Below are positions 1-64,000 of a stretch of 64,000 nucleotides of DNA, piece by piece. The position numbers and the translations under genes were made by a program. Under the pieces are notes generated by a model. It was not told the origin of the DNA, made no database searches, and saw only the letters and a program-made list of their open reading frames with translations. Source of the DNA: Actinomycetota bacterium (GTDB taxonomy: Bacteria > Actinomycetota > Actinomycetes > S36-B12 > FW305-bin1); assembly GCA_004297305.1 (NCBI GenBank), contig SCTR01000006.1:132129-196128 (forward strand), in the 5' to 3' direction. Each line of letters starts with the position of its first letter. Positions within the stretch are counted from its first letter, which is position 1.

Positions 1-1072
1 GCAGCACATGGATGCCCTCGACCGTCCGTCGTCCGTCACGTCGTCGCTGCAGGTGGACGACGGCGTCCAGGCCTGCTGCGACCTGCGCGTGGACGGCGTC
101 TCGCCCGAGTCCGGCGGCCAGGGCAAGCGCCTCCAACCGAGCCGGCACGTCGGCCGCCGAGTTCGCGTGCAGCGTGCTGCAGCCGCCGTCGTGGCCGGTG
201 TTGAGCGCAGCGAGAAGGTCGACGACTTCGGCCCCCCGGACCTCGCCGACCACGAGCCGGTCCGGCCGCATCCGCAGGGCCTGCCGGACCAGGTCCCGCA
301 GCGTCACCGCTCCCGCGCCCTCGAGGTTGGGCGGTCGCGCCTCCAGCCGGACGACGTGAGGGTGGGCAGGCCGGAGCTCGGCGGCATCCTCGACCAGCAC
401 CAGCCGCTCCCGCGGGTCGACCTCGCTCAGCAGTGTCGCCAGCACCGTGGTCTTGCCGGTGCCCGTCCCGCCACTGACGACGTACGCCAACCGGCGGGCC
501 ACGATCGCGCGCAACCAGGCCGCGCCGCCGGGCGGAACGGTGCCGACGTCGACGAGTTCGTCGAGCGTGAACGGTCGGCGCCGGCCCACCCGCAACGAGA
601 CCAGGGTCTGCGAACCGGACACCGGCGGCAGCACCGCGTGCAGCCGTGTCCCGCCGGGCAACCGGGCATCGACGTACGGCGCGGCTTCGTCCAGCCGCCG
701 GCCGGCCGAGGCGGCCAGTCGCTGCGCGAGTCGGCGGACCGCGTCGTCGTCCCGGAACCGCAGGTCGGCCCGCTGCAAGCCGTGCCCACGATCGACCCAG
801 ACCTCGTCCGGCCCGTTGACCAGGACATCGGTGACCTCCGGGTCGGCGACCAGGTCGTCCAGCGGCCCGGCCCCGGTCAGCTCCGAACGCAAGGTCGACA
901 CGAGGCTGAGGACCGCGGCGTCGCCGAGGACGACGCCCTCCTGCCGCAGCGCGCTGGCGACCTCGCTGGGGCTGGCCGCGGCGGCGGCGTCGGCGATCAG
1001 CCGGGACCGCACCCGGCCCACCAGGTCCTGGGCCTGGCCGTCCTCGCCTGGCACGGCCGATGCGATGCTCAT
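1..1072 (-). CDS. cpaF: Tad/Flp pilus assembly ATPase, CpaF/TadA family (3' end outside window)
   Basis: Type II/IV secretion-type ATPase expected to power assembly of a Flp/Tad pilus at the inner membrane face. The visible ~357 residues start at ATG 1072 and run off the left edge. A Walker A motif, [10 protein letters not shown], follows an N-terminal domain that contains [12 protein letters not shown], and EDAAELRP and [12 protein letters not shown] follow it as in the family. Its start overlaps the stop of the upstream ssd-like gene by 4 bp (ATGA), so the two are probably translationally coupled. M. tuberculosis has the same order (Rv3660c then Rv3659c). The tadB, tadC and pilin genes would be expected beyond the left edge. 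Confidence 0.93.
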
Positions 1073-2256
1073 GCCGGCTGCTCCGCGTCGAGGCGACGCA
1101 ACAGGATCTCGGCGGCCTGCGTCAGCGAACTGCGGGCCGACATCCGCGGCGGCCGGCGGTCCTCGGCCGCGACCGGGACGTTCCGCTGCCGCCCCACGAC
1201 TGCCCAGACGGGCAACTGCAGGGCGTCAGCGAACGCCTGCGGGTCATAGTCCTTGCCTCCCAACGTCCGCCGGACGACCAGGCCGGTCGCTGCGCTGGGC
1301 AGCGGCAGGACCTGGCACAGCCGCTCGGCGGCTGCCGCTGCCCGGACCTGGGTCGGCACCACCAGCACCACCAGTCGCGCCCGGGACAGCGCCTGCAGAC
1401 TTGCCTCGTCCGCCGTACGGGGAAGGTCGACGACGGTCAGGTCGAAGCCGCGGGCGGCGGCCGCGAGAGCGGCGACCATCGCCGCCGGCGGGACTGCGGT
1501 GGCACCGACCCGGTCGTACGACAGGACCGTGAGGTCGCCCACCCGCGGCAGACCGTTGCCGAGCACCTCCCCGGCCAACCGACCCTGGGTCTCGGCCAGG
1601 TCCGGCCACCGCAGGCCTGCCGCGTCCTCCGCGCCGAGCAGGACGTCGACTCCGCCGCCGAGCGGATCCGCGTCCACCAGCAGCGTCCGCCGGCGGCGGG
1701 CGGCCGTCCGGGCCAACGCTGCGGCCAAGGTGCTGGCACCCGCACCGCCGCGCCCGCCGACGACGCACACGACCGCTCCGTCACGTGATGGCCCGTCGCG
1801 GAGATCGGCGAGACGATCGGCCAGCACACCGTCGTCGGCCGGCAGTGCCAGCACCTCCTCGGCGCCCACGGCGACAGCCCCTTCCCAGACGCCGGGGACG
1901 CCGAACAGGGTCGGCAAAGCGGCCGGGGCCTGCGAAGCGGCGAGAGTCGGTGATGCGAGGCTCGGATCGGCGGACGAACCGTCGGCCTGCCGGCCGACCA
2001 CCACGACGCCCGGTCGCCGCACCAGACCCGCCGCCGCGACAGCCGCGACGAGGTCGGTCCCGATCAGGACGAGCGGCACCGCACCCCAACGCGGCCGCAG
2101 GGCGGCTACGTGCGAGGCGACCTCCACCTCGACGCCCCCGGCAGCGGCGACCCGCAGCACCTCGTCCAGCAGCGCGGCCTGATCGGTCGCGAGCAGCACC
2201 CTGCTGCCGGCATCCCGCTCGGCCTGGTCGTCCTGGCTGTCCGCCTGCCACCGCAC
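1069..2256 (-). CDS. ssd: CpaE/Ssd-like MinD-family ATPase (septum-site/Flp pilus locus)
   Basis: A MinD/ParA-superfamily protein of about 395 residues with an N-terminal receiver-like region and a C-terminal P-loop domain. The deviant Walker A reads GGRGGAGAST, with Ala-Ser where MinD has Lys-Thr. Walker B is LLVDADPLGGG. Members next to tad operons are CpaE-like localisation factors; the M. tuberculosis orthologue at this position, Rv3660c, was named Ssd for an effect on septum placement. I chose the GTG at 2256 because a GGGGGA stretch lies just upstream; a longer GTG start at 2319 is also open. The gene is divergent from the HAD phosphatase gene, as in Mycobacterium. Whether it acts in piliation or division here is inference. 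Confidence 0.85.
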   Translation of the reverse strand: MRWQADSQDDQAERDAGSRVLLATDQAALLDEVLRVAAAGGVEVEVASHVAALRPRWGAVPLVLIGTDLVAAVAAAGLVRRPGVVVVGRQADGSSADPSLASPTLAASQAPAALPTLFGVPGVWEGAVAVGAEEVLALPADDGVLADRLADLRDGPSRDGAVVCVVGGRGGAGASTLAAALARTAARRRRTLLVDADPLGGGVDVLLGAEDAAGLRWPDLAETQGRLAGEVLGNGLPRVGDLTVLSYDRVGATAVPPAAMVAALAAAARGFDLTVVDLPRTADEASLQALSRARLVVLVVPTQVRAAAAAERLCQVLPLPSAATGLVVRRTLGGKDYDPQAFADALQLPVWAVVGRQRNVPVAAEDRRPPRMSARSSLTQAAEILLRRLDAEQPA

Positions 2257-2465
2257 CGGTCCCCCTGACCTTCGACGTCCGTGCCGACACGATGCGATGC
2301 GACAACGGCCCGCGGCCACCCCGAGACCGTGGCTGTGGAGGACCCGGCCAGGAACCTCGGAGTTGGGGATGACGCCGCTGACCCACTAACGGTCGCTGGG
2401 CCGCGAACCTCGCGCGGACATCACCAGCCCGGCGGCATCGCGGGCTCGATGTCCGACGGTTGTGC

Positions 2466-2471
2466 CTACCA
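2466..2471 (+). promoter_or_regulatory. Candidate -10 box for a leaderless HAD phosphatase mRNA
   Basis: TACCAT fits the actinobacterial TANNNT -10 pattern and ends 7 nt before the GTG start at 2479. There is no clear ribosome binding site between them, so the transcript could start at or next to the start codon. No good -35 hexamer is visible. Confidence 0.35.
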
Positions 2472-2478
2472 TCGATCC

Positions 2479-3357
2479 GTGACCGACGAGGTACCCGGCA
2501 GCGTGCCGAGTCCGGACCATGCCGAGCTCTTTGCGGGCCACCTGTCACCGGTCGACCTGTCGACGGGCGGCCGGGCAGCGGCGTTCTTCGACCTGGACAA
2601 GACGATCCTGGCGCGGTCCAGTGCTTTCGCCTTCGCGCGCCCGTTCTACCAAGGCGGCCTCATCGGGCGATCGGACCTGCTGCGCAGCGCCTATGCCCAA
2701 TTCGTGTACCTGGTCTCCGGCGCCGACCACGACCAGATGGAGCAGATGCGCGCGTACATGTCGGCGCTGTGCTCGGGCTGGGAGGTCGAGCGCGTCCGGC
2801 AGATCGTCGCCGAGACGCTCGACACCGTCGTGGATCCGCTCGTGTACGCCGAAGCCGTCGAACTCATCGACGAGCACCGCGCCGCGGGGCGCGACACCAT
2901 CGTCATCTCGTCGTCGGGTACCGAACTGGTCGAACCGATCGGGGCCCGGCTCGGCGTCGATCTCGCCATCGGGACCCAACTGGCGATCGACGACGGCCGC
3001 TACACCGGCGAGATCCTGTTCTACGCCTACGGGGAGGGCAAGGCCGAGGCGATGCGGGCTCTGGCCGCCGAACGGGGCTACGACCTGGCCGCCTGCTACG
3101 CCTACTCGGATTCGCAGACCGACCTGCCGATGCTGGAACTCGTCGGTCATCCGGTCGCGACGAATCCAGACGCCGAGCTTCGCCGGGTCGCCGCGGAACG
3201 GGACTGGCCGATCCGGGACTTCGCGCGCCCGGTCGCGCTGCGCTCGACGCGGGCCGCCCGGGCCCGGCGCCGCACCGCCGTGGGCGCTGCTGTCGGTGCT
3301 GCCGCGGTCGGCGTGGCCTGGTACGCCGCGCGCCGGGTCACCCGCACCCACGGCTGA
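2479..3357 (+). CDS. HAD-IB family phosphatase (SerB-like)
   Basis: 292-residue haloacid dehalogenase superfamily phosphatase. Motif I is FFDLDKTIL near residue 36. Motif II is IVISSSGTELV. The motif III/IV region reads YSDSQTDLPML with paired Asp residues. The C terminus adds a basic stretch and one hydrophobic, Ala/Val/Gly-rich segment, which may be a membrane tail. The family includes phosphoserine phosphatases and lysophosphatidic-acid or inhibitor-domain phosphatases; the substrate here is unknown. Start GTG 2479 was preferred because conserved sequence begins soon after and upstream in-frame codons look non-coding. Position divergent from ssd matches Rv3661 in M. tuberculosis. Confidence 0.88.
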   Translation: MTDEVPGSVPSPDHAELFAGHLSPVDLSTGGRAAAFFDLDKTILARSSAFAFARPFYQGGLIGRSDLLRSAYAQFVYLVSGADHDQMEQMRAYMSALCSGWEVERVRQIVAETLDTVVDPLVYAEAVELIDEHRAAGRDTIVISSSGTELVEPIGARLGVDLAIGTQLAIDDGRYTGEILFYAYGEGKAEAMRALAAERGYDLAACYAYSDSQTDLPMLELVGHPVATNPDAELRRVAAERDWPIRDFARPVALRSTRAARARRRTAVGAAVGAAAVGVAWYAARRVTRTHG

Positions 3358-3485
3358 GCGCCGTCGCCGTAGCCACCGGCTGAGCCGCCATCGCTCGTAC
3401 CCACGGGATGTCCCGCCGTAGCCCGGGCCCACGCGCTGAGCGGCCGTCGCCGCTGTCGCTGCCGGGGCGTGGCGAGCGGCCTGGC

Positions 3486-3540
3486 GACACGCCGCGCCGC
3501 GGACTGCAGCTGCGGCGTGTCCTTGCGGGAGTGAAGATTT
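3486..3540 (+). terminator. Hairpin followed by TTTT downstream of the HAD phosphatase
   Basis: Arms 3486–3495 (GACACGCCGC) and 3512–3521 (GCGGCGTGTC) form a perfect 10-bp stem with a 16-nt GC-rich loop. A short ATTTTG run follows at 3537–3540. It sits 130 bp past the stop codon and is a plausible intrinsic terminator for the plus-strand gene. Confidence 0.5.
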
Positions 3541-4084
3541 TGCGGCCGATAGGCCTTCCCTCAGCTACCCCGGCGCGCTACACCAGAGTCAGGAACCGCG
3601 AGCCCCGGACCTTCCCCGGTCCGTCACCGGCCCCCGGGGAGCGCGGTCCCGCAGGACACACCGGACACAGCGCGTCAGTCGGCTCGACCGGCTGAGGCGG
3701 CGCAGACCAGAGCGGGAGGACGGGTACCGACGCGGCGACCAGCCCACGCAGGGCGTCCGGCTCCCGGGTCACCGGGACCGACGAGTCCACAGGTGCACGC
3801 CAGGACCCTCGACCCGCACTGGCGACGGCATCCCTCCCCCACGGAGGGGTGCCGTCGTCCTGTTCGGGGGCGCCATGCCGAGCCCGAACGGGCGTCATAC
3901 CGCCGGGCCAAACGGGCACCCGGTCACGACGGGCGCCCCGGGCACGTATGGGCCCCAGGCCAGGCCGAGCCAGGACAGGGCCCCGAGTCACGACGGCCGC
4001 CGCCGGAGAACGGGGCCGCCGCGCGAGAACAGGGCCGTCGCCGCACGACGGGGCCGCACGACGGCGCGGCACGGCGGGACTGCC
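3541..4084. other. Gene-poor stretch between convergent genes
   Basis: About 540 bp (727 bp counted from the phosphatase stop) separate the convergent HAD gene and tsaE. The frames are open because of GC richness, but none shows a recognisable domain, a good ribosome binding site and convincing composition together. One minus-strand frame (3578–4072) contains a CPVCP motif, but the rest is low-complexity Arg/Pro/Gly. In many actinobacteria tsaB, rimI and tsaD follow tsaE; they are absent here, so this may be a rearrangement junction. Confidence 0.55.
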
Positions 4085-4594
4085 TCAGCGCAACTCGATC
4101 CGGCTCCACCGCGCGCCCACGCCCTCGATGGTGACCCGCCGAGGTACGTCGTCCGAACCGGGCTCGAGCCCGTCGGGCGGCTGCTCGATCGGGACGAGCC
4201 GAATCTGCAGCCGGTGCGAGGTCAGGCCGGTGACCCGATCGTCGCCCCATTCGACCACGGTGACCGACTGCGCCACAGTCGTTTCCAGGTCCAGCTCCTC
4301 GACCTCGGCAAGCGAGCCGAGCCGGTACGCGTCGACGTGGACCAGCGCCGGACCGTCGTGCAGCGACGGGTGGACCCGAGCGAGCACGAACGTCGGGCTG
4401 GTCACCGGCCCCCGCACCCGCAGGCCCTCGCCGATACCGCGGGTGAGCGTGGTCTTGCCGGCGCCGAGCCCGCCGACGAGCACCACCAGGTCACCGGCGC
4501 GCAGCATCGACCCGAGCCGCCGGCCGAGTTCGATCATCGAGTCGGCGTCGGGAACCTCGGCGTCGTACACCGTGATCGACTGCGGCTCAGTCAT
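4085..4594 (-). CDS. tsaE: tRNA threonylcarbamoyladenosine biosynthesis ATPase TsaE
   Basis: 169-residue P-loop ATPase needed with TsaB and TsaD to transfer the threonylcarbamoyl group to A37 of ANN-decoding tRNAs. Walker A is GGLGAGKTTL near residue 42. SPTFVLARVH and HVDAYRLGS are family signatures, and VVEWGDD is the usual Trp-containing motif. The ATG start overlaps the stop of the glycosylase gene by 4 bp, so it is the last gene of the alr-side operon. No tsaB or tsaD lies downstream in the window, which is unusual for actinobacteria, where they are often adjacent. Confidence 0.95.
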   Translation of the reverse strand: MTEPQSITVYDAEVPDADSMIELGRRLGSMLRAGDLVVLVGGLGAGKTTLTRGIGEGLRVRGPVTSPTFVLARVHPSLHDGPALVHVDAYRLGSLAEVEELDLETTVAQSVTVVEWGDDRVTGLTSHRLQIRLVPIEQPPDGLEPGSDDVPRRVTIEGVGARWSRIELR

Positions 4595-5193
4595 TCCGGG
4601 GCCCAGTCATTCGCCGAGCCGGTCACGCCGCCCTCCCGCTCGGCCAGTACGGCGGCGACCGTCTGCAGGTCCGCACGCAGCGCCGCCACCGGGGCACCGC
4701 GCGGGCCGAATCGCAGCGCGGCCGACGGGTGGTACGTGACGACGAGAGTGCGCCCGTCCCAGCGTTGCGGTACGCCGCGCAGCTGGGTGAGCCGGGCGCC
4801 GGGCCCGAGGAACCACTGGGTCGCCGTACCGCCGAGTGCCACGACGACGCGAGGGTCGATCACCTCGATCTGCTCGACCAGCCAATGCCGGCAGGTCGCG
4901 ATCTCGGGGCGCTTGGGCGCGCGATTGCCTGGCGGGCGACATTTCACGACGTTGGCCACCGCGACGGTGTGCCGCGGCAGGCCCGCCTGCGCCAACAGCT
5001 CGTCCAGCAGCTGCCCACTGCGACCGACGAACGGCTCACCGCAGGCATCCTCGGCCGCGCCCGGTCCTTCGCCGACCAGCAGGACCGCTGCACCGGCGGT
5101 CGGGAGCTGACCGGGCACTGCCTGGGTCCGCGTCGCCGCCAGATCGCACGCCGTACACGCCCGGATCGAGCGGGCCAGGCCGGCCCACGTCAC
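4591..5193 (-). CDS. Type-4 (iron-sulfur) uracil-DNA glycosylase
   Basis: 200-residue base-excision-repair enzyme that removes uracil from DNA. Motif A is GEGPGAAED, close to the family-4 consensus GExPGxxED. The C-terminal motif TYHPSAALR carries the conserved His. Cysteines placed to bind a 4Fe-4S cluster are visible in CTACDL near the N terminus, in NVVKCRPP, and in EIATCRHW. The UdgX-specific KRRIH insertion is absent, which favours ordinary family 4. The stop overlaps the tsaE start and the start overlaps the hydrolase stop, so all three are co-translated. I see no functional link to its neighbours beyond the operon. Confidence 0.9.
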   Translation of the reverse strand: MTWAGLARSIRACTACDLAATRTQAVPGQLPTAGAAVLLVGEGPGAAEDACGEPFVGRSGQLLDELLAQAGLPRHTVAVANVVKCRPPGNRAPKRPEIATCRHWLVEQIEVIDPRVVVALGGTATQWFLGPGARLTQLRGVPQRWDGRTLVVTYHPSAALRFGPRGAPVAALRADLQTVAAVLAEREGGVTGSANDWAPE

Positions 5194-6320
5194 CGGCGCG
5201 ATCCTGGACCCGGCTCGTCGCCGGCTGCAGCTCCGTCGGCTGCCGTTGCGGGGAGATTCGCGCGGACGCGCCGGACGAGGTCACGCAGCTGCGCGTTGAC
5301 CTCGGCCCACCGTTCGAGTAACAGCATGTGGCCGGTGTCGTCGAGGACGACGAACTCCGCGCCGGGCACCGCGGTGACGATTTCGCGACTGTGCTGCTGC
5401 GGGATCAGCAGGTCCGCCCCACCCGCGATCACCACGACCTCGCACTGCTGCAACGGTTCCAGCGCGGCACGCTGGTCGTGGTCGTCGATGGCCGGCAGGA
5501 AGTCCGCGACGACGTCGATCGGCGTGGCGTTGTTCATGTCGGCGACGAAGCGGGCCATCGACGCCGGCACGGGCGAGGCGAAGGAATACATCCGCGTCGC
5601 GACCAGACCCAGGTCGCTGCCCCGCTCACGGCTGCGGTCGACCAGAGCCGGACGGCGGGCCAAGGCCGCCGCGGCATCGGGCAGCACCTTGTGCACGACC
5701 CGGGCCGCCGGCGCCGGCAAGCCGAACGGCACCTCGTCCATCCCGCCCGAGGACGTCGCCAGCAGGGCGACGCCACGGATCCGGTCGCCGAACAGTTCCG
5801 GATGCTCGGCGGCCAACGCCATGATCGTCATCCCGCCCATCGAGTGCCCCACCAGGACCACCGGTCCGGTCGGGGCCACCGCCTGCAGGACCGCGTACAG
5901 GTCCCGGCCCAGCTGCGGCACGGTGAGCGAGTCCGCGATGCCCTGGTCGCGGGCAGCGCGTTGCGACCGGCCGTGACTGCGCTGGTCCCACAGCACCAGC
6001 CGGCCCAACGAGCGCAGGTCGCGACGTTGGTAGTGCCACGCGTCCAAGGTGAGCGCGAAGCCGTGGCAGAAGACGATCGTGAGCCCGGCCGCGGGCGCCG
6101 GCGGCTCGTCGACTTCGACGTACAGCTGCAATCCGTCGTCGGCGGTCACCGGCACGACCCGGCCCCGAAGAGCGCCGTACGGCTCACCGTCGTCGGCCGG
6201 GCCGATCAGGCGACCGACCCAGGCCTTCTCCGCCAGCATCCCCACGGTGGCGCCGATCGCGACCACGCCGGCCACCGCCGCCCCCAGCCCGGCACCGCGC
6301 CCGACCGCCTCCCACCCCAT
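5190..6320 (-). CDS. Alpha/beta hydrolase with N-terminal membrane anchor
   Basis: About 376 residues. An N-terminal hydrophobic segment (residues ~8–32, Ala/Gly/Val-rich) suggests a membrane anchor. The hydrolase fold follows, with FCHGFAL as oxyanion region, the nucleophile elbow GHSMGG, an Asp in VIAGGADLLIP, and the catalytic His in DDTGHMLLLE. The ATG at 6320, preceded by a GGGG stretch, was preferred over longer frames that read into low-complexity sequence. A hydrolase between alr and tsaE is a standard actinobacterial arrangement; its substrate is unknown. The stop overlaps the downstream glycosylase start by 4 bp. Confidence 0.88.
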   Translation of the reverse strand: MGWEAVGRGAGLGAAVAGVVAIGATVGMLAEKAWVGRLIGPADDGEPYGALRGRVVPVTADDGLQLYVEVDEPPAPAAGLTIVFCHGFALTLDAWHYQRRDLRSLGRLVLWDQRSHGRSQRAARDQGIADSLTVPQLGRDLYAVLQAVAPTGPVVLVGHSMGGMTIMALAAEHPELFGDRIRGVALLATSSGGMDEVPFGLPAPAARVVHKVLPDAAAALARRPALVDRSRERGSDLGLVATRMYSFASPVPASMARFVADMNNATPIDVVADFLPAIDDHDQRAALEPLQQCEVVVIAGGADLLIPQQHSREIVTAVPGAEFVVLDDTGHMLLLERWAEVNAQLRDLVRRVRANLPATAADGAAAGDEPGPGSRR

Positions 6321-6366
6321 CAGGTGACCCCGTCTATCGGCTCGCGGCGGTCGGATCGCCGCACCA

Positions 6367-7545
6367 TCACAGGGCCCCGACCGGCAACCGGGGCACCCGC
6401 GCGCCGACCCGCGTGACGATCTCGTAGCCGATGGTGTGGCAGGCGCGCGCCCAGTCCGCCGCCGTCGGTTCGCCCTGGTCGCCGGGGCCGAAGACCACGA
6501 CGGTGTCCCCGGCGCGCACCTCGTCGTCGCCCACGTCGACCACCAGTTGGTCCATCGCGACGCGGCCGGCGACGGTACGGCGGCGACCGCCGAGGAGCAG
6601 TTCACCGCGGCCGGAGGCGGCCCGCGGCAGACCGTCGGCGTACCCGAGTGGCACGAGGGCCAGCGACGTCGCGCGGTCGGTGACGAAGGTGTGGCCGTAC
6701 GAGACCCCGTGGCCGGCCGGTACCCGCTTGGTCTGCGCGACCCGGGCCAGCAGGGTCATCGCCGGGACGACGCCCAGGTCGGCCGGCGTGCCCAGCCGGT
6801 CCCCCGGCGACAGGCCGTACGCGGCGATGCCGACCCGGACCAGGTCGTAGTGGGTCGACGGCTCCCCCCAGACCGCTCCGGACGACGCGAGGTGCAGCAG
6901 GGTGTCGTCCAGCCCGGCCTGCCGCGCGAGCCGGACCGCCGCATCGAAGGCATCACGCTGCCCCGCGGTCACCGGGTGACCCGGGATATCGGCCATCGCC
7001 AGGTGCGACCACAGGCCGGCGACCTGCACGATGCCCTCCGCGGCCAGGTCGGCCGCGCGCGCGACGAGCTGGCCCCACTCCGCGGCGCTGGCACCGCCAC
7101 GGCCCAGCCCGGTGTCGACCTTCAGGTGCACCCGTGCGGGACGGCCCACCGACCGGGCCGCAGCGGCCAGATCGTCCAGCCCCCAACAGGTCCCGGCCGA
7201 CACGTCGATGTCGGCGGCGACGCAGCCGGCGAGGTCGACGTCGCCGGGCACCGTGACCCAGGCCAGGATCCGACCGGTGTCTCCGCCGGCCCGCAACGCC
7301 AGCGCTTCGGCCGGCAGCGCGACGCCGAGCCAGCTGGCACCCCCGGCGCGGGCGGCGCGGGCCGCGCCGAGCATGCCGTGCCCGTAACCGTCGGCCTTGA
7401 CCACCACCATGACCTCAGCAGCGGTGGCGACCTCGGTAGCTCGAATCACGTTGCGGCGCAGGACGTCGAGGTCCACGACCGCGGCTGCTCGCAGGCCGGC
7501 CGGCAACGCATCGGGAGAACCGGCGGCCGGCGGCGGTGAGCTCAC
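6367..7545 (-). CDS. alr: Alanine racemase
   Basis: 392-residue PLP enzyme that interconverts L- and D-alanine, supplying D-Ala for peptidoglycan. The PLP lysine lies in VVKADGYGHG near residue 49. The second catalytic residue, Tyr, is in GVSYGHTF, and the C-terminal domain has GRVAMDQLVVDVG. Start GTG 7545 overlaps the nnr stop (GTGA). The gene lies in a chain glmM–glmS–acpS–nnr–alr, so D-Ala and UDP-GlcNAc supply are encoded together. Length and motifs are normal. Confidence 0.96.
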   Translation of the reverse strand: MSSPPPAAGSPDALPAGLRAAAVVDLDVLRRNVIRATEVATAAEVMVVVKADGYGHGMLGAARAARAGGASWLGVALPAEALALRAGGDTGRILAWVTVPGDVDLAGCVAADIDVSAGTCWGLDDLAAAARSVGRPARVHLKVDTGLGRGGASAAEWGQLVARAADLAAEGIVQVAGLWSHLAMADIPGHPVTAGQRDAFDAAVRLARQAGLDDTLLHLASSGAVWGEPSTHYDLVRVGIAAYGLSPGDRLGTPADLGVVPAMTLLARVAQTKRVPAGHGVSYGHTFVTDRATSLALVPLGYADGLPRAASGRGELLLGGRRRTVAGRVAMDQLVVDVGDDEVRAGDTVVVFGPGDQGEPTAADWARACHTIGYEIVTRVGARVPRLPVGAL

Positions 7546-9119
7546 CGGCCCATCCTGCCGTCGCCGGAGTCCTCCAGCAGGCCAGGCGACGCCGCGCGTC
7601 GCACCTCCAGCAGGCCAGGCGACGCCGCGCGTCGCACCGTCGCCACCGCGGCCGGCAGCGCGTCGAGGACGTCGAGCGCGGTCACCGGCCGGCCACCGGA
7701 CCCGGCCAGCACCGCGGCACGCCCGTGCACGTGGACCGCGGCGGCGACCGTGGCGGCAGCCTGCTCGGCCGTACCGGGCCGGCGGGCGGCCAGCATCGAC
7801 CCGACGAGGCCGGCCAGGACGTCGCCGCTGCCCGCGGTCGCCAGTTGTGGCGGTGCGAGCGCGTCGAGGTACGCCGGTCCGCCGGGCGGTGCCACCACGG
7901 TGCCCGACCCCTTGAGCACCACGACGGCACGCAAAGCCGTTGCGGCAGCGTCGGTTGCGGCCAGTCGGCCGCCGTCGCCGATGGCCAGGCCCAACCGGCT
8001 GAACTCCCCGTCGTGGGGCGTGAGGACGGTGGTCGCGCCGCGCGCGCCGCGGTCGCGCACGAGTCCGGTCAGGCCAGGCTGGCTCGCCAGCAGGGCCAGC
8101 GCGTCGGCGTCGAGCACGACCGGGTGGTCGGTCCGCAGCACGGCAGCCACCACCGCCGCGCCGTCGGCCCCGGTCCCGAGGCCCGGTCCCACCACCCACG
8201 CGGTGACCCGGCCGTCGGCCACCGGATCACCGGTGACGGCGACGACGTCCGGGTAGGCGCGGACCACGGCGGCCGCCGTGGCGTCGTCGCGGTCGACGTA
8301 CCGCACCATGCCCGCGCCGCCGACGCGAGCAGCGCCGGTGCACAGCAGGGCGGCCCCGCGGTAGTGGGCAGAACCGGCGACGACTCCGACGACGCCGCGG
8401 CGGTACTTGTGATCGGCAGGGCCCGGTCCGGGCAGCTGCCGAGCCGCGTCCGCCGCGTCGACGACCCACGCCGCCGGTGTCTCGGGCAGCGTCTGGCCCA
8501 GCCCGATGTCGACCAGCTGCAGCTGCCCGACGTGCTCACGGCCCGGCGCCAGCAGCAGCCCCGGGGTGAGGCACCCGAACGTCACCGTCCGTACGGCGGT
8601 GACCGCCGCGCCGGCGACGATCCCGGTGTCGGCGTCGACCCCGCTCGGGACGTCGACCGCGACCACCGGCACCGGCCCGGCTGCAGCGTCCTGCACCAGC
8701 CGCGCCGCCGCCTCCCGCAACCCGCCGCGGCCGCCGATGCCGACGATGCCGTCGAGGACCAGGTCGGCGCGCCGCTGCAGCCCGGCGGCATCCCCCGCCG
8801 GCCAGGAGCGGCCGCCGGCGGCGTGGAGCCGGCCGAGTGCCGTGGTCGCCACGCGCTCGGAGAGCACTATCGCGTCGACGCGAGCGCCCCGCGCCGCCAG
8901 CGCCGCGCCGGCCAGCATCGCGTCCGCGCCGTTGTTGCCGCTGCCGACCCACACCAGCACCCGCGAGCCGGTCACCTTGCCCCGCCGCTGCCGCAGCAGG
9001 GTCCCGCAGGCCGCGGCGAGGCCGGCGGCCGCGCGTGCCATCAGGGTGCCGGGCGGCAGCCGGGCATGCAGCACGTCCTCGGCGGCCCGGACCGTGGCGA
9101 CGTCGTACGCCGGCCTCAC
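7542..9119 (-). CDS. nnr: Bifunctional NAD(P)H-hydrate repair enzyme (epimerase and ADP-dependent dehydratase)
   Basis: 525-residue metabolite-repair enzyme that epimerises and dehydrates damaged NAD(P)H hydrates back to NAD(P)H. The N-terminal YjeF-type epimerase domain (~10–215) has VGSGNNGAD and [15 protein letters not shown]. The C-terminal ribokinase-like dehydratase domain (~230–500) has [17 protein letters not shown] and [11 protein letters not shown]. The last ~25 residues end in a perfect tandem duplication of an 11-residue block ([11 protein letters not shown]), which comes from a 33-bp DNA repeat and looks recent. Both ends overlap neighbours by 4 bp (acpS upstream, alr downstream). 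Confidence 0.95.
7571..7636. repeat. 33-bp perfect tandem duplication inside nnr
   Basis: Two identical 33-bp units (7571–7603 and 7604–7636) lie in frame near the nnr 3' end. Each encodes an 11-residue block. Perfect identity at synonymous sites points to a recent slippage or unequal-exchange event. Confidence 0.93.
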
Positions 9120-9562
9120 CGCGTGCCCATCGGGTCGCCTCCGGCGACGGTGCCCATCGGGTCCCCGCCGGCGACGGTGCCGAACGGGTCCCCGCCGGCG
9201 ACGGCGACGACGTACGCCACCGCCACGTCACCGTCGTGGCTGAGTGACACGTGCCACCCCGTGACGCCCAGTCCGACCGCGACGGCGGCGACCGTGCCCC
9301 GCACGGCGATACTCGGCCGGCCGTTGGCAGCGGTCACCACTTCGCAGTCGTGCCAGCGCATTCCCTGCGGCGCCCCCAGCGCCTTCGCCACGGCCTCCTT
9401 CGCCGCGAAACGCGCCGCCAGCGACACCTCCGTGCGCGGGTGGCCGTCGACGGTGGTGCGCTCCGCCGTGGTGAACAGCCGGTCACGTACCCCAGGAGTG
9501 CGGTGCAACGTCGCGCCGAACCGCGGCACGTTGACGACGTCCACGCCGATACCCACGATCAC
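9116..9562 (-). CDS. acpS: Holo-[acyl-carrier-protein] synthase
   Basis: 148-residue phosphopantetheinyl transferase that moves 4'-phosphopantetheine from CoA to the ACP serine. [12 protein letters not shown] carries the Mg-binding Asp, and [13 protein letters not shown] carries the conserved Glu and Lys. The typical enzyme is ~120–130 residues. Here the C terminus is extended by three copies of the nonapeptide VAGGDP(F/M)GT, encoded by a 27-bp repeat. ATG 9562 directly precedes the conserved sequence, and the stop overlaps the nnr start by 4 bp. It lies just downstream of glmS. Confidence 0.94.
9123..9203. repeat. Three 27-bp tandem repeats at the acpS 3' end
   Basis: Units at 9123–9149, 9150–9176 and 9177–9203 are near-identical and in frame, encoding [18 protein letters not shown] and VAGGDPMGT. 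The array ends four codons before the stop (including Arg and the last unit), so copy-number change would only lengthen or shorten the tail. Confidence 0.92.
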
Positions 9563-9577
9563 GCGATCCGGCCTGTC

Positions 9578-11428
9578 CTACTCGACCGTGACGGACTTGG
9601 CCAGATTGCGCGGCTGGTCCACGTCGTGCCCCTTGGCCGTCGCCATCTCGCAGGCCAGCACCTGCAGCGGGACCGTCGCGACCAACGGCTGCAACAGCGT
9701 GGGGCACACCGGAAGCCGCACGACGTGGTCGGCGAACGCTGCCACCGACTCGTCACCTTCCTCCGCCAGCACCACCGTGCGAGCACCTCGGGCCCGCACC
9801 TCCTGGATGTTCGACACGATTTTGTCGTGCAGCACGCTGCGGCCCCGCGGCGACGGCACGACGACGACCACCGGCAGGCCGGGTTCCAGCAGCGCGATCG
9901 GGCCGTGCTTGAGTTCGCCGGCCGCGAAACCCTCCGCGTGCATGTACGCCAGTTCCTTGAGTTTCAGCGCACCCTCGAGCGCGACCGGATAGCCGACGTG
10001 CCGGCCGATGAACAGCACCGAGCGCGCGTCGGCCAGTTGCCGGGCGATGTCGCGGACCCCGGCGACGGTGTCCAGGACGAGGTCGACCTTGGCGGGCATC
10101 TCGGCCAGCTCGTCGAGGACCGTCGCCACCTCGTCGCCGAACTTGTTGCCACGCACCTGGGCGAGGTAGAGGCCCACCAGGTAGCACGCGACCACCTGCG
10201 TCAGAAAGGCTTTCGTGCTCGCGACGGCGATCTCCGGGCCGGCATAGGTGTAGAGGACCGCGTCGCTCTCCCGCGGGATCGTGGATCCGACGGTGTTGCA
10301 GATCGACACCACACGTGCGCCCTGCTCCCGCGCGTGCCGCAGCGCCATGAGCGTGTCCATCGTCTCGCCGGACTGCGAGATCGCCAGCACGAGCGTGCGG
10401 CCGTCCAGGATCGGATCGCGGTAGCGGAACTCGCTGGCCAGTTCGACCTCGGTCGGGATCCTCGTCCAGTGCTCCACGGCGTACTTGGCGATGAGTCCGG
10501 CGTGGTACGCCGTACCGCAGGCGACCACGACGATCTTGTCGACCTCCCGCAACGCGGCGTCGGTGAGCCGCATCTCGTCCAGCCGTAGCCGGCCGTCCTT
10601 GCCGATGCGGCCCAGCAGCGTGTCGGCCAGCGCCTTCGGCTGCTCGGCAATCTCCTTGAGCATGAACAGGTCGTAGCCGCCCTTCTCGGCGGCAGCGGCG
10701 TCCCAGCTGACGGTGAACTCGGTGACCCGGCCCGGCCGGCCGTCGAAGTCGGTCACCGTCACCGAGTCGGCGCGCAGCTCGACGACCTGGTCCTGGCCGA
10801 GTTCGACGGCGTCGCGGGTGTGCTCGATGAACGCCGAGACGTCCGAGGCCAGGAAGTTCTCGCCGTTGCCGCGCCCGACGACCAACGGCGAGTTGCGGCG
10901 TGCCCCGACCACGACGCCGGGCCGGTCGGCATGGACGCAGACCAGGGTGAAGGCCCCGTCGAGTCGCTGGCACACCCGTCGCATCGCCTCGGCCAGATCA
11001 CCGGCCACCTGCGGCAGCACCGACGCGAGCAGGTGCGCGACCACCTCGGTGTCGGTCTCCGATGCCAGGACCACCCCGGCGGCCGTCAGTTCCTCACGGA
11101 GTTCGGCGAAGTTCTCGATGATCCCGTTGTGGATCACCGCGACCTTGCCGTCCTCACTGACGTGCGGATGCGCGTTGGCGTCGGTGGGGCCGCCGTGGGT
11201 CGCCCACCGGGTGTGCCCGAGTCCGGTCGTCGACTGCGGCAGCGGGTCGGCGCCCAGCAGCGACTCCAGATTGCCCAGCTTGCCCGAGCGCTTCCGCACG
11301 GCCAGCGCGTTGCCGGCGACCACGGCCACCCCGGCCGAGTCGTACCCGCGGTACTCCAAGCGGCGCAGGCCGGCGACGACGACCTCCAGCGCCTGCTTCT
11401 CCCCGACGTACCCGACGATCCCGCACAT
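9578..11428 (-). CDS. glmS: Glutamine–fructose-6-phosphate aminotransferase (isomerizing)
   Basis: 616-residue enzyme making glucosamine-6-phosphate from fructose-6-phosphate and glutamine, the first step to UDP-GlcNAc. The start is fixed at ATG 11428 because the class-II glutaminase needs Cys right after Met (MCGIVGYVG). The glutaminase domain (1–~240) holds HTRWATHG and HNGIIENFAELR. Two SIS domains follow, with VACGTAYHAG and SQSGETMDTL. The C-terminal PRNLAKSVTVE is typical. No glmS ribozyme is seen. A -10 box lies 7 nt upstream of the ATG, so the mRNA may be leaderless. glmM lies 59 bp upstream. Confidence 0.97.
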   Translation of the reverse strand: MCGIVGYVGEKQALEVVVAGLRRLEYRGYDSAGVAVVAGNALAVRKRSGKLGNLESLLGADPLPQSTTGLGHTRWATHGGPTDANAHPHVSEDGKVAVIHNGIIENFAELREELTAAGVVLASETDTEVVAHLLASVLPQVAGDLAEAMRRVCQRLDGAFTLVCVHADRPGVVVGARRNSPLVVGRGNGENFLASDVSAFIEHTRDAVELGQDQVVELRADSVTVTDFDGRPGRVTEFTVSWDAAAAEKGGYDLFMLKEIAEQPKALADTLLGRIGKDGRLRLDEMRLTDAALREVDKIVVVACGTAYHAGLIAKYAVEHWTRIPTEVELASEFRYRDPILDGRTLVLAISQSGETMDTLMALRHAREQGARVVSICNTVGSTIPRESDAVLYTYAGPEIAVASTKAFLTQVVACYLVGLYLAQVRGNKFGDEVATVLDELAEMPAKVDLVLDTVAGVRDIARQLADARSVLFIGRHVGYPVALEGALKLKELAYMHAEGFAAGELKHGPIALLEPGLPVVVVVPSPRGRSVLHDKIVSNIQEVRARGARTVVLAEEGDESVAAFADHVVRLPVCPTLLQPLVATVPLQVLACEMATAKGHDVDQPRNLAKSVTVE

Positions 11429-11435
11429 GCGCGCC

Positions 11436-11441
11436 AGCGTA
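11436..11441 (-). promoter_or_regulatory. -10 box placed for a leaderless glmS transcript
   Basis: Read on the minus strand, TACGCT (TANNNT) ends 7 nt before the glmS ATG, and no Shine–Dalgarno sequence precedes the ATG. This spacing puts transcription start at the start codon. No clear -35 hexamer is seen. Confidence 0.5.
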
Positions 11442-11487
11442 ACCGCGGCACGTCGCGGCAGGCCGTACGCCGGGCGCCCGGCGTACC

Positions 11488-12849
11488 TCACACCAGCGCG
11501 GTCCGGCTCCCCACGACCTCGGCGATCCCGGCGGCCAGCCGCTGCGCCTGGTGCTGCGTGGGCGCCTCGACCATGACCCGCACGACCGGCTCGGTCCCCG
11601 ACGGACGCAACAGCACCCGGCCGGTCTCGCCGAGTTCGGCCTGCGCGGCGGCGACCGCCGCCGCGACGTCGGCGCGCTGCCCGAGCGCGGCCCGGTCGAC
11701 GCCCTGCACCGACAGCAGCACCTGCGGGAGCCGGTGGACCACCGCGGCCAACTCCGCCAGCGGGCGGCCGGCACGCGCGACGTTCGACAGCAGCGCCAGC
11801 GCGGTCAGCACGCCGTCCCCGGTGGTCGCGTGGTCGAGCATGACGATGTGGCCGCTCTGCTCGCCGCCCAGCAGGTAGCCACCCGCCCGCATCGCCTCCA
11901 GCACGTACCGGTCGCCGACCGCGGTCTCGACCACGGTCACCCCGGCCGCGGCCATCGCGTGCTTGAAGCCGAGGTTCGCCATCACCGTGGACACCACAGT
12001 GTCGTGGACCAGCGCGCCGGCCCGGTGGGCTGCCACAGCCAGGATCGCCAGGATCTGGTCGCCGTCGACGACCTCTCCGGCGGCGTCCACCGCCAGGCAG
12101 CGGTCGGCGTCACCGTCGTGGGCGATACCGGCGTCGGCGCCGGCTGCCAGGACCGCGGCCCGCAGGCCCTCGAGGTGGGTCGAGCCGCAGCCGTCGTTGA
12201 TGTTGAGCCCGTCCGGTTGCGCGTTGATCGCGACGACCTCGGCGCCGGCGCGGCGCAGCGCTTCCGGGGCAACCAGCGACGCGGCGCCGTGCGCGCAGTC
12301 GACGACGACTCGCAGGCCGCGCAGGTCGCCGGCGACGGCGACCAGGTGGTCGACGTACGCCGAGGCCGCGCCCGGGTCCTCCCGCACCCGCCCCACCCCG
12401 GCGCCCACCGGCCGGTCCCACGGCTCGCCGATCCGCCGCTCGATGGCGTCCTCGAGGTCGTCGGGCAGCTTGTGGCCACCCCGGGCGAAGAACTTGATCC
12501 CGTTGTCGGGCATGGGATTGTGCGAGGCCGACAGCATCACGCCGAGGTCGGCGTCGAGCGCGGCCACCAGATATGCGACGCCGGGCGTGGGCACCATCCG
12601 GACCCGTACGACGTCCACTCCGGCGCTGGCCAGACCCGCGACCACGGCGGCCTCGAGGAACTCGCTGCTGGCGCGCGGATCGTGGCCGACGACGGCGACT
12701 GGGCGGCGACCGCGGTCACCGGCAGCGGCGAAGACGCCGACGTCGGCGAGCACGTGGGCAGCGGCAACCGACAGGTCCAGTGCCAGCTCGGCGGTGAGGT
12801 CGACGTTGGCGAGCCCCCGGACTCCGTCGGTACCGAAGAGCCGGCCCAC
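11488..12849 (-). CDS. glmM: Phosphoglucosamine mutase
   Basis: 453-residue enzyme converting glucosamine-6-phosphate to glucosamine-1-phosphate. N-terminal [10 protein letters not shown] and the phosphoserine loop [15 protein letters not shown] identify the family; [11 protein letters not shown] is the metal-binding loop and [12 protein letters not shown] the phosphate-binding loop. GTG 12849 follows a GGAGG at short spacing. The next gene, glmS, makes its substrate, so the two successive steps are adjacent. rpsI lies 74 bp upstream. Confidence 0.97.
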
Positions 12850-12923
12850 CAGTCCTCCCGCCGTCGACGCGTCGTTGCCGGTCCACCGTAGGCGCTGGGG
12901 GCCTCCGATGGCGTACGGCGCGA

Positions 12924-13421
12924 CTAGCGCTTGGAGTACTGCGGCGCCTTGCGGGCCTTCTTCAGACCGGCCTTCTTGCGCTCCTTGGCCCGCGGGTCCC
13001 GCGTCAGGAAGCCGGCCTTCTTCAGGCTCGGGCGGTTGCCCTCGACGTCGATCTCGTTGAGGGCCCGGGCGATGCCGAGGCGCAGCGCGCCGGCCTGGCC
13101 GCTGGTGCCGCCGCCGCTGATGCGGGCGAAGACATCGAAGCGGCCGTCGGCGCCGAGGGTCTTGAACGGCTCGTTGACCAGCTGCTGGTGGACCTTGTTC
13201 GGGAAGTAGGTCTCCAGGTCGCGGCCGTTGATGACCCAGCGACCCGAGCCCGGCACGAGGCGGACCCGGGCGATGGCCTCCTTGCGCCGGCCGACCGCCC
13301 CGGCGGTGCCGAGAGTGACCTCACGGGACACCACCGACGACGATGCCGGGGTCTCGGAGGTGAAGCTGCTGCTGGCCGCGGCGTCGTCGACGTCTGCTGC
13401 TGCGGTGGTGGCCTCGGACAC
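12924..13421 (-). CDS. rpsI: 30S ribosomal protein S9
   Basis: About 165 residues. The C-terminal tail [12 protein letters not shown] reaches the ribosomal P site. [16 protein letters not shown] and [20 protein letters not shown] are the S9 signature blocks. An N-terminal acidic, Ala/Ser-rich extension of ~40 residues is typical of actinobacterial S9. I prefer GTG 13421, with GGAAGG 7 nt upstream, over GTG 13427, which is too close to it. It is the second gene of the rplM–rpsI operon. Confidence 0.96.
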
Positions 13422-13448
13422 TGCCACGCCTTCCCTTCGGTTGTGGGT

Positions 13449-13898
13449 CTAGCCGGCCTGCGAGATCTGCGTGATCTCGAACGGCACGGGCTGCTGGGCG
13501 GAGTGGGGGTGCTCCGGGCCGGCGTAGACCTTGAGCTTGCGTAGCTGCGCGGCACCCAGCTTGTTGTGGGGCAGCATTCCCTTGACGGCCTTCTCGACGG
13601 CGCGGCGCGGGTTCTGCGCGAGCAGGTCGACGTACGACGTCGCCCGCAGCCCACCGGGGTAGCCGGAGTGCCGGTAGTCCTTCTTCTGCTCGAGCTTGGC
13701 ACCGGTCAGCGCGACCTTGTCGGCGTTGATCACCACGACGAAGTCGCCGGTGTCCACATGCGGGGCGAACGTCGGCTTGTGCTTGCCGCGCAACAGCTGC
13801 GCCACCTGGGACGCCAGCCGGCCCAGCACGACGTCAGTAGCGTCGACGACATGCCAGGTCCGGGTGATCTCGGCCGGCTTCGGGCTGTACGTGCGCAC
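13449..13898 (-). CDS. rplM: 50S ribosomal protein L13
   Basis: 149-residue early-assembly protein of the large subunit. [31 protein letters not shown] and [10 protein letters not shown] are the L13 family blocks. GTG 13898, preceded by AAAGG at good spacing, gives the normal family length; longer open frames upstream run into the promoter. It heads an operon with rpsI. The candidate promoter is at 14009–14038, giving a leader of roughly 100 nt. Confidence 0.97.
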
Positions 13899-14008
13899 GG
13901 TGCTGCCTTTGTTCGAACGTGTGGGAATCGTGCTGGTGCGATGACCTGCTGTGCCGAGTGACGCCGCCAGCCGGGCCATCGCTGGCCGGCGCGACACAAC
14001 GACCGGTC

Positions 14009-14038
14009 AGGCTACCGGCGGCCCGGTACGACGGTCAA
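14009..14038 (-). promoter_or_regulatory. rplM–rpsI promoter (TTGACC–18 bp–TAGCCT)
   Basis: On the minus strand the -35 hexamer TTGACC (14033–14038) and -10 hexamer TAGCCT (14009–14014) are separated by 18 bp. The same hexamers precede rpsL and rplJ in this window. Transcription would start near 14001. Confidence 0.75.
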
Positions 14039-14048
14039 AACGGCGTCC

Positions 14049-14156
14049 AGCAGGACCCGGCGCCGCGGTGCTGGCCGGTCAGGCTGGCGGTCGGCCAAGG
14101 TCCCGACCGGTCAGGCTGGCCGGCGGCCAGGCCCCGACCGGTCAGGCCATGGGTCA
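14049..14156. repeat. Left direct repeat flanking the NYN gene
   Basis: Positions 14049–14115 match 15026–15092 at 65 of 67 bases. After a 31-bp extra unit, the 10 bp at 14147–14156 match 15093–15102, which include the truA stop codon. The core CCGGTCAGG recurs several times inside the repeat and also occurs at the rplM transcription start region. Confidence 0.9.
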
Positions 14157-14186
14157 GCCGAGGGCGGGGACACGGAGGGGCCCGAT

Positions 14187-14200
14187 GTGACTCGGGTCAC
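14187..14200. promoter_or_regulatory. CRP-like palindrome
   Basis: GTGACTCGGGTCAC is a perfect 5-bp inverted repeat with a 4-bp centre. It matches the loose GTG-N6-GNCAC pattern described for Streptomyces Crp sites. It lies ~110 bp upstream of the NYN gene start and ~150 bp upstream of the rplM promoter. Regulator and target are unproven. Confidence 0.4.
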
Positions 14201-14308
14201 GTCGTGGCCGTTGCGTGGGGTGGGCGAGGGTTGTACGTTCGTCAGTAGTTGCGGCCCGGTCTTCCCCCTCGGGGGTGCCGGGCCAACATCTTGCGGGGGG
14301 CGCTTCGA

Positions 14309-14962
14309 GTGATCAGGGTCGGCGTCTATATCGACTACAGCAACGTCTACTCGGGTGCACGTGACGCATTCGTTCTGACCGGGCAACCCGGACATCGAGG
14401 AAACGTAAATCCCCTATATCTCGCGAAGTGTGTTGCTTTGAATGCGCCGGACGGCACCAAGCGCTCAGACACACACTCGCTCGAGTTTACGAAGGTATTC
14501 AGAGGTGCGCCCGACCCACGGAAGGAACCGAAGGCGGCGCTGATGGAGGCCAAGCGCGCGGCGAATTGGGAACGTTGGGGTGCACAGGTTTACCGCCAGA
14601 CCCTCGACTACGGACAGGGCCGCCCCGTCGAAAAGGGCGTCGATGTCCGGCTCGCAACGACACTAACCATGGACGCCATTAAGAGGGCCATGGACCTAGC
14701 GGTTCTAGTGTCGGCGGACAAGGACTTCAGATACGCCCTGATCAATGTCCGCGACCTGCAGCAGGTGGAGCTTGAGGTGGCGATATGGCAGGCAGTACCG
14801 GGCGGAAGCGCTATCGGACGCATCGAACTTCGGCCGGAACGTCCCATGGAGCCAGAGGTACCCTGCCATCTCCTGACCAGGAGTGATTTCAGTCGCCTCG
14901 AAGACACGGTCGACTACCGCCGGCAGCCTACGCCTCCCGGGTGGAATGCGCCGACAAGCTAG
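14309..14962 (+). CDS. NYN-domain (PIN-like) predicted nuclease
   Basis: 217-residue protein of the NYN/DUF88 (LabA-like) family, predicted metal-dependent RNases of the PIN/FEN fold. Candidate acidic active-site residues are Asp9 and Asn12 in VYIDYSN, Asp112 in KGVDVRLA, and Asp137/Asp139 in VSADKDF. Start GTG 14309 has a run of G 8 nt upstream. It is the only plus-strand gene between 13 kb and 50 kb. It uses codons such as CTA, TAT, TGT, GTT and AAT more freely than its neighbours, suggesting recent acquisition. No partner gene, toxin–antitoxin mate or transposase is next to it. Near-identical direct repeats flank it. The target and role are unknown. Confidence 0.85.
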   Translation: MIRVGVYIDYSNVYSGARDAFVLTGQPGHRGNVNPLYLAKCVALNAPDGTKRSDTHSLEFTKVFRGAPDPRKEPKAALMEAKRAANWERWGAQVYRQTLDYGQGRPVEKGVDVRLATTLTMDAIKRAMDLAVLVSADKDFRYALINVRDLQQVELEVAIWQAVPGGSAIGRIELRPERPMEPEVPCHLLTRSDFSRLEDTVDYRRQPTPPGWNAPTS

Positions 14963-15025
14963 ACAAGGCCTCCAACGGCCTCCCTGGGGAAGCAGGAGCA
15001 TCACTTCAAGCTGATCCACGCCTCA

Positions 15026-15102
15026 AGCAGGACCCGGCGCCGCGGTGCCGGCCGGTCAGGCTGGCGGTCGGCCAAGGTCCCGGCCGGTCAGGCCATGGGT
15101 CA
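15026..15102. repeat. Right direct repeat flanking the NYN gene
   Basis: Counterpart of the left repeat: 67 bp at 65/67 identity, then 10 bp shared, but without the 31-bp internal unit of the left copy. Its last three bases are the truA stop codon, so the repeat abuts or slightly overlaps the truA end. Confidence 0.9.
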
Positions 15103-16056
15103 CGCTGGCGGGCGCGGCCGGGGCAGTACGTTCCCGGCCGTTGAGCGCACCGCGCGGGTGACCTGCTGCCGGGCGGCCAGGGCGTCGTCCGGCGGATACC
15201 GGACCTCCTCGAGCACCAGACCGTGCGCCGGTACGACGGTCACGGCCGGGTCGCGGACCCCCGCGGCCAGCACGGCCGCCGGCCACGACACCGGCCGCCG
15301 GCCGTCCCCGACCGCCAGCAGCGCGCCGACCAGTGCCCGGACCATGCTGTGGCAGAACGCATCCGCCTCGACCTCGATGGCCACCAGACCGGCCGCGTCC
15401 CGACGGCACGACAGGGCCAGCAGGGCCCGGACGGTCGACGCACCGGGCCGGCGACGGCAGAACGCGGCGAAGTCGTGCTCGCCCAGCAGCGCGGTGGCGG
15501 CCTGCTGCATGGCGGACGGATCCAGCCGCCTCGGGTACGCCAGCACCCAGCTGCGCGCCAGCGGATCCCGTCCGGCGGGGTCGTCGCCCACCCGGTAGAC
15601 GTAGCGCCGGGAGCTGGCGCTGAAGCGAGCGTCGAAGCCGGTCGGCGCCAGGTCGACTCCGCGCACCGCGACGTCCGGCGGCAGCAGCGCGTCGAGCCGG
15701 CGCCGCAGCACCGGCAGCGCCAGGTCTGCATCCCCGGTCGGCTCCGGCACCAGGTCGCCGGTCCGGCGGCGGCCGGCCAGGCCGCGCAGCGCCGGCTCGG
15801 GAAGGTCGACGTGGATCACCTGGCCCCGCGCGTGGACACCCGCGTCGGTCCGTCCGGCACAGACCACCGGGTGGGGCAGCGTCAGCCGCAGGACCGTGGC
15901 CAGGGCGTCTTCGACGACCCCCTGGACCGTCGGCAGACCGGGCTGGGCGGCCCAGCCGGCGTACGCGGTGCCGTCGTACGCCAGCTGCATCCGAACGCGC
16001 CGAAGCCCGCCCCGATCGGGGGCGGGCTTCGGCGGCGATGACGGGACAGCTGCCAC
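15100..16056 (-). CDS. truA: tRNA pseudouridine(38–40) synthase
   Basis: Up to 318 residues; modifies the anticodon stem of many tRNAs. The catalytic Asp is in GRTDAGVHA (Asp71 counted from GTG 16056). MQLAYDGTAYAGWA, RRYVYRV and FCHSMVRALVG are family blocks. The start is uncertain: GTG 16056 lies 5 bp after the rplQ stop but has a poor binding site, and a perfect 13-bp hairpin covers codons ~9–19. ATG 15990, just past the hairpin, would keep the whole catalytic domain. truA after rplQ is the normal bacterial order. Confidence 0.93.
   Translation of the reverse strand: MAAVPSSPPKPAPDRGGLRRVRMQLAYDGTAYAGWAAQPGLPTVQGVVEDALATVLRLTLPHPVVCAGRTDAGVHARGQVIHVDLPEPALRGLAGRRRTGDLVPEPTGDADLALPVLRRRLDALLPPDVAVRGVDLAPTGFDARFSASSRRYVYRVGDDPAGRDPLARSWVLAYPRRLDPSAMQQAATALLGEHDFAAFCRRRPGASTVRALLALSCRRDAAGLVAIEVEADAFCHSMVRALVGALLAVGDGRRPVSWPAAVLAAGVRDPAVTVVPAHGLVLEEVRYPPDDALAARQQVTRAVRSTAGNVLPRPRPPA
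16001..16031 (-). terminator. Perfect 13-bp hairpin after rplQ, inside the truA start region
   Basis: Arms 16001–16013 and 16019–16031 pair perfectly (CGAAGCCCGCCCC with its complement) around the loop GATCG. It lies 30 bp past the rplQ stop. There is no U tract, as is common in actinobacterial terminators. It could end the rpsM–rplQ transcript or attenuate truA. Confidence 0.5.
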
Positions 16057-16061
16057 CCGCT

Positions 16062-16679
16062 TCAGGCCTTGGTCTCCTCGGCGTCGCCGGACTCGTCGTT
16101 CTCGGCGTCCGCCGCGGCCTCGACGTCGGCTGCGGAATCCGCTGCGTCGGCGGCCGTCTCCGGTTCGGCCGCAGCGGATTCCGTACCAGCGTCGGTTGCC
16201 GGGGCAGCAGCCGTGTCGTCCGCTGCCGCAGCGGCGGTGTCCGGGGTTGCCGGCGCAGCCGCCGTACGCTCCTTCGCCGCCCGCCGGGTAGCGCCGGTCG
16301 CCTCGGCCACCACGGCCTCGGCGAGCGGCTCCACCAGCTCGATGACGGCCATCGGCGCGTTGTCACCCTTGCGCGGGCCCACCTTGACGATGCGGGTGTA
16401 TCCGCCGGACCGGTTGGCGAACCGCGGCCCGATCTCGGTGAACAGCACGTGCACGACCGACTTGTCCCGCACCACGGTGAGGACCCGGCGCCGGGCGTGC
16501 AGATCGCCGCGCTTGGCGAAGGTGATCAGTCGCTCGGCCAACGGCCGCAGCCGCTTCGCCTTCGCCTCGGTGGTGGTGATGCGCCCGTGCTCGAACAGGG
16601 CGGTGGCCAGGTTGGACAGCATCAGCCGCTCGTGGGCCGGGCTGCCGCCAAGACGCGGACCCTTGGTGGGCGTGGGCAT
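16062..16679 (-). CDS. rplQ: 50S ribosomal protein L17
   Basis: 205 residues. The ~120-residue L17 core starts [13 protein letters not shown] and has [18 protein letters not shown] and [12 protein letters not shown]-terminal extension of ~80 residues rich in Ala, Asp, Glu and Thr follows; acidic tails of this kind are common in actinobacterial L17 and appear disordered. It follows rpoA by 80 bp and is last in the alpha operon before a strong hairpin. Confidence 0.97.
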
Positions 16680-16759
16680 GGTGTGGCTCTCCTGTCGTGC
16701 GTGCTGCGGCGGTGGCCGATGCGGAGGCAGGACCTGCCGTCATCGGCTCCGCGGAACGG

Positions 16760-17773
16760 TCAGTACTGCTCGTCCTCGGCGAACGCGGCGTCGTCGTCTT
16801 CGGCGAAGTACACCGCGGAGCCGGGGTCGAACCCGGGCGGGCTGTCCTTCAGGGCCAGGCCGAGCCCGACGAGCTTGGCCTTGACCTCGTCGATCGACTT
16901 GGCCCCGAAGTTGCGGATGTCGAGCAGGTCGGCCTCGCTCCGCGAGATCAGCTCGCCGACGGTGTGGATGCCCTCGCGCTTGAGGCAGTTGTACGAGCGG
17001 ACCGTGAGGTCCAGGCTCTCGATCGGCGTCGACAGCTGCTCGGCGACGAAGGCGTCGGCCGGCGACGGCCCGATGTCGATGCCCTCGGCGTCGAGGTTGA
17101 GCTCGCGGGCCAGACCGAACAGCTCGACCAGCGTCTTGCCGGCGCTGGCGACCGCGTCGCGCGGCCGCAGGCTCGGCTTGGTCTCGACGTCGAGGATCAG
17201 CTTGTCGAAGTCGGTCCGCTGCTCGACCCGGGTGGCCTCGACCTTGTAGGTCACCTTGAGCACCGGCGAGTAGATCGAGTCGACCGGGATCCGGCCGATC
17301 TCCTGGCCGGGCTGCTTGTTCAGCGTCGCCGACACGTACCCGCGACCGCGCTCGACCACCAGCTCCATCTCGAGCTTGCCCTTGCCGTTGAGCGTGGCGA
17401 TGTGCAGGTCCGGGTTCCAGACCTCGACCCCGGCGGGCGGGGCGATGTCGGCCGCGGTTACCGCGCCGGGACCCTGCTTGCGCAGGTACATCACGACCGG
17501 CTCGTCGTGCTCCGAGGAGACGACGAGGGCCTTGATGTTGAGGATGATCTCGGTGACGTCCTCTTTGACCCCGGGGACGGTCGTGAACTCGTGGAGCACC
17601 CCGTCGATGCGGATGCTGGTGACCGCGGCACCCGGGATGGACGACAGGAGCGTCCGGCGCAGGGAGTTGCCAAGGGTGTAGCCGAAGCCGGGCTCCAGCG
17701 GTTCCATCACGAAGCGCGAGCGCGACTCGGAGATGGGCTCCTCGACAAGGGTGGGTCGCTGTGCGATGAGCAC
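16760..17773 (-). CDS. rpoA: DNA-directed RNA polymerase subunit alpha
   Basis: 337 residues. The N-terminal domain (1–~230) nucleates polymerase assembly and includes [20 protein letters not shown]. The C-terminal domain (~255–320), which contacts UP elements and activators, has [20 protein letters not shown] and [17 protein letters not shown] short acidic tail ends the protein. The GTG 17773 start has GGAGAGG upstream. The gene sits between rpsD and rplQ, the standard alpha operon position. Confidence 0.98.
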
Positions 17774-17834
17774 GGATGTGTCCTCTCCGCGGCATCCGCC
17801 ATATGACGCCGCGAGCCGGTGGTGCTGGGATCTG

Positions 17835-18461
17835 CTACTTCGAGTAGAGCTCGACGATCAACTGCTCCTGCACGGGCGTGTCGATCACCGCGCGGGCCGG
17901 AAGCGAGTGCACCAGCACCCGCATCCCCGACGGGATGACCTCCAGCCACGCCGGCACCGGACGCTCGCCGATCTCGGCGTGTGCCACGACGAACGGCGTG
18001 AGCTCGCGGCTGCCCTGACGGACCTCGACGATGTCGGTCTCGCTCACCCGGTACGACGGGATGTCGACCTTGGTCCCGTTGACCGTGATGTGGCCGTGTC
18101 GCACGACCTGGCGGGCCATGTCACGCGACTTCGCGAAGCCGGCCCGGTAGACGACGTTGTCCAGCCGGCTCTCCAGGATGCGCAGCAGGTTCTCGCCGGT
18201 CTTGCCGGAACGGCGCTGCGCCTCCTCGTAGTAACCGCGGAACTGCTTCTCCAGGACGCCGTAGATGCGAGCGCACTTCTGCTTCTCCCGCATCTGCAGG
18301 AGGTACTCGCTGTCCTTGGTCCGGCCGCGGCCGTGCTGGCCGGGCGGGTACGGGCGGTTCTCGATCGGGCACTTCGGCGACTCGCACTTGCTGCCCTTGA
18401 GGAACAACTTCATCTTCTCGCGGCGGCAGCGCTTGCAGTCCGCCCCGGTGTATCGCGCCAT
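17835..18461 (-). CDS. rpsD: 30S ribosomal protein S4 (zinc-binding form)
   Basis: 208-residue primary 16S rRNA binding protein. The N terminus keeps four cysteines (CKRC, then KCESPKC), the C+ zinc-binding form. The S4 RNA-binding domain follows, with [16 protein letters not shown] and [19 protein letters not shown]. The gene lies between rpsK and rpoA. In many bacteria S4 represses this operon; no such site was located here. Confidence 0.97.
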
Positions 18462-18479
18462 CGGTGGTTCTCCTCGGGG

Positions 18480-18887
18480 TCAGACTCGGCGCCGCTTGGG
18501 AGGGCGGCAGCCGTTGTGCGGGACGGGGGTGACGTCGGAGATCGAACCGACCTCGAGGCCGGTCGCCTGCAGCGATCGGATCGCGGTCTCGCGGCCGGAG
18601 CCGGGACCCTTCACGTAGACGTCGACCTTGCGCATGCCGTGCTCCATGGCCCGGCGCGCCGCCGCCTCGGCGGCGAGCTGGGCGGCGAATGGCGTCGACT
18701 TGCGGCTGCCCTTGAACCCGACCTGGCCGGCCGAGGCCCAGGAGATCACCGCACCGGTCGGATCGGTGATCGACACGATCGTGTTGTTGAACGTGCTCTT
18801 GATGTGCGCGTGGCCGTGGGCCACGTTCTTCTTCTCCTTGCGGCGGATCTTCTTCGGTCCTGCCGCCTGGCGGCTCTTGGGAGGCAT
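18480..18887 (-). CDS. rpsK: 30S ribosomal protein S11
   Basis: 135-residue platform protein of the small subunit. [19 protein letters not shown] and [15 protein letters not shown] are S11 signatures, and the C terminus [14 protein letters not shown] is typical. ATG 18887 has AGGAG upstream. It lies 67 bp after rpsM and 18 bp before rpsD. Confidence 0.98.
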
Positions 18888-18954
18888 CTGCTGATCGTTC
18901 TCCTGTGCGAGGTCGTCGGTCCGCGGTCACGGGCGCTGCGCCCGGCGGCGGCTA

Positions 18955-19335
18955 CTACTTCTTGCCAGCCTTCTTCTTGCCGGCCACGGTCTTGCGGGGA
19001 CCCTTGCGGGTGCGGGCGTTGGTGTGCGTGCGCTGACCGTGCACGGGCAGGCCGCGGCGGTGCCGGATGCCCTGGTAGCAGCCGATCTCGACCTTGCGGC
19101 GAATGTCGCCGGCGACCTCGCGGCGCAGGTCACCCTCGACCTTGTAGTTCGCCTCGATCCAGTCGCGGAGCCTGACCAGCTCGTCGTCACCGAGGTCGCG
19201 TACGCGGGTCGCCGCGTCCACCCCGGTCTCCGCGAGGGTCTGCCGGGCGCGCGTGCGGCCCATGCCGTAGATGTAGGTGAGCGCCACCTCGACCCGCTTG
19301 TCGCGGGGAAGGTCGACGCCGACGAGTCGTGCCAC
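18955..19335 (-). CDS. rpsM: 30S ribosomal protein S13
   Basis: 126-residue protein of the 30S head that contacts P-site t[37 protein letters not shown] and [20 protein letters not shown] are S13 blocks, and the tail is Lys/Arg-rich. GTG start 19335 with AAGGACAG upstream. A 175-bp spacer with a strong hairpin separates it from rpmJ. Confidence 0.97.
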
Positions 19336-19430
19336 GGGCGGTCACTGTCCTTCGGGTCGTCGGGAGGTCTGTGGCGGCACCGTCCCCGTCCGCCCTGGAC
19401 GGGTCCCCGGCTCCCGGCCGGGGGTGGCGT

Positions 19431-19456
19431 CCCGTCCTGGCTCGTCCCAGGACGGG
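19431..19456. other. Perfect 10-bp hairpin in the rpmJ–rpsM spacer
   Basis: CCCGTCCTGG (19431–19440) pairs with CCAGGACGGG (19447–19456) around a 6-nt loop. It has no U tract. It is in the 175-bp spacer inside the infA–rpmJ–rpsM transcript and could be an attenuator, an RNA-processing site or a regulatory-protein target. Confidence 0.6.
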
Positions 19457-19510
19457 GGTCGGGTACCGCTTCGATACGCCCGCGGGAGCGGGCGCGTTCA
19501 GCGTCGGGCC

Positions 19511-19624
19511 TCAGCCCTGCCGCTGCTTGTGCCGGACGTTGTCGCAGATGACCATGACTCGGCCGTGCCGGCGGATCACCTTGCACTTGTCACAGATCTT
19601 CTTGACGCTGGGCTTGACCTTCAT
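19511..19624 (-). CDS. rpmJ: 50S ribosomal protein L36 (zinc-binding form)
   Basis: 37-residue basic protein, [19 protein letters not shown] at the N terminus, with CDKC, a third Cys in VICDN and His in RHKQ as zinc ligands. GGAGAG precedes the ATG. It sits between infA and rpsM, its usual place. The retained cysteines make this the zinc-dependent C+ paralogue type. Confidence 0.97.
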
Positions 19625-19710
19625 GATCTCTCCGCAGGGCGTGCGTCGCGGTCGAGCGTGCCTCGCCGCTGCTTGGTCGGTGGTCGTGTGGTCGGTCGGA
19701 TCGGGCGTGG

Positions 19711-19932
19711 CTACTTGTAGCGGTAGACGATGCGGCCCCGGGTCAGGTCGTACGGCGAGAGCTCCACCACGACCCGGTCGTCGGGCAGGATCCGGATGTA
19801 GTGCATCCGCATCTTGCCGCTGATGTGGGCGAGCACCTTGTGCCCGTTGTCGAGCTCCACCCGGAACATCGCGTTGGGCAGCGACTCGACGATGGTGCCC
19901 TCGAGCTCGATGGCGCCGTCCTTCTTGGGCAT
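19711..19932 (-). CDS. infA: Translation initiation factor IF-1
   Basis: 73-residue S1-like OB-fold protein that occupies the 30S A site during initiation. [40 protein letters not shown] and [13 protein letters not shown] are IF-1 signatures, at exactly the usual length. It begins a transcription unit with rpmJ, rpsM, rpsK, rpsD, rpoA and rplQ. A promoter candidate lies ~265 bp upstream. Confidence 0.98.
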
Positions 19933-20368
19933 GTCCTCCGCGCTTCTGTCCGGGGCGTGTGCCCGCGTGCTGGATCGACCGCGCCGCTGGGCGGCCTACG
20001 GGTCGTGCTGTCGCCGCCCGGGGCGGCATGTCGGTTGGTGCGTCCTCGGCGCCCACGCAACCGCGGTCGGCTACCGTGGTCGAGGTCGGGCAGGACCGGA
20101 ACCTCACCGGCACGCGCCCCCGAGCCACGCCCGAAAGCCCGGGCGAACACGTGATGCTGCGTGCCCGCGCGAAAGCGCACCGGGCCGGTCGGCGAGTCTA
20201 CGGGACGGCGGGCTCGAAGCGGTAATCGCCCCCGGACGAATGATCTGGCGTCAGTCCGCTCCTCAGCCGGTCCCCAGCTGCGGTACGCCGTCGCAGCACG
20301 CCGGGCCGCGGCCTGCGGTCGGACCCGGGTCCACCCTCCCTCGGCGACGGGGCTCAATCGGCGAGCGC
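19933..20368. other. Spacer between map and infA (long infA leader)
   Basis: 436 bp without a supported gene. It holds the candidate infA promoter at 20195–20225, giving a ~255-nt 5' leader. I did not recognise a known leader RNA in it. Confidence 0.6.
20195..20225 (-). promoter_or_regulatory. Candidate infA operon promoter
   Basis: On the minus strand the -10 TAGACT (20195–20200) is a strong match to the actinobacterial consensus. TTACCG (20220–20225) is a possible -35, but 19 bp away, so the -35 is less certain. Confidence 0.55.
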
Positions 20369-21214
20369 TCAATCGGCGTGGGCCGCCGGCGACGGGACGC
20401 CCAGGGCGGCGAAGCGCGCCGCGCCGCCGTCGAGGGCGGTCAGCACCCAGGGCCCGTCCTCGGTGATCGCCACCGTGTGCTCCCAGTGCGCCGCCACTGC
20501 CCCCTGGTCGGTCCGCACGGTCCAGTCGTCGTCGTCGACGTACACGTCCTTGGGGCCGGCCACGACCATCGGCTCCACGGCCAGCGCCATCCCCGGCAGC
20601 AAGGTCGGCCCGCGGCCCGGTGCGCCGTAGTTCGGCACCGCCGGGTCCATGTGCATGGCCGACCCGATCCCGTGGCCGACGTAGTCGGACAGGATGCCGT
20701 AGGCGCCCGGCGCCGGCTCCAGTCGGCGTACCGTCGCCTCGACCGCGTGGCCGACGTCGGACAGCCGTCCCCCGGCCAGCGCCTGGGCCAGGCCCGCCCA
20801 CAGCGACTCCTCGGTGACGTGCGACAGCCGGGCCACCTCGTCGCTGAGGGTCCCGACGGCGATGCTGACCGCCGCGTCCCCGTGCCAGCCGTCGACGATC
20901 GCCCCGAAGTCGACCGACAGCAGGTCGCCGTCGCGCAGCACCCGGTCGCCCGGGATCCCGTGCACCACCTCGTCGTTGACCGAAGCGCAGATCACGCCGG
21001 GAAACGGCGGCTGCCCGTAGTGCAGGAAGCTCGACGTCGCACCCGCCGCCGCGAGTTGGTCGCGTGCCAGCTGGTCCAGCTCGGCAGTGGTGACTCCGGG
21101 CGCTGCGGCCTCGGTCAAGGCCTGCAGCGTCGCGGCGACGACGAGGCCGGCCCGCCGCATCACCTGCAGCTGCTCGGCGGTCTTCACCTCGATGCGGTCG
21201 CGCCGCCGGAACAT
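20369..21214 (-). CDS. map: Methionine aminopeptidase, type I
   Basis: 281-residue M24 metallopeptidase that removes N-terminal Met from new proteins. Metal ligands are visible in LLSVDFGAIVDGWHGDAA (two Asp), GHGIGSAMH (His), VEPMV (Glu) and WEHTVAITEDG (Glu). It follows adk with a 1-bp gap; secY–adk–map is the conserved order. Length is normal for the family. It ends the secY transcript before a long spacer. Confidence 0.96.
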   Translation of the reverse strand: MFRRRDRIEVKTAEQLQVMRRAGLVVAATLQALTEAAAPGVTTAELDQLARDQLAAAGATSSFLHYGQPPFPGVICASVNDEVVHGIPGDRVLRDGDLLSVDFGAIVDGWHGDAAVSIAVGTLSDEVARLSHVTEESLWAGLAQALAGGRLSDVGHAVEATVRRLEPAPGAYGILSDYVGHGIGSAMHMDPAVPNYGAPGRGPTLLPGMALAVEPMVVAGPKDVYVDDDDWTVRTDQGAVAAHWEHTVAITEDGPWVLTALDGGAARFAALGVPSPAAHAD

Positions 21215-21215
21215 G

Positions 21216-21779
21216 TCAGCCTTCGAGTACGGCGAGCACGCGGGCGGTCACCGCGGAGATCTCGCCGCGGCCGTCGACCCGGACCAGCAGCCCGCGTCCG
21301 GCGTACCCGTCCAGCAGCGGCGCGGTCTCCTCGGCGTAGACCTGCAGCCGGCGCCGGATCACGGTCTCGGTGTCGTCGGCACGACCCTGCTCGACGGCGC
21401 GGTTGAGCAGCCGGCCGACCACCTCATCGGTGTCGACGGTGAGTTCGACGACGCGGTCCAGCGTGGCGCCGGTCGCCGCCAGCATGCCGTCCAGTTCGGC
21501 CACCTGCGCCAGCGTGCGCGGGTAACCGTCGAGCAGGAACCCGGCCGCGGTGTCCGGCTCGGCGAGCCGGTCGCGGACCATCCCGTTGGTCACCTCGTCC
21601 GGGACGTACTCGCCGGCGTCCATGTACCGCTTGGCCTCGACGCCCAGCGGCGTACCGGCGCCGACGTTGGCGCGGAAGATGTCCCCGGTGGAGATGTGGG
21701 GCACACCCAGCTTGGCGGCCAGCACGACGGCCTGAGTGCCCTTTCCCGCGCCGGGCGGGCCCATGATGATCAGACGCAT
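21216..21779 (-). CDS. adk: Adenylate kinase
   Basis: 187-residue enzyme, ATP + AMP to 2 ADP. The P-loop is [20 protein letters not shown] lies in the NMP-binding region and [12 protein letters not shown] is the adenine-binding motif. The lid is the short form without zinc cysteines, as in other actinobacteria. ATG 21779 is 2 bp after the secY stop, so it is translationally coupled. A longer open frame upstream only reads across secY. Confidence 0.97.
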
Positions 21780-21781
21780 GG

Positions 21782-23080
21782 TCAGCGGAGGAACCCCTCG
21801 TAGTTGCGCTGCTGGAGTTGGGACTCGATCTGCTTCACGGTGTCCAGGCCGACCCCGACCATGATCAGCAGGCTCGTCCCGCCGAACACGAACTGCTGCC
21901 CGACGCCGAGTGAGCCGAAGGCGAAGACGGGCAGGATCGCGATGAGCGCCAGGTAGATCGACCCGGGAGCGGTGAGCCGGGTGATCACGTAGTCGAGGTA
22001 TTCCGCAGTCGGGCGGCCGGCGCGGATCCCGGGGATGAAGCCGCCGTACTTCTTCATGTTGTCCGCGACCTCGATCGGGTCGAACGTGATCGCGACGTAG
22101 AAGTACGTGAAGAAGATGATCAGGATGAAGAACGTCACCAGGTACGGCGTCTCCGTGCCGTTCTGGAAGTTCGCGGCGATCCACTGCGCCAGCGACGAGT
22201 CGCTGCCGGTCAGGTTGACGAACAGCATCGGGATGAACAGCAGCGACGAGGCGAAGATGACCGGGATGACACCGGCCATGTTGACCTTCAGCGGGATGTA
22301 GGTCGAGGTGCCGCCGTACATCCGGCGGCCCACCATCCGCTTGGCGTACTGCACCGGGATACGACGCTGCGCCTGTTCGACGAACACGACCAGGGCGATG
22401 ACCACCAGCCCGACCGCCACGGTGACGGCGAAGGCGAAGGCACCCTTGGTCGTCCAGATCTGCAGGAACTGCCCGGGCATCACCGCGATGATCGACGTGA
22501 AGATCATCAGCGACATGCCGTTGCCGACGCCTCGGTCGGTCACCAGCTCACCCATCCACATGATCACCGCGGTACCGGCGGTCATGGTGAGGATCATGAC
22601 GATGATCAGGGACACCGAGGTGTCCGGCAGGATCGTCTCGCTACAGCCGGCGAACAGGCTGCCGGGATTGCGGGCCAGCGCGATGATCGAGGTCGCCTGC
22701 AGGATGGCGAGCCCGACGGTGAGGTAGCGGGTGTACTGGGTGATCGTGGTCTGCCCGGACTGGCCCTCCTTCTTCAGGGCCTCCAGCCGCGGGATGACGA
22801 CGGTGAGCAGCTGGATGATGATGCTCGCGGTGATGTACGGCATGATCCCGAGCGCGAACACCGACAGGTGCAGCAGCGCGCCACCGCTGAACAGGTTGAG
22901 CAGGCCGTAGAGGCTGTTGCCCTCGACCACCTTGATGCATCGATCGATCGCGGTGTAGTCGACGCCCGGGATGGGGACGACCGACCCCAGCCGGAAGATG
23001 ACGATGATCCCGAGCGTGAACAGCAGCTTTTTGCGCAGGTCGGGGGTGCGGAACGCCGAGCCGAAGGCGCTGAGGTTCAC
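21782..23080 (-). CDS. secY: Protein translocase subunit SecY
   Basis: 432-residue channel of the Sec translocon with ten predicted membrane helices. [20 protein letters not shown] opens helix 1, and the cytoplasmic loop [19 protein letters not shown] near residue 345 is the conserved SecA/ribosome-contacting region. GTG 23080 follows a strong AGGAGG. It is downstream of rplO by 227 bp and has its own -10 candidate, so it may be partly uncoupled from the spc operon. Confidence 0.98.
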
Positions 23081-23194
23081 GCGTCCTCCTGTCAGCGTGG
23101 GGCGGTCGGCGGGAGATCTCCGTACGCCGGCGGCGGCCGACCGCATCGCGCCACCGACTCGGTCGGCAGCGGGCAGGCCGGCCAGACTGCGGCG

Positions 23195-23200
23195 AGCCTA
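23195..23200 (-). promoter_or_regulatory. Candidate -10 box for secY–adk–map
   Basis: TAGGCT on the minus strand, ~115 bp upstream of the secY GTG, in the only sizeable spacer of the spc region. No convincing -35 hexamer. Confidence 0.4.
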
Positions 23201-23307
23201 ACGCACCGCTCGGGCCGAATCGGACGCGGCGGCCGACCGCAACGGCGGCCGCTGGGGCCTCGTGACTGTCCGGCCGGCCGCGGCGTACGGCCGGCACAGT
23301 CCGATGG

Positions 23308-23748
23308 TCAGCCGGCCGTGATCGAGCCTCCGGCCGCGACGATCTTGTCGCGGGCGCTGTCGGAGAAGGCGTCAGCGGTGACCTGCACGGCCACGGTGAT
23401 GTCGCCCTGGCCGAGCACCTTCACCGGCTCGCCCTTGCGCACGGCGCCGGCGGCGACGAGGTCGGCGACGCCGATCGTGCCCCCGTCGGGGAACAGCCGG
23501 TTGATGGTCGCGACGTTGACGACCTGGAACTGGACCTTGAAGGCGTTGGTGAAGCCCTTGAGCTTGGGCAGCCGCATGTGCAGCGGCATCTGCCCGCCCT
23601 CGAAGCGGGCCGGCACCTGGTAGCGCGCCTTCGTGCCCTTCGTGCCGCGGCCCGCGGTCTTGCCCTTCGACGCCTCACCCCGGCCCTTGCGGGTCTTGGC
23701 GGTCTTGGCGCCGGGCGCCGGACGCAGGTGGTGGACCTTGAGGGTCAT
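23308..23748 (-). CDS. rplO: 50S ribosomal protein L15
   Basis: 146 residues. [12 protein letters not shown] and the Gly/Lys-rich [17 protein letters not shown] segment, then [19 protein letters not shown], are L15 signatures. ATG 23748 is 1 bp after the rpmD stop. It is the last ribosomal gene of the spc block before the secY spacer. Confidence 0.97.
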
Positions 23749-23749
23749 G

Positions 23750-23932
23750 TCAGTCGACCTCCTCGACGACCACCAGGTGGGAGACGGTCGTGACCATGCC
23801 GCGGATCTCCGGCCGGTCCTCCTTCACCACTGTGTCGCCGATGCGCTTGAGGCCCAACGAACGCAGCGTGTCGCGCTGGCTGCTGGTGCCGCCGATCCGG
23901 GACTTCTTCTGGGTCACCTTGAGCCGGGCCAT
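23750..23932 (-). CDS. rpmD: 50S ribosomal protein L30
   Basis: 60-residue protein, [15 protein letters not shown] at the N terminus and [19 protein letters not shown] in the core, the normal bacterial L30 length. The ATG shares one base with the rpsE stop (TGATG), so translation is coupled. The order rpsE–rpmD–rplO is conserved. Confidence 0.97.
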
Positions 23933-24531
23933 CACGAAGCCGTCCCGGCGACCCGTGCGCGCAGCAACGCTGCCGGGGCGACGTCCTCGAGGGCCAGGCC
24001 GCGGCGAGCCGCGACCTGCTCGGGACGCTCCAGGCCCTGCAGCGCGGCCACGGTCGCGTGCACCACGTTGATCGCGTTGTCCGAACCGAGCGACTTCGAC
24101 AGCACGTCGTGGATACCCGCGCACTCGAGCACCGCCCGCACCGGGCCACCGGCGATGACACCGGTACCGGGCGCGGCCGGGCGCAGCAGCACCACACCCG
24201 CAGCGGCCTCGCCGGTGATCGGGTGCGGAATCGTGCCCTGGATGCGGGGCACCTTGAAGAAGTGCTTCTTGGCCTCCTCGACGCCCTTGGCGATCGCCGC
24301 GGGCACCTCCTTGGCCTTCCCGTACCCGACGCCGACCTGGCCGTCGCCGTCACCGACCACGACGAGGGCGGTGAAGCTGAACCGGCGACCGCCCTTGACG
24401 ACCTTCGCTACCCGGTTGATGGCGACGACCCGCTCGACGAACGCGGTCTTCTCCTCACGGGGGCCCCGGTCGCGCCGGTCCCGCCGCTCGTTGCCGCCCG
24501 CGCCGCCACCGCGACGCTGCGCTGCAGCCAT
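23932..24531 (-). CDS. rpsE: 30S ribosomal protein S5
   Basis: 199 residues. The N-terminal ~30 residues are Gly/Arg-rich. The double-stranded-RNA-binding S5 domain follows ([35 protein letters not shown]), then [19 protein letters not shown] and the C-terminal fold. ATG 24531 has AAGAGG upstream; longer open frames have no matching sequence. Mutations in the Lys-Gly-Gly loop give spectinomycin resistance in other bacteria; the loop [10 protein letters not shown] looks wild-type. Confidence 0.97.
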
Positions 24532-24574
24532 GGGAATTACCTCTTCTTCGCTCGGTCGTACGGATGAACGGTCA

Positions 24575-24955
24575 TCAGAAGGCCAGCCCGCCCTCGCGGG
24601 CGCCATCGGCGAGAGCAGCGACGCGGCCGTGGTACTTGTAGCCGCCGCGGTCGAAGACCACGGCGCTGACGCCGGCGGCCTTGGCGCGGGACGCGAGCAA
24701 CTCGCCGACCTTGCGGGCGCGAGCCGTCTTGTCGCCGGACAGCGTGCGTACGTCGGACTCCATCGAGGTGGCCGACGCCAGCGTGGCACCCGCGGTGTCG
24801 TCGACGACCTGGGCGACGACGTGCCGCGCGGACCGTGTGACGACCAGCCGGGGACGTGCCGGCGTGCCCTGCACCTTCTTGCGCACCCGCAGGTGACGGC
24901 GCAACCGGGCGACGCGCGTCCGGCTGCCCGAGCCGAGCTTGGTTGCAACGGCCAT
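24575..24955 (-). CDS. rplR: 50S ribosomal protein L18
   Basis: 126-residue 5S rRNA-binding protein. [20 protein letters not shown] and [22 protein letters not shown] are L18 family blocks. ATG 24955 begins 2 bp after the rplF stop. The protein enters the 5S ribonucleoprotein with L5. Confidence 0.97.
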
Positions 24956-24957
24956 GG

Positions 24958-25497
24958 CTACTTCTTGCCTGCCTTCCCTGCCTTGCGACGGATGACCTCG
25001 CCCTCGTAGCGCAGTCCCTTGCCCTTGTAAGGGTCGGACTTGCGCAACTTGCGGAGCTTGGCGGCCACCTCGCCGACCTGCTGCTTGTCGATGCCCGCGA
25101 CGGAGAACCGCGTCGGGGACTCGACGGCGAAACTGATGCCCTCGGGGGCTTCGACGTGGACCGGGTGGCTGAAACCGAGGGCGAACTCCAGTGCGGTGCC
25201 CTTGGCCTGCACCCGGTAGCCGGTGCCGACGATCTCCAGCGTCTTGCGGTAGCCCTCGGTCACCCCGACCACCATGTTGGCCACCAGCGTGCGGGTGAGG
25301 CCGTGCAGCGATCGCGACGCCCGTTCGTCGTCGGGACGGGTCACGATGACCGACCCGTCGGCGACCTGGACCTCGATCGGAGCGGCCACAGTGTGGGTCA
25401 AGGTGCCCTTGGGTCCGGTGACGGTCACCGCGCTACCGCTCAGGTCGACGGTGACCCCGGACGGCACGGTGATCGGCAGCCTGCCGATGCGCGACAT
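24958..25497 (-). CDS. rplF: 50S ribosomal protein L6
   Basis: 179-residue protein at the sarcin–ricin loop region of the 50[16 protein letters not shown] opens it. [24 protein letters not shown] and the C-terminal [20 protein letters not shown] are L6 signatures. ATG 25497 follows the rpsH stop by 14 bp with GGAGGCAG upstream. Confidence 0.97.
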
Positions 25498-25511
25498 GTG
25501 TCTGCCTCCCG

Positions 25512-25910
25512 CTACCAGACGTAGGCGAGGACTTCCCCGCCCACGCCCTTCTTGGCCGCCTGCTGACCGGTGAGCAGGCCGGATGACGTCGAGATGATCG
25601 CGATGCCCAGGCCGCCCAGGACTCGCGGCAGGGTGGTGCTCTTGGCGTACACCCGCAGCCCGGGCTTGGACACCCGGCGAATCCCGGCGATGGAGCGCTC
25701 GCGGTTCGGCCCGAACTTCAGGTCGAGCACCAGCGTCTGGCCGACGGCGGCCTCCTCGGTGCGGAAGCCGGCGATGTAGCCCTCGCGCTGCAGGATCGCG
25801 GCGATGCCCGCCTTGATCTTGGAGTACGGCATTGCCACGGTGTCGTGGTGCGCGGAGTTCGCGTTGCGCAGCCGCGTGAGCATGTCTGCGATCGGGTCGG
25901 TCATGGTCAT
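25512..25910 (-). CDS. rpsH: 30S ribosomal protein S8
   Basis: 132-residue primary 16S rRNA binder. [34 protein letters not shown] and the C-terminal [20 protein letters not shown] are diagnostic. In E. coli S8 represses the spc operon; I saw no clear mimic site near rplE here. It is 66 bp downstream of rpsN. Confidence 0.97.
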
Positions 25911-25976
25911 GACGGTGCAACCTTCCTCGCCGTGGTATCCCCTGCGGATCTCACCGGGGACCTGCGGCGTCGTGGT

Positions 25977-26162
25977 CTACCAGCTGCTCTTGGTGACGCC
26001 CGGGAGCTCGCCGCGGTGCGCCATCTCGCGCAGGCACACCCGGCACAGCCCGAACTTGCGGTACACCGCATGCGGGCGCCCGCAGCGGTTGCACCGGGTG
26101 TAGCCGCGCACGGCGAACTTCGGCTTGGCGTTCGCCTTGTTGATCAGTGCCTTCTTCGCCAC
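25977..26162 (-). CDS. rpsN: 30S ribosomal protein S14, zinc-binding type Z
   Basis: 61-residue short S14. A CxxC–X12–CxxC zinc site is formed by CNRC and CRVC. The short type replaces the ~100-residue zinc-free form. GTG 26162 has GGAGTCC upstream, spanning the rplE stop 2 bp away. Zinc-free paralogues, if present, are outside this window. Confidence 0.97.
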
Positions 26163-26164
26163 GG

Positions 26165-26740
26165 TCAGGACTCCTTGAACGGGAAGCCGAGGTGCCGGAG
26201 CAGGGCGCGGCCTTCGGGGTCGGTCGTCGCGGACGTCACGACGGTGATGTCCATGCCACGGACACGGTCGATCCGGTCCTGGTTGATCTCGTGGAACATC
26301 GACTGCTCGTTGAGACCGAACGTGTAGTTGCCGTTGCCGTCGAACTGCCGCGGCGACAGGCCGCGGAAGTCACGGATACGGGGCAGCGCGATCGACACCA
26401 GCCGGTCGACGAACTCCCACGCCCGGTCGCCGCGCAGCGTCACGTGGGCGCCGATCGGCATGCCCTCGCGCAGCTTGAACTGGGCGATCGACTTGCGGGC
26501 CTTGGTGACCTGCGGGCGCTGACCGGTGATGTCGGTCAGGTCCCGGATGGCACCCTCGATCAGCTTGGAGTCACGCGCGGCCTCGCCGACGCCCATGTTC
26601 ACCACGACCTTGGTCAGGCCGGGGACCTGCATGACGTTCGCGTAGCCGAACTCCTCGCGCAGCGCGGGAGCGATCTCGTCGCGGTAGCGCTGCTTGAGCC
26701 GGGGCACGGGACGTGCCGAGGTCTCGGTGGCCGTACTCAT
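26165..26740 (-). CDS. rplE: 50S ribosomal protein L5
   Basis: 191-residue 5S rRNA-binding protein of the central protuberance. [35 protein letters not shown] and the C-terminal [20 protein letters not shown] match L5. The ATG overlaps the rplX stop by one base (TGATG). Confidence 0.97.
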
Positions 26741-27102
26741 CAGATGTCCTTACCGGTACGTCGGGAAATGCGCACGCTGCGCCAGCCGGTGTACGTCGTA
26801 CCGTCCGGCCGGGTGCGCTCGACCTGCTCGCGCCGGAACCCGACGCGGGTGGGCCGGCCGTCCTCCGGGTCGACGATCATGACGTTGGAGACGTGGACCG
26901 GAGCTTCCTGGGTGACGATGCCGCCGGTCTTGGCACCGCGGGCGGACTGGCCGACCTTGGTGTGCTTCTTGATCCGGTTGACCCCTTCGACCAGGACCCG
27001 CTCGGACTCGGTCAGGACCGCGATGACCTTGCCCTTGACGCCCTTGTCCTTGCCGGAGATGACCTGGACGGTGTCGCCTTTCTTGATCTGCAGACCTGCC
27101 AT
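26740..27102 (-). CDS. rplX: 50S ribosomal protein L24
   Basis: 120-residue assembly initiator of the 50S. The KOW motif [20 protein letters not shown] is at the N terminus, and [13 protein letters not shown] and [20 protein letters not shown] follow. It begins 4 bp after the rplN stop and is coupled to rplE. Confidence 0.97.
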
Positions 27103-27106
27103 GGCG

Positions 27107-27475
27107 CTACAGCACCTCCGGAGCCAGCGAGATGATCTTCATGAAGCGCTTCTCCCGCAGCTCCCGGCCCACCGGGCCGAAGATGCGGGTGCCACGCGGC
27201 TCGCCGTCCGCCTTGAGGATGACCGCGGCGTTCTCGTCGAAGCGGATGTACGACCCGTCCAGACGCCGGCGTGCCTTGGTGGTGCGGACGATGACGGCCT
27301 TGACCACGTCGCCCTTCTTCACCCCACCGCCGGGGATCGCGTCCTTGACCGTGGCGACGATGACGTCGCCGATACCGGCGTAGCGCCGTCCCGAGCCGCC
27401 GAGCACCCGGATGCACAAGAGTTCCTTGGCCCCGGTGTTGTCGGCGACGCGCAACCGCGACTCCTGCTGGATCAT
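27107..27475 (-). CDS. rplN: 50S ribosomal protein L14
   Basis: 122 residues, the standard L14 length. [20 protein letters not shown], the signature [20 protein letters not shown], and [20 protein letters not shown] identify it. ATG 27475 has AGGAG upstream; a longer open frame is non-coding. It faces the 30S at an intersubunit bridge. Confidence 0.98.
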
Positions 27476-27566
27476 TGCTGTGTCTCCTGATCGTCGTGCC
27501 GGTTCTCGACGGGGCGAGCCTGGCCGAACTGGTGGCCGGCGGTGCCCGGCCCTCGCGACGTACTGA

Positions 27567-27851
27567 CTACTTGGCCTTCTCGAGCACCTCGACCACACGC
27601 CACCGCTTGGTGGCCGACAGCGGCCGGGTCTCCATCAGCAGCACGCGGTCGCCCACGCCCGCCTCGTTGGCCTCGTCGTGCGCCTTCAGCTTGCTCGTGC
27701 GGCGCACGACCTTGCCGTACAGCGCATGCTTGAAGCGGTCCTCGACAGCGACCACGACGGTCTTGTCCATCTTGTCGCTGACCACGAGTCCCTCGCGGAC
27801 CTTGCGGTTGCCGCGCTCGCTCGTCTCGCTCATCCCGACCTTCTCGCTCAT
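27567..27851 (-). CDS. rpsQ: 30S ribosomal protein S17
   Basis: 94-residue OB-fold protein. [40 protein letters not shown] and [19 protein letters not shown] are S17 features. The N terminus has ~18 extra residues, as in other actinobacteria. The start overlaps the rpmC stop by 4 bp (ATGA). Confidence 0.97.
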
Positions 27852-28081
27852 GCCGCGCCCTCGTCCTCGACCGGCGTGATCCCGAGCTCGCGCTCACGCA
27901 TGACCGTGTAGATCCGGGCGATGTCCTTGCGTACGGCGCGCAGCCGTCCGTGGTTCTCCAGCTGACCGGTCGCCGACTGGAAGCGGAGGTTGAACAACTC
28001 CTCCTTCGACTCCCGCAGCCGGGCGACCAACTCCTCGTCGTCCAGCGGACGCAAGTCCGTGGTCTTCGTTCCGGCGGCCAT
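27848..28081 (-). CDS. rpmC: 50S ribosomal protein L29
   Basis: 77-residue helical hairpin protein near the peptide exit. [20 protein letters not shown] and [19 protein letters not shown] are L29 signatures. The ATG shares one base with the rplP stop (TGATG), and its stop overlaps the rpsQ start by 4 bp. A short acidic C-terminal tail is present. Confidence 0.97.
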
Positions 28082-28503
28082 CAGTTCTCCCCTGCCACGT
28101 CGCGGCGCACGATGCGGCACTTCATCGGCAGCTTGTGCGCGGCCCGCTTGAGTGCCTCCTGCGCGACCTTCTCGTTGGGAAAGCTGAGCTCGAAGAGCAC
28201 GCGCCCCGGCTTGATGTTGGCGACCCACCACTCCGGCGAGCCCTTGCCCGAGCCCATCCGGGTCTCGGCCGGCTTCTTCGTCAGCGGCCGGTCGGGATAG
28301 ATGGTGATCCAGACCTTGCCGCCACGCCGGATGTGCCGGTTGATCGCGATACGCGCGGACTCGATCTGGCGGTTGGTGACGTACGCCGACTCCGTCGACT
28401 GCAGGCCCCACTCACCGAACACGACCCGGGTGCCGCCCTTGGCAGCGCCACCGCGATCGGGGTGGTGCTGCTTGCGGTGCTTGACCCGGCGGGGAATCAA
28501 CAT
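28081..28503 (-). CDS. rplP: 50S ribosomal protein L16
   Basis: 140 residues. [39 protein letters not shown] and [20 protein letters not shown], the conserved loop near the peptidyl transferase centre, identify L16. It starts 2 bp after the rpsC stop and is coupled to rpmC downstream. Confidence 0.98.
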
Positions 28504-28505
28504 CG

Positions 28506-29345
<840 letters not shown>

Positions 29346-29352
29346 GAGTGGG

Positions 29353-29733
29353 TCACCCCTTCTTGCCGGTAGTCGACTTGCCGGTGGTCGACGCGGCCGC
29401 GGGGGCGGGCTCGACGACAACGGTGATGTGGCTCGTGCGCTTGCGGATCCGGTACGCCCGGCCCTGCGCGCGCGGCCGGAACCGCTTGAGCGTGGGTCCC
29501 TCGTCGACGTACGCCGCGGAGACGATCAGCGTCGAGGCGTCGAGGTTGTGGTTGTTGGTGGCGTTGGCGATGGCGCTGTCGAGCACCTTGCCCACCGGCT
29601 CGCTGGCGGCCTGCGGAGCGAACCGCAGGACGGCCTGTGCTCGCGCCGCCGGCAGGCCGCGGATCAGGTCGATCACGCGGCGCGCCTTCATGGGCGCAAC
29701 GCGCACGTAGCGCGCCTGGGCCCTGGCTTCCAT
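29353..29733 (-). CDS. rplV: 50S ribosomal protein L22
   Basis: 126 residues. [20 protein letters not shown], the exit-tunnel loop region [20 protein letters not shown] and RTSHITVVV identify L22. The loop carrying macrolide-resistance mutations in other species looks normal. The C-terminal ~20 residues are Ala/Thr/Lys-rich. Confidence 0.97.
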
Positions 29734-29812
29734 CGCTGTCCCCTTGCTGTCGGCCGATCTGGTCGGACGGTGCTGCTGCGGTCGATCGATCCCGTGGTGA
29801 CGGGGTGGGCGC

Positions 29813-30094
29813 CTAGCGGCGCTTGGACTTGCGGTCGTCCTTCACGTGGCCGCGGAAGGTGCGGGTGGGAGCGAACTCCCCCAGCTTGTGCCCGACCATC
29901 TGCTCGGTGACGAACACCGGCACGTGCTTGCGGCCGTCGTGCACCGCGATCGTGTGGCCGAGCATGGCCGGCACGATCATCGAGCGGCGAGACCACGTCT
30001 TGATGACGTTGTGCGTGCCCTTGTCGTTCTGTGCGTCCACCTTCTTGGCCAGGTGGTCGTCGACGAACGGGCCCTTCTTCAGGCTGCGCGGCAT
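29813..30094 (-). CDS. rpsS: 30S ribosomal protein S19
   Basis: 93-residue head protein. [39 protein letters not shown] and [17 protein letters not shown] are S19 signatures, normal length. It begins 8 bp after the rplB stop and is 79 bp upstream of rplV. Confidence 0.98.
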
Positions 30095-30102
30095 CGGATT
30101 CC

Positions 30103-30939
30103 TCAGCGCTTCTTGCCGGACTTGCGGCGGCGGACGATGAACTTGTCGCTCGGCTTGTGCGCCTTGCGGGTACGACCCTCGGGCTTGCCGTTCGGGTTGA
30201 CCGGGTGCCGGCCACCGGAGGTCTTGCCCTCACCACCACCGTGCGGGTGGTCGATCGGGTTCATGGCCACGCCACGGACCGTGGGGCGCTTGCCCTTCCA
30301 GCGCATCCGGCCGGCCTTGCCCCAGTTGATGTTGGACTGCTCGGCGTTGCCGACCTCGCCGACCGTCGCCCGGCACCGGACGTCGACGTTGCGGATCTCA
30401 CCGGACGGCATCCGAAGCTGCGCGTACGGCCCGTCCTTGGCGACCAGCTGGACACTCGATCCGGCCGAGCGCGCGATCTTGGCGCCGCCGCCGGGCCGCA
30501 GCTCCACGGCGTGGATCACCGTGCCGACCGGGATGTTGCGCAGCGGCAGGTTGTTGCCCGGCTTGATGTCGGCCGAGGCGCCGGTCTCGACCCGATCCCC
30601 CTGCTTCAGCCGGGTCGGCGCCACGATGTAGCGCTTCTCCCCGTCGGCGAAGTGCAGCAACGCGATGCGCGCGGTCCGGTTCGGGTCGTACTCGATGTGC
30701 GCCACCGTGGCGGGCACACCGTCCTTGTCCGCGCGGCGGAAGTCGATCAGCCGGTAGGCACGCTTGTGGCCGCCACCCTGGTGACGCGTCGTGATCTTGC
30801 CCGAGTTGTTGCGGCCGCCCTTCTTGGGCAGCGGGCGGACCAGCGACTTCTCCGGCTCGGACCGGGTGATCTCGACGAAGTCGGCGACACTCGAGCCACG
30901 TCGGCCCGGGGTCGTCGGCTTGTACTTGCGGATTCCCAT
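30103..30939 (-). CDS. rplB: 50S ribosomal protein L2
   Basis: 278-residue protein required for subunit association and peptidyl transfer. [17 protein letters not shown] opens it, [21 protein letters not shown] is the N-terminal signature in part, and [19 protein letters not shown] carries the conserved His near the active centre. Normal length; 39 bp downstream of rplW. Confidence 0.98.
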
Positions 30940-30978
30940 CGCTCTTCCGTCTCGTCGGTCGTCTCGGCGTGGTCCCGG

Positions 30979-31278
30979 TCAGCTGACCGGGCCCCCGAAG
31001 ATGTCGATGCGGTCGCCCTGGGCCAGCGAGACGATCGCGCGCTTGGTCGCCGCGCGACGGCCGAGCCCCTTGCGGGTCCGGACCGTCTTGCCCTGCCGGT
31101 TGCTGGTGTTGACGCCGGTGACCCGGACGCCGAACACCTGCTCCACGGCGATCTTGATCTGGGTCTTGTTGGCGTCCGGGCTCACCACGAACGTGTACTT
31201 GTTCTCGTCGAGCAGGCCGTAGCTCTTCTCCGAGATCACGGGCGCCAGCAGGATGTCGCGCGGGTCGGGGATCCTCAC
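30979..31278 (-). CDS. rplW: 50S ribosomal protein L23
   Basis: 99-residue protein at the tunnel exit, the docking site for trigger factor and [23 protein letters not shown] and [20 protein letters not shown] are typical. GTG 31278 overlaps the rplD stop (GTGA), so translation is coupled. Confidence 0.97.
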
Positions 31279-31949
31279 GACTGCACCTCCGCCTCGGTCG
31301 CCACTGCCTTGGCACTCTTGCCCCGCGCCGGACCGGCGACGAAGGTGGCCAGCGCGGTCTGGGTGAACACGACGTCGTCGCTGACCAGGACGTCGTAGGT
31401 GTTGAGCTGGTCGACGGCCAGCACGTGCACGGTGTCGAGGTTGCGCAGGCTCTTCCAGGCCACCACGTCGTCGCGCTCGAGCACCACGAGGACGTGCGGG
31501 CGGGTGGACACCGAGGCCAGCGTCGTCGCCGCCGCCTTGGTCGAGGGCACCTCGCCGTCGACCAGCGCGGTCAGCACGTGGACGCGGCCCTCGCGGGCCC
31601 GGTCGGACAGTGCCCCGCGCAGCGCGGCCGCCTTCATCTTCTTCGGCGTCCGCTGGGCGTAGTCACGCGGCGTCGGGCCGTGGACCACGCCACCGCCGAC
31701 GAACTGCGGCGCCCGGGTCGAACCCTGCCGGGCCCGGCCGGTGCCCTTCTGCCGGTACGGCTTACGGCCGCCGCCTCGGACCTCGCCGCGGGTCTTCGTG
31801 TCGTGGGTGCCCTGCCGGGCCGCCGCCAGCTGTGCGACCACGACCTGGTGGATCAGCGGCACGTTGACCTGCACGTCGAACACGGCCTCGGGCAGCTCGA
31901 CCTGCCCTGCCGCCTCACCGGCCGGGGTGCGGACCTCGATGCTGGACAC
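31275..31949 (-). CDS. rplD: 50S ribosomal protein L4
   Basis: 224 residues. The tunnel loop [20 protein letters not shown] and [20 protein letters not shown] identify L4. GTG 31949, 2 bp after the rplC stop, gives the conserved length; a much longer frame reads back through rplC. In E. coli L4 also controls the S10 operon by attenuation; I could not locate an S10 leader here. Confidence 0.96.
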
Positions 31950-31951
31950 CC

Positions 31952-32596
31952 TCAGGCTCCCTTCGCCGCGGTACGGACGAAGACGAGGCCGCCCTTGGGG
32001 CCTGGCACGGCGCCCTTGATGAGCAGCAGACCGTTCTCGGCGTCGACGCTGTGGACCGTGAGGTTCTGCGTGGTCTGTCGTACGCCGCCGAGCCGGCCGG
32101 CCATCTTCATGCCCTTGAACACCCGGCCCGGCGTCGCGCAACCACCGATCGAGCCCGGCGACCGGTGCTTGCGCTCGACGCCGTGCGAAGCGCGCAGACC
32201 GTGGAACCCGTGCCGCTTCATGACGCCGGCAAAGCCCTTGCCGCGGGTGGTCCCGACGACGTCGACGTCCTGCCCGGCCTCGAAGGTGTCCGCGCCGAGC
32301 TCCTGACCGAGGGTGTACTCGGTCGCGTCCTCGGTGCGGACCTCGACCAGGTGCCGGCGCGGGGTCACGCCGGCCTTGGCGAAGTGGCCTGCCAGCGGCT
32401 TGGTGACCTTGCGCGGGTCGATCGCGCCGTAGGCGATCTGGACCGCGGTGTAGCCGTCGGAGTCCGCGGTGCGGACTGCGGTGACCACGCACGGCCCGGC
32501 CTTGACCACGGTCACCGGGACGACGCAGTTCGCGTCGTCCCAGACCTGGGTCATGCCGAGCTTCTCGCCCAGCACGCCCTTCACGTTGGTAGCCAT
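31952..32596 (-). CDS. rplC: 50S ribosomal protein L3
   Basis: 214 residues. [17 protein letters not shown] opens it. [20 protein letters not shown] and [20 protein letters not shown] are the L3 core near the peptidyl transferase centre. ATG 32596 has AGGGAC at good spacing; a GTG two codons earlier is too close to that site. It lies 16 bp after the rpsJ stop. Confidence 0.97.
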
Positions 32597-32612
32597 CGTC
32601 ACGATGTCCCTG

Positions 32613-32921
32613 TCAGAGCTTGATCTCGATGTCGACCCCGGCCGGCAGGTCGAGCCGCATCAGCGAGTCGACCGTCTTCGGCGTGGGATCGAGGATGTCG
32701 ATGAGCCGCTTGTGCGTGCGCATCTCGAAGTGTTCGCGGCTGTCCTTGTATTTGTGCGGCGAGCGGATCACGCAGTAGACGTTCTTCTCCGTCGGCAGCG
32801 GCACCGGACCCGCGACCTGCGCACCGGTGCGGGTCACCGTCTCGACGATCTTGCGCGCCGAGCTGTCGATGACCTCGTGGTCGTAGGCCTTGAGCCTGAT
32901 GCGGATCTTCTGTCCCGCCAT
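32613..32921 (-). CDS. rpsJ: 30S ribosomal protein S10
   Basis: 102 residues, the family length. [20 protein letters not shown] and [19 protein letters not shown] identify S10, which also partners NusB in antitermination. ATG 32921 with AAGGAC upstream was preferred to a start 5 codons earlier. First gene of the S10 block; a strong hairpin separates it from tuf. Confidence 0.97.
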
Positions 32922-32980
32922 GGGGGCGTCCTTCACGTGTCCGGGTGCTGCGGTGGCGATGGTGCTGGCGGCTGGCGCCC

Positions 32981-33020
32981 GGTGCGCGGCGAGGCAGCCG
33001 GGGCTGCCTCGCCGTGCACC
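32981..33020 (-). terminator. Strong hairpin between tuf and rpsJ
   Basis: GGCGAGGCAGCC (32988–32999) pairs perfectly with GGCTGCCTCGCC (33002–33013). GGTGC and GCACC extend the stem at 32981 and 33020. It begins 10 bp past the tuf stop on the transcript. No U tract follows, so it may terminate or partly terminate the str operon. Confidence 0.65.
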
Positions 33021-33029
33021 GCGATGCGA

Positions 33030-34226
<1,197 letters not shown>

Positions 34227-34309
34227 GGTGGGTCCTCCTAGACCTTCGTTCTGTCGCCGTCCACTCGGTCCGGCAGTGGGGGTACTACTGGTGGTGGAGA
34301 GGGGGCTAT

Positions 34310-34361
34310 TCGCCCCTCGCCTTCGCGATCGATGGGCTCGCCTCGGGGCTCGTTCGCAAGC

Positions 34362-34385
<24 letters not shown>
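34310..34385. repeat. 20-bp direct repeat at and after the fusA 3' end
   Basis: A 20-bp sequence at 34366–34385, encoding part of the last residues of EF-G (IAKARG), recurs exactly at 34310–34329 in the fusA–tuf spacer. The copies start 56 bp apart. Confidence 0.85.
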
Positions 34386-36461
<2,076 letters not shown>

Positions 36462-36509
36462 CGTGTCTTCTCCGTCGTGTGGGGATGGGTAGTGCGGTCG
36501 GCGGCGCTG

Positions 36510-36979
36510 TTACCAGCGGTAGTGGGCGAAGGCCCGGTTGGACTCGGCCATCTTGTGGGTGTCCTCGCGCCGCTTGACGCTGGCGCCCAGCCCGTTGCTG
36601 GCGTCGAGGATCTCGTTCATCAGGCGCTCGGTCATCGTCTTCTCCCGGCGCTGCCGCGAGTAGCCGATCAGCCAGCGCAGGGCCAGCGTCGTACTGCGGC
36701 CCGCCTTCACCTCGATGGGCACCTGGTAGGTGGCGCCACCGACCCGGCGGGACTTGACCTCCAGCGCCGGCTTCACGTTGTCCAGCGCGCGCTTGAGCGT
36801 GACCACCGGATCGGTGCCCGTCTTCTCCCGGGTGCCTTCCAACGCGTTGTAGACGATGTGCTCGGCCACCGAACGCTTGCCGTCCAGCAGCACCTTGTTG
36901 ATCAGCTGGGTGACCAGCGGCGACTGGTAGACCGGGTCGGTGACGATCGGCCGCTTGCCCGGCGAGCCCTTGCGCGGCA

Positions 36980-36980
<1 letters not shown>
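36510..36980 (-). CDS. rpsG: 30S ribosomal protein S7
   Basis: 156-residue primary binder of the 30S head. [35 protein letters not shown] and RAFAHYRW at the C terminus identify S7. The ATG shares one base with the rpsL stop (TGATG), so translation is coupled. Confidence 0.98.
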
Positions 36981-37354
<374 letters not shown>

Positions 37355-37578
37355 TGCATCTCCGTGTTCTGTGGTGATGAACCGATGTGTCCGATTCGCC
37401 CCGGATCATCCCGCCCCCGCGGTCGGGCGTGTCGGGTCGCCCTTGGCAGGGCGCCGCGACGCACACCGATCGTGGATTGGCGGCCCATCGCCCGTCCGGC
37501 CCCGCTCCGGCCTCCGTGAGGCCCAGCAGAGCGCGCGGACGCGCGCGGATGCCCGGGGCGTCCCAGGCACGGTCGAGC

Positions 37579-37608
37579 AGGCTACCCGGCGGTGCCGGGA
37601 CAGGTCAA
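37579..37608 (-). promoter_or_regulatory. str operon promoter (TTGACC–18 bp–TAGCCT)
   Basis: On the minus strand TTGACC (37603–37608) and TAGCCT (37579–37584) are 18 bp apart. The -35 begins 18 bp past the stop codon of the upstream DUF4190 gene. The spacer holds a CCCGGC/GCCGGG inverted repeat. The rpsL leader would be ~215 nt. Confidence 0.8.
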
Positions 37609-37625
37609 AACGTCCAGGTCGACGG

Positions 37626-38231
37626 CTACGTCGAGGCCACCGCCGCCGCGACGACCACCACGATGAAGGCCCCGATCAGCAGCCAGAGGCCGATGTTGAT
37701 CCAGGACACGATCTTCGCCGCGGTCACCAGACCCTCGCCGGTCAGCCGGCCTCCGGAGGCCCCGATCGCCTCGGTGGCGCGGCCGGCGAACACCAGCGCG
37801 ATGATCGCCGGGATCAGCGGAAACACCGCCCACGAGACGATCGACAGCACCAGGGCGACGATCGCGTCGCTCGACGTCTCCTGCGGCCGCGCGTAGCCGT
37901 AGCCGGCCGGCGGGTAGCCGTGCGGGCCCGGCTGGTACGGCCCCGGCCCGTAGGCCATCGGCGGGTACGGCGGGGGCATGCCGCCGTACGGCGGTGGCGG
38001 CGGTGGCGCGCTGTAGTTCGGTGCCGGCGCCGCGCCGTAGGTCGGGGCCGGCGGCTGGGTGCCGTACGCCGGTCCGGGCGGCGGCGTGCCGTACGCCGGT
38101 GGCGGGACGTACCCCGGGGGGTTGGTCCCCCACCGCGGTTTCGGCGGCAGCGAGCCGGCCTGCTCCGGCGAGGCTTCCGGTGGCGGCGGTGGGGTGGCGC
38201 TGCCGGCCTCGTCAGGGTTCTGCTCGGTCAC
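37626..38231 (-). CDS. DUF4190-type membrane protein with Pro/Gly/Tyr-rich N terminus
   Basis: 201 residues. The first ~115 are disordered and rich in Pro, Gly, Tyr and Ala (repeated PPPxYG-like motifs). Two hydrophobic helices follow (around VALVLSIVSWAVFPLIPAII and NIGLWLLIGAFIVVVVAAA), separated by a short loop with GRATEAIGASGG, as in DUF4190 proteins. GTG 38231 has GAGGAGG upstream. It is a single gene between the rpoC terminator and the rpsL promoter. Function unknown. Confidence 0.8.
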   Translation of the reverse strand: MTEQNPDEAGSATPPPPPEASPEQAGSLPPKPRWGTNPPGYVPPPAYGTPPPGPAYGTQPPAPTYGAAPAPNYSAPPPPPPYGGMPPPYPPMAYGPGPYQPGPHGYPPAGYGYARPQETSSDAIVALVLSIVSWAVFPLIPAIIALVFAGRATEAIGASGGRLTGEGLVTAAKIVSWINIGLWLLIGAFIVVVVAAAVAST

Positions 38232-38280
38232 GACCGCCTCCTCGTCCTGACATCCCGGCCGGGCGTCGGGTCTCAGAATG

Positions 38281-38320
38281 CCCGACGGGGCGGCTTCGTG
38301 GGGGAAGCCGCCCCGTCGGG
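38281..38320 (-). terminator. rpoBC terminator, perfect 17-bp stem
   Basis: Arms 38281–38297 and 38304–38320 pair perfectly over 17 bp around a 6-nt loop. The hairpin lies 70 bp past the rpoC stop and is followed on the transcript by CATTCT. Confidence 0.85.
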
Positions 38321-38389
38321 GACGTCGTACGCCGGTGCAGTCGCGACCGCGGCCGGCGAGCGGAACCGGGGTTGCCCGGCACCGGTGAG

Positions 38390-42280
<3,891 letters not shown>

Positions 42281-42364
42281 GTGGGCTTCTTTCTTTGCGT
42301 CGTCTCGTCGTCTCGTCAGTGGTGGCCGCCGCGGGGACCGTCATATGACGGCCCCCGGGGGGCC

Positions 42365-45832
<3,468 letters not shown>

Positions 45833-45974
45833 GAGGGGTCCTTCCAACGGGCACGCGGACAGCCATCAGCGCATGCCTGTCGCACCGCAACCGGACGATC
45901 GAGCCACTGGCACGAGCGCACAGCGACAGCGGGGGGTGGATCCGGGCACGGGGAGATGGGCAGCGCAAAGCGGC

Positions 45975-46003
45975 AGCATACCCGGCGGGTACGCCGCTGT
46001 CGA
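45975..46003 (-). promoter_or_regulatory. rpoB promoter, proximal
   Basis: On the minus strand TCGACA (45998–46003), 17 bp, then TATGCT (45975–45980). This is the best -10 in the spacer. Transcription would start near 45968, giving a leader of ~135 nt. Confidence 0.7.
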
Positions 46004-46169
46004 ATCCCGAAAGGTCGGCCGACGGTCCCTCGACCGTGCCGTGGCTCGCTACGTCGCTCGACAGCGGGCAGACGCGGGCACTTCGGCGCGGTCCTCGTCC
46101 GTCGGTCCGGGTCGTCGGCCACCCTGCGGCGGTACGGCGAGCCCATCCCGGGATCTGGTGCGTTCACCG

Positions 46170-46198
46170 ATGGTGACGGCGGGCTCCGCCGGAGTCAA
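46170..46198 (-). promoter_or_regulatory. rpoB promoter, distal candidate
   Basis: On the minus strand TTGACT (46193–46198), 17 bp, then CACCAT (46170–46175). Good -35, weaker -10. Confidence 0.45.
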
Positions 46199-46345
46199 GC
46201 GCGACGCCCCCTCCGGATAGCCCGGATGACCGGCGACGGCCTGACGGCGACCGGCCGTGGACGCCGCGAGCGCGGCGGTAAGCAGCGCGTCGAGGCGGTC
46301 TTACGACGACGCCGGGCGACGCCGGATCGGCCCCGGCACACGAAC

Positions 46346-46378
46346 GCCGGGGCGACGTCTTGTCGACGCCGCCCCGGC
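46346..46378 (-). terminator. Hairpin after rplL
   Basis: GCCGGGGCG (46346–46354) pairs with CGCCCCGGC (46370–46378), and an inner CGTC/GACG extends the stem with one mismatch. It is ~60 bp past the rplL stop on the transcript. No U tract, so it may terminate only part of the rplJL message. Confidence 0.6.
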
Positions 46379-46435
46379 GGGACGTGCAGCGAACCGGGAC
46401 GCAGCTGATCGGCTACGCCGCCGGAACGGTGGGAG

Positions 46436-46831
46436 CTACTTGACCGAGACCTTGGCGCCAGCGGCCTCGAGGGCAGCCTTCGCCTTGTCCGCGGCCTCCT
46501 TGGTCACCTTCTCCAGGACCGGCTTCGGCGCAGCCTCGACGAGGTCCTTGGCCTCCTTGAGGCCCAGGCTGGTGAGGGTGCGCACCTCCTTGATGACCTG
46601 GATCTTCTTGTCGCCGGCGTCGTCGAGGATGACGTCGAACTCGTCCTGCTCCTCGGCGGCAGCGCCAGCCTCGGCGCCACCGCCAGCGGCGGGACCGGCA
46701 GCGGCGACGGCCACCGGTGCGGCGGCGGTCACCCCGAAGGTGGTCTCGAACTCCTTCACGAACTCCGAGAGCTCGATCAGGGTCATCTCCTTGAAGGACT
46801 CAAGGAGTTCTGCGGTGCTCAGCTTCGCCAT
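46436..46831 (-). CDS. rplL: 50S ribosomal protein L7/L12
   Basis: 131-residue stalk protein that recruits translation GTPases. The N-terminal dimerisation helices ([20 protein letters not shown]) are joined by an Ala/Gly/Pro hinge to the C-terminal domain with [20 protein letters not shown] and [18 protein letters not shown] 46831 has GGAAGGAAG upstream. It follows rplJ by 54 bp. Confidence 0.98.
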
Positions 46832-46885
46832 GGTGGCGCTTCCTTCCTGCTCTGCTCCGGCGAGGGCCGGACGCGGTGGTGGGCG

Positions 46886-47605
46886 TCAGCCCTCGGTGGT
46901 GCCGTCGGCCTCGGCCGCAGGCGCTGTGGCGGTGTCAGATGAATCCGCGACCGGCTCGCCGGTCGTCGCGTCGGTACCGGTGGCCGCCGCATCGGTCGTG
47001 TCGTCGGCAGCCGGCGAATCGGCGGCCGCTGTCTCGGTGACAGCCTCGGCGGCGGCTGCCGGTACGCCGGCACCGGCGATCAACGAGGGATCGGCGGTCG
47101 CTGCACTGCGCAGTGCCTCCAGGGTGCGTGCCGCGGTCGCCAGCGGAGCGGCCAACAGTGCGGCCGCCTGCGACAGCGACGCGGTCATCGCGCCGGCCAG
47201 CTTGGCCAGCAACACCTCGCGGGACTCCAGATCGGCGAGCTTCGCCACCTCGCCGGCCGTGATGACGCGGCCGTCCATGACGCCGCCCTTGATGACCAGC
47301 AGCGGGTGCGCCTGCGAGAAGTCACGGAGGCCCTTGGCCGCCTCGACCGGATCCCCGGACACGAAGGCGATGGCGCTGGGCCCGGCCAGCAGGTCATCGA
47401 TGCCCTCGACGCCCGCGTCCTTGGCGGCGATCTTGGTCAGGGTGTTCTTCACCACGGCGTACGTCGTGGTCGATCCCAGCGACCGGCGCAGCTGCTTGAG
47501 CTGGGCGACCGTGAGACCGCGGTACTCCGTCAGCACCGCAGCACTCGACCCGCGGAACGCGTCGGTGATCTCCGCGACGGCGGCGGCCTTGTCGGTCTTC
47601 GCCAT
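46886..47605 (-). CDS. rplJ: 50S ribosomal protein L10
   Basis: 239 residues. The rRNA-binding N-terminal domain (~1–130) has [20 protein letters not shown] and [14 protein letters not shown], and a helical region that binds L7/L12 dimers follows. The last ~65 residues are Ala/Thr/Asp-rich and probably disordered; the family is usually ~170–180 residues. ATG 47605 has GGAAGGAGG. Its own leader upstream carries an L10-binding type structure and attenuator. Confidence 0.97.
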
Positions 47606-47790
47606 GGTCCTCCTTCCAGGCTCGACCGCAGGTCGGGCGGGCCCGGACATGAAAAACGCCCCTGCGCGCGGCGCAAGGGCGAACCACGACGAACGTGGTC
47701 AGTCTCGATGCACCTGCGCGGGACGCCCTGTCCGGGCACTTCGGCCGGTCCGGCCCGCAGGCACGAACCGACGACCAGCGGTCTTCGGCG
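47606..47790 (-). ncRNA. Ribosomal protein L10 leader
   Basis: The ~185-nt 5' leader of rplJ contains the segment CCGCCGAAGACCGCTGGTCG, typical of actinobacterial L10 leaders, and ends in an intrinsic-terminator-like hairpin. Binding of the L10–L12 complex here is the known autogenous control in other bacteria. Boundaries are approximate. Confidence 0.75.
47652..47681 (-). terminator. Attenuator hairpin in the L10 leader
   Basis: On the minus strand CGCCCTTGC and GCAGGGGCG form a 9-bp stem (two G·U pairs) with a 7-nt loop, followed at once by TTTTT. It is the only candidate in this window with a full U run next to the stem. Confidence 0.75.
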
Positions 47791-47796
47791 GTGGTC

Positions 47797-47825
47797 AGGC
47801 TACGGGCGCCGCCCTGACCGGTCAA
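47797..47825 (-). promoter_or_regulatory. rplJL promoter (TTGACC–17 bp–TAGCCT)
   Basis: On the minus strand TTGACC (47820–47825), 17 bp, TAGCCT (47797–47802), then GACC. The sequence TAGCCTGACC at the start region is identical to that of the rplM promoter. Confidence 0.8.
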
Positions 47826-47853
47826 ACCGGTGGGCGGCTGACGCAGTCTTCGC

Positions 47854-48570
47854 TCAGTTGCCGTCCTCGTCGGACAGCAGGTTCTTCGTCCGGTTCGGGT
47901 CGACCGGGATGCCGGGACCCATGGTGGTGGTCAGCGTCGCCTTCTTCAGGTAGCGCCCCTTGGCCGCAGCCGGCTTGACGCGCAGCACCTCGTCGAGCGC
48001 CGCGGCGTAGTTCTCCGCCAACGCGGCGTCCGAGAAGGACGCCTTGCCGATGATGAAGTGCAGGTTCGCGTTGCGGTCGACCCGGAACTCGATCTTGCCG
48101 CCCTTGATCTCCTCGACGGCCTTCGCGACGTCCATGGTGACCGTGCCGGTCTTGGGGTTCGGCATGAGTCCCCGCGGACCCAGCACCTTGCCGAGCCGGC
48201 CGACCTTGCCCATGAGGTCCGGGGTCGCGACGGCCGCGTCGAAGTCGGTCCAGCCAGCGGCGACCTTTTCGATCAGGTCGTCGGAGCCCACGTGGTCGGC
48301 GCCGGCGGCGCGGGCCTCGTCAGCCTTGGCGCCGTTGGCGAACACCAGCACACGGGCCGTCTTGCCCGTGCCGTGCGGCAGGTTGACGGTGCCGCGGACC
48401 ATCTGGTCGGCCTTGCGGGGGTCGACGCCAAGCCGGAGCGCGACCTCGACGGTCGGGTCGAAACGATCCGATCCGCCCTGCCGCGCGATCCGGATCGCCT
48501 CCAGCGGGGAGTAGAGCTTCGCGGGGTCGATCAGCTCGGCGATCTTCTGGTAGTTCTTGCTGCGCTTCAT
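47854..48570 (-). CDS. rplA: 50S ribosomal protein L1
   Basis: 238-residue stalk protein that helps release E-site t[43 protein letters not shown] and [19 protein letters not shown] identify L1. L1 represses its own operon in other bacteria. It lies 122 bp after rplK, and the spacer holds 8-bp repeats. Confidence 0.98.
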
Positions 48571-48638
48571 GTCTGCTCCCTCGCAGAGTGTGGTCGTCGC
48601 GGGCCTGCAGCAGCCCTGCCACGGTCAGTGGGCCGTTC

Positions 48639-48678
48639 TCATGCGGTAGTGCTCTCGTGCAGTAGTGCAGTCGTGCAG
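48639..48678. repeat. Five imperfect 8-bp tandem repeats between rplK and rplA
   Basis: On the minus strand the units read CTGCACGA, CTGCACTA, CTGCACGA, GAGCACTA and CCGCATGA. The array fills a third of the 122-bp intercistronic spacer. Confidence 0.75.
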
Positions 48679-48692
48679 GTACGCCGTCGGCC

Positions 48693-49127
48693 CTAGTCGG
48701 TGACGGTCACACCCATCTGCCGCGCCGTACCTTCGATGATCTTCATCGCCGCGGCGACGTCGTTCGCGTTGAGGTCCGGCAGCTTCGTCTCGGCGATCTG
48801 CTGGACCTGCGCCCGGGAGATCGAGCCGGCCTTCACCTTGTGCGGCTCGCCCGACCCCTTCTCCAGGCCGGCTGCCTTGAGGATCAGCTTGGCCGCCGGC
48901 GGAGTCTTGAGGACGAAGGTGAACGTGCGGTCCTCGTAGACGGTGATCTCCACCGGAATCACGCTGCCGCGCTGCTGCTCGGTCGCGGCGTTGTAGGCCT
49001 TGCAGAACTCCATGATGTTGACGCCGTGCTGGCCCAGGGCCGGCCCGACGGGCGGTGCGGGGGTGGCCGCGCCGGCGCTGATCTGGAGCTTGATCAGCCC
49101 GGTGACCTTCTTCTTCTTCGGGGGCAT
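48693..49127 (-). CDS. rplK: 50S ribosomal protein L11
   Basis: 144 residues. [20 protein letters not shown] with [20 protein letters not shown], plus [20 protein letters not shown], identify L11, which forms the GTPase-associated centre and activates RelA-type synthetases. The proline pair of the thiopeptide-binding N-terminal domain is retained. It follows nusG by 38 bp. Confidence 0.98.
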
Positions 49128-49165
49128 GCGGCTGGTCCTGGTTCGGTGTGATGGATGGTGGGCGG

Positions 49166-49972
49166 TCAGTTCTTCTGGATCTGGCTGAACGCCAGTTCCA
49201 CGGGCGTTTCTCGGCCGAAGATCTCGACCAGGCCGGTCACCTTCTGCGCCTCGGCGTTGATCTCCGAGACCGTCGCGTGCAACGTCGCGAACGGACCGTC
49301 CACGACGGTGACCGAGTCGCCGACGGAGAAGTCGACCACCTGGACCGGGGCGGCACCCACGCCGCCCTGGGCGGGCGCACCGGCCTTCTTCTCCGGGGCG
49401 GGGGCGAGGATGTTCACGACCTCGTCGAGGGACAACGGCGACGGCTGGTGCCCGTGGCCGACGAAGCCCGTGACGCCGGGGGTGTGCCGGACGGTGCCCC
49501 ACGACTCGTCGGTGAGGTCCATCCGGACCAGCACGTAGCCGGGGAACTTGTTGCGCTTGACCTGCTTGCGGACCCCGTTCTTGATCTCGGTGACCTCTTC
49601 GATCGGCACCTCGACCTGGAAGATGTAGTCCTCCTGGTCCAGCGAGCTGATCCGCGTCTCCAGGTTGGTCTTCACCTTGTTCTCGTAGCCGGCGTACGAG
49701 TGCACGACGTACCAGTCGCCGGCCGCCACCCGCATCGACTCGCGGAAGGCCTCGACCGGATCGAGCTCCTCGTCGCCGTCCGCAGCGTCCGGCTCACCCG
49801 GCACCGCATCGGACGCCGCCTCGGTACCGGCCACCTCGGTACCGGCCACCTCGGTGTCGGTGACCCCGGTGCTGACGACCTCGGTGTCGGCGACCTCGGT
49901 GAGGACGGCGGACGCGCCCGGCTCGGCCGACACAGGGTCGGTCGCCTCGGTCACGGACGTCTCGTCGGACAC
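49166..49972 (-). CDS. nusG: Transcription termination/antitermination protein NusG
   Basis: 268 residues. The NGN domain (~85–190) has [39 protein letters not shown] and [11 protein letters not shown]. The C-terminal KOW domain has [20 protein letters not shown]. An acidic N-terminal extension of ~80 residues contains 5-residue tandem repeats (AGTEV, TDTEV). Its length varies among actinobacteria. It lies 47 bp after secE, the conserved order. Confidence 0.97.
49821..49895. repeat. 15-bp tandem repeats in the nusG 5' region
   Basis: Five 15-bp units (49821–49835 onward), the first two identical, encode pentapeptides ending in Thr-Glu-Val or Thr-Gly-Val in the N-terminal extension of NusG. 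The repeats are in frame. Confidence 0.85.
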
Positions 49973-50019
49973 AGTGTCTCTTCCTCTCGGGCCGGACAGG
50001 CCGTTGCGAGCGGTACGGG

Positions 50020-50307
50020 TCAGTCGCCGAAGATCGCGAGCACGGCGCGGGTGAACACCAGGTCGAGCACGGCCACGATGGCCGCAGCGACGACCACGAA
50101 CACGATGACGACCCAGGTGTAGGTCACCAGTTCCCGCCGGGTCGGCCAGATGACCTTGCGCAGTTCGGCGATGACCTGGCGGATGAACAGCGCGATCCGG
50201 GCGGGCAGGGCAGGGCGGTCGCCCTTGCCCCGGGAGCCGCCGGCGCCGCCCGGTCCGTCGGACCCACCCTGGCCGCGCTCGGGCGTCTCCGTGCTGAGGT
50301 CGCTCAC
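50020..50307 (-). CDS. secE: Protein translocase subunit SecE
   Basis: 95 residues with a Gly/Pro-rich N terminus and one C-terminal membrane helix ([20 protein letters not shown]). The amphipathic [19 protein letters not shown] before it is the SecE signature. GTG 50307 has GGAGGG upstream. It is transcribed after tRNA-Trp and before nusG. Confidence 0.97.
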
Positions 50308-50510
50308 GGGCCCTCCGGAATCGCGCCGGTCACCGGACCGGGATGGACACTGCTCCTGCTCATCGACCGCCCTGGCCGCGGGGCCGGGTCGGTCGTCATG
50401 CGTGGTCGTACTGCGTGGTCAGGTCGATTGTTCGTCAGGCGGTCGCTGTCCTTCGGTCGTGCTGGGTCAGTGGTGCCACGGGTCATCCGGCCGAGGACGA
50501 CAGACCCGAG

Positions 50511-50583
50511 CAGGGCCGGAGGGACTCGAACCCCCAACCGCCGGTTTTGGAGACCGGTGCTCTACCAATTGAGCTACGACCCT
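50511..50583 (-). tRNA. trpT: tRNA-Trp (anticodon CCA)
   Basis: 73-nt cloverleaf on the minus strand: acceptor AGGGTCG pairs with CGGCCCT, the D-arm is TAGCTCAATTGGTAGAGC, anticodon CCA lies in CTCCAAAA, and the T-loop is GTTCGAGTC. CCA is not encoded. It lies upstream of secE, as in Mycobacterium. Confidence 0.97.
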
Positions 50584-50647
50584 TCGGCGGGCCGCAACCC
50601 GCACGCGGGCACGCTCGCGCAGGGGTGAGTGCACCACCAGGACGGCG

Positions 50648-50677
50648 AGTCTAGGGTCCCGCTCGCGGCGGGTCCAA
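50648..50677 (-). promoter_or_regulatory. tRNA-Trp–secE promoter
   Basis: On the minus strand TTGGAC (50672–50677), 18 bp, TAGACT (50648–50653), ~65 bp upstream of the tRNA. Both hexamers fit the housekeeping sigma pattern. Confidence 0.65.
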
Positions 50678-50736
50678 TCGGTCCGGAAGGTCCCGTCGCT
50701 CCCGGCGCCCGGTTCGCCGGTCCGCTCGGCCTGCGC

Positions 50737-50770
50737 CCCGTAGCCCTCGCGAGCCCGTAGCCCTCGCGAG
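50737..50770. repeat. 17-bp perfect tandem duplication upstream of aspC
   Basis: Identical 17-bp units at 50737–50753 and 50754–50770 in the spacer between the tRNA-Trp promoter and aspC. Confidence 0.85.
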
Positions 50771-50822
50771 GCCGGCGGCAACCCTGGCGAGGCCAGCTGT
50801 GGCGGCCTGGGAGGATGCGGCC

Positions 50823-52064
50823 ATGACGAACGACACCGCAGCCGGTCGCCTTACCTTGGACCACCCTCGTATCTCCCGACGCATCGGGTCGATCGCGGAG
50901 TCCGCGACGCTCGCGGTGGACGCCCGCGCCAAGGCCCTGCAGGCGGCCGGCCGGCCGGTCATCGGCTTCGGGGCCGGCGAGCCGGACTTCCCGACCCCGG
51001 ACTACGTCGTGCAGGCCGCCGTCGAAGCCTGTCGTGACCCGCGCTGGCACCGGTACACCCCCGCCGCCGGACTACCCGAGTTGCGCAGTGCGATCGCCGC
51101 GAAGACGCTGCGGGACAGCGGGTACGCCGTCGAGCCCGCGCAGGTGCTGGTCACCAACGGCGGTAAGCAGGCCCTCTACAACGCGTTCGCCACGCTGCTC
51201 GACCCGGGCGACGAGGTGCTGCTGCCGGCGCCGTACTGGACGACGTACCCCGAGTCGATCCGGCTGGCCGGCGGAATCCCGGTCGAGGTGCACACCGACG
51301 AGAGCTCCGGGTATCTGGCGACCATCGCCCAGCTGGAGGCGGAGCTGACGCCGGCGACGAAGGTCCTGGTGTTCGTCTCCCCGTCGAACCCGACCGGGGC
51401 GGTATACCCGCCCGACCAGGTCGCCGCGATCGGACGCTGGGCCGCCGACCGGGGGCTGTGGGTGGTCACCGACGAGATCTACGAACATCTGGTGTACGGC
51501 GACGCCCAGTTCTCGTCCATGCCCACGCTGGTCCCCGAGCTCGCCGACCGGACCGTCGTGGTCAACGGAGTGGCGAAGACCTACGCGATGACCGGGTGGC
51601 GGGTCGGCTGGATGATCGGCCCCGTCGACGTGGTCAAGGCCGCTACCAACCTGCAGTCGCACGCCACCTCGAACGTCTCCAACGTCGCGCAGGTCGCCGC
51701 GCTGGCGGCGGTGTCCGGTGACCTGTCGGCCGTCGCGCAGATGCGTACGGCGTTCGACCGGCGCCGCCGGCTGGCCGTGGACCTGCTCCGGCAGATCCCC
51801 GGTGTGACGTGCCCGGAGCCCGACGGCGCCTTCTACGTCTACCCCTCGGTCAAGGGGGTCCTCGGCCGGACGCTGCGCGGGGTCACTCCCCGCACGAGCG
51901 CCGAGCTGGCCGCCGTCGTGCTCGACGAGGCCGAGGTGGCCGTCGTGCCCGGCGAGGCCTTCGGCACTCCCGGGTACTTCCGGCTGTCGTACGCCCTCGG
52001 CGACGACGACCTGACCGAAGGCATCACGCGGATGGGCGCCCTGCTGGCAGAGGCGCAGGGCTGA
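50823..52064 (+). CDS. aspC: Pyridoxal-phosphate aspartate aminotransferase
   Basis: 413-residue class I aminotransferase, probably L-aspartate/2-oxoglutarate. [13 protein letters not shown] near the N terminus is characteristic of the AspC/aspartate–prephenate subgroup, [14 protein letters not shown] holds the Asn that contacts [20 protein letters not shown] holds the PLP lysine, and YFRLSYA holds the carboxylate-binding Arg. ATG 50823 has GGGAGG upstream. It is convergent with the murB operon and divergent from tRNA-Trp. Prephenate specificity cannot be excluded. Confidence 0.93.
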
Positions 52065-52161
52065 CGCGCTGCGGCCGTCGCGGGCGCTTCCCCACGACGG
52101 GGACGTCCGCCAGCCAACGGCCGCTGGAGCCTCGGCGAGCCGATGGTGACGGTCCCGTCGG

Positions 52162-52434
52162 TCAGCCGACAGTGACGGTGACCACGATGCCGTTGCGTAC
52201 CCACAGGTTGCGGCGCCCGGTGACGAACTCCATGGTCACCGGGATGCCCGTCCCGTCCCGCCAGACGACTCGGGCGCGCACCCCCTGGCGCGCGGCCTCG
52301 GCCAGCGCGACGTCCTCCGGCAGCCCGACCACGCCGTCGACCTGCGGGACCGGCAGTCCGGGTTCACCACCGTGGGGTGCCCCGGCCGGACGGTCCGCGG
52401 ACCGACCGGGATCTGCCGGCGGTACGGCGTTCAC
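52162..52434 (-). CDS. Small I78-like protein co-translated with murB
   Basis: 90 residues. The N-terminal ~40 are Pro/Gly/Asp-rich. The C-terminal half, VVGLPEDVALAEAARQG then RVVWRDGTGIPVTMEF and RRNLWVRNGIVVTVTVG, resembles the Inhibitor I78 fold: a V-x-x-R-D-G-x-x-x-P-V-T-x-[DE]-[YF] strand pair and a terminal G-x-V strand. GTG 52434 overlaps the murB stop (GTGA). Family members are proposed peptidase inhibitors, but function in actinobacteria is unproven. No signal peptide is seen. Confidence 0.65.
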   Translation of the reverse strand: MNAVPPADPGRSADRPAGAPHGGEPGLPVPQVDGVVGLPEDVALAEAARQGVRARVVWRDGTGIPVTMEFVTGRRNLWVRNGIVVTVTVG

Positions 52435-53468
52435 AGCGAGCACCCGACCAGGATCGGTTCGGGCTGCAGGTCCACGGCGAACGTCCGGCGGACGCCGTCT
52501 CGCAACTCCCGCGCCAGCGCGAGGACCTCGGCGGCGGTGGCGCCGCCCCGGTTGGTGATCGCGAGGCTGTGACGGGTCGAGAGCCGGGCCCGACCGGTGC
52601 CGTAACCGCGCGGGAAGCCGGCCTGCTCGATGAGCCACGCCGCGCTGGTCTTCGTCGATCCGTCCGGCTGCCGGTACCGCGGTGCCGCGGCCGGCAAGCG
52701 GGCGGCCGCGGCCGGGGCCAGCACCGGGTTGGTGAAGAACGACCCCACGCTCCAGGTGTCGTGATCGGCCGGATCGAGCACCATCGCCTTGCCGCGACGC
52801 AGCTCGAGCACGGCCTGCCTGACGTCCGGCGCGGGGGCGCGCTGGCCGACCGCTATCGCGAGGGCCGTCGCCAGTTCGGCGTACCGGACGTCATCGCCCA
52901 GCCGGTCCCGACGCAACCGGAACGTCGCTGCCAGGATCACGTAACGATCACGATGGCGCCGGAACACGCTGTCGCGGTAAGCGAATCCGCAGCCGGCGGC
53001 GTCGAGGTCCGCGATCGTGCCGGTCAGCCGATCGAGCACCCGGACCGTCGTGACGACCTGGGAGATCTCGCGACCGTAGGCACCGACGTTCTGAAACGGG
53101 GTCGCTCCGCAGCTGCCCGGGATGCCGGACAGGGTCTCCAGCCCGCTCCAGCCCTCCCCGACGGTCCACTCGACCACGTCGTCCCACGGCTCGCCGGCCG
53201 CCACGGTCACCTCGGCGTCGTCGCCGGCCTGTCGCACGGTCCGCCCCGTGGTGCGGATCCGGATGACGAGCGCGTCGACGCCGTCGTCGGCCACCACGAC
53301 GTTGCTGCCACCACCCAGCAGCATCACCTGGTCGCCGGCGCGATCGGCGGCCAGCACGGTCGCCACCAGCTCGTCGGCGTCGGCGACCTCCGACATCGCC
53401 CGCGCCGGACCGCCCACCCGCAAGGTCGTCAGCTGCGCCAGCGGAATCCCGGCACCGACCGCGGTCAT
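52431..53468 (-). CDS. murB: UDP-N-acetylenolpyruvoylglucosamine reductase
   Basis: 345-residue FAD enzyme that reduces UDP-GlcNAc-enolpyruvate to UDP-MurNAc. LLGGGSNVVVADDG and LSGIPGSCGATPFQNVGAYG are the FAD-binding blocks, YRDSVFR holds the active-site Tyr/Arg, SVGSFFTNPV the proton-donor Ser, and EPILVG the Glu. ATG 53468 is preceded by a -10 box 7 nt away and no binding site, so it may be leaderless. Its stop overlaps the small I78-like gene. Confidence 0.96.
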   Translation of the reverse strand: MTAVGAGIPLAQLTTLRVGGPARAMSEVADADELVATVLAADRAGDQVMLLGGGSNVVVADDGVDALVIRIRTTGRTVRQAGDDAEVTVAAGEPWDDVVEWTVGEGWSGLETLSGIPGSCGATPFQNVGAYGREISQVVTTVRVLDRLTGTIADLDAAGCGFAYRDSVFRRHRDRYVILAATFRLRRDRLGDDVRYAELATALAIAVGQRAPAPDVRQAVLELRRGKAMVLDPADHDTWSVGSFFTNPVLAPAAAARLPAAAPRYRQPDGSTKTSAAWLIEQAGFPRGYGTGRARLSTRHSLAITNRGGATAAEVLALARELRDGVRRTFAVDLQPEPILVGCSL

Positions 53469-53475
53469 GGCCGCG

Positions 53476-53481
53476 AGCCTA
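53476..53481 (-). promoter_or_regulatory. -10 box placed for a leaderless murB transcript
   Basis: TAGGCT on the minus strand ends exactly 7 nt before the murB ATG, the same geometry as at glmS. No -35 match at normal spacing. Confidence 0.5.
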
Positions 53482-53526
53482 GGCGCAGCCTCCGCTGTAC
53501 GGCAGTCACGGCGTGGCGCCGCCGGC

Positions 53527-53955
53527 TCAGCCGAGGCGGACGATGGCGCGAGGACGGGCCAGCACCGTCTGCCCGCCCGATCGCACCGTGAGGTCGATGC
53601 GTACCCGCTGATCGTCGAGGATCTCGGCGACGACGCCGGTGACCTCGAGGTCGGCGCCGTCGGCGTCGTCGGGAATGACGATCGGCCGGGTGAAGCGCAC
53701 CGCGTACTCCTCGACGGCGGCCGGGTCACCGATCCAGTCGGTGACCACGCGAAGCGCCCGGCCCATGGTCAGCATGCCGTGCGCCACCACCCCGGGAAGG
53801 CCGACCGCCGTCGCCACGCGCTCGTTCCAGTGGATGACGTTCAGATCGCCGGACGCGCCGGCGTACCGGACCCCGTCGAGCCGCGTCAGCCGGAAGGTCT
53901 GCGGCGGCAGGACGGTGCCGACCGCGACATCTGCCGCCGAGAGGATCGTCGCCAT
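53527..53955 (-). CDS. hadB: MaoC-type (3R)-hydroxyacyl-ACP dehydratase subunit HadB
   Basis: 142-residue hot-dog-fold hydratase subunit carrying the catalytic pair: Asp in SGDLNVIHWN and the following His. GVVAHGMLTMGRALRV is the usual substrate-binding helix. In mycobacteria HadB pairs with HadA or HadC in FAS-II to dehydrate 3-hydroxyacyl-ACP. The ATG overlaps the hadA stop by one base. No hadC follows; murB comes next. Confidence 0.9.
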   Translation of the reverse strand: MATILSAADVAVGTVLPPQTFRLTRLDGVRYAGASGDLNVIHWNERVATAVGLPGVVAHGMLTMGRALRVVTDWIGDPAAVEEYAVRFTRPIVIPDDADGADLEVTGVVAEILDDQRVRIDLTVRSGGQTVLARPRAIVRLG

Positions 53956-54443
53956 CAGGCGGCCTCGGTGGCGTCGCCGCCCGCCGTACCGCCGGGCTCG
54001 TCGGGGGCACGCACCACCAGCCGCGCGTACGCCGTCACGACCGGCTCGCCAGCCGACGTGGTGATCTGCGAGCGGGTGTCCAGGATGTCGTTGCCGCCGA
54101 CGACGGCGATCTTCTCGATCGTCGTCGTCACGACCAGGTCGTCACCGGCCACGATGGGCCGCGTCGCGACGAACCGCTGTTCGCCGTGCACCACCCGCTC
54201 CCACGTCAGTCCCAGCCCGGGGTCCTCGGTGAGTCGCTCCAGCGAGCGCATCGTCACGACGATGCCGAACGTCGGCGGGGCGAGCAGATCCGGATACCCG
54301 AGACCGCGTGCGACATCGACATCGTGGTACGCCGGATTCGCGTCGCCGAGCGCGGTCGCGAACTCACGGACCTTCTCCCGGCCCACCTGGTACGGAGCCG
54401 ACGGCGGGAAGGTGCGGCCGACGTACGCCGGGTTCAGCGGCAT
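53955..54443 (-). CDS. hadA: MaoC-like dehydratase subunit HadA
   Basis: 162-residue hot-dog-fold partner subunit. PLNPAYVGRTFPPSAPYQVG, VREFATALGDANPAYHD and LGYPDLLAPPTFGIVVTM are HadA-like. It lacks the full catalytic Asp/His motif of HadB and is expected to stabilise the acyl chain. ATG 54443 lies 16 bp after the rpmG stop, the same rpmG–hadA–hadB order as in mycobacteria. Confidence 0.9.
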   Translation of the reverse strand: MPLNPAYVGRTFPPSAPYQVGREKVREFATALGDANPAYHDVDVARGLGYPDLLAPPTFGIVVTMRSLERLTEDPGLGLTWERVVHGEQRFVATRPIVAGDDLVVTTTIEKIAVVGGNDILDTRSQITTSAGEPVVTAYARLVVRAPDEPGGTAGGDATEAA

Positions 54444-54459
54444 CGGTGCGACCCGAACC

Positions 54460-54627
54460 TCAGCGCGTCTCCTTGTGGAGGGTGTGCTGGTTGCAGTTCG
54501 GGCAGTGCTTGCGCATCTCGAGCCGGTCGGGGTCGTTGCGCCGGTTCTTCTTGGTGATGTAGTTGCGGTGCTTGCAGTCCTGGCAGGCAAGCGTGATCTT
54601 CGGACGGACGTCGGTCGCCTTGGCCAC
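54460..54627 (-). CDS. rpmG: 50S ribosomal protein L33 (zinc-binding form)
   Basis: 55 residues. Two CxxC pairs (CQDC and CPNC) form a zinc ribbon, and [18 protein letters not shown] is the L33 core. GTG 54627 has GAGAGG upstream. It follows tRNA-Met in a tRNA-Thr–tRNA-Met–rpmG–hadA–hadB unit. Confidence 0.96.
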
Positions 54628-54701
54628 GGCGATACCTCTCTGCTGTTCGCTGCTTGATGCTGGTCGCTGCTGGATGGTGCCGGTCGTGCCGGGTGGTGGA
54701 G

Positions 54702-54775
54702 TAGCGGAGGCCGGATTTGAACCGGCGACACAGCGATTATGAGCCGCTTGCTCTGCCTGGCTGAGCTACTCCGCC
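54702..54775 (-). tRNA. tRNA-Met (anticodon CAT)
   Basis: 74-nt cloverleaf: acceptor GGCGGAG pairs with CTCCGCT, the D-arm begins TAGCTCAGCC, CAT lies in CTCATAA, and the T-arm is GGTTCAAATCC. Pairing at the first acceptor position (G·U) suggests elongator rather than initiator, but this is not certain. Confidence 0.94.
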
Positions 54776-54807
54776 CTACGCCCGGTGCCGACGGCCCCGG
54801 GCACGCG

Positions 54808-54880
54808 AGCCCCAATACGGAATCGAACCGTAGACCTTCTCCTTACCATGGAGACGCTCTGCCGACTGAGCTATTGGGGC
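54808..54880 (-). tRNA. tRNA-Thr (anticodon GGT)
   Basis: 73-nt cloverleaf: acceptor GCCCCAA pairs with TTGGGGC, the D-arm is TAGCTCAGTCGGCAGAGC, the anticodon loop is ATGGTAA with GGT, and the T-loop is GTTCGATTC. CCA is not encoded. Confidence 0.96.
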
Positions 54881-54893
54881 ATGCCGGGGCGCA

Positions 54894-54899
54894 AGGTTA
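54894..54899 (-). promoter_or_regulatory. -10 box of the tRNA-Thr–tRNA-Met–rpmG–hadAB unit
   Basis: TAACCT on the minus strand, ending 13 nt before tRNA-Thr. TCGAGC 17 bp upstream is a weak -35. Confidence 0.5.
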
Positions 54900-55072
54900 C
54901 ACGGCGATCAGACCGGGCTCGACCTCGATCTGGCGCCCGGCGGCTGCGGGCACCAGGCATCCGGTCGCCGGGCGGGGCGGCCTCGTCACCACCGGCCCGC
55001 GCCGCGATCCCACCGAACCGGGACCGGCCCCGGCCTGCACGTACGCAGGCCAGGGGCCGTTCGTCCGGCGTG

Positions 55073-55154
55073 TGGCAGGTGAAGGATTCGAACCTTCGAA
55101 GGCAAAGCCGACGGATTTACAGTCCGCTCCCATTGGCCGCTCGGGCAACCTGCC
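55073..55154 (-). tRNA. tRNA-Tyr (anticodon GTA)
   Basis: 82-nt class II tRNA with a long variable arm: acceptor GGCAGGT pairs with ACCTGCC, GTA lies in CTGTAAA, and the T-loop is GTTCGAATC. TATCCT on the minus strand at 55173–55178 is a plausible -10. It is divergent from yajQ. Confidence 0.96.
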
Positions 55155-55357
55155 GTGACCGCAAGCGAGGCGAGGATACACAGCGCCCAGCGCGGGGAGC
55201 CGCCCGCAGCCGGGGGTTCCCGGGTCGGGCAGGATGGCGCGCGCAGCGGGCGCTGGCATCGCGGCGTTGCCCCCGTGTCGCCACCGACGCCCCGGCCGAG
55301 GATCGTCCGTACCGACGGGACGAGGTCCCGCACCAGAGGTGACCCAGGAGGGCCCAC

Positions 55358-55849
55358 ATGGCCGACAGCAGCTTCGACATCGTCTCGAAGGTCGACCGGC
55401 AGGAAGTCGACAACGCCCTGAACCAGGCCGCCAAGGAACTGGCCCAGCGGTTCGATTTCAAGGGAACGGGCGCGGCGATCGAGTGGAACGGCGAACTCGC
55501 GGTGACTCTGCGCGCCGGCACCGCCGATCGGGTCGCGGCCGCGCTGGACGTCTTCAAGGACAAGCTCGTACGCCGCGGCATCAGTCTCAAAGCGCTCGAC
55601 GCCGGGGAGCCGAAGGCGTCCGGCCGGGAGTACCGCATCGACGCCACGTTGACCGCGGGGATCAACCAGGAGCAGGCGAAGAAGCTCGGGAAACTGATCC
55701 GAGACGGTGCGCCGAAAGGCGTCCGTACCCAGGTGATGGGGGAAGAACTGCGGGTCACCAGCAAGAGCCGCGACGACCTGCAGGCCGTGATCGCCCTGGT
55801 GAACGAGGCCGACCTGGACTTCCCGGTTCAGTTCACCAACCGGCGCTGA
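55358..55849 (+). CDS. yajQ: YajQ family nucleotide-binding protein
   Basis: 163 residues, normal length for the family. [29 protein letters not shown] and [20 protein letters not shown] are YajQ signatures; the fold has two ferredoxin-like RNA-binding-type halves. Some homologues bind cyclic di-GMP (XC_3703), but no role is known here. ATG 55358 has AGGAGGG. It is a single gene between tRNA-Tyr and korA. Confidence 0.95.
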
Positions 55850-55912
55850 GAAGGACCGATCGACTGCCGGCCCGTCGGCCGGGCGGTGGACGGACAGCCT
55901 GAGAGGTAGGCG

Positions 55913-55918
55913 TAGGAT
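55913..55918 (+). promoter_or_regulatory. Candidate -10 box for korAB
   Basis: TAGGAT ends 9 nt before the korA GTG, implying a leader of 0–3 nt. No Shine–Dalgarno sequence fits between them. Confidence 0.45.
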
Positions 55919-55927
55919 GACCGACTC

Positions 55928-57790
55928 GTGACGAAGAACATAGTCCAGCTCGATGAGGTCATCATCCGGTTCGCCGGTGACTCCGGCGACGGCATGCAGC
56001 TGACCGGAGATCGCTTCACCTCGTCGACGGCGATCCTCGGCAACGACCTGTCGACACTGCCGGACTTCCCGGCCGAGATCCGGGCGCCAACGGGCACCCT
56101 TCCGGGCGTCTCGGCCTTCCAGTTGCACTTCGCCGATCACGACATCATGACGCCCGGCGACGCGCCGAACGTCCTGGTGGCGATGAACCCGGCCGCTCTC
56201 AAGGCGAACCTCGCCGACGTCCCGCGCGGCGCCGACCTCATCATCAACACCGACGAGTTCACCAAGCGCAACCTCGCCAAGGTCGGCTACCTCACCGACC
56301 CGCTCGAGGACGGGTCGCTGGAGTCCTGGTCGCTGCACCTGATCCCGCTCACCTCGCTCACCGTCGAGGCGCTCAAGGACTTCGACGTATCGAAGAAGGA
56401 CGCCGAGCGGGCCAAGAACATGTTCGCCCTGGGCCTGCTGTCGTGGCTGTACAACCGGCCGCCGGAGAGCACGCTGGCGTTCCTGCAGGAGAAGTTCGGC
56501 CGCAAGCCGGAGATCCTCGCCGCCAACATCGCCGCCTTCCAGGCCGGCTGGTCGTACGGCGAGACCACCGAGGACTTCGCCGTCCAGTACGAGGTGAAGC
56601 CGGCGATCATGCCGGCAGGCACCTACCGCAACATCTCCGGCAACCTGGCGCTGGCGTACGGACTGGTCGCCGCGGCGGTCCGCTCGTCACTGCCGATGTT
56701 CCTGGGCACGTACCCGATCACGCCGGCCAGCGACATCCTGCACGAGCTGAGCAAGCACAAGAAGTTCGGCATCACGACGTTCCAGGCCGAGGACGAGATC
56801 GCCGGCGTCGGTGCGGCGATCGGCGCGGCGTACGGCGGCGCCCTGGCGGTGACCACCACGTCGGGCCCCGGCGTCGCCCTCAAGAGCGAGGCGATCGGGT
56901 TGGCCGTCGCCCTCGAACTGCCGCTGGTGATCGTCGACGTGCAGCGCGGCGGCCCGTCGACCGGCCTGCCCACCAAGACCGAGCAGTCCGACCTGTTGCA
57001 GGCGATGTTCGGCCGCAACGGGGAGGCGCCGGTGCCGATCGTCGCGCCCCGGTCGCCGGCCGACTGTTTCGACGCCGCGATCGAGGCCTGCCGGATCGCC
57101 ACGACCTACCGCACGCCGGTGTTCCTGCTGTCCGACGGCTACTTGGCCAACGGTTCCGAGCCCTGGCAGGTCCCCGACGTCGCCACGCTGCCCGATCTCA
57201 CCGTCGAGTTCGCCACCGAGCCCAACCACACGACCGCCGACGGCACCGAAGTCTTCTGGCCGTTCAAGCGTGACCCGCAGACCCTCGCGCGGCCGTGGGC
57301 AGTCCCGGGCACTCCCGGTCTGGAGCACCGCATCGGCGGGCTGGAGAAGGCCGACGGCTCCGGCAACATCTCGTACGACCCGGCCAACCACGACCTCATG
57401 GTCCGGACCCGGGCGGCGAAGGTCGACGGGATCGCCGCCGACATCGGTGGGCTGGAGGTCGAGGACCCGAACGGCGGCGCCGAGGTGCTGGTGCTCGGGT
57501 GGGGGTCGACGTACGGCCCGATCGGCGCGGCCTGCCGGCTGGTGCGGGCCAAGGGCCTCAAGGTCGCCCAGGCACATCTGCGCAACCTCAACCCCTTCCC
57601 CGCCGACACCGGCGACGTGCTCGCGCGCTACCGGCGGGTGATCGTGCCGGAGATGAACCTCGGTCAGCTCGCCCTGCTGATCCGCGGTCGGTACCTCGTG
57701 GACGCCCTGCCGTACAACTCCGTGCGCGGTATGCCGTTCAAGTCCGACGAACTCGCCGATGTCATCGAGAACGTCCTGAAGGAGCTCTAG
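55928..57790 (+). CDS. korA: 2-oxoglutarate:ferredoxin oxidoreductase, alpha subunit (gamma–alpha fusion)
   Basis: 620 residues. The gamma-type domain (~10–185) opens with EVIIRFAGDSGDGMQLTGD. The alpha (pyrimidine-binding) domain (~200–390) has FLGTYPITPASDILHEL, QAEDEIAGVGAAIGAAYGG and VDVQRGGPSTGLPTKTEQSD. The transketolase C-terminal-like domain follows. With KorB it oxidises 2-oxoglutarate to succinyl-CoA in a CoA- and ferredoxin-dependent TCA step. GTG 55928; korB follows with no gap. Confidence 0.96.
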   Translation: MTKNIVQLDEVIIRFAGDSGDGMQLTGDRFTSSTAILGNDLSTLPDFPAEIRAPTGTLPGVSAFQLHFADHDIMTPGDAPNVLVAMNPAALKANLADVPRGADLIINTDEFTKRNLAKVGYLTDPLEDGSLESWSLHLIPLTSLTVEALKDFDVSKKDAERAKNMFALGLLSWLYNRPPESTLAFLQEKFGRKPEILAANIAAFQAGWSYGETTEDFAVQYEVKPAIMPAGTYRNISGNLALAYGLVAAAVRSSLPMFLGTYPITPASDILHELSKHKKFGITTFQAEDEIAGVGAAIGAAYGGALAVTTTSGPGVALKSEAIGLAVALELPLVIVDVQRGGPSTGLPTKTEQSDLLQAMFGRNGEAPVPIVAPRSPADCFDAAIEACRIATTYRTPVFLLSDGYLANGSEPWQVPDVATLPDLTVEFATEPNHTTADGTEVFWPFKRDPQTLARPWAVPGTPGLEHRIGGLEKADGSGNISYDPANHDLMVRTRAAKVDGIAADIGGLEVEDPNGGAEVLVLGWGSTYGPIGAACRLVRAKGLKVAQAHLRNLNPFPADTGDVLARYRRVIVPEMNLGQLALLIRGRYLVDALPYNSVRGMPFKSDELADVIENVLKEL

Positions 57791-58855
57791 ATGAGTACCG
57801 AGACCGTCGACCTCGGGATCCCAGCGCTGCGCGACGTCCCCAAGACCGACGCCAAGCAGTCCGCGAAGGACTTCAAAACCGACCAGGAGGTTCGCTGGTG
57901 CCCGGGCTGCGGGGACTACGCGATCCTCGCGGGCGTGCAGTCGTTCCTGCCGGAGCTGGGACTGCGCAAGGAGAACATCGTCTTCGTCTCCGGCATCGGC
58001 TGCTCGTCCCGGTTCCCGTACTACATGAACACCTACGGGATGCATTCGATCCACGGCCGGGCACCGGCGATCGCGACCGGCCTGTCGGTATCGCGGGCCG
58101 ATCTGTCGGTCTGGGTCGTCACCGGTGACGGCGACGCCCTGTCGATCGGCGGCAACCACCTGATCCATGCGCTGCGCCGCAACGTCAATCTCAAGATCCT
58201 GCTGTTCAACAACCGGATCTACGGGCTGACGAAGGGCCAGTACTCGCCGACCTCGGAAGCCGGCAAGATCACCAAGTCGACCCCGATGGGGTCCGTCGAC
58301 CACCCGTTCAACCCGGTGTCGCTGGCGCTGGGAGCCGAGGCCAGCTTCGTCGCGCGGACCATCGACTCCGACCGCAAGCACCTGACCGACACGCTGCGCG
58401 CCGCAGCGCTGCACGAGGGAACGGCCCTGGTCGAGATCTACCAGAACTGCAACATCTTCAACGACGGCGCGTGGGATCCGTTGAAGGACAGCGACACCCG
58501 CGACGACGCACTGCTGCGCCTGGTCCATGGCGAGCCGCTGCGCCTCGGTGCGCAGGGCGAGCGCGGCGTGGTCCGCGACGACCGTGGCCGGCTCGCGGTG
58601 GTCGACGTCGCCGAGGTGGGCGAGGACGCCCTGCTGGTCCACGACGCGCACGACCCGGACCCGTCGCAGGCGTTCGCGCTGTCACGCCTGTCGAACCCGG
58701 ACACGCTGGCCGACACCCCGATCGGGGTCTTCCGTGACGTGAGCCGGCCGGTGTACGACCGCGGCGTGCGCGAGCAGCTCGCGACCGCACAGGCCGGCGG
58801 CCGGGGCGACCTGCAGTCCCTGCTGTACGGCAAGGACACCTGGACGATCGCCTGA
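57791..58855 (+). CDS. korB: 2-oxoglutarate:ferredoxin oxidoreductase, beta subunit
   Basis: 354 residues. Cysteines in RWCPGCGDYAIL and GIGCSSRFPYYMNTYG plus one downstream are placed for the single 4Fe-4S cluster. The TPP motif runs from VTGDGDALSIGGNHLIHALR to the NN of LFNNRIYGLTKGQYSPTS. The C-terminal ~90 residues extend past the TPP domain, as in the mycobacterial enzyme. Start ATG directly abuts the korA stop (TAGATG). Confidence 0.96.
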   Translation: MSTETVDLGIPALRDVPKTDAKQSAKDFKTDQEVRWCPGCGDYAILAGVQSFLPELGLRKENIVFVSGIGCSSRFPYYMNTYGMHSIHGRAPAIATGLSVSRADLSVWVVTGDGDALSIGGNHLIHALRRNVNLKILLFNNRIYGLTKGQYSPTSEAGKITKSTPMGSVDHPFNPVSLALGAEASFVARTIDSDRKHLTDTLRAAALHEGTALVEIYQNCNIFNDGAWDPLKDSDTRDDALLRLVHGEPLRLGAQGERGVVRDDRGRLAVVDVAEVGEDALLVHDAHDPDPSQAFALSRLSNPDTLADTPIGVFRDVSRPVYDRGVREQLATAQAGGRGDLQSLLYGKDTWTIA

Positions 58856-58970
58856 GTCAGCCGGCTCCGTCGTCGGCGATCCGGTGCGCCACCCGACATC
58901 ATGGCAACGGCACCGCGGCGAACACCGTCTCGACGGTGCCGGCTCGCACCGGGCGAGGTGTGCCGGATCG

Positions 58971-59990
58971 TCAGGCGGTGCGGGTGACGACGTAGTCGCA
59001 GAGCAATTCCAGCGCCGCCCGCGCCGGTACGTCGGGCAACGCCGTCAAGGTGGCGCGCGCGTCGGCGGCCCACTGCCCGGCGATCTGCCGTGCCTGCGCG
59101 AGCGCCGGATGCGAACGCAACAGCGCCAGCGCTTCGGTGTGCTCCGCCTCGTCGACCAACGGGCGCGACAGCAGGTCCCGCAGACGCTCGTCGGCGACGG
59201 CTGTCGAACCCTGCACCAGCAGACCGGTCAGCGTCGGGATGCCCTCCCGGAGGTCGGTGCCGGCCACCTTGCCCGATTGCGCCACCTCGCCGGCGATGTC
59301 GACCAGGTCGTCGCTGAGCTGGAAGGCCACCCCGATCCGCTCGCCGAAGCGGGTCAGCGTCTCGGTCGTGGCGGCATCGGCGCCGGACAGCATGGCGCCG
59401 AACCGGCCGGAGGTCGCGATCAGCGAGCCGGTCTTGTCCGCCAGGACCTGCAGATGGTGGTCCACCGGATCGACGCCGGGCGCGGGGCCGACGGTCTCGC
59501 GGATCTGGCCGGTGCACAGCCGCTCGAACGTCTTCGCCTGCACCCGAACGGCTTCCGGCCCGAGGTCGGCGAGGATGTCCGACGCCCGCGCGAACAGGAA
59601 GTCGCCGGTGAGGATGGCGACGGTGTTGTCCCACCGGGCGTTCGCCGACGGCGCCCCGCGTCGCAGCGGCGCCTCGTCCATCACGTCGTCGTGGTAGAGG
59701 GTGGCCAGGTGGGTCAGCTCGACGACGACCGCCGCCGGGATCACACCGGGTGCGGCCGGGTCGCCGAAGCAGGACGCCAGCAGGACCAGCAGCGGCCGGA
59801 AACGCTTGCCGCCGGCGTCGACGAGGTGCCGTGAGGTCTCGGTGACGAACGGGTAGTCGCTGGCCACGGCGGCGCGCAGCGCCTCCTCGACCCGGACGAG
59901 CTGCTCGCTCAGCTCGGCCACCAGCGCCGGGTCGGCGGCGGCCAACCCGGCGGGCACGGTCGCCCCGCGCGGCGCCTCGGCGGTCGTCAT
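58971..59990 (-). CDS. Trans-polyprenyl diphosphate synthase (probably menaquinone side chain)
   Basis: 339-residue all-trans prenyltransferase. GGKRFRPLLVLL, the first Asp-rich motif DDVMDEAPLRRG, and the second, LSDDLVDIAG, are present. ATG 59990 was chosen because the upstream frame reads antisense nuoN sequence. It is transcribed after nuoN with a 23-bp gap, and this position next to complex I genes is shared with Streptomyces; hence a quinone role is inferred. Chain length cannot be assigned confidently. Confidence 0.92.
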   Translation of the reverse strand: MTTAEAPRGATVPAGLAAADPALVAELSEQLVRVEEALRAAVASDYPFVTETSRHLVDAGGKRFRPLLVLLASCFGDPAAPGVIPAAVVVELTHLATLYHDDVMDEAPLRRGAPSANARWDNTVAILTGDFLFARASDILADLGPEAVRVQAKTFERLCTGQIRETVGPAPGVDPVDHHLQVLADKTGSLIATSGRFGAMLSGADAATTETLTRFGERIGVAFQLSDDLVDIAGEVAQSGKVAGTDLREGIPTLTGLLVQGSTAVADERLRDLLSRPLVDEAEHTEALALLRSHPALAQARQIAGQWAADARATLTALPDVPARAALELLCDYVVTRTA

Positions 59991-60013
59991 GGGGTTCAGG
60001 GTACGGGCGGGTC

Positions 60014-61579
60014 TCAGCGCACGAACACGTCGGCGCGCTGCACCAGGTCCAGCACCGGCTGCGGCGCGATGCCCAGGACCACGGTCACGGCCACCCCCGC
60101 CGCCAGCGCCGTCGAGGTGAACAGGCTGGGCACCACGACGCGGGGGCCGTCGGCGGGCGGTTCGGAGAAGAACATCAGCACGATGACGCGGACGTAGAAG
60201 AACGCCGCGACGGCACTGGCGAGGACCGCGACGATCACCAGCGGCGTCGCACCGCCCTCGACCGCGGCCGAGAACACCGCGAACTTGCCGATGAAGCCAC
60301 TGGTGAGCGGGATTCCCGCGAGCGCCAGCAGGAACACCGCGAACGCCGTGGCGACCAGCGGTGACCGCTTGCCCAGCCCCGCCCACTGCGACAGGTGGGT
60401 CGCCTCGCCCGTGCCGTCCCGGACCAGCGAGACCACCGCGAACGCGCCGATCGTGGTGAAGCCGTAGGCCAGCAGGTAGAACTCCGTGCCCGCGAGCCCG
60501 GACTGGTTGGTCGCGATCACGCCCAGCAGCAGGAAGCCGGCGTGTGCCACCGACGAGTACGCGAGCATCCGCTTGATGTCGCTCTGCGTCAGCGCGACGA
60601 CCGAGCCGATGACCATGGTGAGGATCGCGATGATCCACATCATCGGCCGCCAGTCCCACTGCAGACCGCCGAGGGCGACGTACATGACCCGCAGCAGCGC
60701 GCCGAATGCCGCGACCTTCACGCAGGTCGACATGAAGCCGGTGATCGCGGTCGGCGCGCCCTGGTAGACGTCCGGCGTCCACTGGTGGAACGGCGCGGCG
60801 GACACCTTGAACAGCAGCCCGACGCTCAGCAGCGCGACGCCGGCGATGAGCAGCCCGGACTCTCCCGGCTTGGCTGCCAGCGCGTCGGCGATGCCGCCCA
60901 GATCGATGGTCCCCGCGAAGCCGTAGACCAGGGCGGATCCGTAGAGGAAGAACGCCGAGCTGAACGCACCGAGGACGAAGTACTTCATCGCCGCTTCCTG
61001 CGACAGCAGCCGGCGCCGGCGAGCCAGGCCGACCAGCAGGTACAGCGGCAGGGACATGACCTCCAGCGCCACGAACATGGTCAGCAGGTCGCTGGCGGCA
61101 GGGAAGACCAGCATCCCGCCGACGGAGAACAGGAACAGCGGCCAGACCTCGGTCTGCAGCCAGCCGAGCCGGGTGAACTCCCGCTCGTCCTGCGACCCCG
61201 GCAGCGCGGAGGCGCGGGGAGTGAAGGCGTCACCGGCCGGATCCACCTTGCGCTCGGCGATCAGCAGGGCAGCGCAGAAGGCCAGCACGAGAATCGTGCC
61301 CTGCATGAACAGCGTGGGCCCGTCGACCGCGACCGAACCCTCCGCGGTCAGCTCGTTGGTCCCCGCCGTACGGATCACGAAGACGAACGCCACGACGAGG
61401 GCCGCCAGCGCCAGCACCAGCTGGACCGACCGGCGGGCCCGTCGCGGGACGAAGGCCTCGACCAGCACCGCGAGTACGGCGGCACCGAGGACGACGAGGA
61501 TCGGCGCCAGCGCGGCGTACTCGATGGTGGGTGCGGTGAACGGCCGCGGCGCCTCCGCGGCGGCCAGCAGCGCGATCAC
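60014..61579 (-). CDS. nuoN: NADH-quinone oxidoreductase subunit N
   Basis: 521-residue antiporter-like proton-channel subunit of complex I with ~14 predicted membrane helices. EVMSLPLYLLVG holds the conserved helix-5 Glu; LLFKVSAAPFHQWTPDVYQG holds the helix-7 Lys and the Pro/His segment; LTQSDIKRMLAYSSVAHAGF is the mid-protein signature. GTG 61579 overlaps the nuoM stop (GTGA). Confidence 0.97.
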   Translation of the reverse strand: MIALLAAAEAPRPFTAPTIEYAALAPILVVLGAAVLAVLVEAFVPRRARRSVQLVLALAALVVAFVFVIRTAGTNELTAEGSVAVDGPTLFMQGTILVLAFCAALLIAERKVDPAGDAFTPRASALPGSQDEREFTRLGWLQTEVWPLFLFSVGGMLVFPAASDLLTMFVALEVMSLPLYLLVGLARRRRLLSQEAAMKYFVLGAFSSAFFLYGSALVYGFAGTIDLGGIADALAAKPGESGLLIAGVALLSVGLLFKVSAAPFHQWTPDVYQGAPTAITGFMSTCVKVAAFGALLRVMYVALGGLQWDWRPMMWIIAILTMVIGSVVALTQSDIKRMLAYSSVAHAGFLLLGVIATNQSGLAGTEFYLLAYGFTTIGAFAVVSLVRDGTGEATHLSQWAGLGKRSPLVATAFAVFLLALAGIPLTSGFIGKFAVFSAAVEGGATPLVIVAVLASAVAAFFYVRVIVLMFFSEPPADGPRVVVPSLFTSTALAAGVAVTVVLGIAPQPVLDLVQRADVFVR

Positions 61580-63120
61580 GGCGCGTTCCCTTCGGCCACA
61601 GGAGCGACAGCAGGCGGCGGATCAGTGGCACCGACCTGCTCCATGGTGCGTTCGACGGCCGGATTCACCACGTCCAGCACGGGCTTCGGGAACACCCCGA
61701 GCGCGATGATGATCGCGATCACCGGCGCGATGGCGACGACCTCGCGGGTGCGCAGGTCGGTCACCTTCTCCACCCCCGGCCGCACCGGGCCGGTCATGGT
61801 GCGCTGGTACAGCAACAGGATGTACAGCGCGGCCAGGATGATCCCGACCGTCGCCACCGCCCCCACCCAGGGGTATCGCGCGAAGGTGCCGACCAGGACC
61901 AGGAACTCGCTGACGAAACTCGACAACCCGGGCAGGGCCAGCGAGGACAACCCGGCGACCAGGAACAGCCCGGCCAGGATGGGCGCGACCGTCGAAACGC
62001 CGCCGTAGTCGGCGACGAGGTTCGAGCCCCGGCGCGAGATCAGGAATCCGCCGATGAGGAACAACGCGGCGGTGGAGAAGCCGTGGTTGACCATGTACAG
62101 CGTCGAACCGCTCTGCCCCTGTGTGGTGAACACGAAGATGCCGAGCGTGATGAAGCCGAAGTGCGAGATCGAGGTGTAGGCGATGAGCCGCTTGATGTCG
62201 CTCTGCCCGATGGCCACCAAGGCGCCGTAGATGATGCCCACCAGGCACATCGCGATGATCACCGGCGCGTAGAAGTCCGACGCCGCGGGGAAGATCGGCA
62301 GGCAGTACCGCAGCATGCCGAAGGTGCCGACCTTGTCCAGCACGCCCACCAGCAGGACCGCGGAGCCCGGAGTCGATGCGGCGGCGGCGTCGGGCAGCCA
62401 GGTGTGGAACGGCCACAACGGCGCCTTCACCGCGAAGGCGAAGAAGAAGCCGAGGAATAGCAGCTTCTGGGTGTTCGGGTCCATGGACAGGTTCGTCAGG
62501 GCGACGAAGTCGAACGTGCCGGTCCCCAGTTCCTGCCCGGAGACCACGTACAGGCCGATCAGCGAGGCGAGCATGAGCAGGCCGCCGAGCAGGCTGTAGA
62601 GCAGGAACTTCACCGCGGCGTACGACCGCTGGGCCCCGCCGTACCGCCCGATCAGGAAGTACATCGGGATCAGCATGGCTTCGAAGAACACGTAGAACAG
62701 GAAGACGTCGGTCGAGGCGAAGACCCCGATCATCATCGTCTCGAGGACCAGCAGCAGCGCGAAATAGCCCTTGACGCTGCCGGATCCGGCGGAGTGCTCG
62801 ACGTCGTGCCAGCCCGCCAGGATCACCACCGGGACGAGCACGGCTGCCAACGCGATGAGCACCAAGGCGATGCCGTCGACGCCGAGGGAGTACGAGATCC
62901 CGAACGCCGGAATCCAGTTGTGCTGCTCGACGAGCTGGAACGGTTCGGTCGACGAGCCGTCGAAGGCCAGCGCGGCACCGACGGTGAGCGCGAGCACGAC
63001 CAGCGAGACGGCGAACGCCAGTTGCTTGGCCAGCGCGTCGCGGCCCTTCGGCAGGGCGGCGACGGCCACGGCACCGACCAGCGGCACCGCTCCCATCACG
63101 GTGAGCCACGGGAAGCTCAT
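61576..63120 (-). CDS. nuoM: NADH-quinone oxidoreductase subunit M
   Basis: 514-residue antiporter-like membrane subunit. YVFFEAMLIPMYFLIGRYGG holds the conserved Glu, FAVKAPLWPFHTWLPDAAAA the Lys and His, and IGQSDIKRLIAYTSISHFGF the family motif. ~14 helices. ATG 63120 overlaps the nuoL stop (ATGA) and its stop overlaps nuoN, so the three genes are coupled. Confidence 0.97.
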   Translation of the reverse strand: MSFPWLTVMGAVPLVGAVAVAALPKGRDALAKQLAFAVSLVVLALTVGAALAFDGSSTEPFQLVEQHNWIPAFGISYSLGVDGIALVLIALAAVLVPVVILAGWHDVEHSAGSGSVKGYFALLLVLETMMIGVFASTDVFLFYVFFEAMLIPMYFLIGRYGGAQRSYAAVKFLLYSLLGGLLMLASLIGLYVVSGQELGTGTFDFVALTNLSMDPNTQKLLFLGFFFAFAVKAPLWPFHTWLPDAAAASTPGSAVLLVGVLDKVGTFGMLRYCLPIFPAASDFYAPVIIAMCLVGIIYGALVAIGQSDIKRLIAYTSISHFGFITLGIFVFTTQGQSGSTLYMVNHGFSTAALFLIGGFLISRRGSNLVADYGGVSTVAPILAGLFLVAGLSSLALPGLSSFVSEFLVLVGTFARYPWVGAVATVGIILAALYILLLYQRTMTGPVRPGVEKVTDLRTREVVAIAPVIAIIIALGVFPKPVLDVVNPAVERTMEQVGATDPPPAVAPVAEGNAP

Positions 63121-64000
63121 GAGATCCTCACGATCGCGAGCGCGAGCAGCAGCACCAGCGCGCCGCCGACCATCGACAGGGCGTACGAGCGGGCGAAACC
63201 GGTCTGGACCCGCCGCAGCCGTCCCGAGCTACCGCCGATCACCGCCGCGAAACCGTTGACCGCCCCGTCGATCACGCGGTTGTCGAACCACACCAGGAAC
63301 CGGGTGAGGTACTGCCCGGGCCGCATGAACAGCGACTCGTTGACCGCGTCGCCGTAGAGGTCCTGGCGGGCCGCGACGGTCACCGGGGACACCGCGATCG
63401 GCGCGGTGACCGGCACGGCCTGCGCGGCGTACTGCCGCCACGCCAACGCGGCACCGGCGAGCACCAGCAGCAGCGTCAACGGGATCGTCAGCCAGGTCGG
63501 CGGGCCGCCGGTCGCTTCCTGGTAGCCGGTGACCGGCTCCAGCCAGGTCTCGATGTTGGCGACGAACAGCAGGAACATGCCGCCGAACACCGAACCGAAC
63601 GCCAGCACGATCATCGGCGACGTCATCACCGACGGCGACTCGTGCGGGTGGACGCCGTCGTCCCAGCGCGCCTTGCCGAAGAAGGTCATCGCCATGATGC
63701 GGGTCATGTAGTAGCCGGTCACGCCGGCAGCCAGCATCGCGCAGAGCCCGACGAACCAATTCTGCGAGAACGCGACGTGGATGATCTCGTCCTTCGACCA
63801 GAAGCCGGCGAACGGCGGGATGCCGATGATCGCCAGATACCCCAGCCCGAAGGTGGCGAAGGTGAGGATCATCATCGCGCGCAGCGCGCCGTACCGCCGC
63901 ATGTTCACGTTGTCGTTCATGCCGTGCATGACCGAACCGGCACCGAGGAACAGGCCGGCCTTGAACATGCCGTGGGTCAGCAGATGGAAGATGGCGAAGA
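63117..64000 (-). CDS. nuoL: NADH-quinone oxidoreductase subunit L (5' part outside window)
   Basis: C-terminal ~293 residues of the largest antiporter-like subunit; the coding frame is open through the right edge (FHLLTHGMFKAGLFLGAGSV). LAIIGIPPFAGFWSKDEII and GYYMTRIMAMTFFGKARWDD are NuoL signatures, followed by the long lateral helix region and a last transmembrane helix. The rest of the nuo operon should lie to the right. Confidence 0.96.
   Translation of the reverse strand, partial: FAIFHLLTHGMFKAGLFLGAGSVMHGMNDNVNMRRYGALRAMMILTFATFGLGYLAIIGIPPFAGFWSKDEIIHVAFSQNWFVGLCAMLAAGVTGYYMTRIMAMTFFGKARWDDGVHPHESPSVMTSPMIVLAFGSVFGGMFLLFVANIETWLEPVTGYQEATGGPPTWLTIPLTLLLVLAGAALAWRQYAAQAVPVTAPIAVSPVTVAARQDLYGDAVNESLFMRPGQYLTRFLVWFDNRVIDGAVNGFAAVIGGSSGRLRRVQTGFARSYALSMVGGALVLLLALAIVRIS

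What the first reader, a model, noticed from the sequence alone, without database searches (positions are those of the whole stretch)
14049..15102. NYN-domain gene inserted between truA and rplM, bounded by near-identical direct repeats
The sequence shows one plus-strand gene of less GC-rich codon use in a 37-kb minus-strand block. It is bounded by direct repeats (14049–14156 and 15026–15102; 65/67 identical, plus 10 shared bp). Its protein has the NYN/PIN acidic residues (Asp9, Asn12, Asp112, Asp137, Asp139). The truA–rplM junction is normally tight in actinobacteria. The right repeat includes the truA stop, as if the junction was duplicated when the ~870-bp segment arrived. This is the strongest candidate here for an undescribed mobile or defence-like single-gene cassette. 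Family membership is established knowledge; mobility and function are inference.
Basis: partly seen in the sequence, partly recalled or inferred. Interest (0 to 1): 0.7.

Follow-up and report, generated by a model that had tools for sequence, protein, structure and literature searches.

The report
NYN nuclease paired with hairpin RNA
The odd gene between truA and rplM encodes an RNA-cutting-type (NYN) protein whose relatives in many bacterial phyla, plasmids and prophages almost always sit behind a tiny, strongly conserved RNA hairpin, which looks like an undescribed RNA-antidote/protein-toxin pair, although the copy in this genome is an outlier with its own diverged hairpin.

Summary
In detail: a foreign-looking plus-strand NYN gene (14309-14962, GC 60.6% against 70.5% for the window) lies between truA and rplM, flanked by near-identical repeats found only there. 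'Normally tight' is wrong: this junction carries different genes in many same-order genomes. Mobility of the cassette itself is unproven.

The main result is new. Homologues in Actinomycetota, Chloroflexota, Planctomycetota, Myxococcota, Alphaproteobacteria and others, on plasmids and prophages too, nearly all have the same ~40-nt unit just upstream: a promoter, then within ~6 nt of the predicted RNA 5' end a hairpin with a bulged U, then a U-rich tract. Eight of 11 pairs show compensatory changes; Rfam has no match. In 390 genomes, 25 of 30 hairpin hits inspected precede an NYN gene or relic. Complete units also occur downstream of, or divergent from, the gene, in tandem, and in phages without NYN, often near tRNA genes. 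That argues for a trans-acting RNA rather than a pure attenuator.

Best reading: a type III/AbiF-like toxin-antitoxin pair with an NYN nuclease. The window copy keeps promoter spacing, catalytic residues and a stable hairpin, but of diverged sequence with a poor U-tract. Neutralisation, toxicity and tRNA target are inferred.

The parts
14309..14962 (+). NYN ribonuclease gene (217 aa, GTG start); proposed toxin/effector
   Evidence: catalytic residues invariant; NYN fold
14253..14284 (+). stable leader hairpin GGCCCGG...CCGGGCC at the position where homologues carry the conserved hairpin; diverged sequence, weak U-tract after it
   Evidence: (z -3.4); not matched by model R1
14211..14216 (+). 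putative -35 TTGCGT
14234..14239 (+). putative -10 TACGTT, 17-nt spacer, 13 nt before the hairpin as in homologues
14049..14157 (.). left direct repeat (with one extra ~31-bp unit)
15026..15103 (.). right direct repeat, overlapping the truA stop

Best explanation
The gene belongs to a widespread two-part system: a ~40-nt terminated hairpin RNA and an NYN ribonuclease. Shown by sequence: a promoter is followed, about six nucleotides after the predicted start, by a conserved bulged hairpin and a U-rich tract, then a ribosome site and the NYN gene. Inferred: most transcripts stop at the hairpin and give an abundant short RNA; a few read through and make the NYN protein. The hairpin RNA binds the NYN protein and keeps it inactive, as RNA antitoxins do in type III and AbiF systems. 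When the RNA supply falls, for example when a phage shuts off or degrades host transcripts, the nuclease is freed and cuts RNA (tRNA is the likeliest target), stopping the infected cell. Phages carry copies of the hairpin without the nuclease as decoys. The window copy is a divergent member that keeps promoter spacing, catalytic residues and a stable hairpin in the same place; its RNA partner has diverged along with the protein.
For: Hairpin directly before the gene in nearly all homologues over several phyla. Covariation: 97.3% of cells paired, 8 of 11 pairs changed on both sides, 49 cells, 0/500 shuffles, slid controls 30-59% paired; the variant hairpin of the mainly alphaproteobacterial clade also covaries. 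Specificity: of 44 model hits in 390 actinobacterial genomes, 22 of the 30 loci inspected have an NYN HMM match beside the hairpin and 3 more have a visible NYN 5' relic; 6 of 6 blastn hits of the hairpin in plasmids are NYN leaders. Other NYN-like loci (L005, L173-L176) lack it. Trans action: L077 has no leader but a full promoter-hairpin unit just downstream of the gene; L096 has it on the opposite strand with no gene behind it; L138, L062 and L090 have two units in tandem. Phage copies without NYN: 26 contigs for the real motif (1 has NYN), 0 for a pair-permuted and 0 for a bulge-less hairpin. About 8 of 17 independent phage lineages have a tRNA gene within ~750 bp of the hairpin. Hairpin type follows the protein tree: the 5'-loop type is one clade, support 99. 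Precedents: RCd22/AbiF is co-transcribed, mostly terminated, and active in cis and trans (PMC12373285); phage pseudo-ToxI decoys (PMC3475682).
Against: No toxicity, binding or neutralisation data. The window's own hairpin does not match the family model and lacks a good U-tract, and its protein is on a long branch (1.83 against a median of 0.33), so this copy may have lost or changed its RNA partner. Displaced hairpin units are few (L077, L096, L239). Tandem units can be remnants of a duplicated gene: in L062 an NYN 5' remnant follows the first unit. Phage hairpins may simply be terminators of tRNA operons. The RNA could also activate or guide the enzyme rather than inhibit it. Few neighbours are known defence genes and there is no conserved partner gene.
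Confidence: 0.55

Rival explanations
1. Cis attenuator only: the hairpin is a regulated or autoregulated terminator in the NYN mRNA leader, which the NYN protein or another factor controls; no free RNA acts on the protein.
For: Hairpin plus U-rich tract sits between promoter and gene in most members.
Against: L077 and L096 keep the unit outside the mRNA leader, L138 and L090 have two units in tandem, and phages carry it alone.
Confidence: 0.2
2. Guide or cofactor RNA: the hairpin RNA and the NYN protein form an active ribonucleoprotein that targets other RNA, so the RNA switches the enzyme on or directs it.
For: Conserved bulged, internal-loop RNA that tracks the protein tree; also fits the displaced units.
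Against: No variable guide segment is seen; intact hairpins next to ruined NYN genes and hairpins alone in phages fit an antidote better.
Confidence: 0.12
3. Phage-transcription trap: the promoter-proximal terminator imitates a phage leader, so that a phage antiterminator reads through it and switches on the NYN effector.
For: Some phages have a promoter-like sequence and the same hairpin right before phage genes (L178, L182).
Against: Many phage copies are at the ends of tRNA arrays rather than in leaders; does not explain L077 and L096.
Confidence: 0.08
4. For the window alone: an isolated horizontally acquired NYN gene whose hairpin is an ordinary terminator-like structure and which no longer has an RNA partner.
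For: R1 finds no hairpin in the window or genome; long branch; weak U-tract.
Against: Promoter spacing, hairpin position and all catalytic residues are kept.
Confidence: 0.35

Closest known systems
AbiF / RCd22 (abiF RNA motif, Rfam RF03085), PMC12373285
   Same: Promoter, short structured RNA, terminator, then toxin gene; RNA made in excess by termination; RNA active in cis and trans; prophage-borne
   Different: AbiF belongs to the Abi_2/AbiD/F family linked to Cas13 ancestors; its RNA is ~100-130 nt with two motifs and a separate terminator. Here the protein is NYN and one ~40-nt hairpin is both motif and terminator
Type III toxin-antitoxin families ToxIN, CptIN, TenpIN (PMC5086642)
   Same: RNA unit plus Rho-independent terminator before an endoribonuclease gene on one promoter; found on plasmids and chromosomes
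   Different: Those have tandem repeats folding as pseudoknots and a ToxN-type toxin; here a bulged hairpin, usually single, and an NYN/PIN-type fold
PADLOC HEC-09 (candidate defence family)
   Same: 68 of 72 homologues match it
   Different: Partial weak match (window: residues 108-152, E 1.7e-7); no held paper describes an RNA partner; the one paper found lists it only in a correlation (PMC12447246)
Phage pseudo-ToxI decoy of phiTE (PMC3475682)
   Same: Phage-borne copy of an RNA antitoxin without the toxin
   Different: Decoy role of the hairpins found here is inferred only
Other NYN nucleases (MARF1; CRISPR-associated NYN, PMC11346440; LabA/DUF88)
   Same: Fold and acidic active site
   Different: No hairpin-leader partner known; the other NYN-like loci tested lack it

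Membership tests
NYN domain family (PF01936) | Pfam gathering score and acidic catalytic set | tested here: met
   29.8 bits against 24.2; D9, N12, E108, D112, D137, D139 invariant; NYN folds nearest
Type III toxin-antitoxin (ToxIN/CptIN/TenpIN) | ToxN-type toxin fold | tested here: not met
   Predicted fold is NYN/PIN-like with a Pfam NYN match above cut-off
Type III toxin-antitoxin (ToxIN/CptIN/TenpIN) | Antitoxin RNA as a tandem repeat array upstream of the toxin | tested here: not met
   Usually one hairpin, two in L138, L062 and L090
Type III toxin-antitoxin (ToxIN/CptIN/TenpIN) | Promoter, RNA unit and Rho-independent terminator before the toxin gene | tested here: met
   Met by sequence for the family. 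For the window copy the U-tract is weak, so inconclusive there
Type III toxin-antitoxin (ToxIN/CptIN/TenpIN) | RNA neutralises a toxic endoribonuclease by binding it | not testable with these tools
   Needs expression and binding assays
Hairpin-leader NYN family described here (RNA model R1) | Match of the window's leader to the covariance model | tested here: not met
   No match in the window or genome; only position, promoter spacing and fold stability agree
Hairpin-leader NYN family described here (protein alignment A6) | Protein homology and invariant residues | tested here: met
   24-37% identity, all invariant residues kept; profile E 1.7e-66, window included in the profile
PADLOC HEC-09 | Match over the whole profile | tested here: inconclusive
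   Only profile positions 103-147 of 203 matched
Mobile element / transposable cassette | Own recombinase, or an empty site with one repeat copy in a close relative | tested here: inconclusive
   No recombinase ORF between the repeats; no close genome held
AbiF-type system | AbiF-family protein and abiF RNA motif | tested here: not met
   NYN protein; no Rfam match at E <= 1 in eight homologue loci

The most novel reading that the evidence does not exclude
An undescribed class of RNA-protein toxin-antitoxin defence, present in several phyla, in which one ~40-nt bulged terminator hairpin is the whole antitoxin of an NYN tRNase, and phages answer with decoy hairpins carried next to their tRNA genes.
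Probability: 0.35. Interest if true: 0.88.

Novelty: new variant of a known kind. Interest (0 to 1): 0.74.

Why it matters
RNA antitoxins that inhibit protein toxins are known for few toxin folds (ToxN-type and AbiF among those met here). A conserved hairpin paired with an NYN nuclease in several phyla would add a new toxin fold, give a very small antitoxin RNA, and explain a candidate defence family (HEC-09) that has only a label. The hairpins near phage tRNA genes would tie phage tRNAs and RNA decoys to one tRNase-like defence, and two-plasmid assays would test this directly. AbiF-type RNA-protein pairs have structural links to Cas13 ancestors, so a parallel NYN pair bears on how RNA-controlled nucleases arise.

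Tried and rejected
Genome-wide repeat as insertion marker: rejected, the flanking repeat occurs only twice; the GACCGGTCAGGC core is not a dispersed element.

Rfam family for the leader: none at E <= 1 in eight homologue loci.

truA remnant inside the cassette next to the left repeat: no convincing frame.

Conserved partner gene or defence island: 130 neighbours show no recurrent family.

Chance phage terminators: permuted and bulge-less controls gave 0 hits.

Window leader as a member of R1: rejected by sequence.

Single-protein search of GTDB contigs found nothing; the profile search worked.

An early reading that some loci (L152-L154, L156, L160-L162) lack hairpins was an artefact of minus-strand loci and was corrected by the model search.

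Papers: no held paper joins NYN with a leader hairpin or a type III system. bioRxiv is not held, so preprints on the HEC candidates could not be read.

Full report
What is in the window. A 217-aa open frame with a GTG start (14309-14962, plus strand) lies between rplM and truA, both on the minus strand. It is a genuine NYN protein: Pfam PF01936 at E 1e-6, above the curated cut-off. It is the least GC-rich 650-bp stretch of the 64-kb window (60.6% against a mean of 70.5%; GC3 69% against 88-96% in neighbours). Direct repeats flank it (14049-14157 and 15026-15103); their core is 65/67 identical, and the left copy has one extra ~31-bp unit. In the whole genome this repeat occurs only at these two sites.

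Junction and mobility. Among same-order genomes it is tight in some (L012, L024, L032, L036) but holds a carbamate kinase, an ABC-F ATPase or other genes in others (the gene names are my reading of the translations). Only this genome is held in its genus, so an empty site could not be examined. The NYN gene is patchy: 6 of 195 relatives at E <= 0.001, of which L002, L003 and L004 are clear, and 31 of 395 genomes of the class with a profile at E <= 1e-8. Homologues sit on actinobacterial plasmids and on viral contigs, some near contig ends. The family moves horizontally. That this cassette is itself a mobile element is not shown.

The protein. Across 72 homologues D9, N12, E108, K109, G110, D112, D137 and D139 are invariant, the acidic set expected of NYN nucleases. 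AlphaFold2 gives pLDDT 89.8. The nearest solved structures are 2qip (Z 15.8) and the MARF1 NYN domains (Z 13). 68 of 72 members match PADLOC's candidate family HEC-09. The window protein sits on the longest end branch of the tree (1.83 against a median of 0.33).

The hairpin. Printing the DNA upstream of homologues revealed one recurring element: a promoter, then TTGC/TAGC-type leader bases, then CCCC[G/A]CC-GUCC-loop-GGAC-U-GG[C/U]GGGG and a U-rich tract, then a ribosome site and the gene. In an alignment of 74 leaders 97.3% of cells pair and 8 of 11 pairs have changes on both sides (49 cells). No shuffle of 500 reaches this, and slid controls pair only 30-59%. The -10 element ends 12-14 nt before the stem in 61 of 87 leaders, against a flat distribution in shuffled sequence, so the RNA is predicted to begin about six nucleotides before the hairpin. 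Rfam has no match in eight homologue loci. A clade of mainly alphaproteobacterial proteins has a variant with the asymmetric loop on the other strand; it also covaries, and its proteins form one clade with support 99.

Specificity. A covariance model (R1) was run over 390 genomes of the class: 44 hits in 36 genomes. Of the 30 loci fetched, 22 have an NYN HMM match next to the hairpin, three more (L224, L226, L240) have visible NYN 5' relics, and five show no clear NYN. A blastn search of the hairpin in 72,556 plasmid records gave six hits, all NYN leaders. Five loci of other NYN-like proteins (L005, L173-L176) have no hairpin. Many of the scanned leaders were also in the training set, so upstream hit counts within the homologue set are partly circular; the plasmid, relic and genome-wide results are less so.

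Why a trans-acting RNA. In L077 the NYN gene has no leader hairpin, but a complete unit (TTGACC-17-TATATT, hairpin, U-rich tail) lies directly after the gene. In L096 the unit is on the opposite strand upstream, with no gene behind it. L138, L062 and L090 have two units in tandem, and L239 has one before and one after the gene. In several genomes a perfect hairpin stands before a ruined NYN gene. Phages carry the hairpin without NYN: 26 IMG/VR contigs for the exact motif, only one with NYN, against none for a pair-permuted hairpin and none for one lacking the bulged U. The phage copies match R1 with 30-68 bits, most above 48. Annotated phages include Gordonia GAL1 and Holliday, Microbacterium Footloose and Hortus1, Clavibacter CN1A, Mycobacterium Krypton555 (weaker) and prophiGD102-1. 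About 8 of 17 independent phage lineages, by my grouping, have a tRNA gene within ~750 bp of the hairpin. A pure cis attenuator does not explain these facts; an RNA antitoxin with phage decoys does. The decoy role and the tRNA target are inference, resting on the pseudo-ToxI precedent (PMC3475682) and on phage tRNAs countering tRNA-cutting defences (PMC10264068 and PMC11555353, seen as titles and abstract openings).

The window's own leader. It has TTGCGT-17-TACGTT, then 13 nt, then a stable hairpin (14253-14284; z -3.4, 0 of 200 shuffles as stable), then the gene. R1 does not find it. Its 3:1 internal loop on the 5' side resembles the topology of the alphaproteobacterial variant rather than the actinobacterial one. 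The U-tract is poor (aacatctt). The hairpin has therefore diverged together with a fast-evolving protein, or the RNA partner is being lost; the data do not decide.

How it probably works. Inferred by analogy with AbiF/RCd22, where one promoter feeds a mostly terminated RNA that binds and neutralises the toxin in cis and trans (PMC12373285): the hairpin RNA is made in excess and holds the NYN nuclease inactive. Loss of RNA supply during infection frees it. Fold and residues support a nuclease; toxicity, target and neutralisation are untested. It is not a classical type III system (PMC5086642): the fold is not ToxN-like and there is no repeat array, although anatomy and logic are the same.

Limits. 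The GTDB scan kept 80 of 191 homologues. No transcript data were available. Preprints are not held, so prior description elsewhere cannot be excluded; no held paper that I found links NYN proteins to such an RNA.

Noticed in passing
L007-L036 (same-order genomes, truA downstream): The truA-rplM junction is a variable site in this order: tight in some genomes, elsewhere holding a carbamate kinase, an ABC-F ATPase, a transporter-like gene or others.
   Followed up: partly
L177, L179, L181, L196, L198, L203, L204, L208: Phage copies of the hairpin lie in or next to tRNA genes or arrays (one array of 33 tRNAs) without any NYN gene.
   Followed up: partly
L178, L182, L186: In other phages a promoter-like sequence plus the same hairpin stands before a 103-aa protein or a glycosyltransferase-like gene.
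   Followed up: partly
L003 1501-2070; L212; genome G180: NYN gene with an in-frame TAG exactly at the conserved Gln of the DYQN motif, otherwise open, with a perfect hairpin leader.
   Followed up: no
L218, L221, L223-L228, L236, L240: Genomes mostly of one family (f23) carry hairpin units of which many are followed only by NYN relics, some genomes with two units.
   Followed up: partly
L114-L118, L129, L135, L143 (alignment A4): In the alphaproteobacterial leader variant the asymmetric GG-ACUU-GG loop is on the 5' strand, the mirror of GGACUGG on the 3' strand in actinobacteria.
   Followed up: partly
L057 (Dietzia plasmid pI): The NYN gene neighbours an EcoRI-family adenine methyltransferase, a DUF262 protein and a Shedu-family nuclease, a small defence cluster.
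   Followed up: no
window 14000-14157 and 15049-15099: Six short copies of CCGGTCAGGC, spaced ~31-32 bp within each cluster, form the repeats around the gene.
   Followed up: partly
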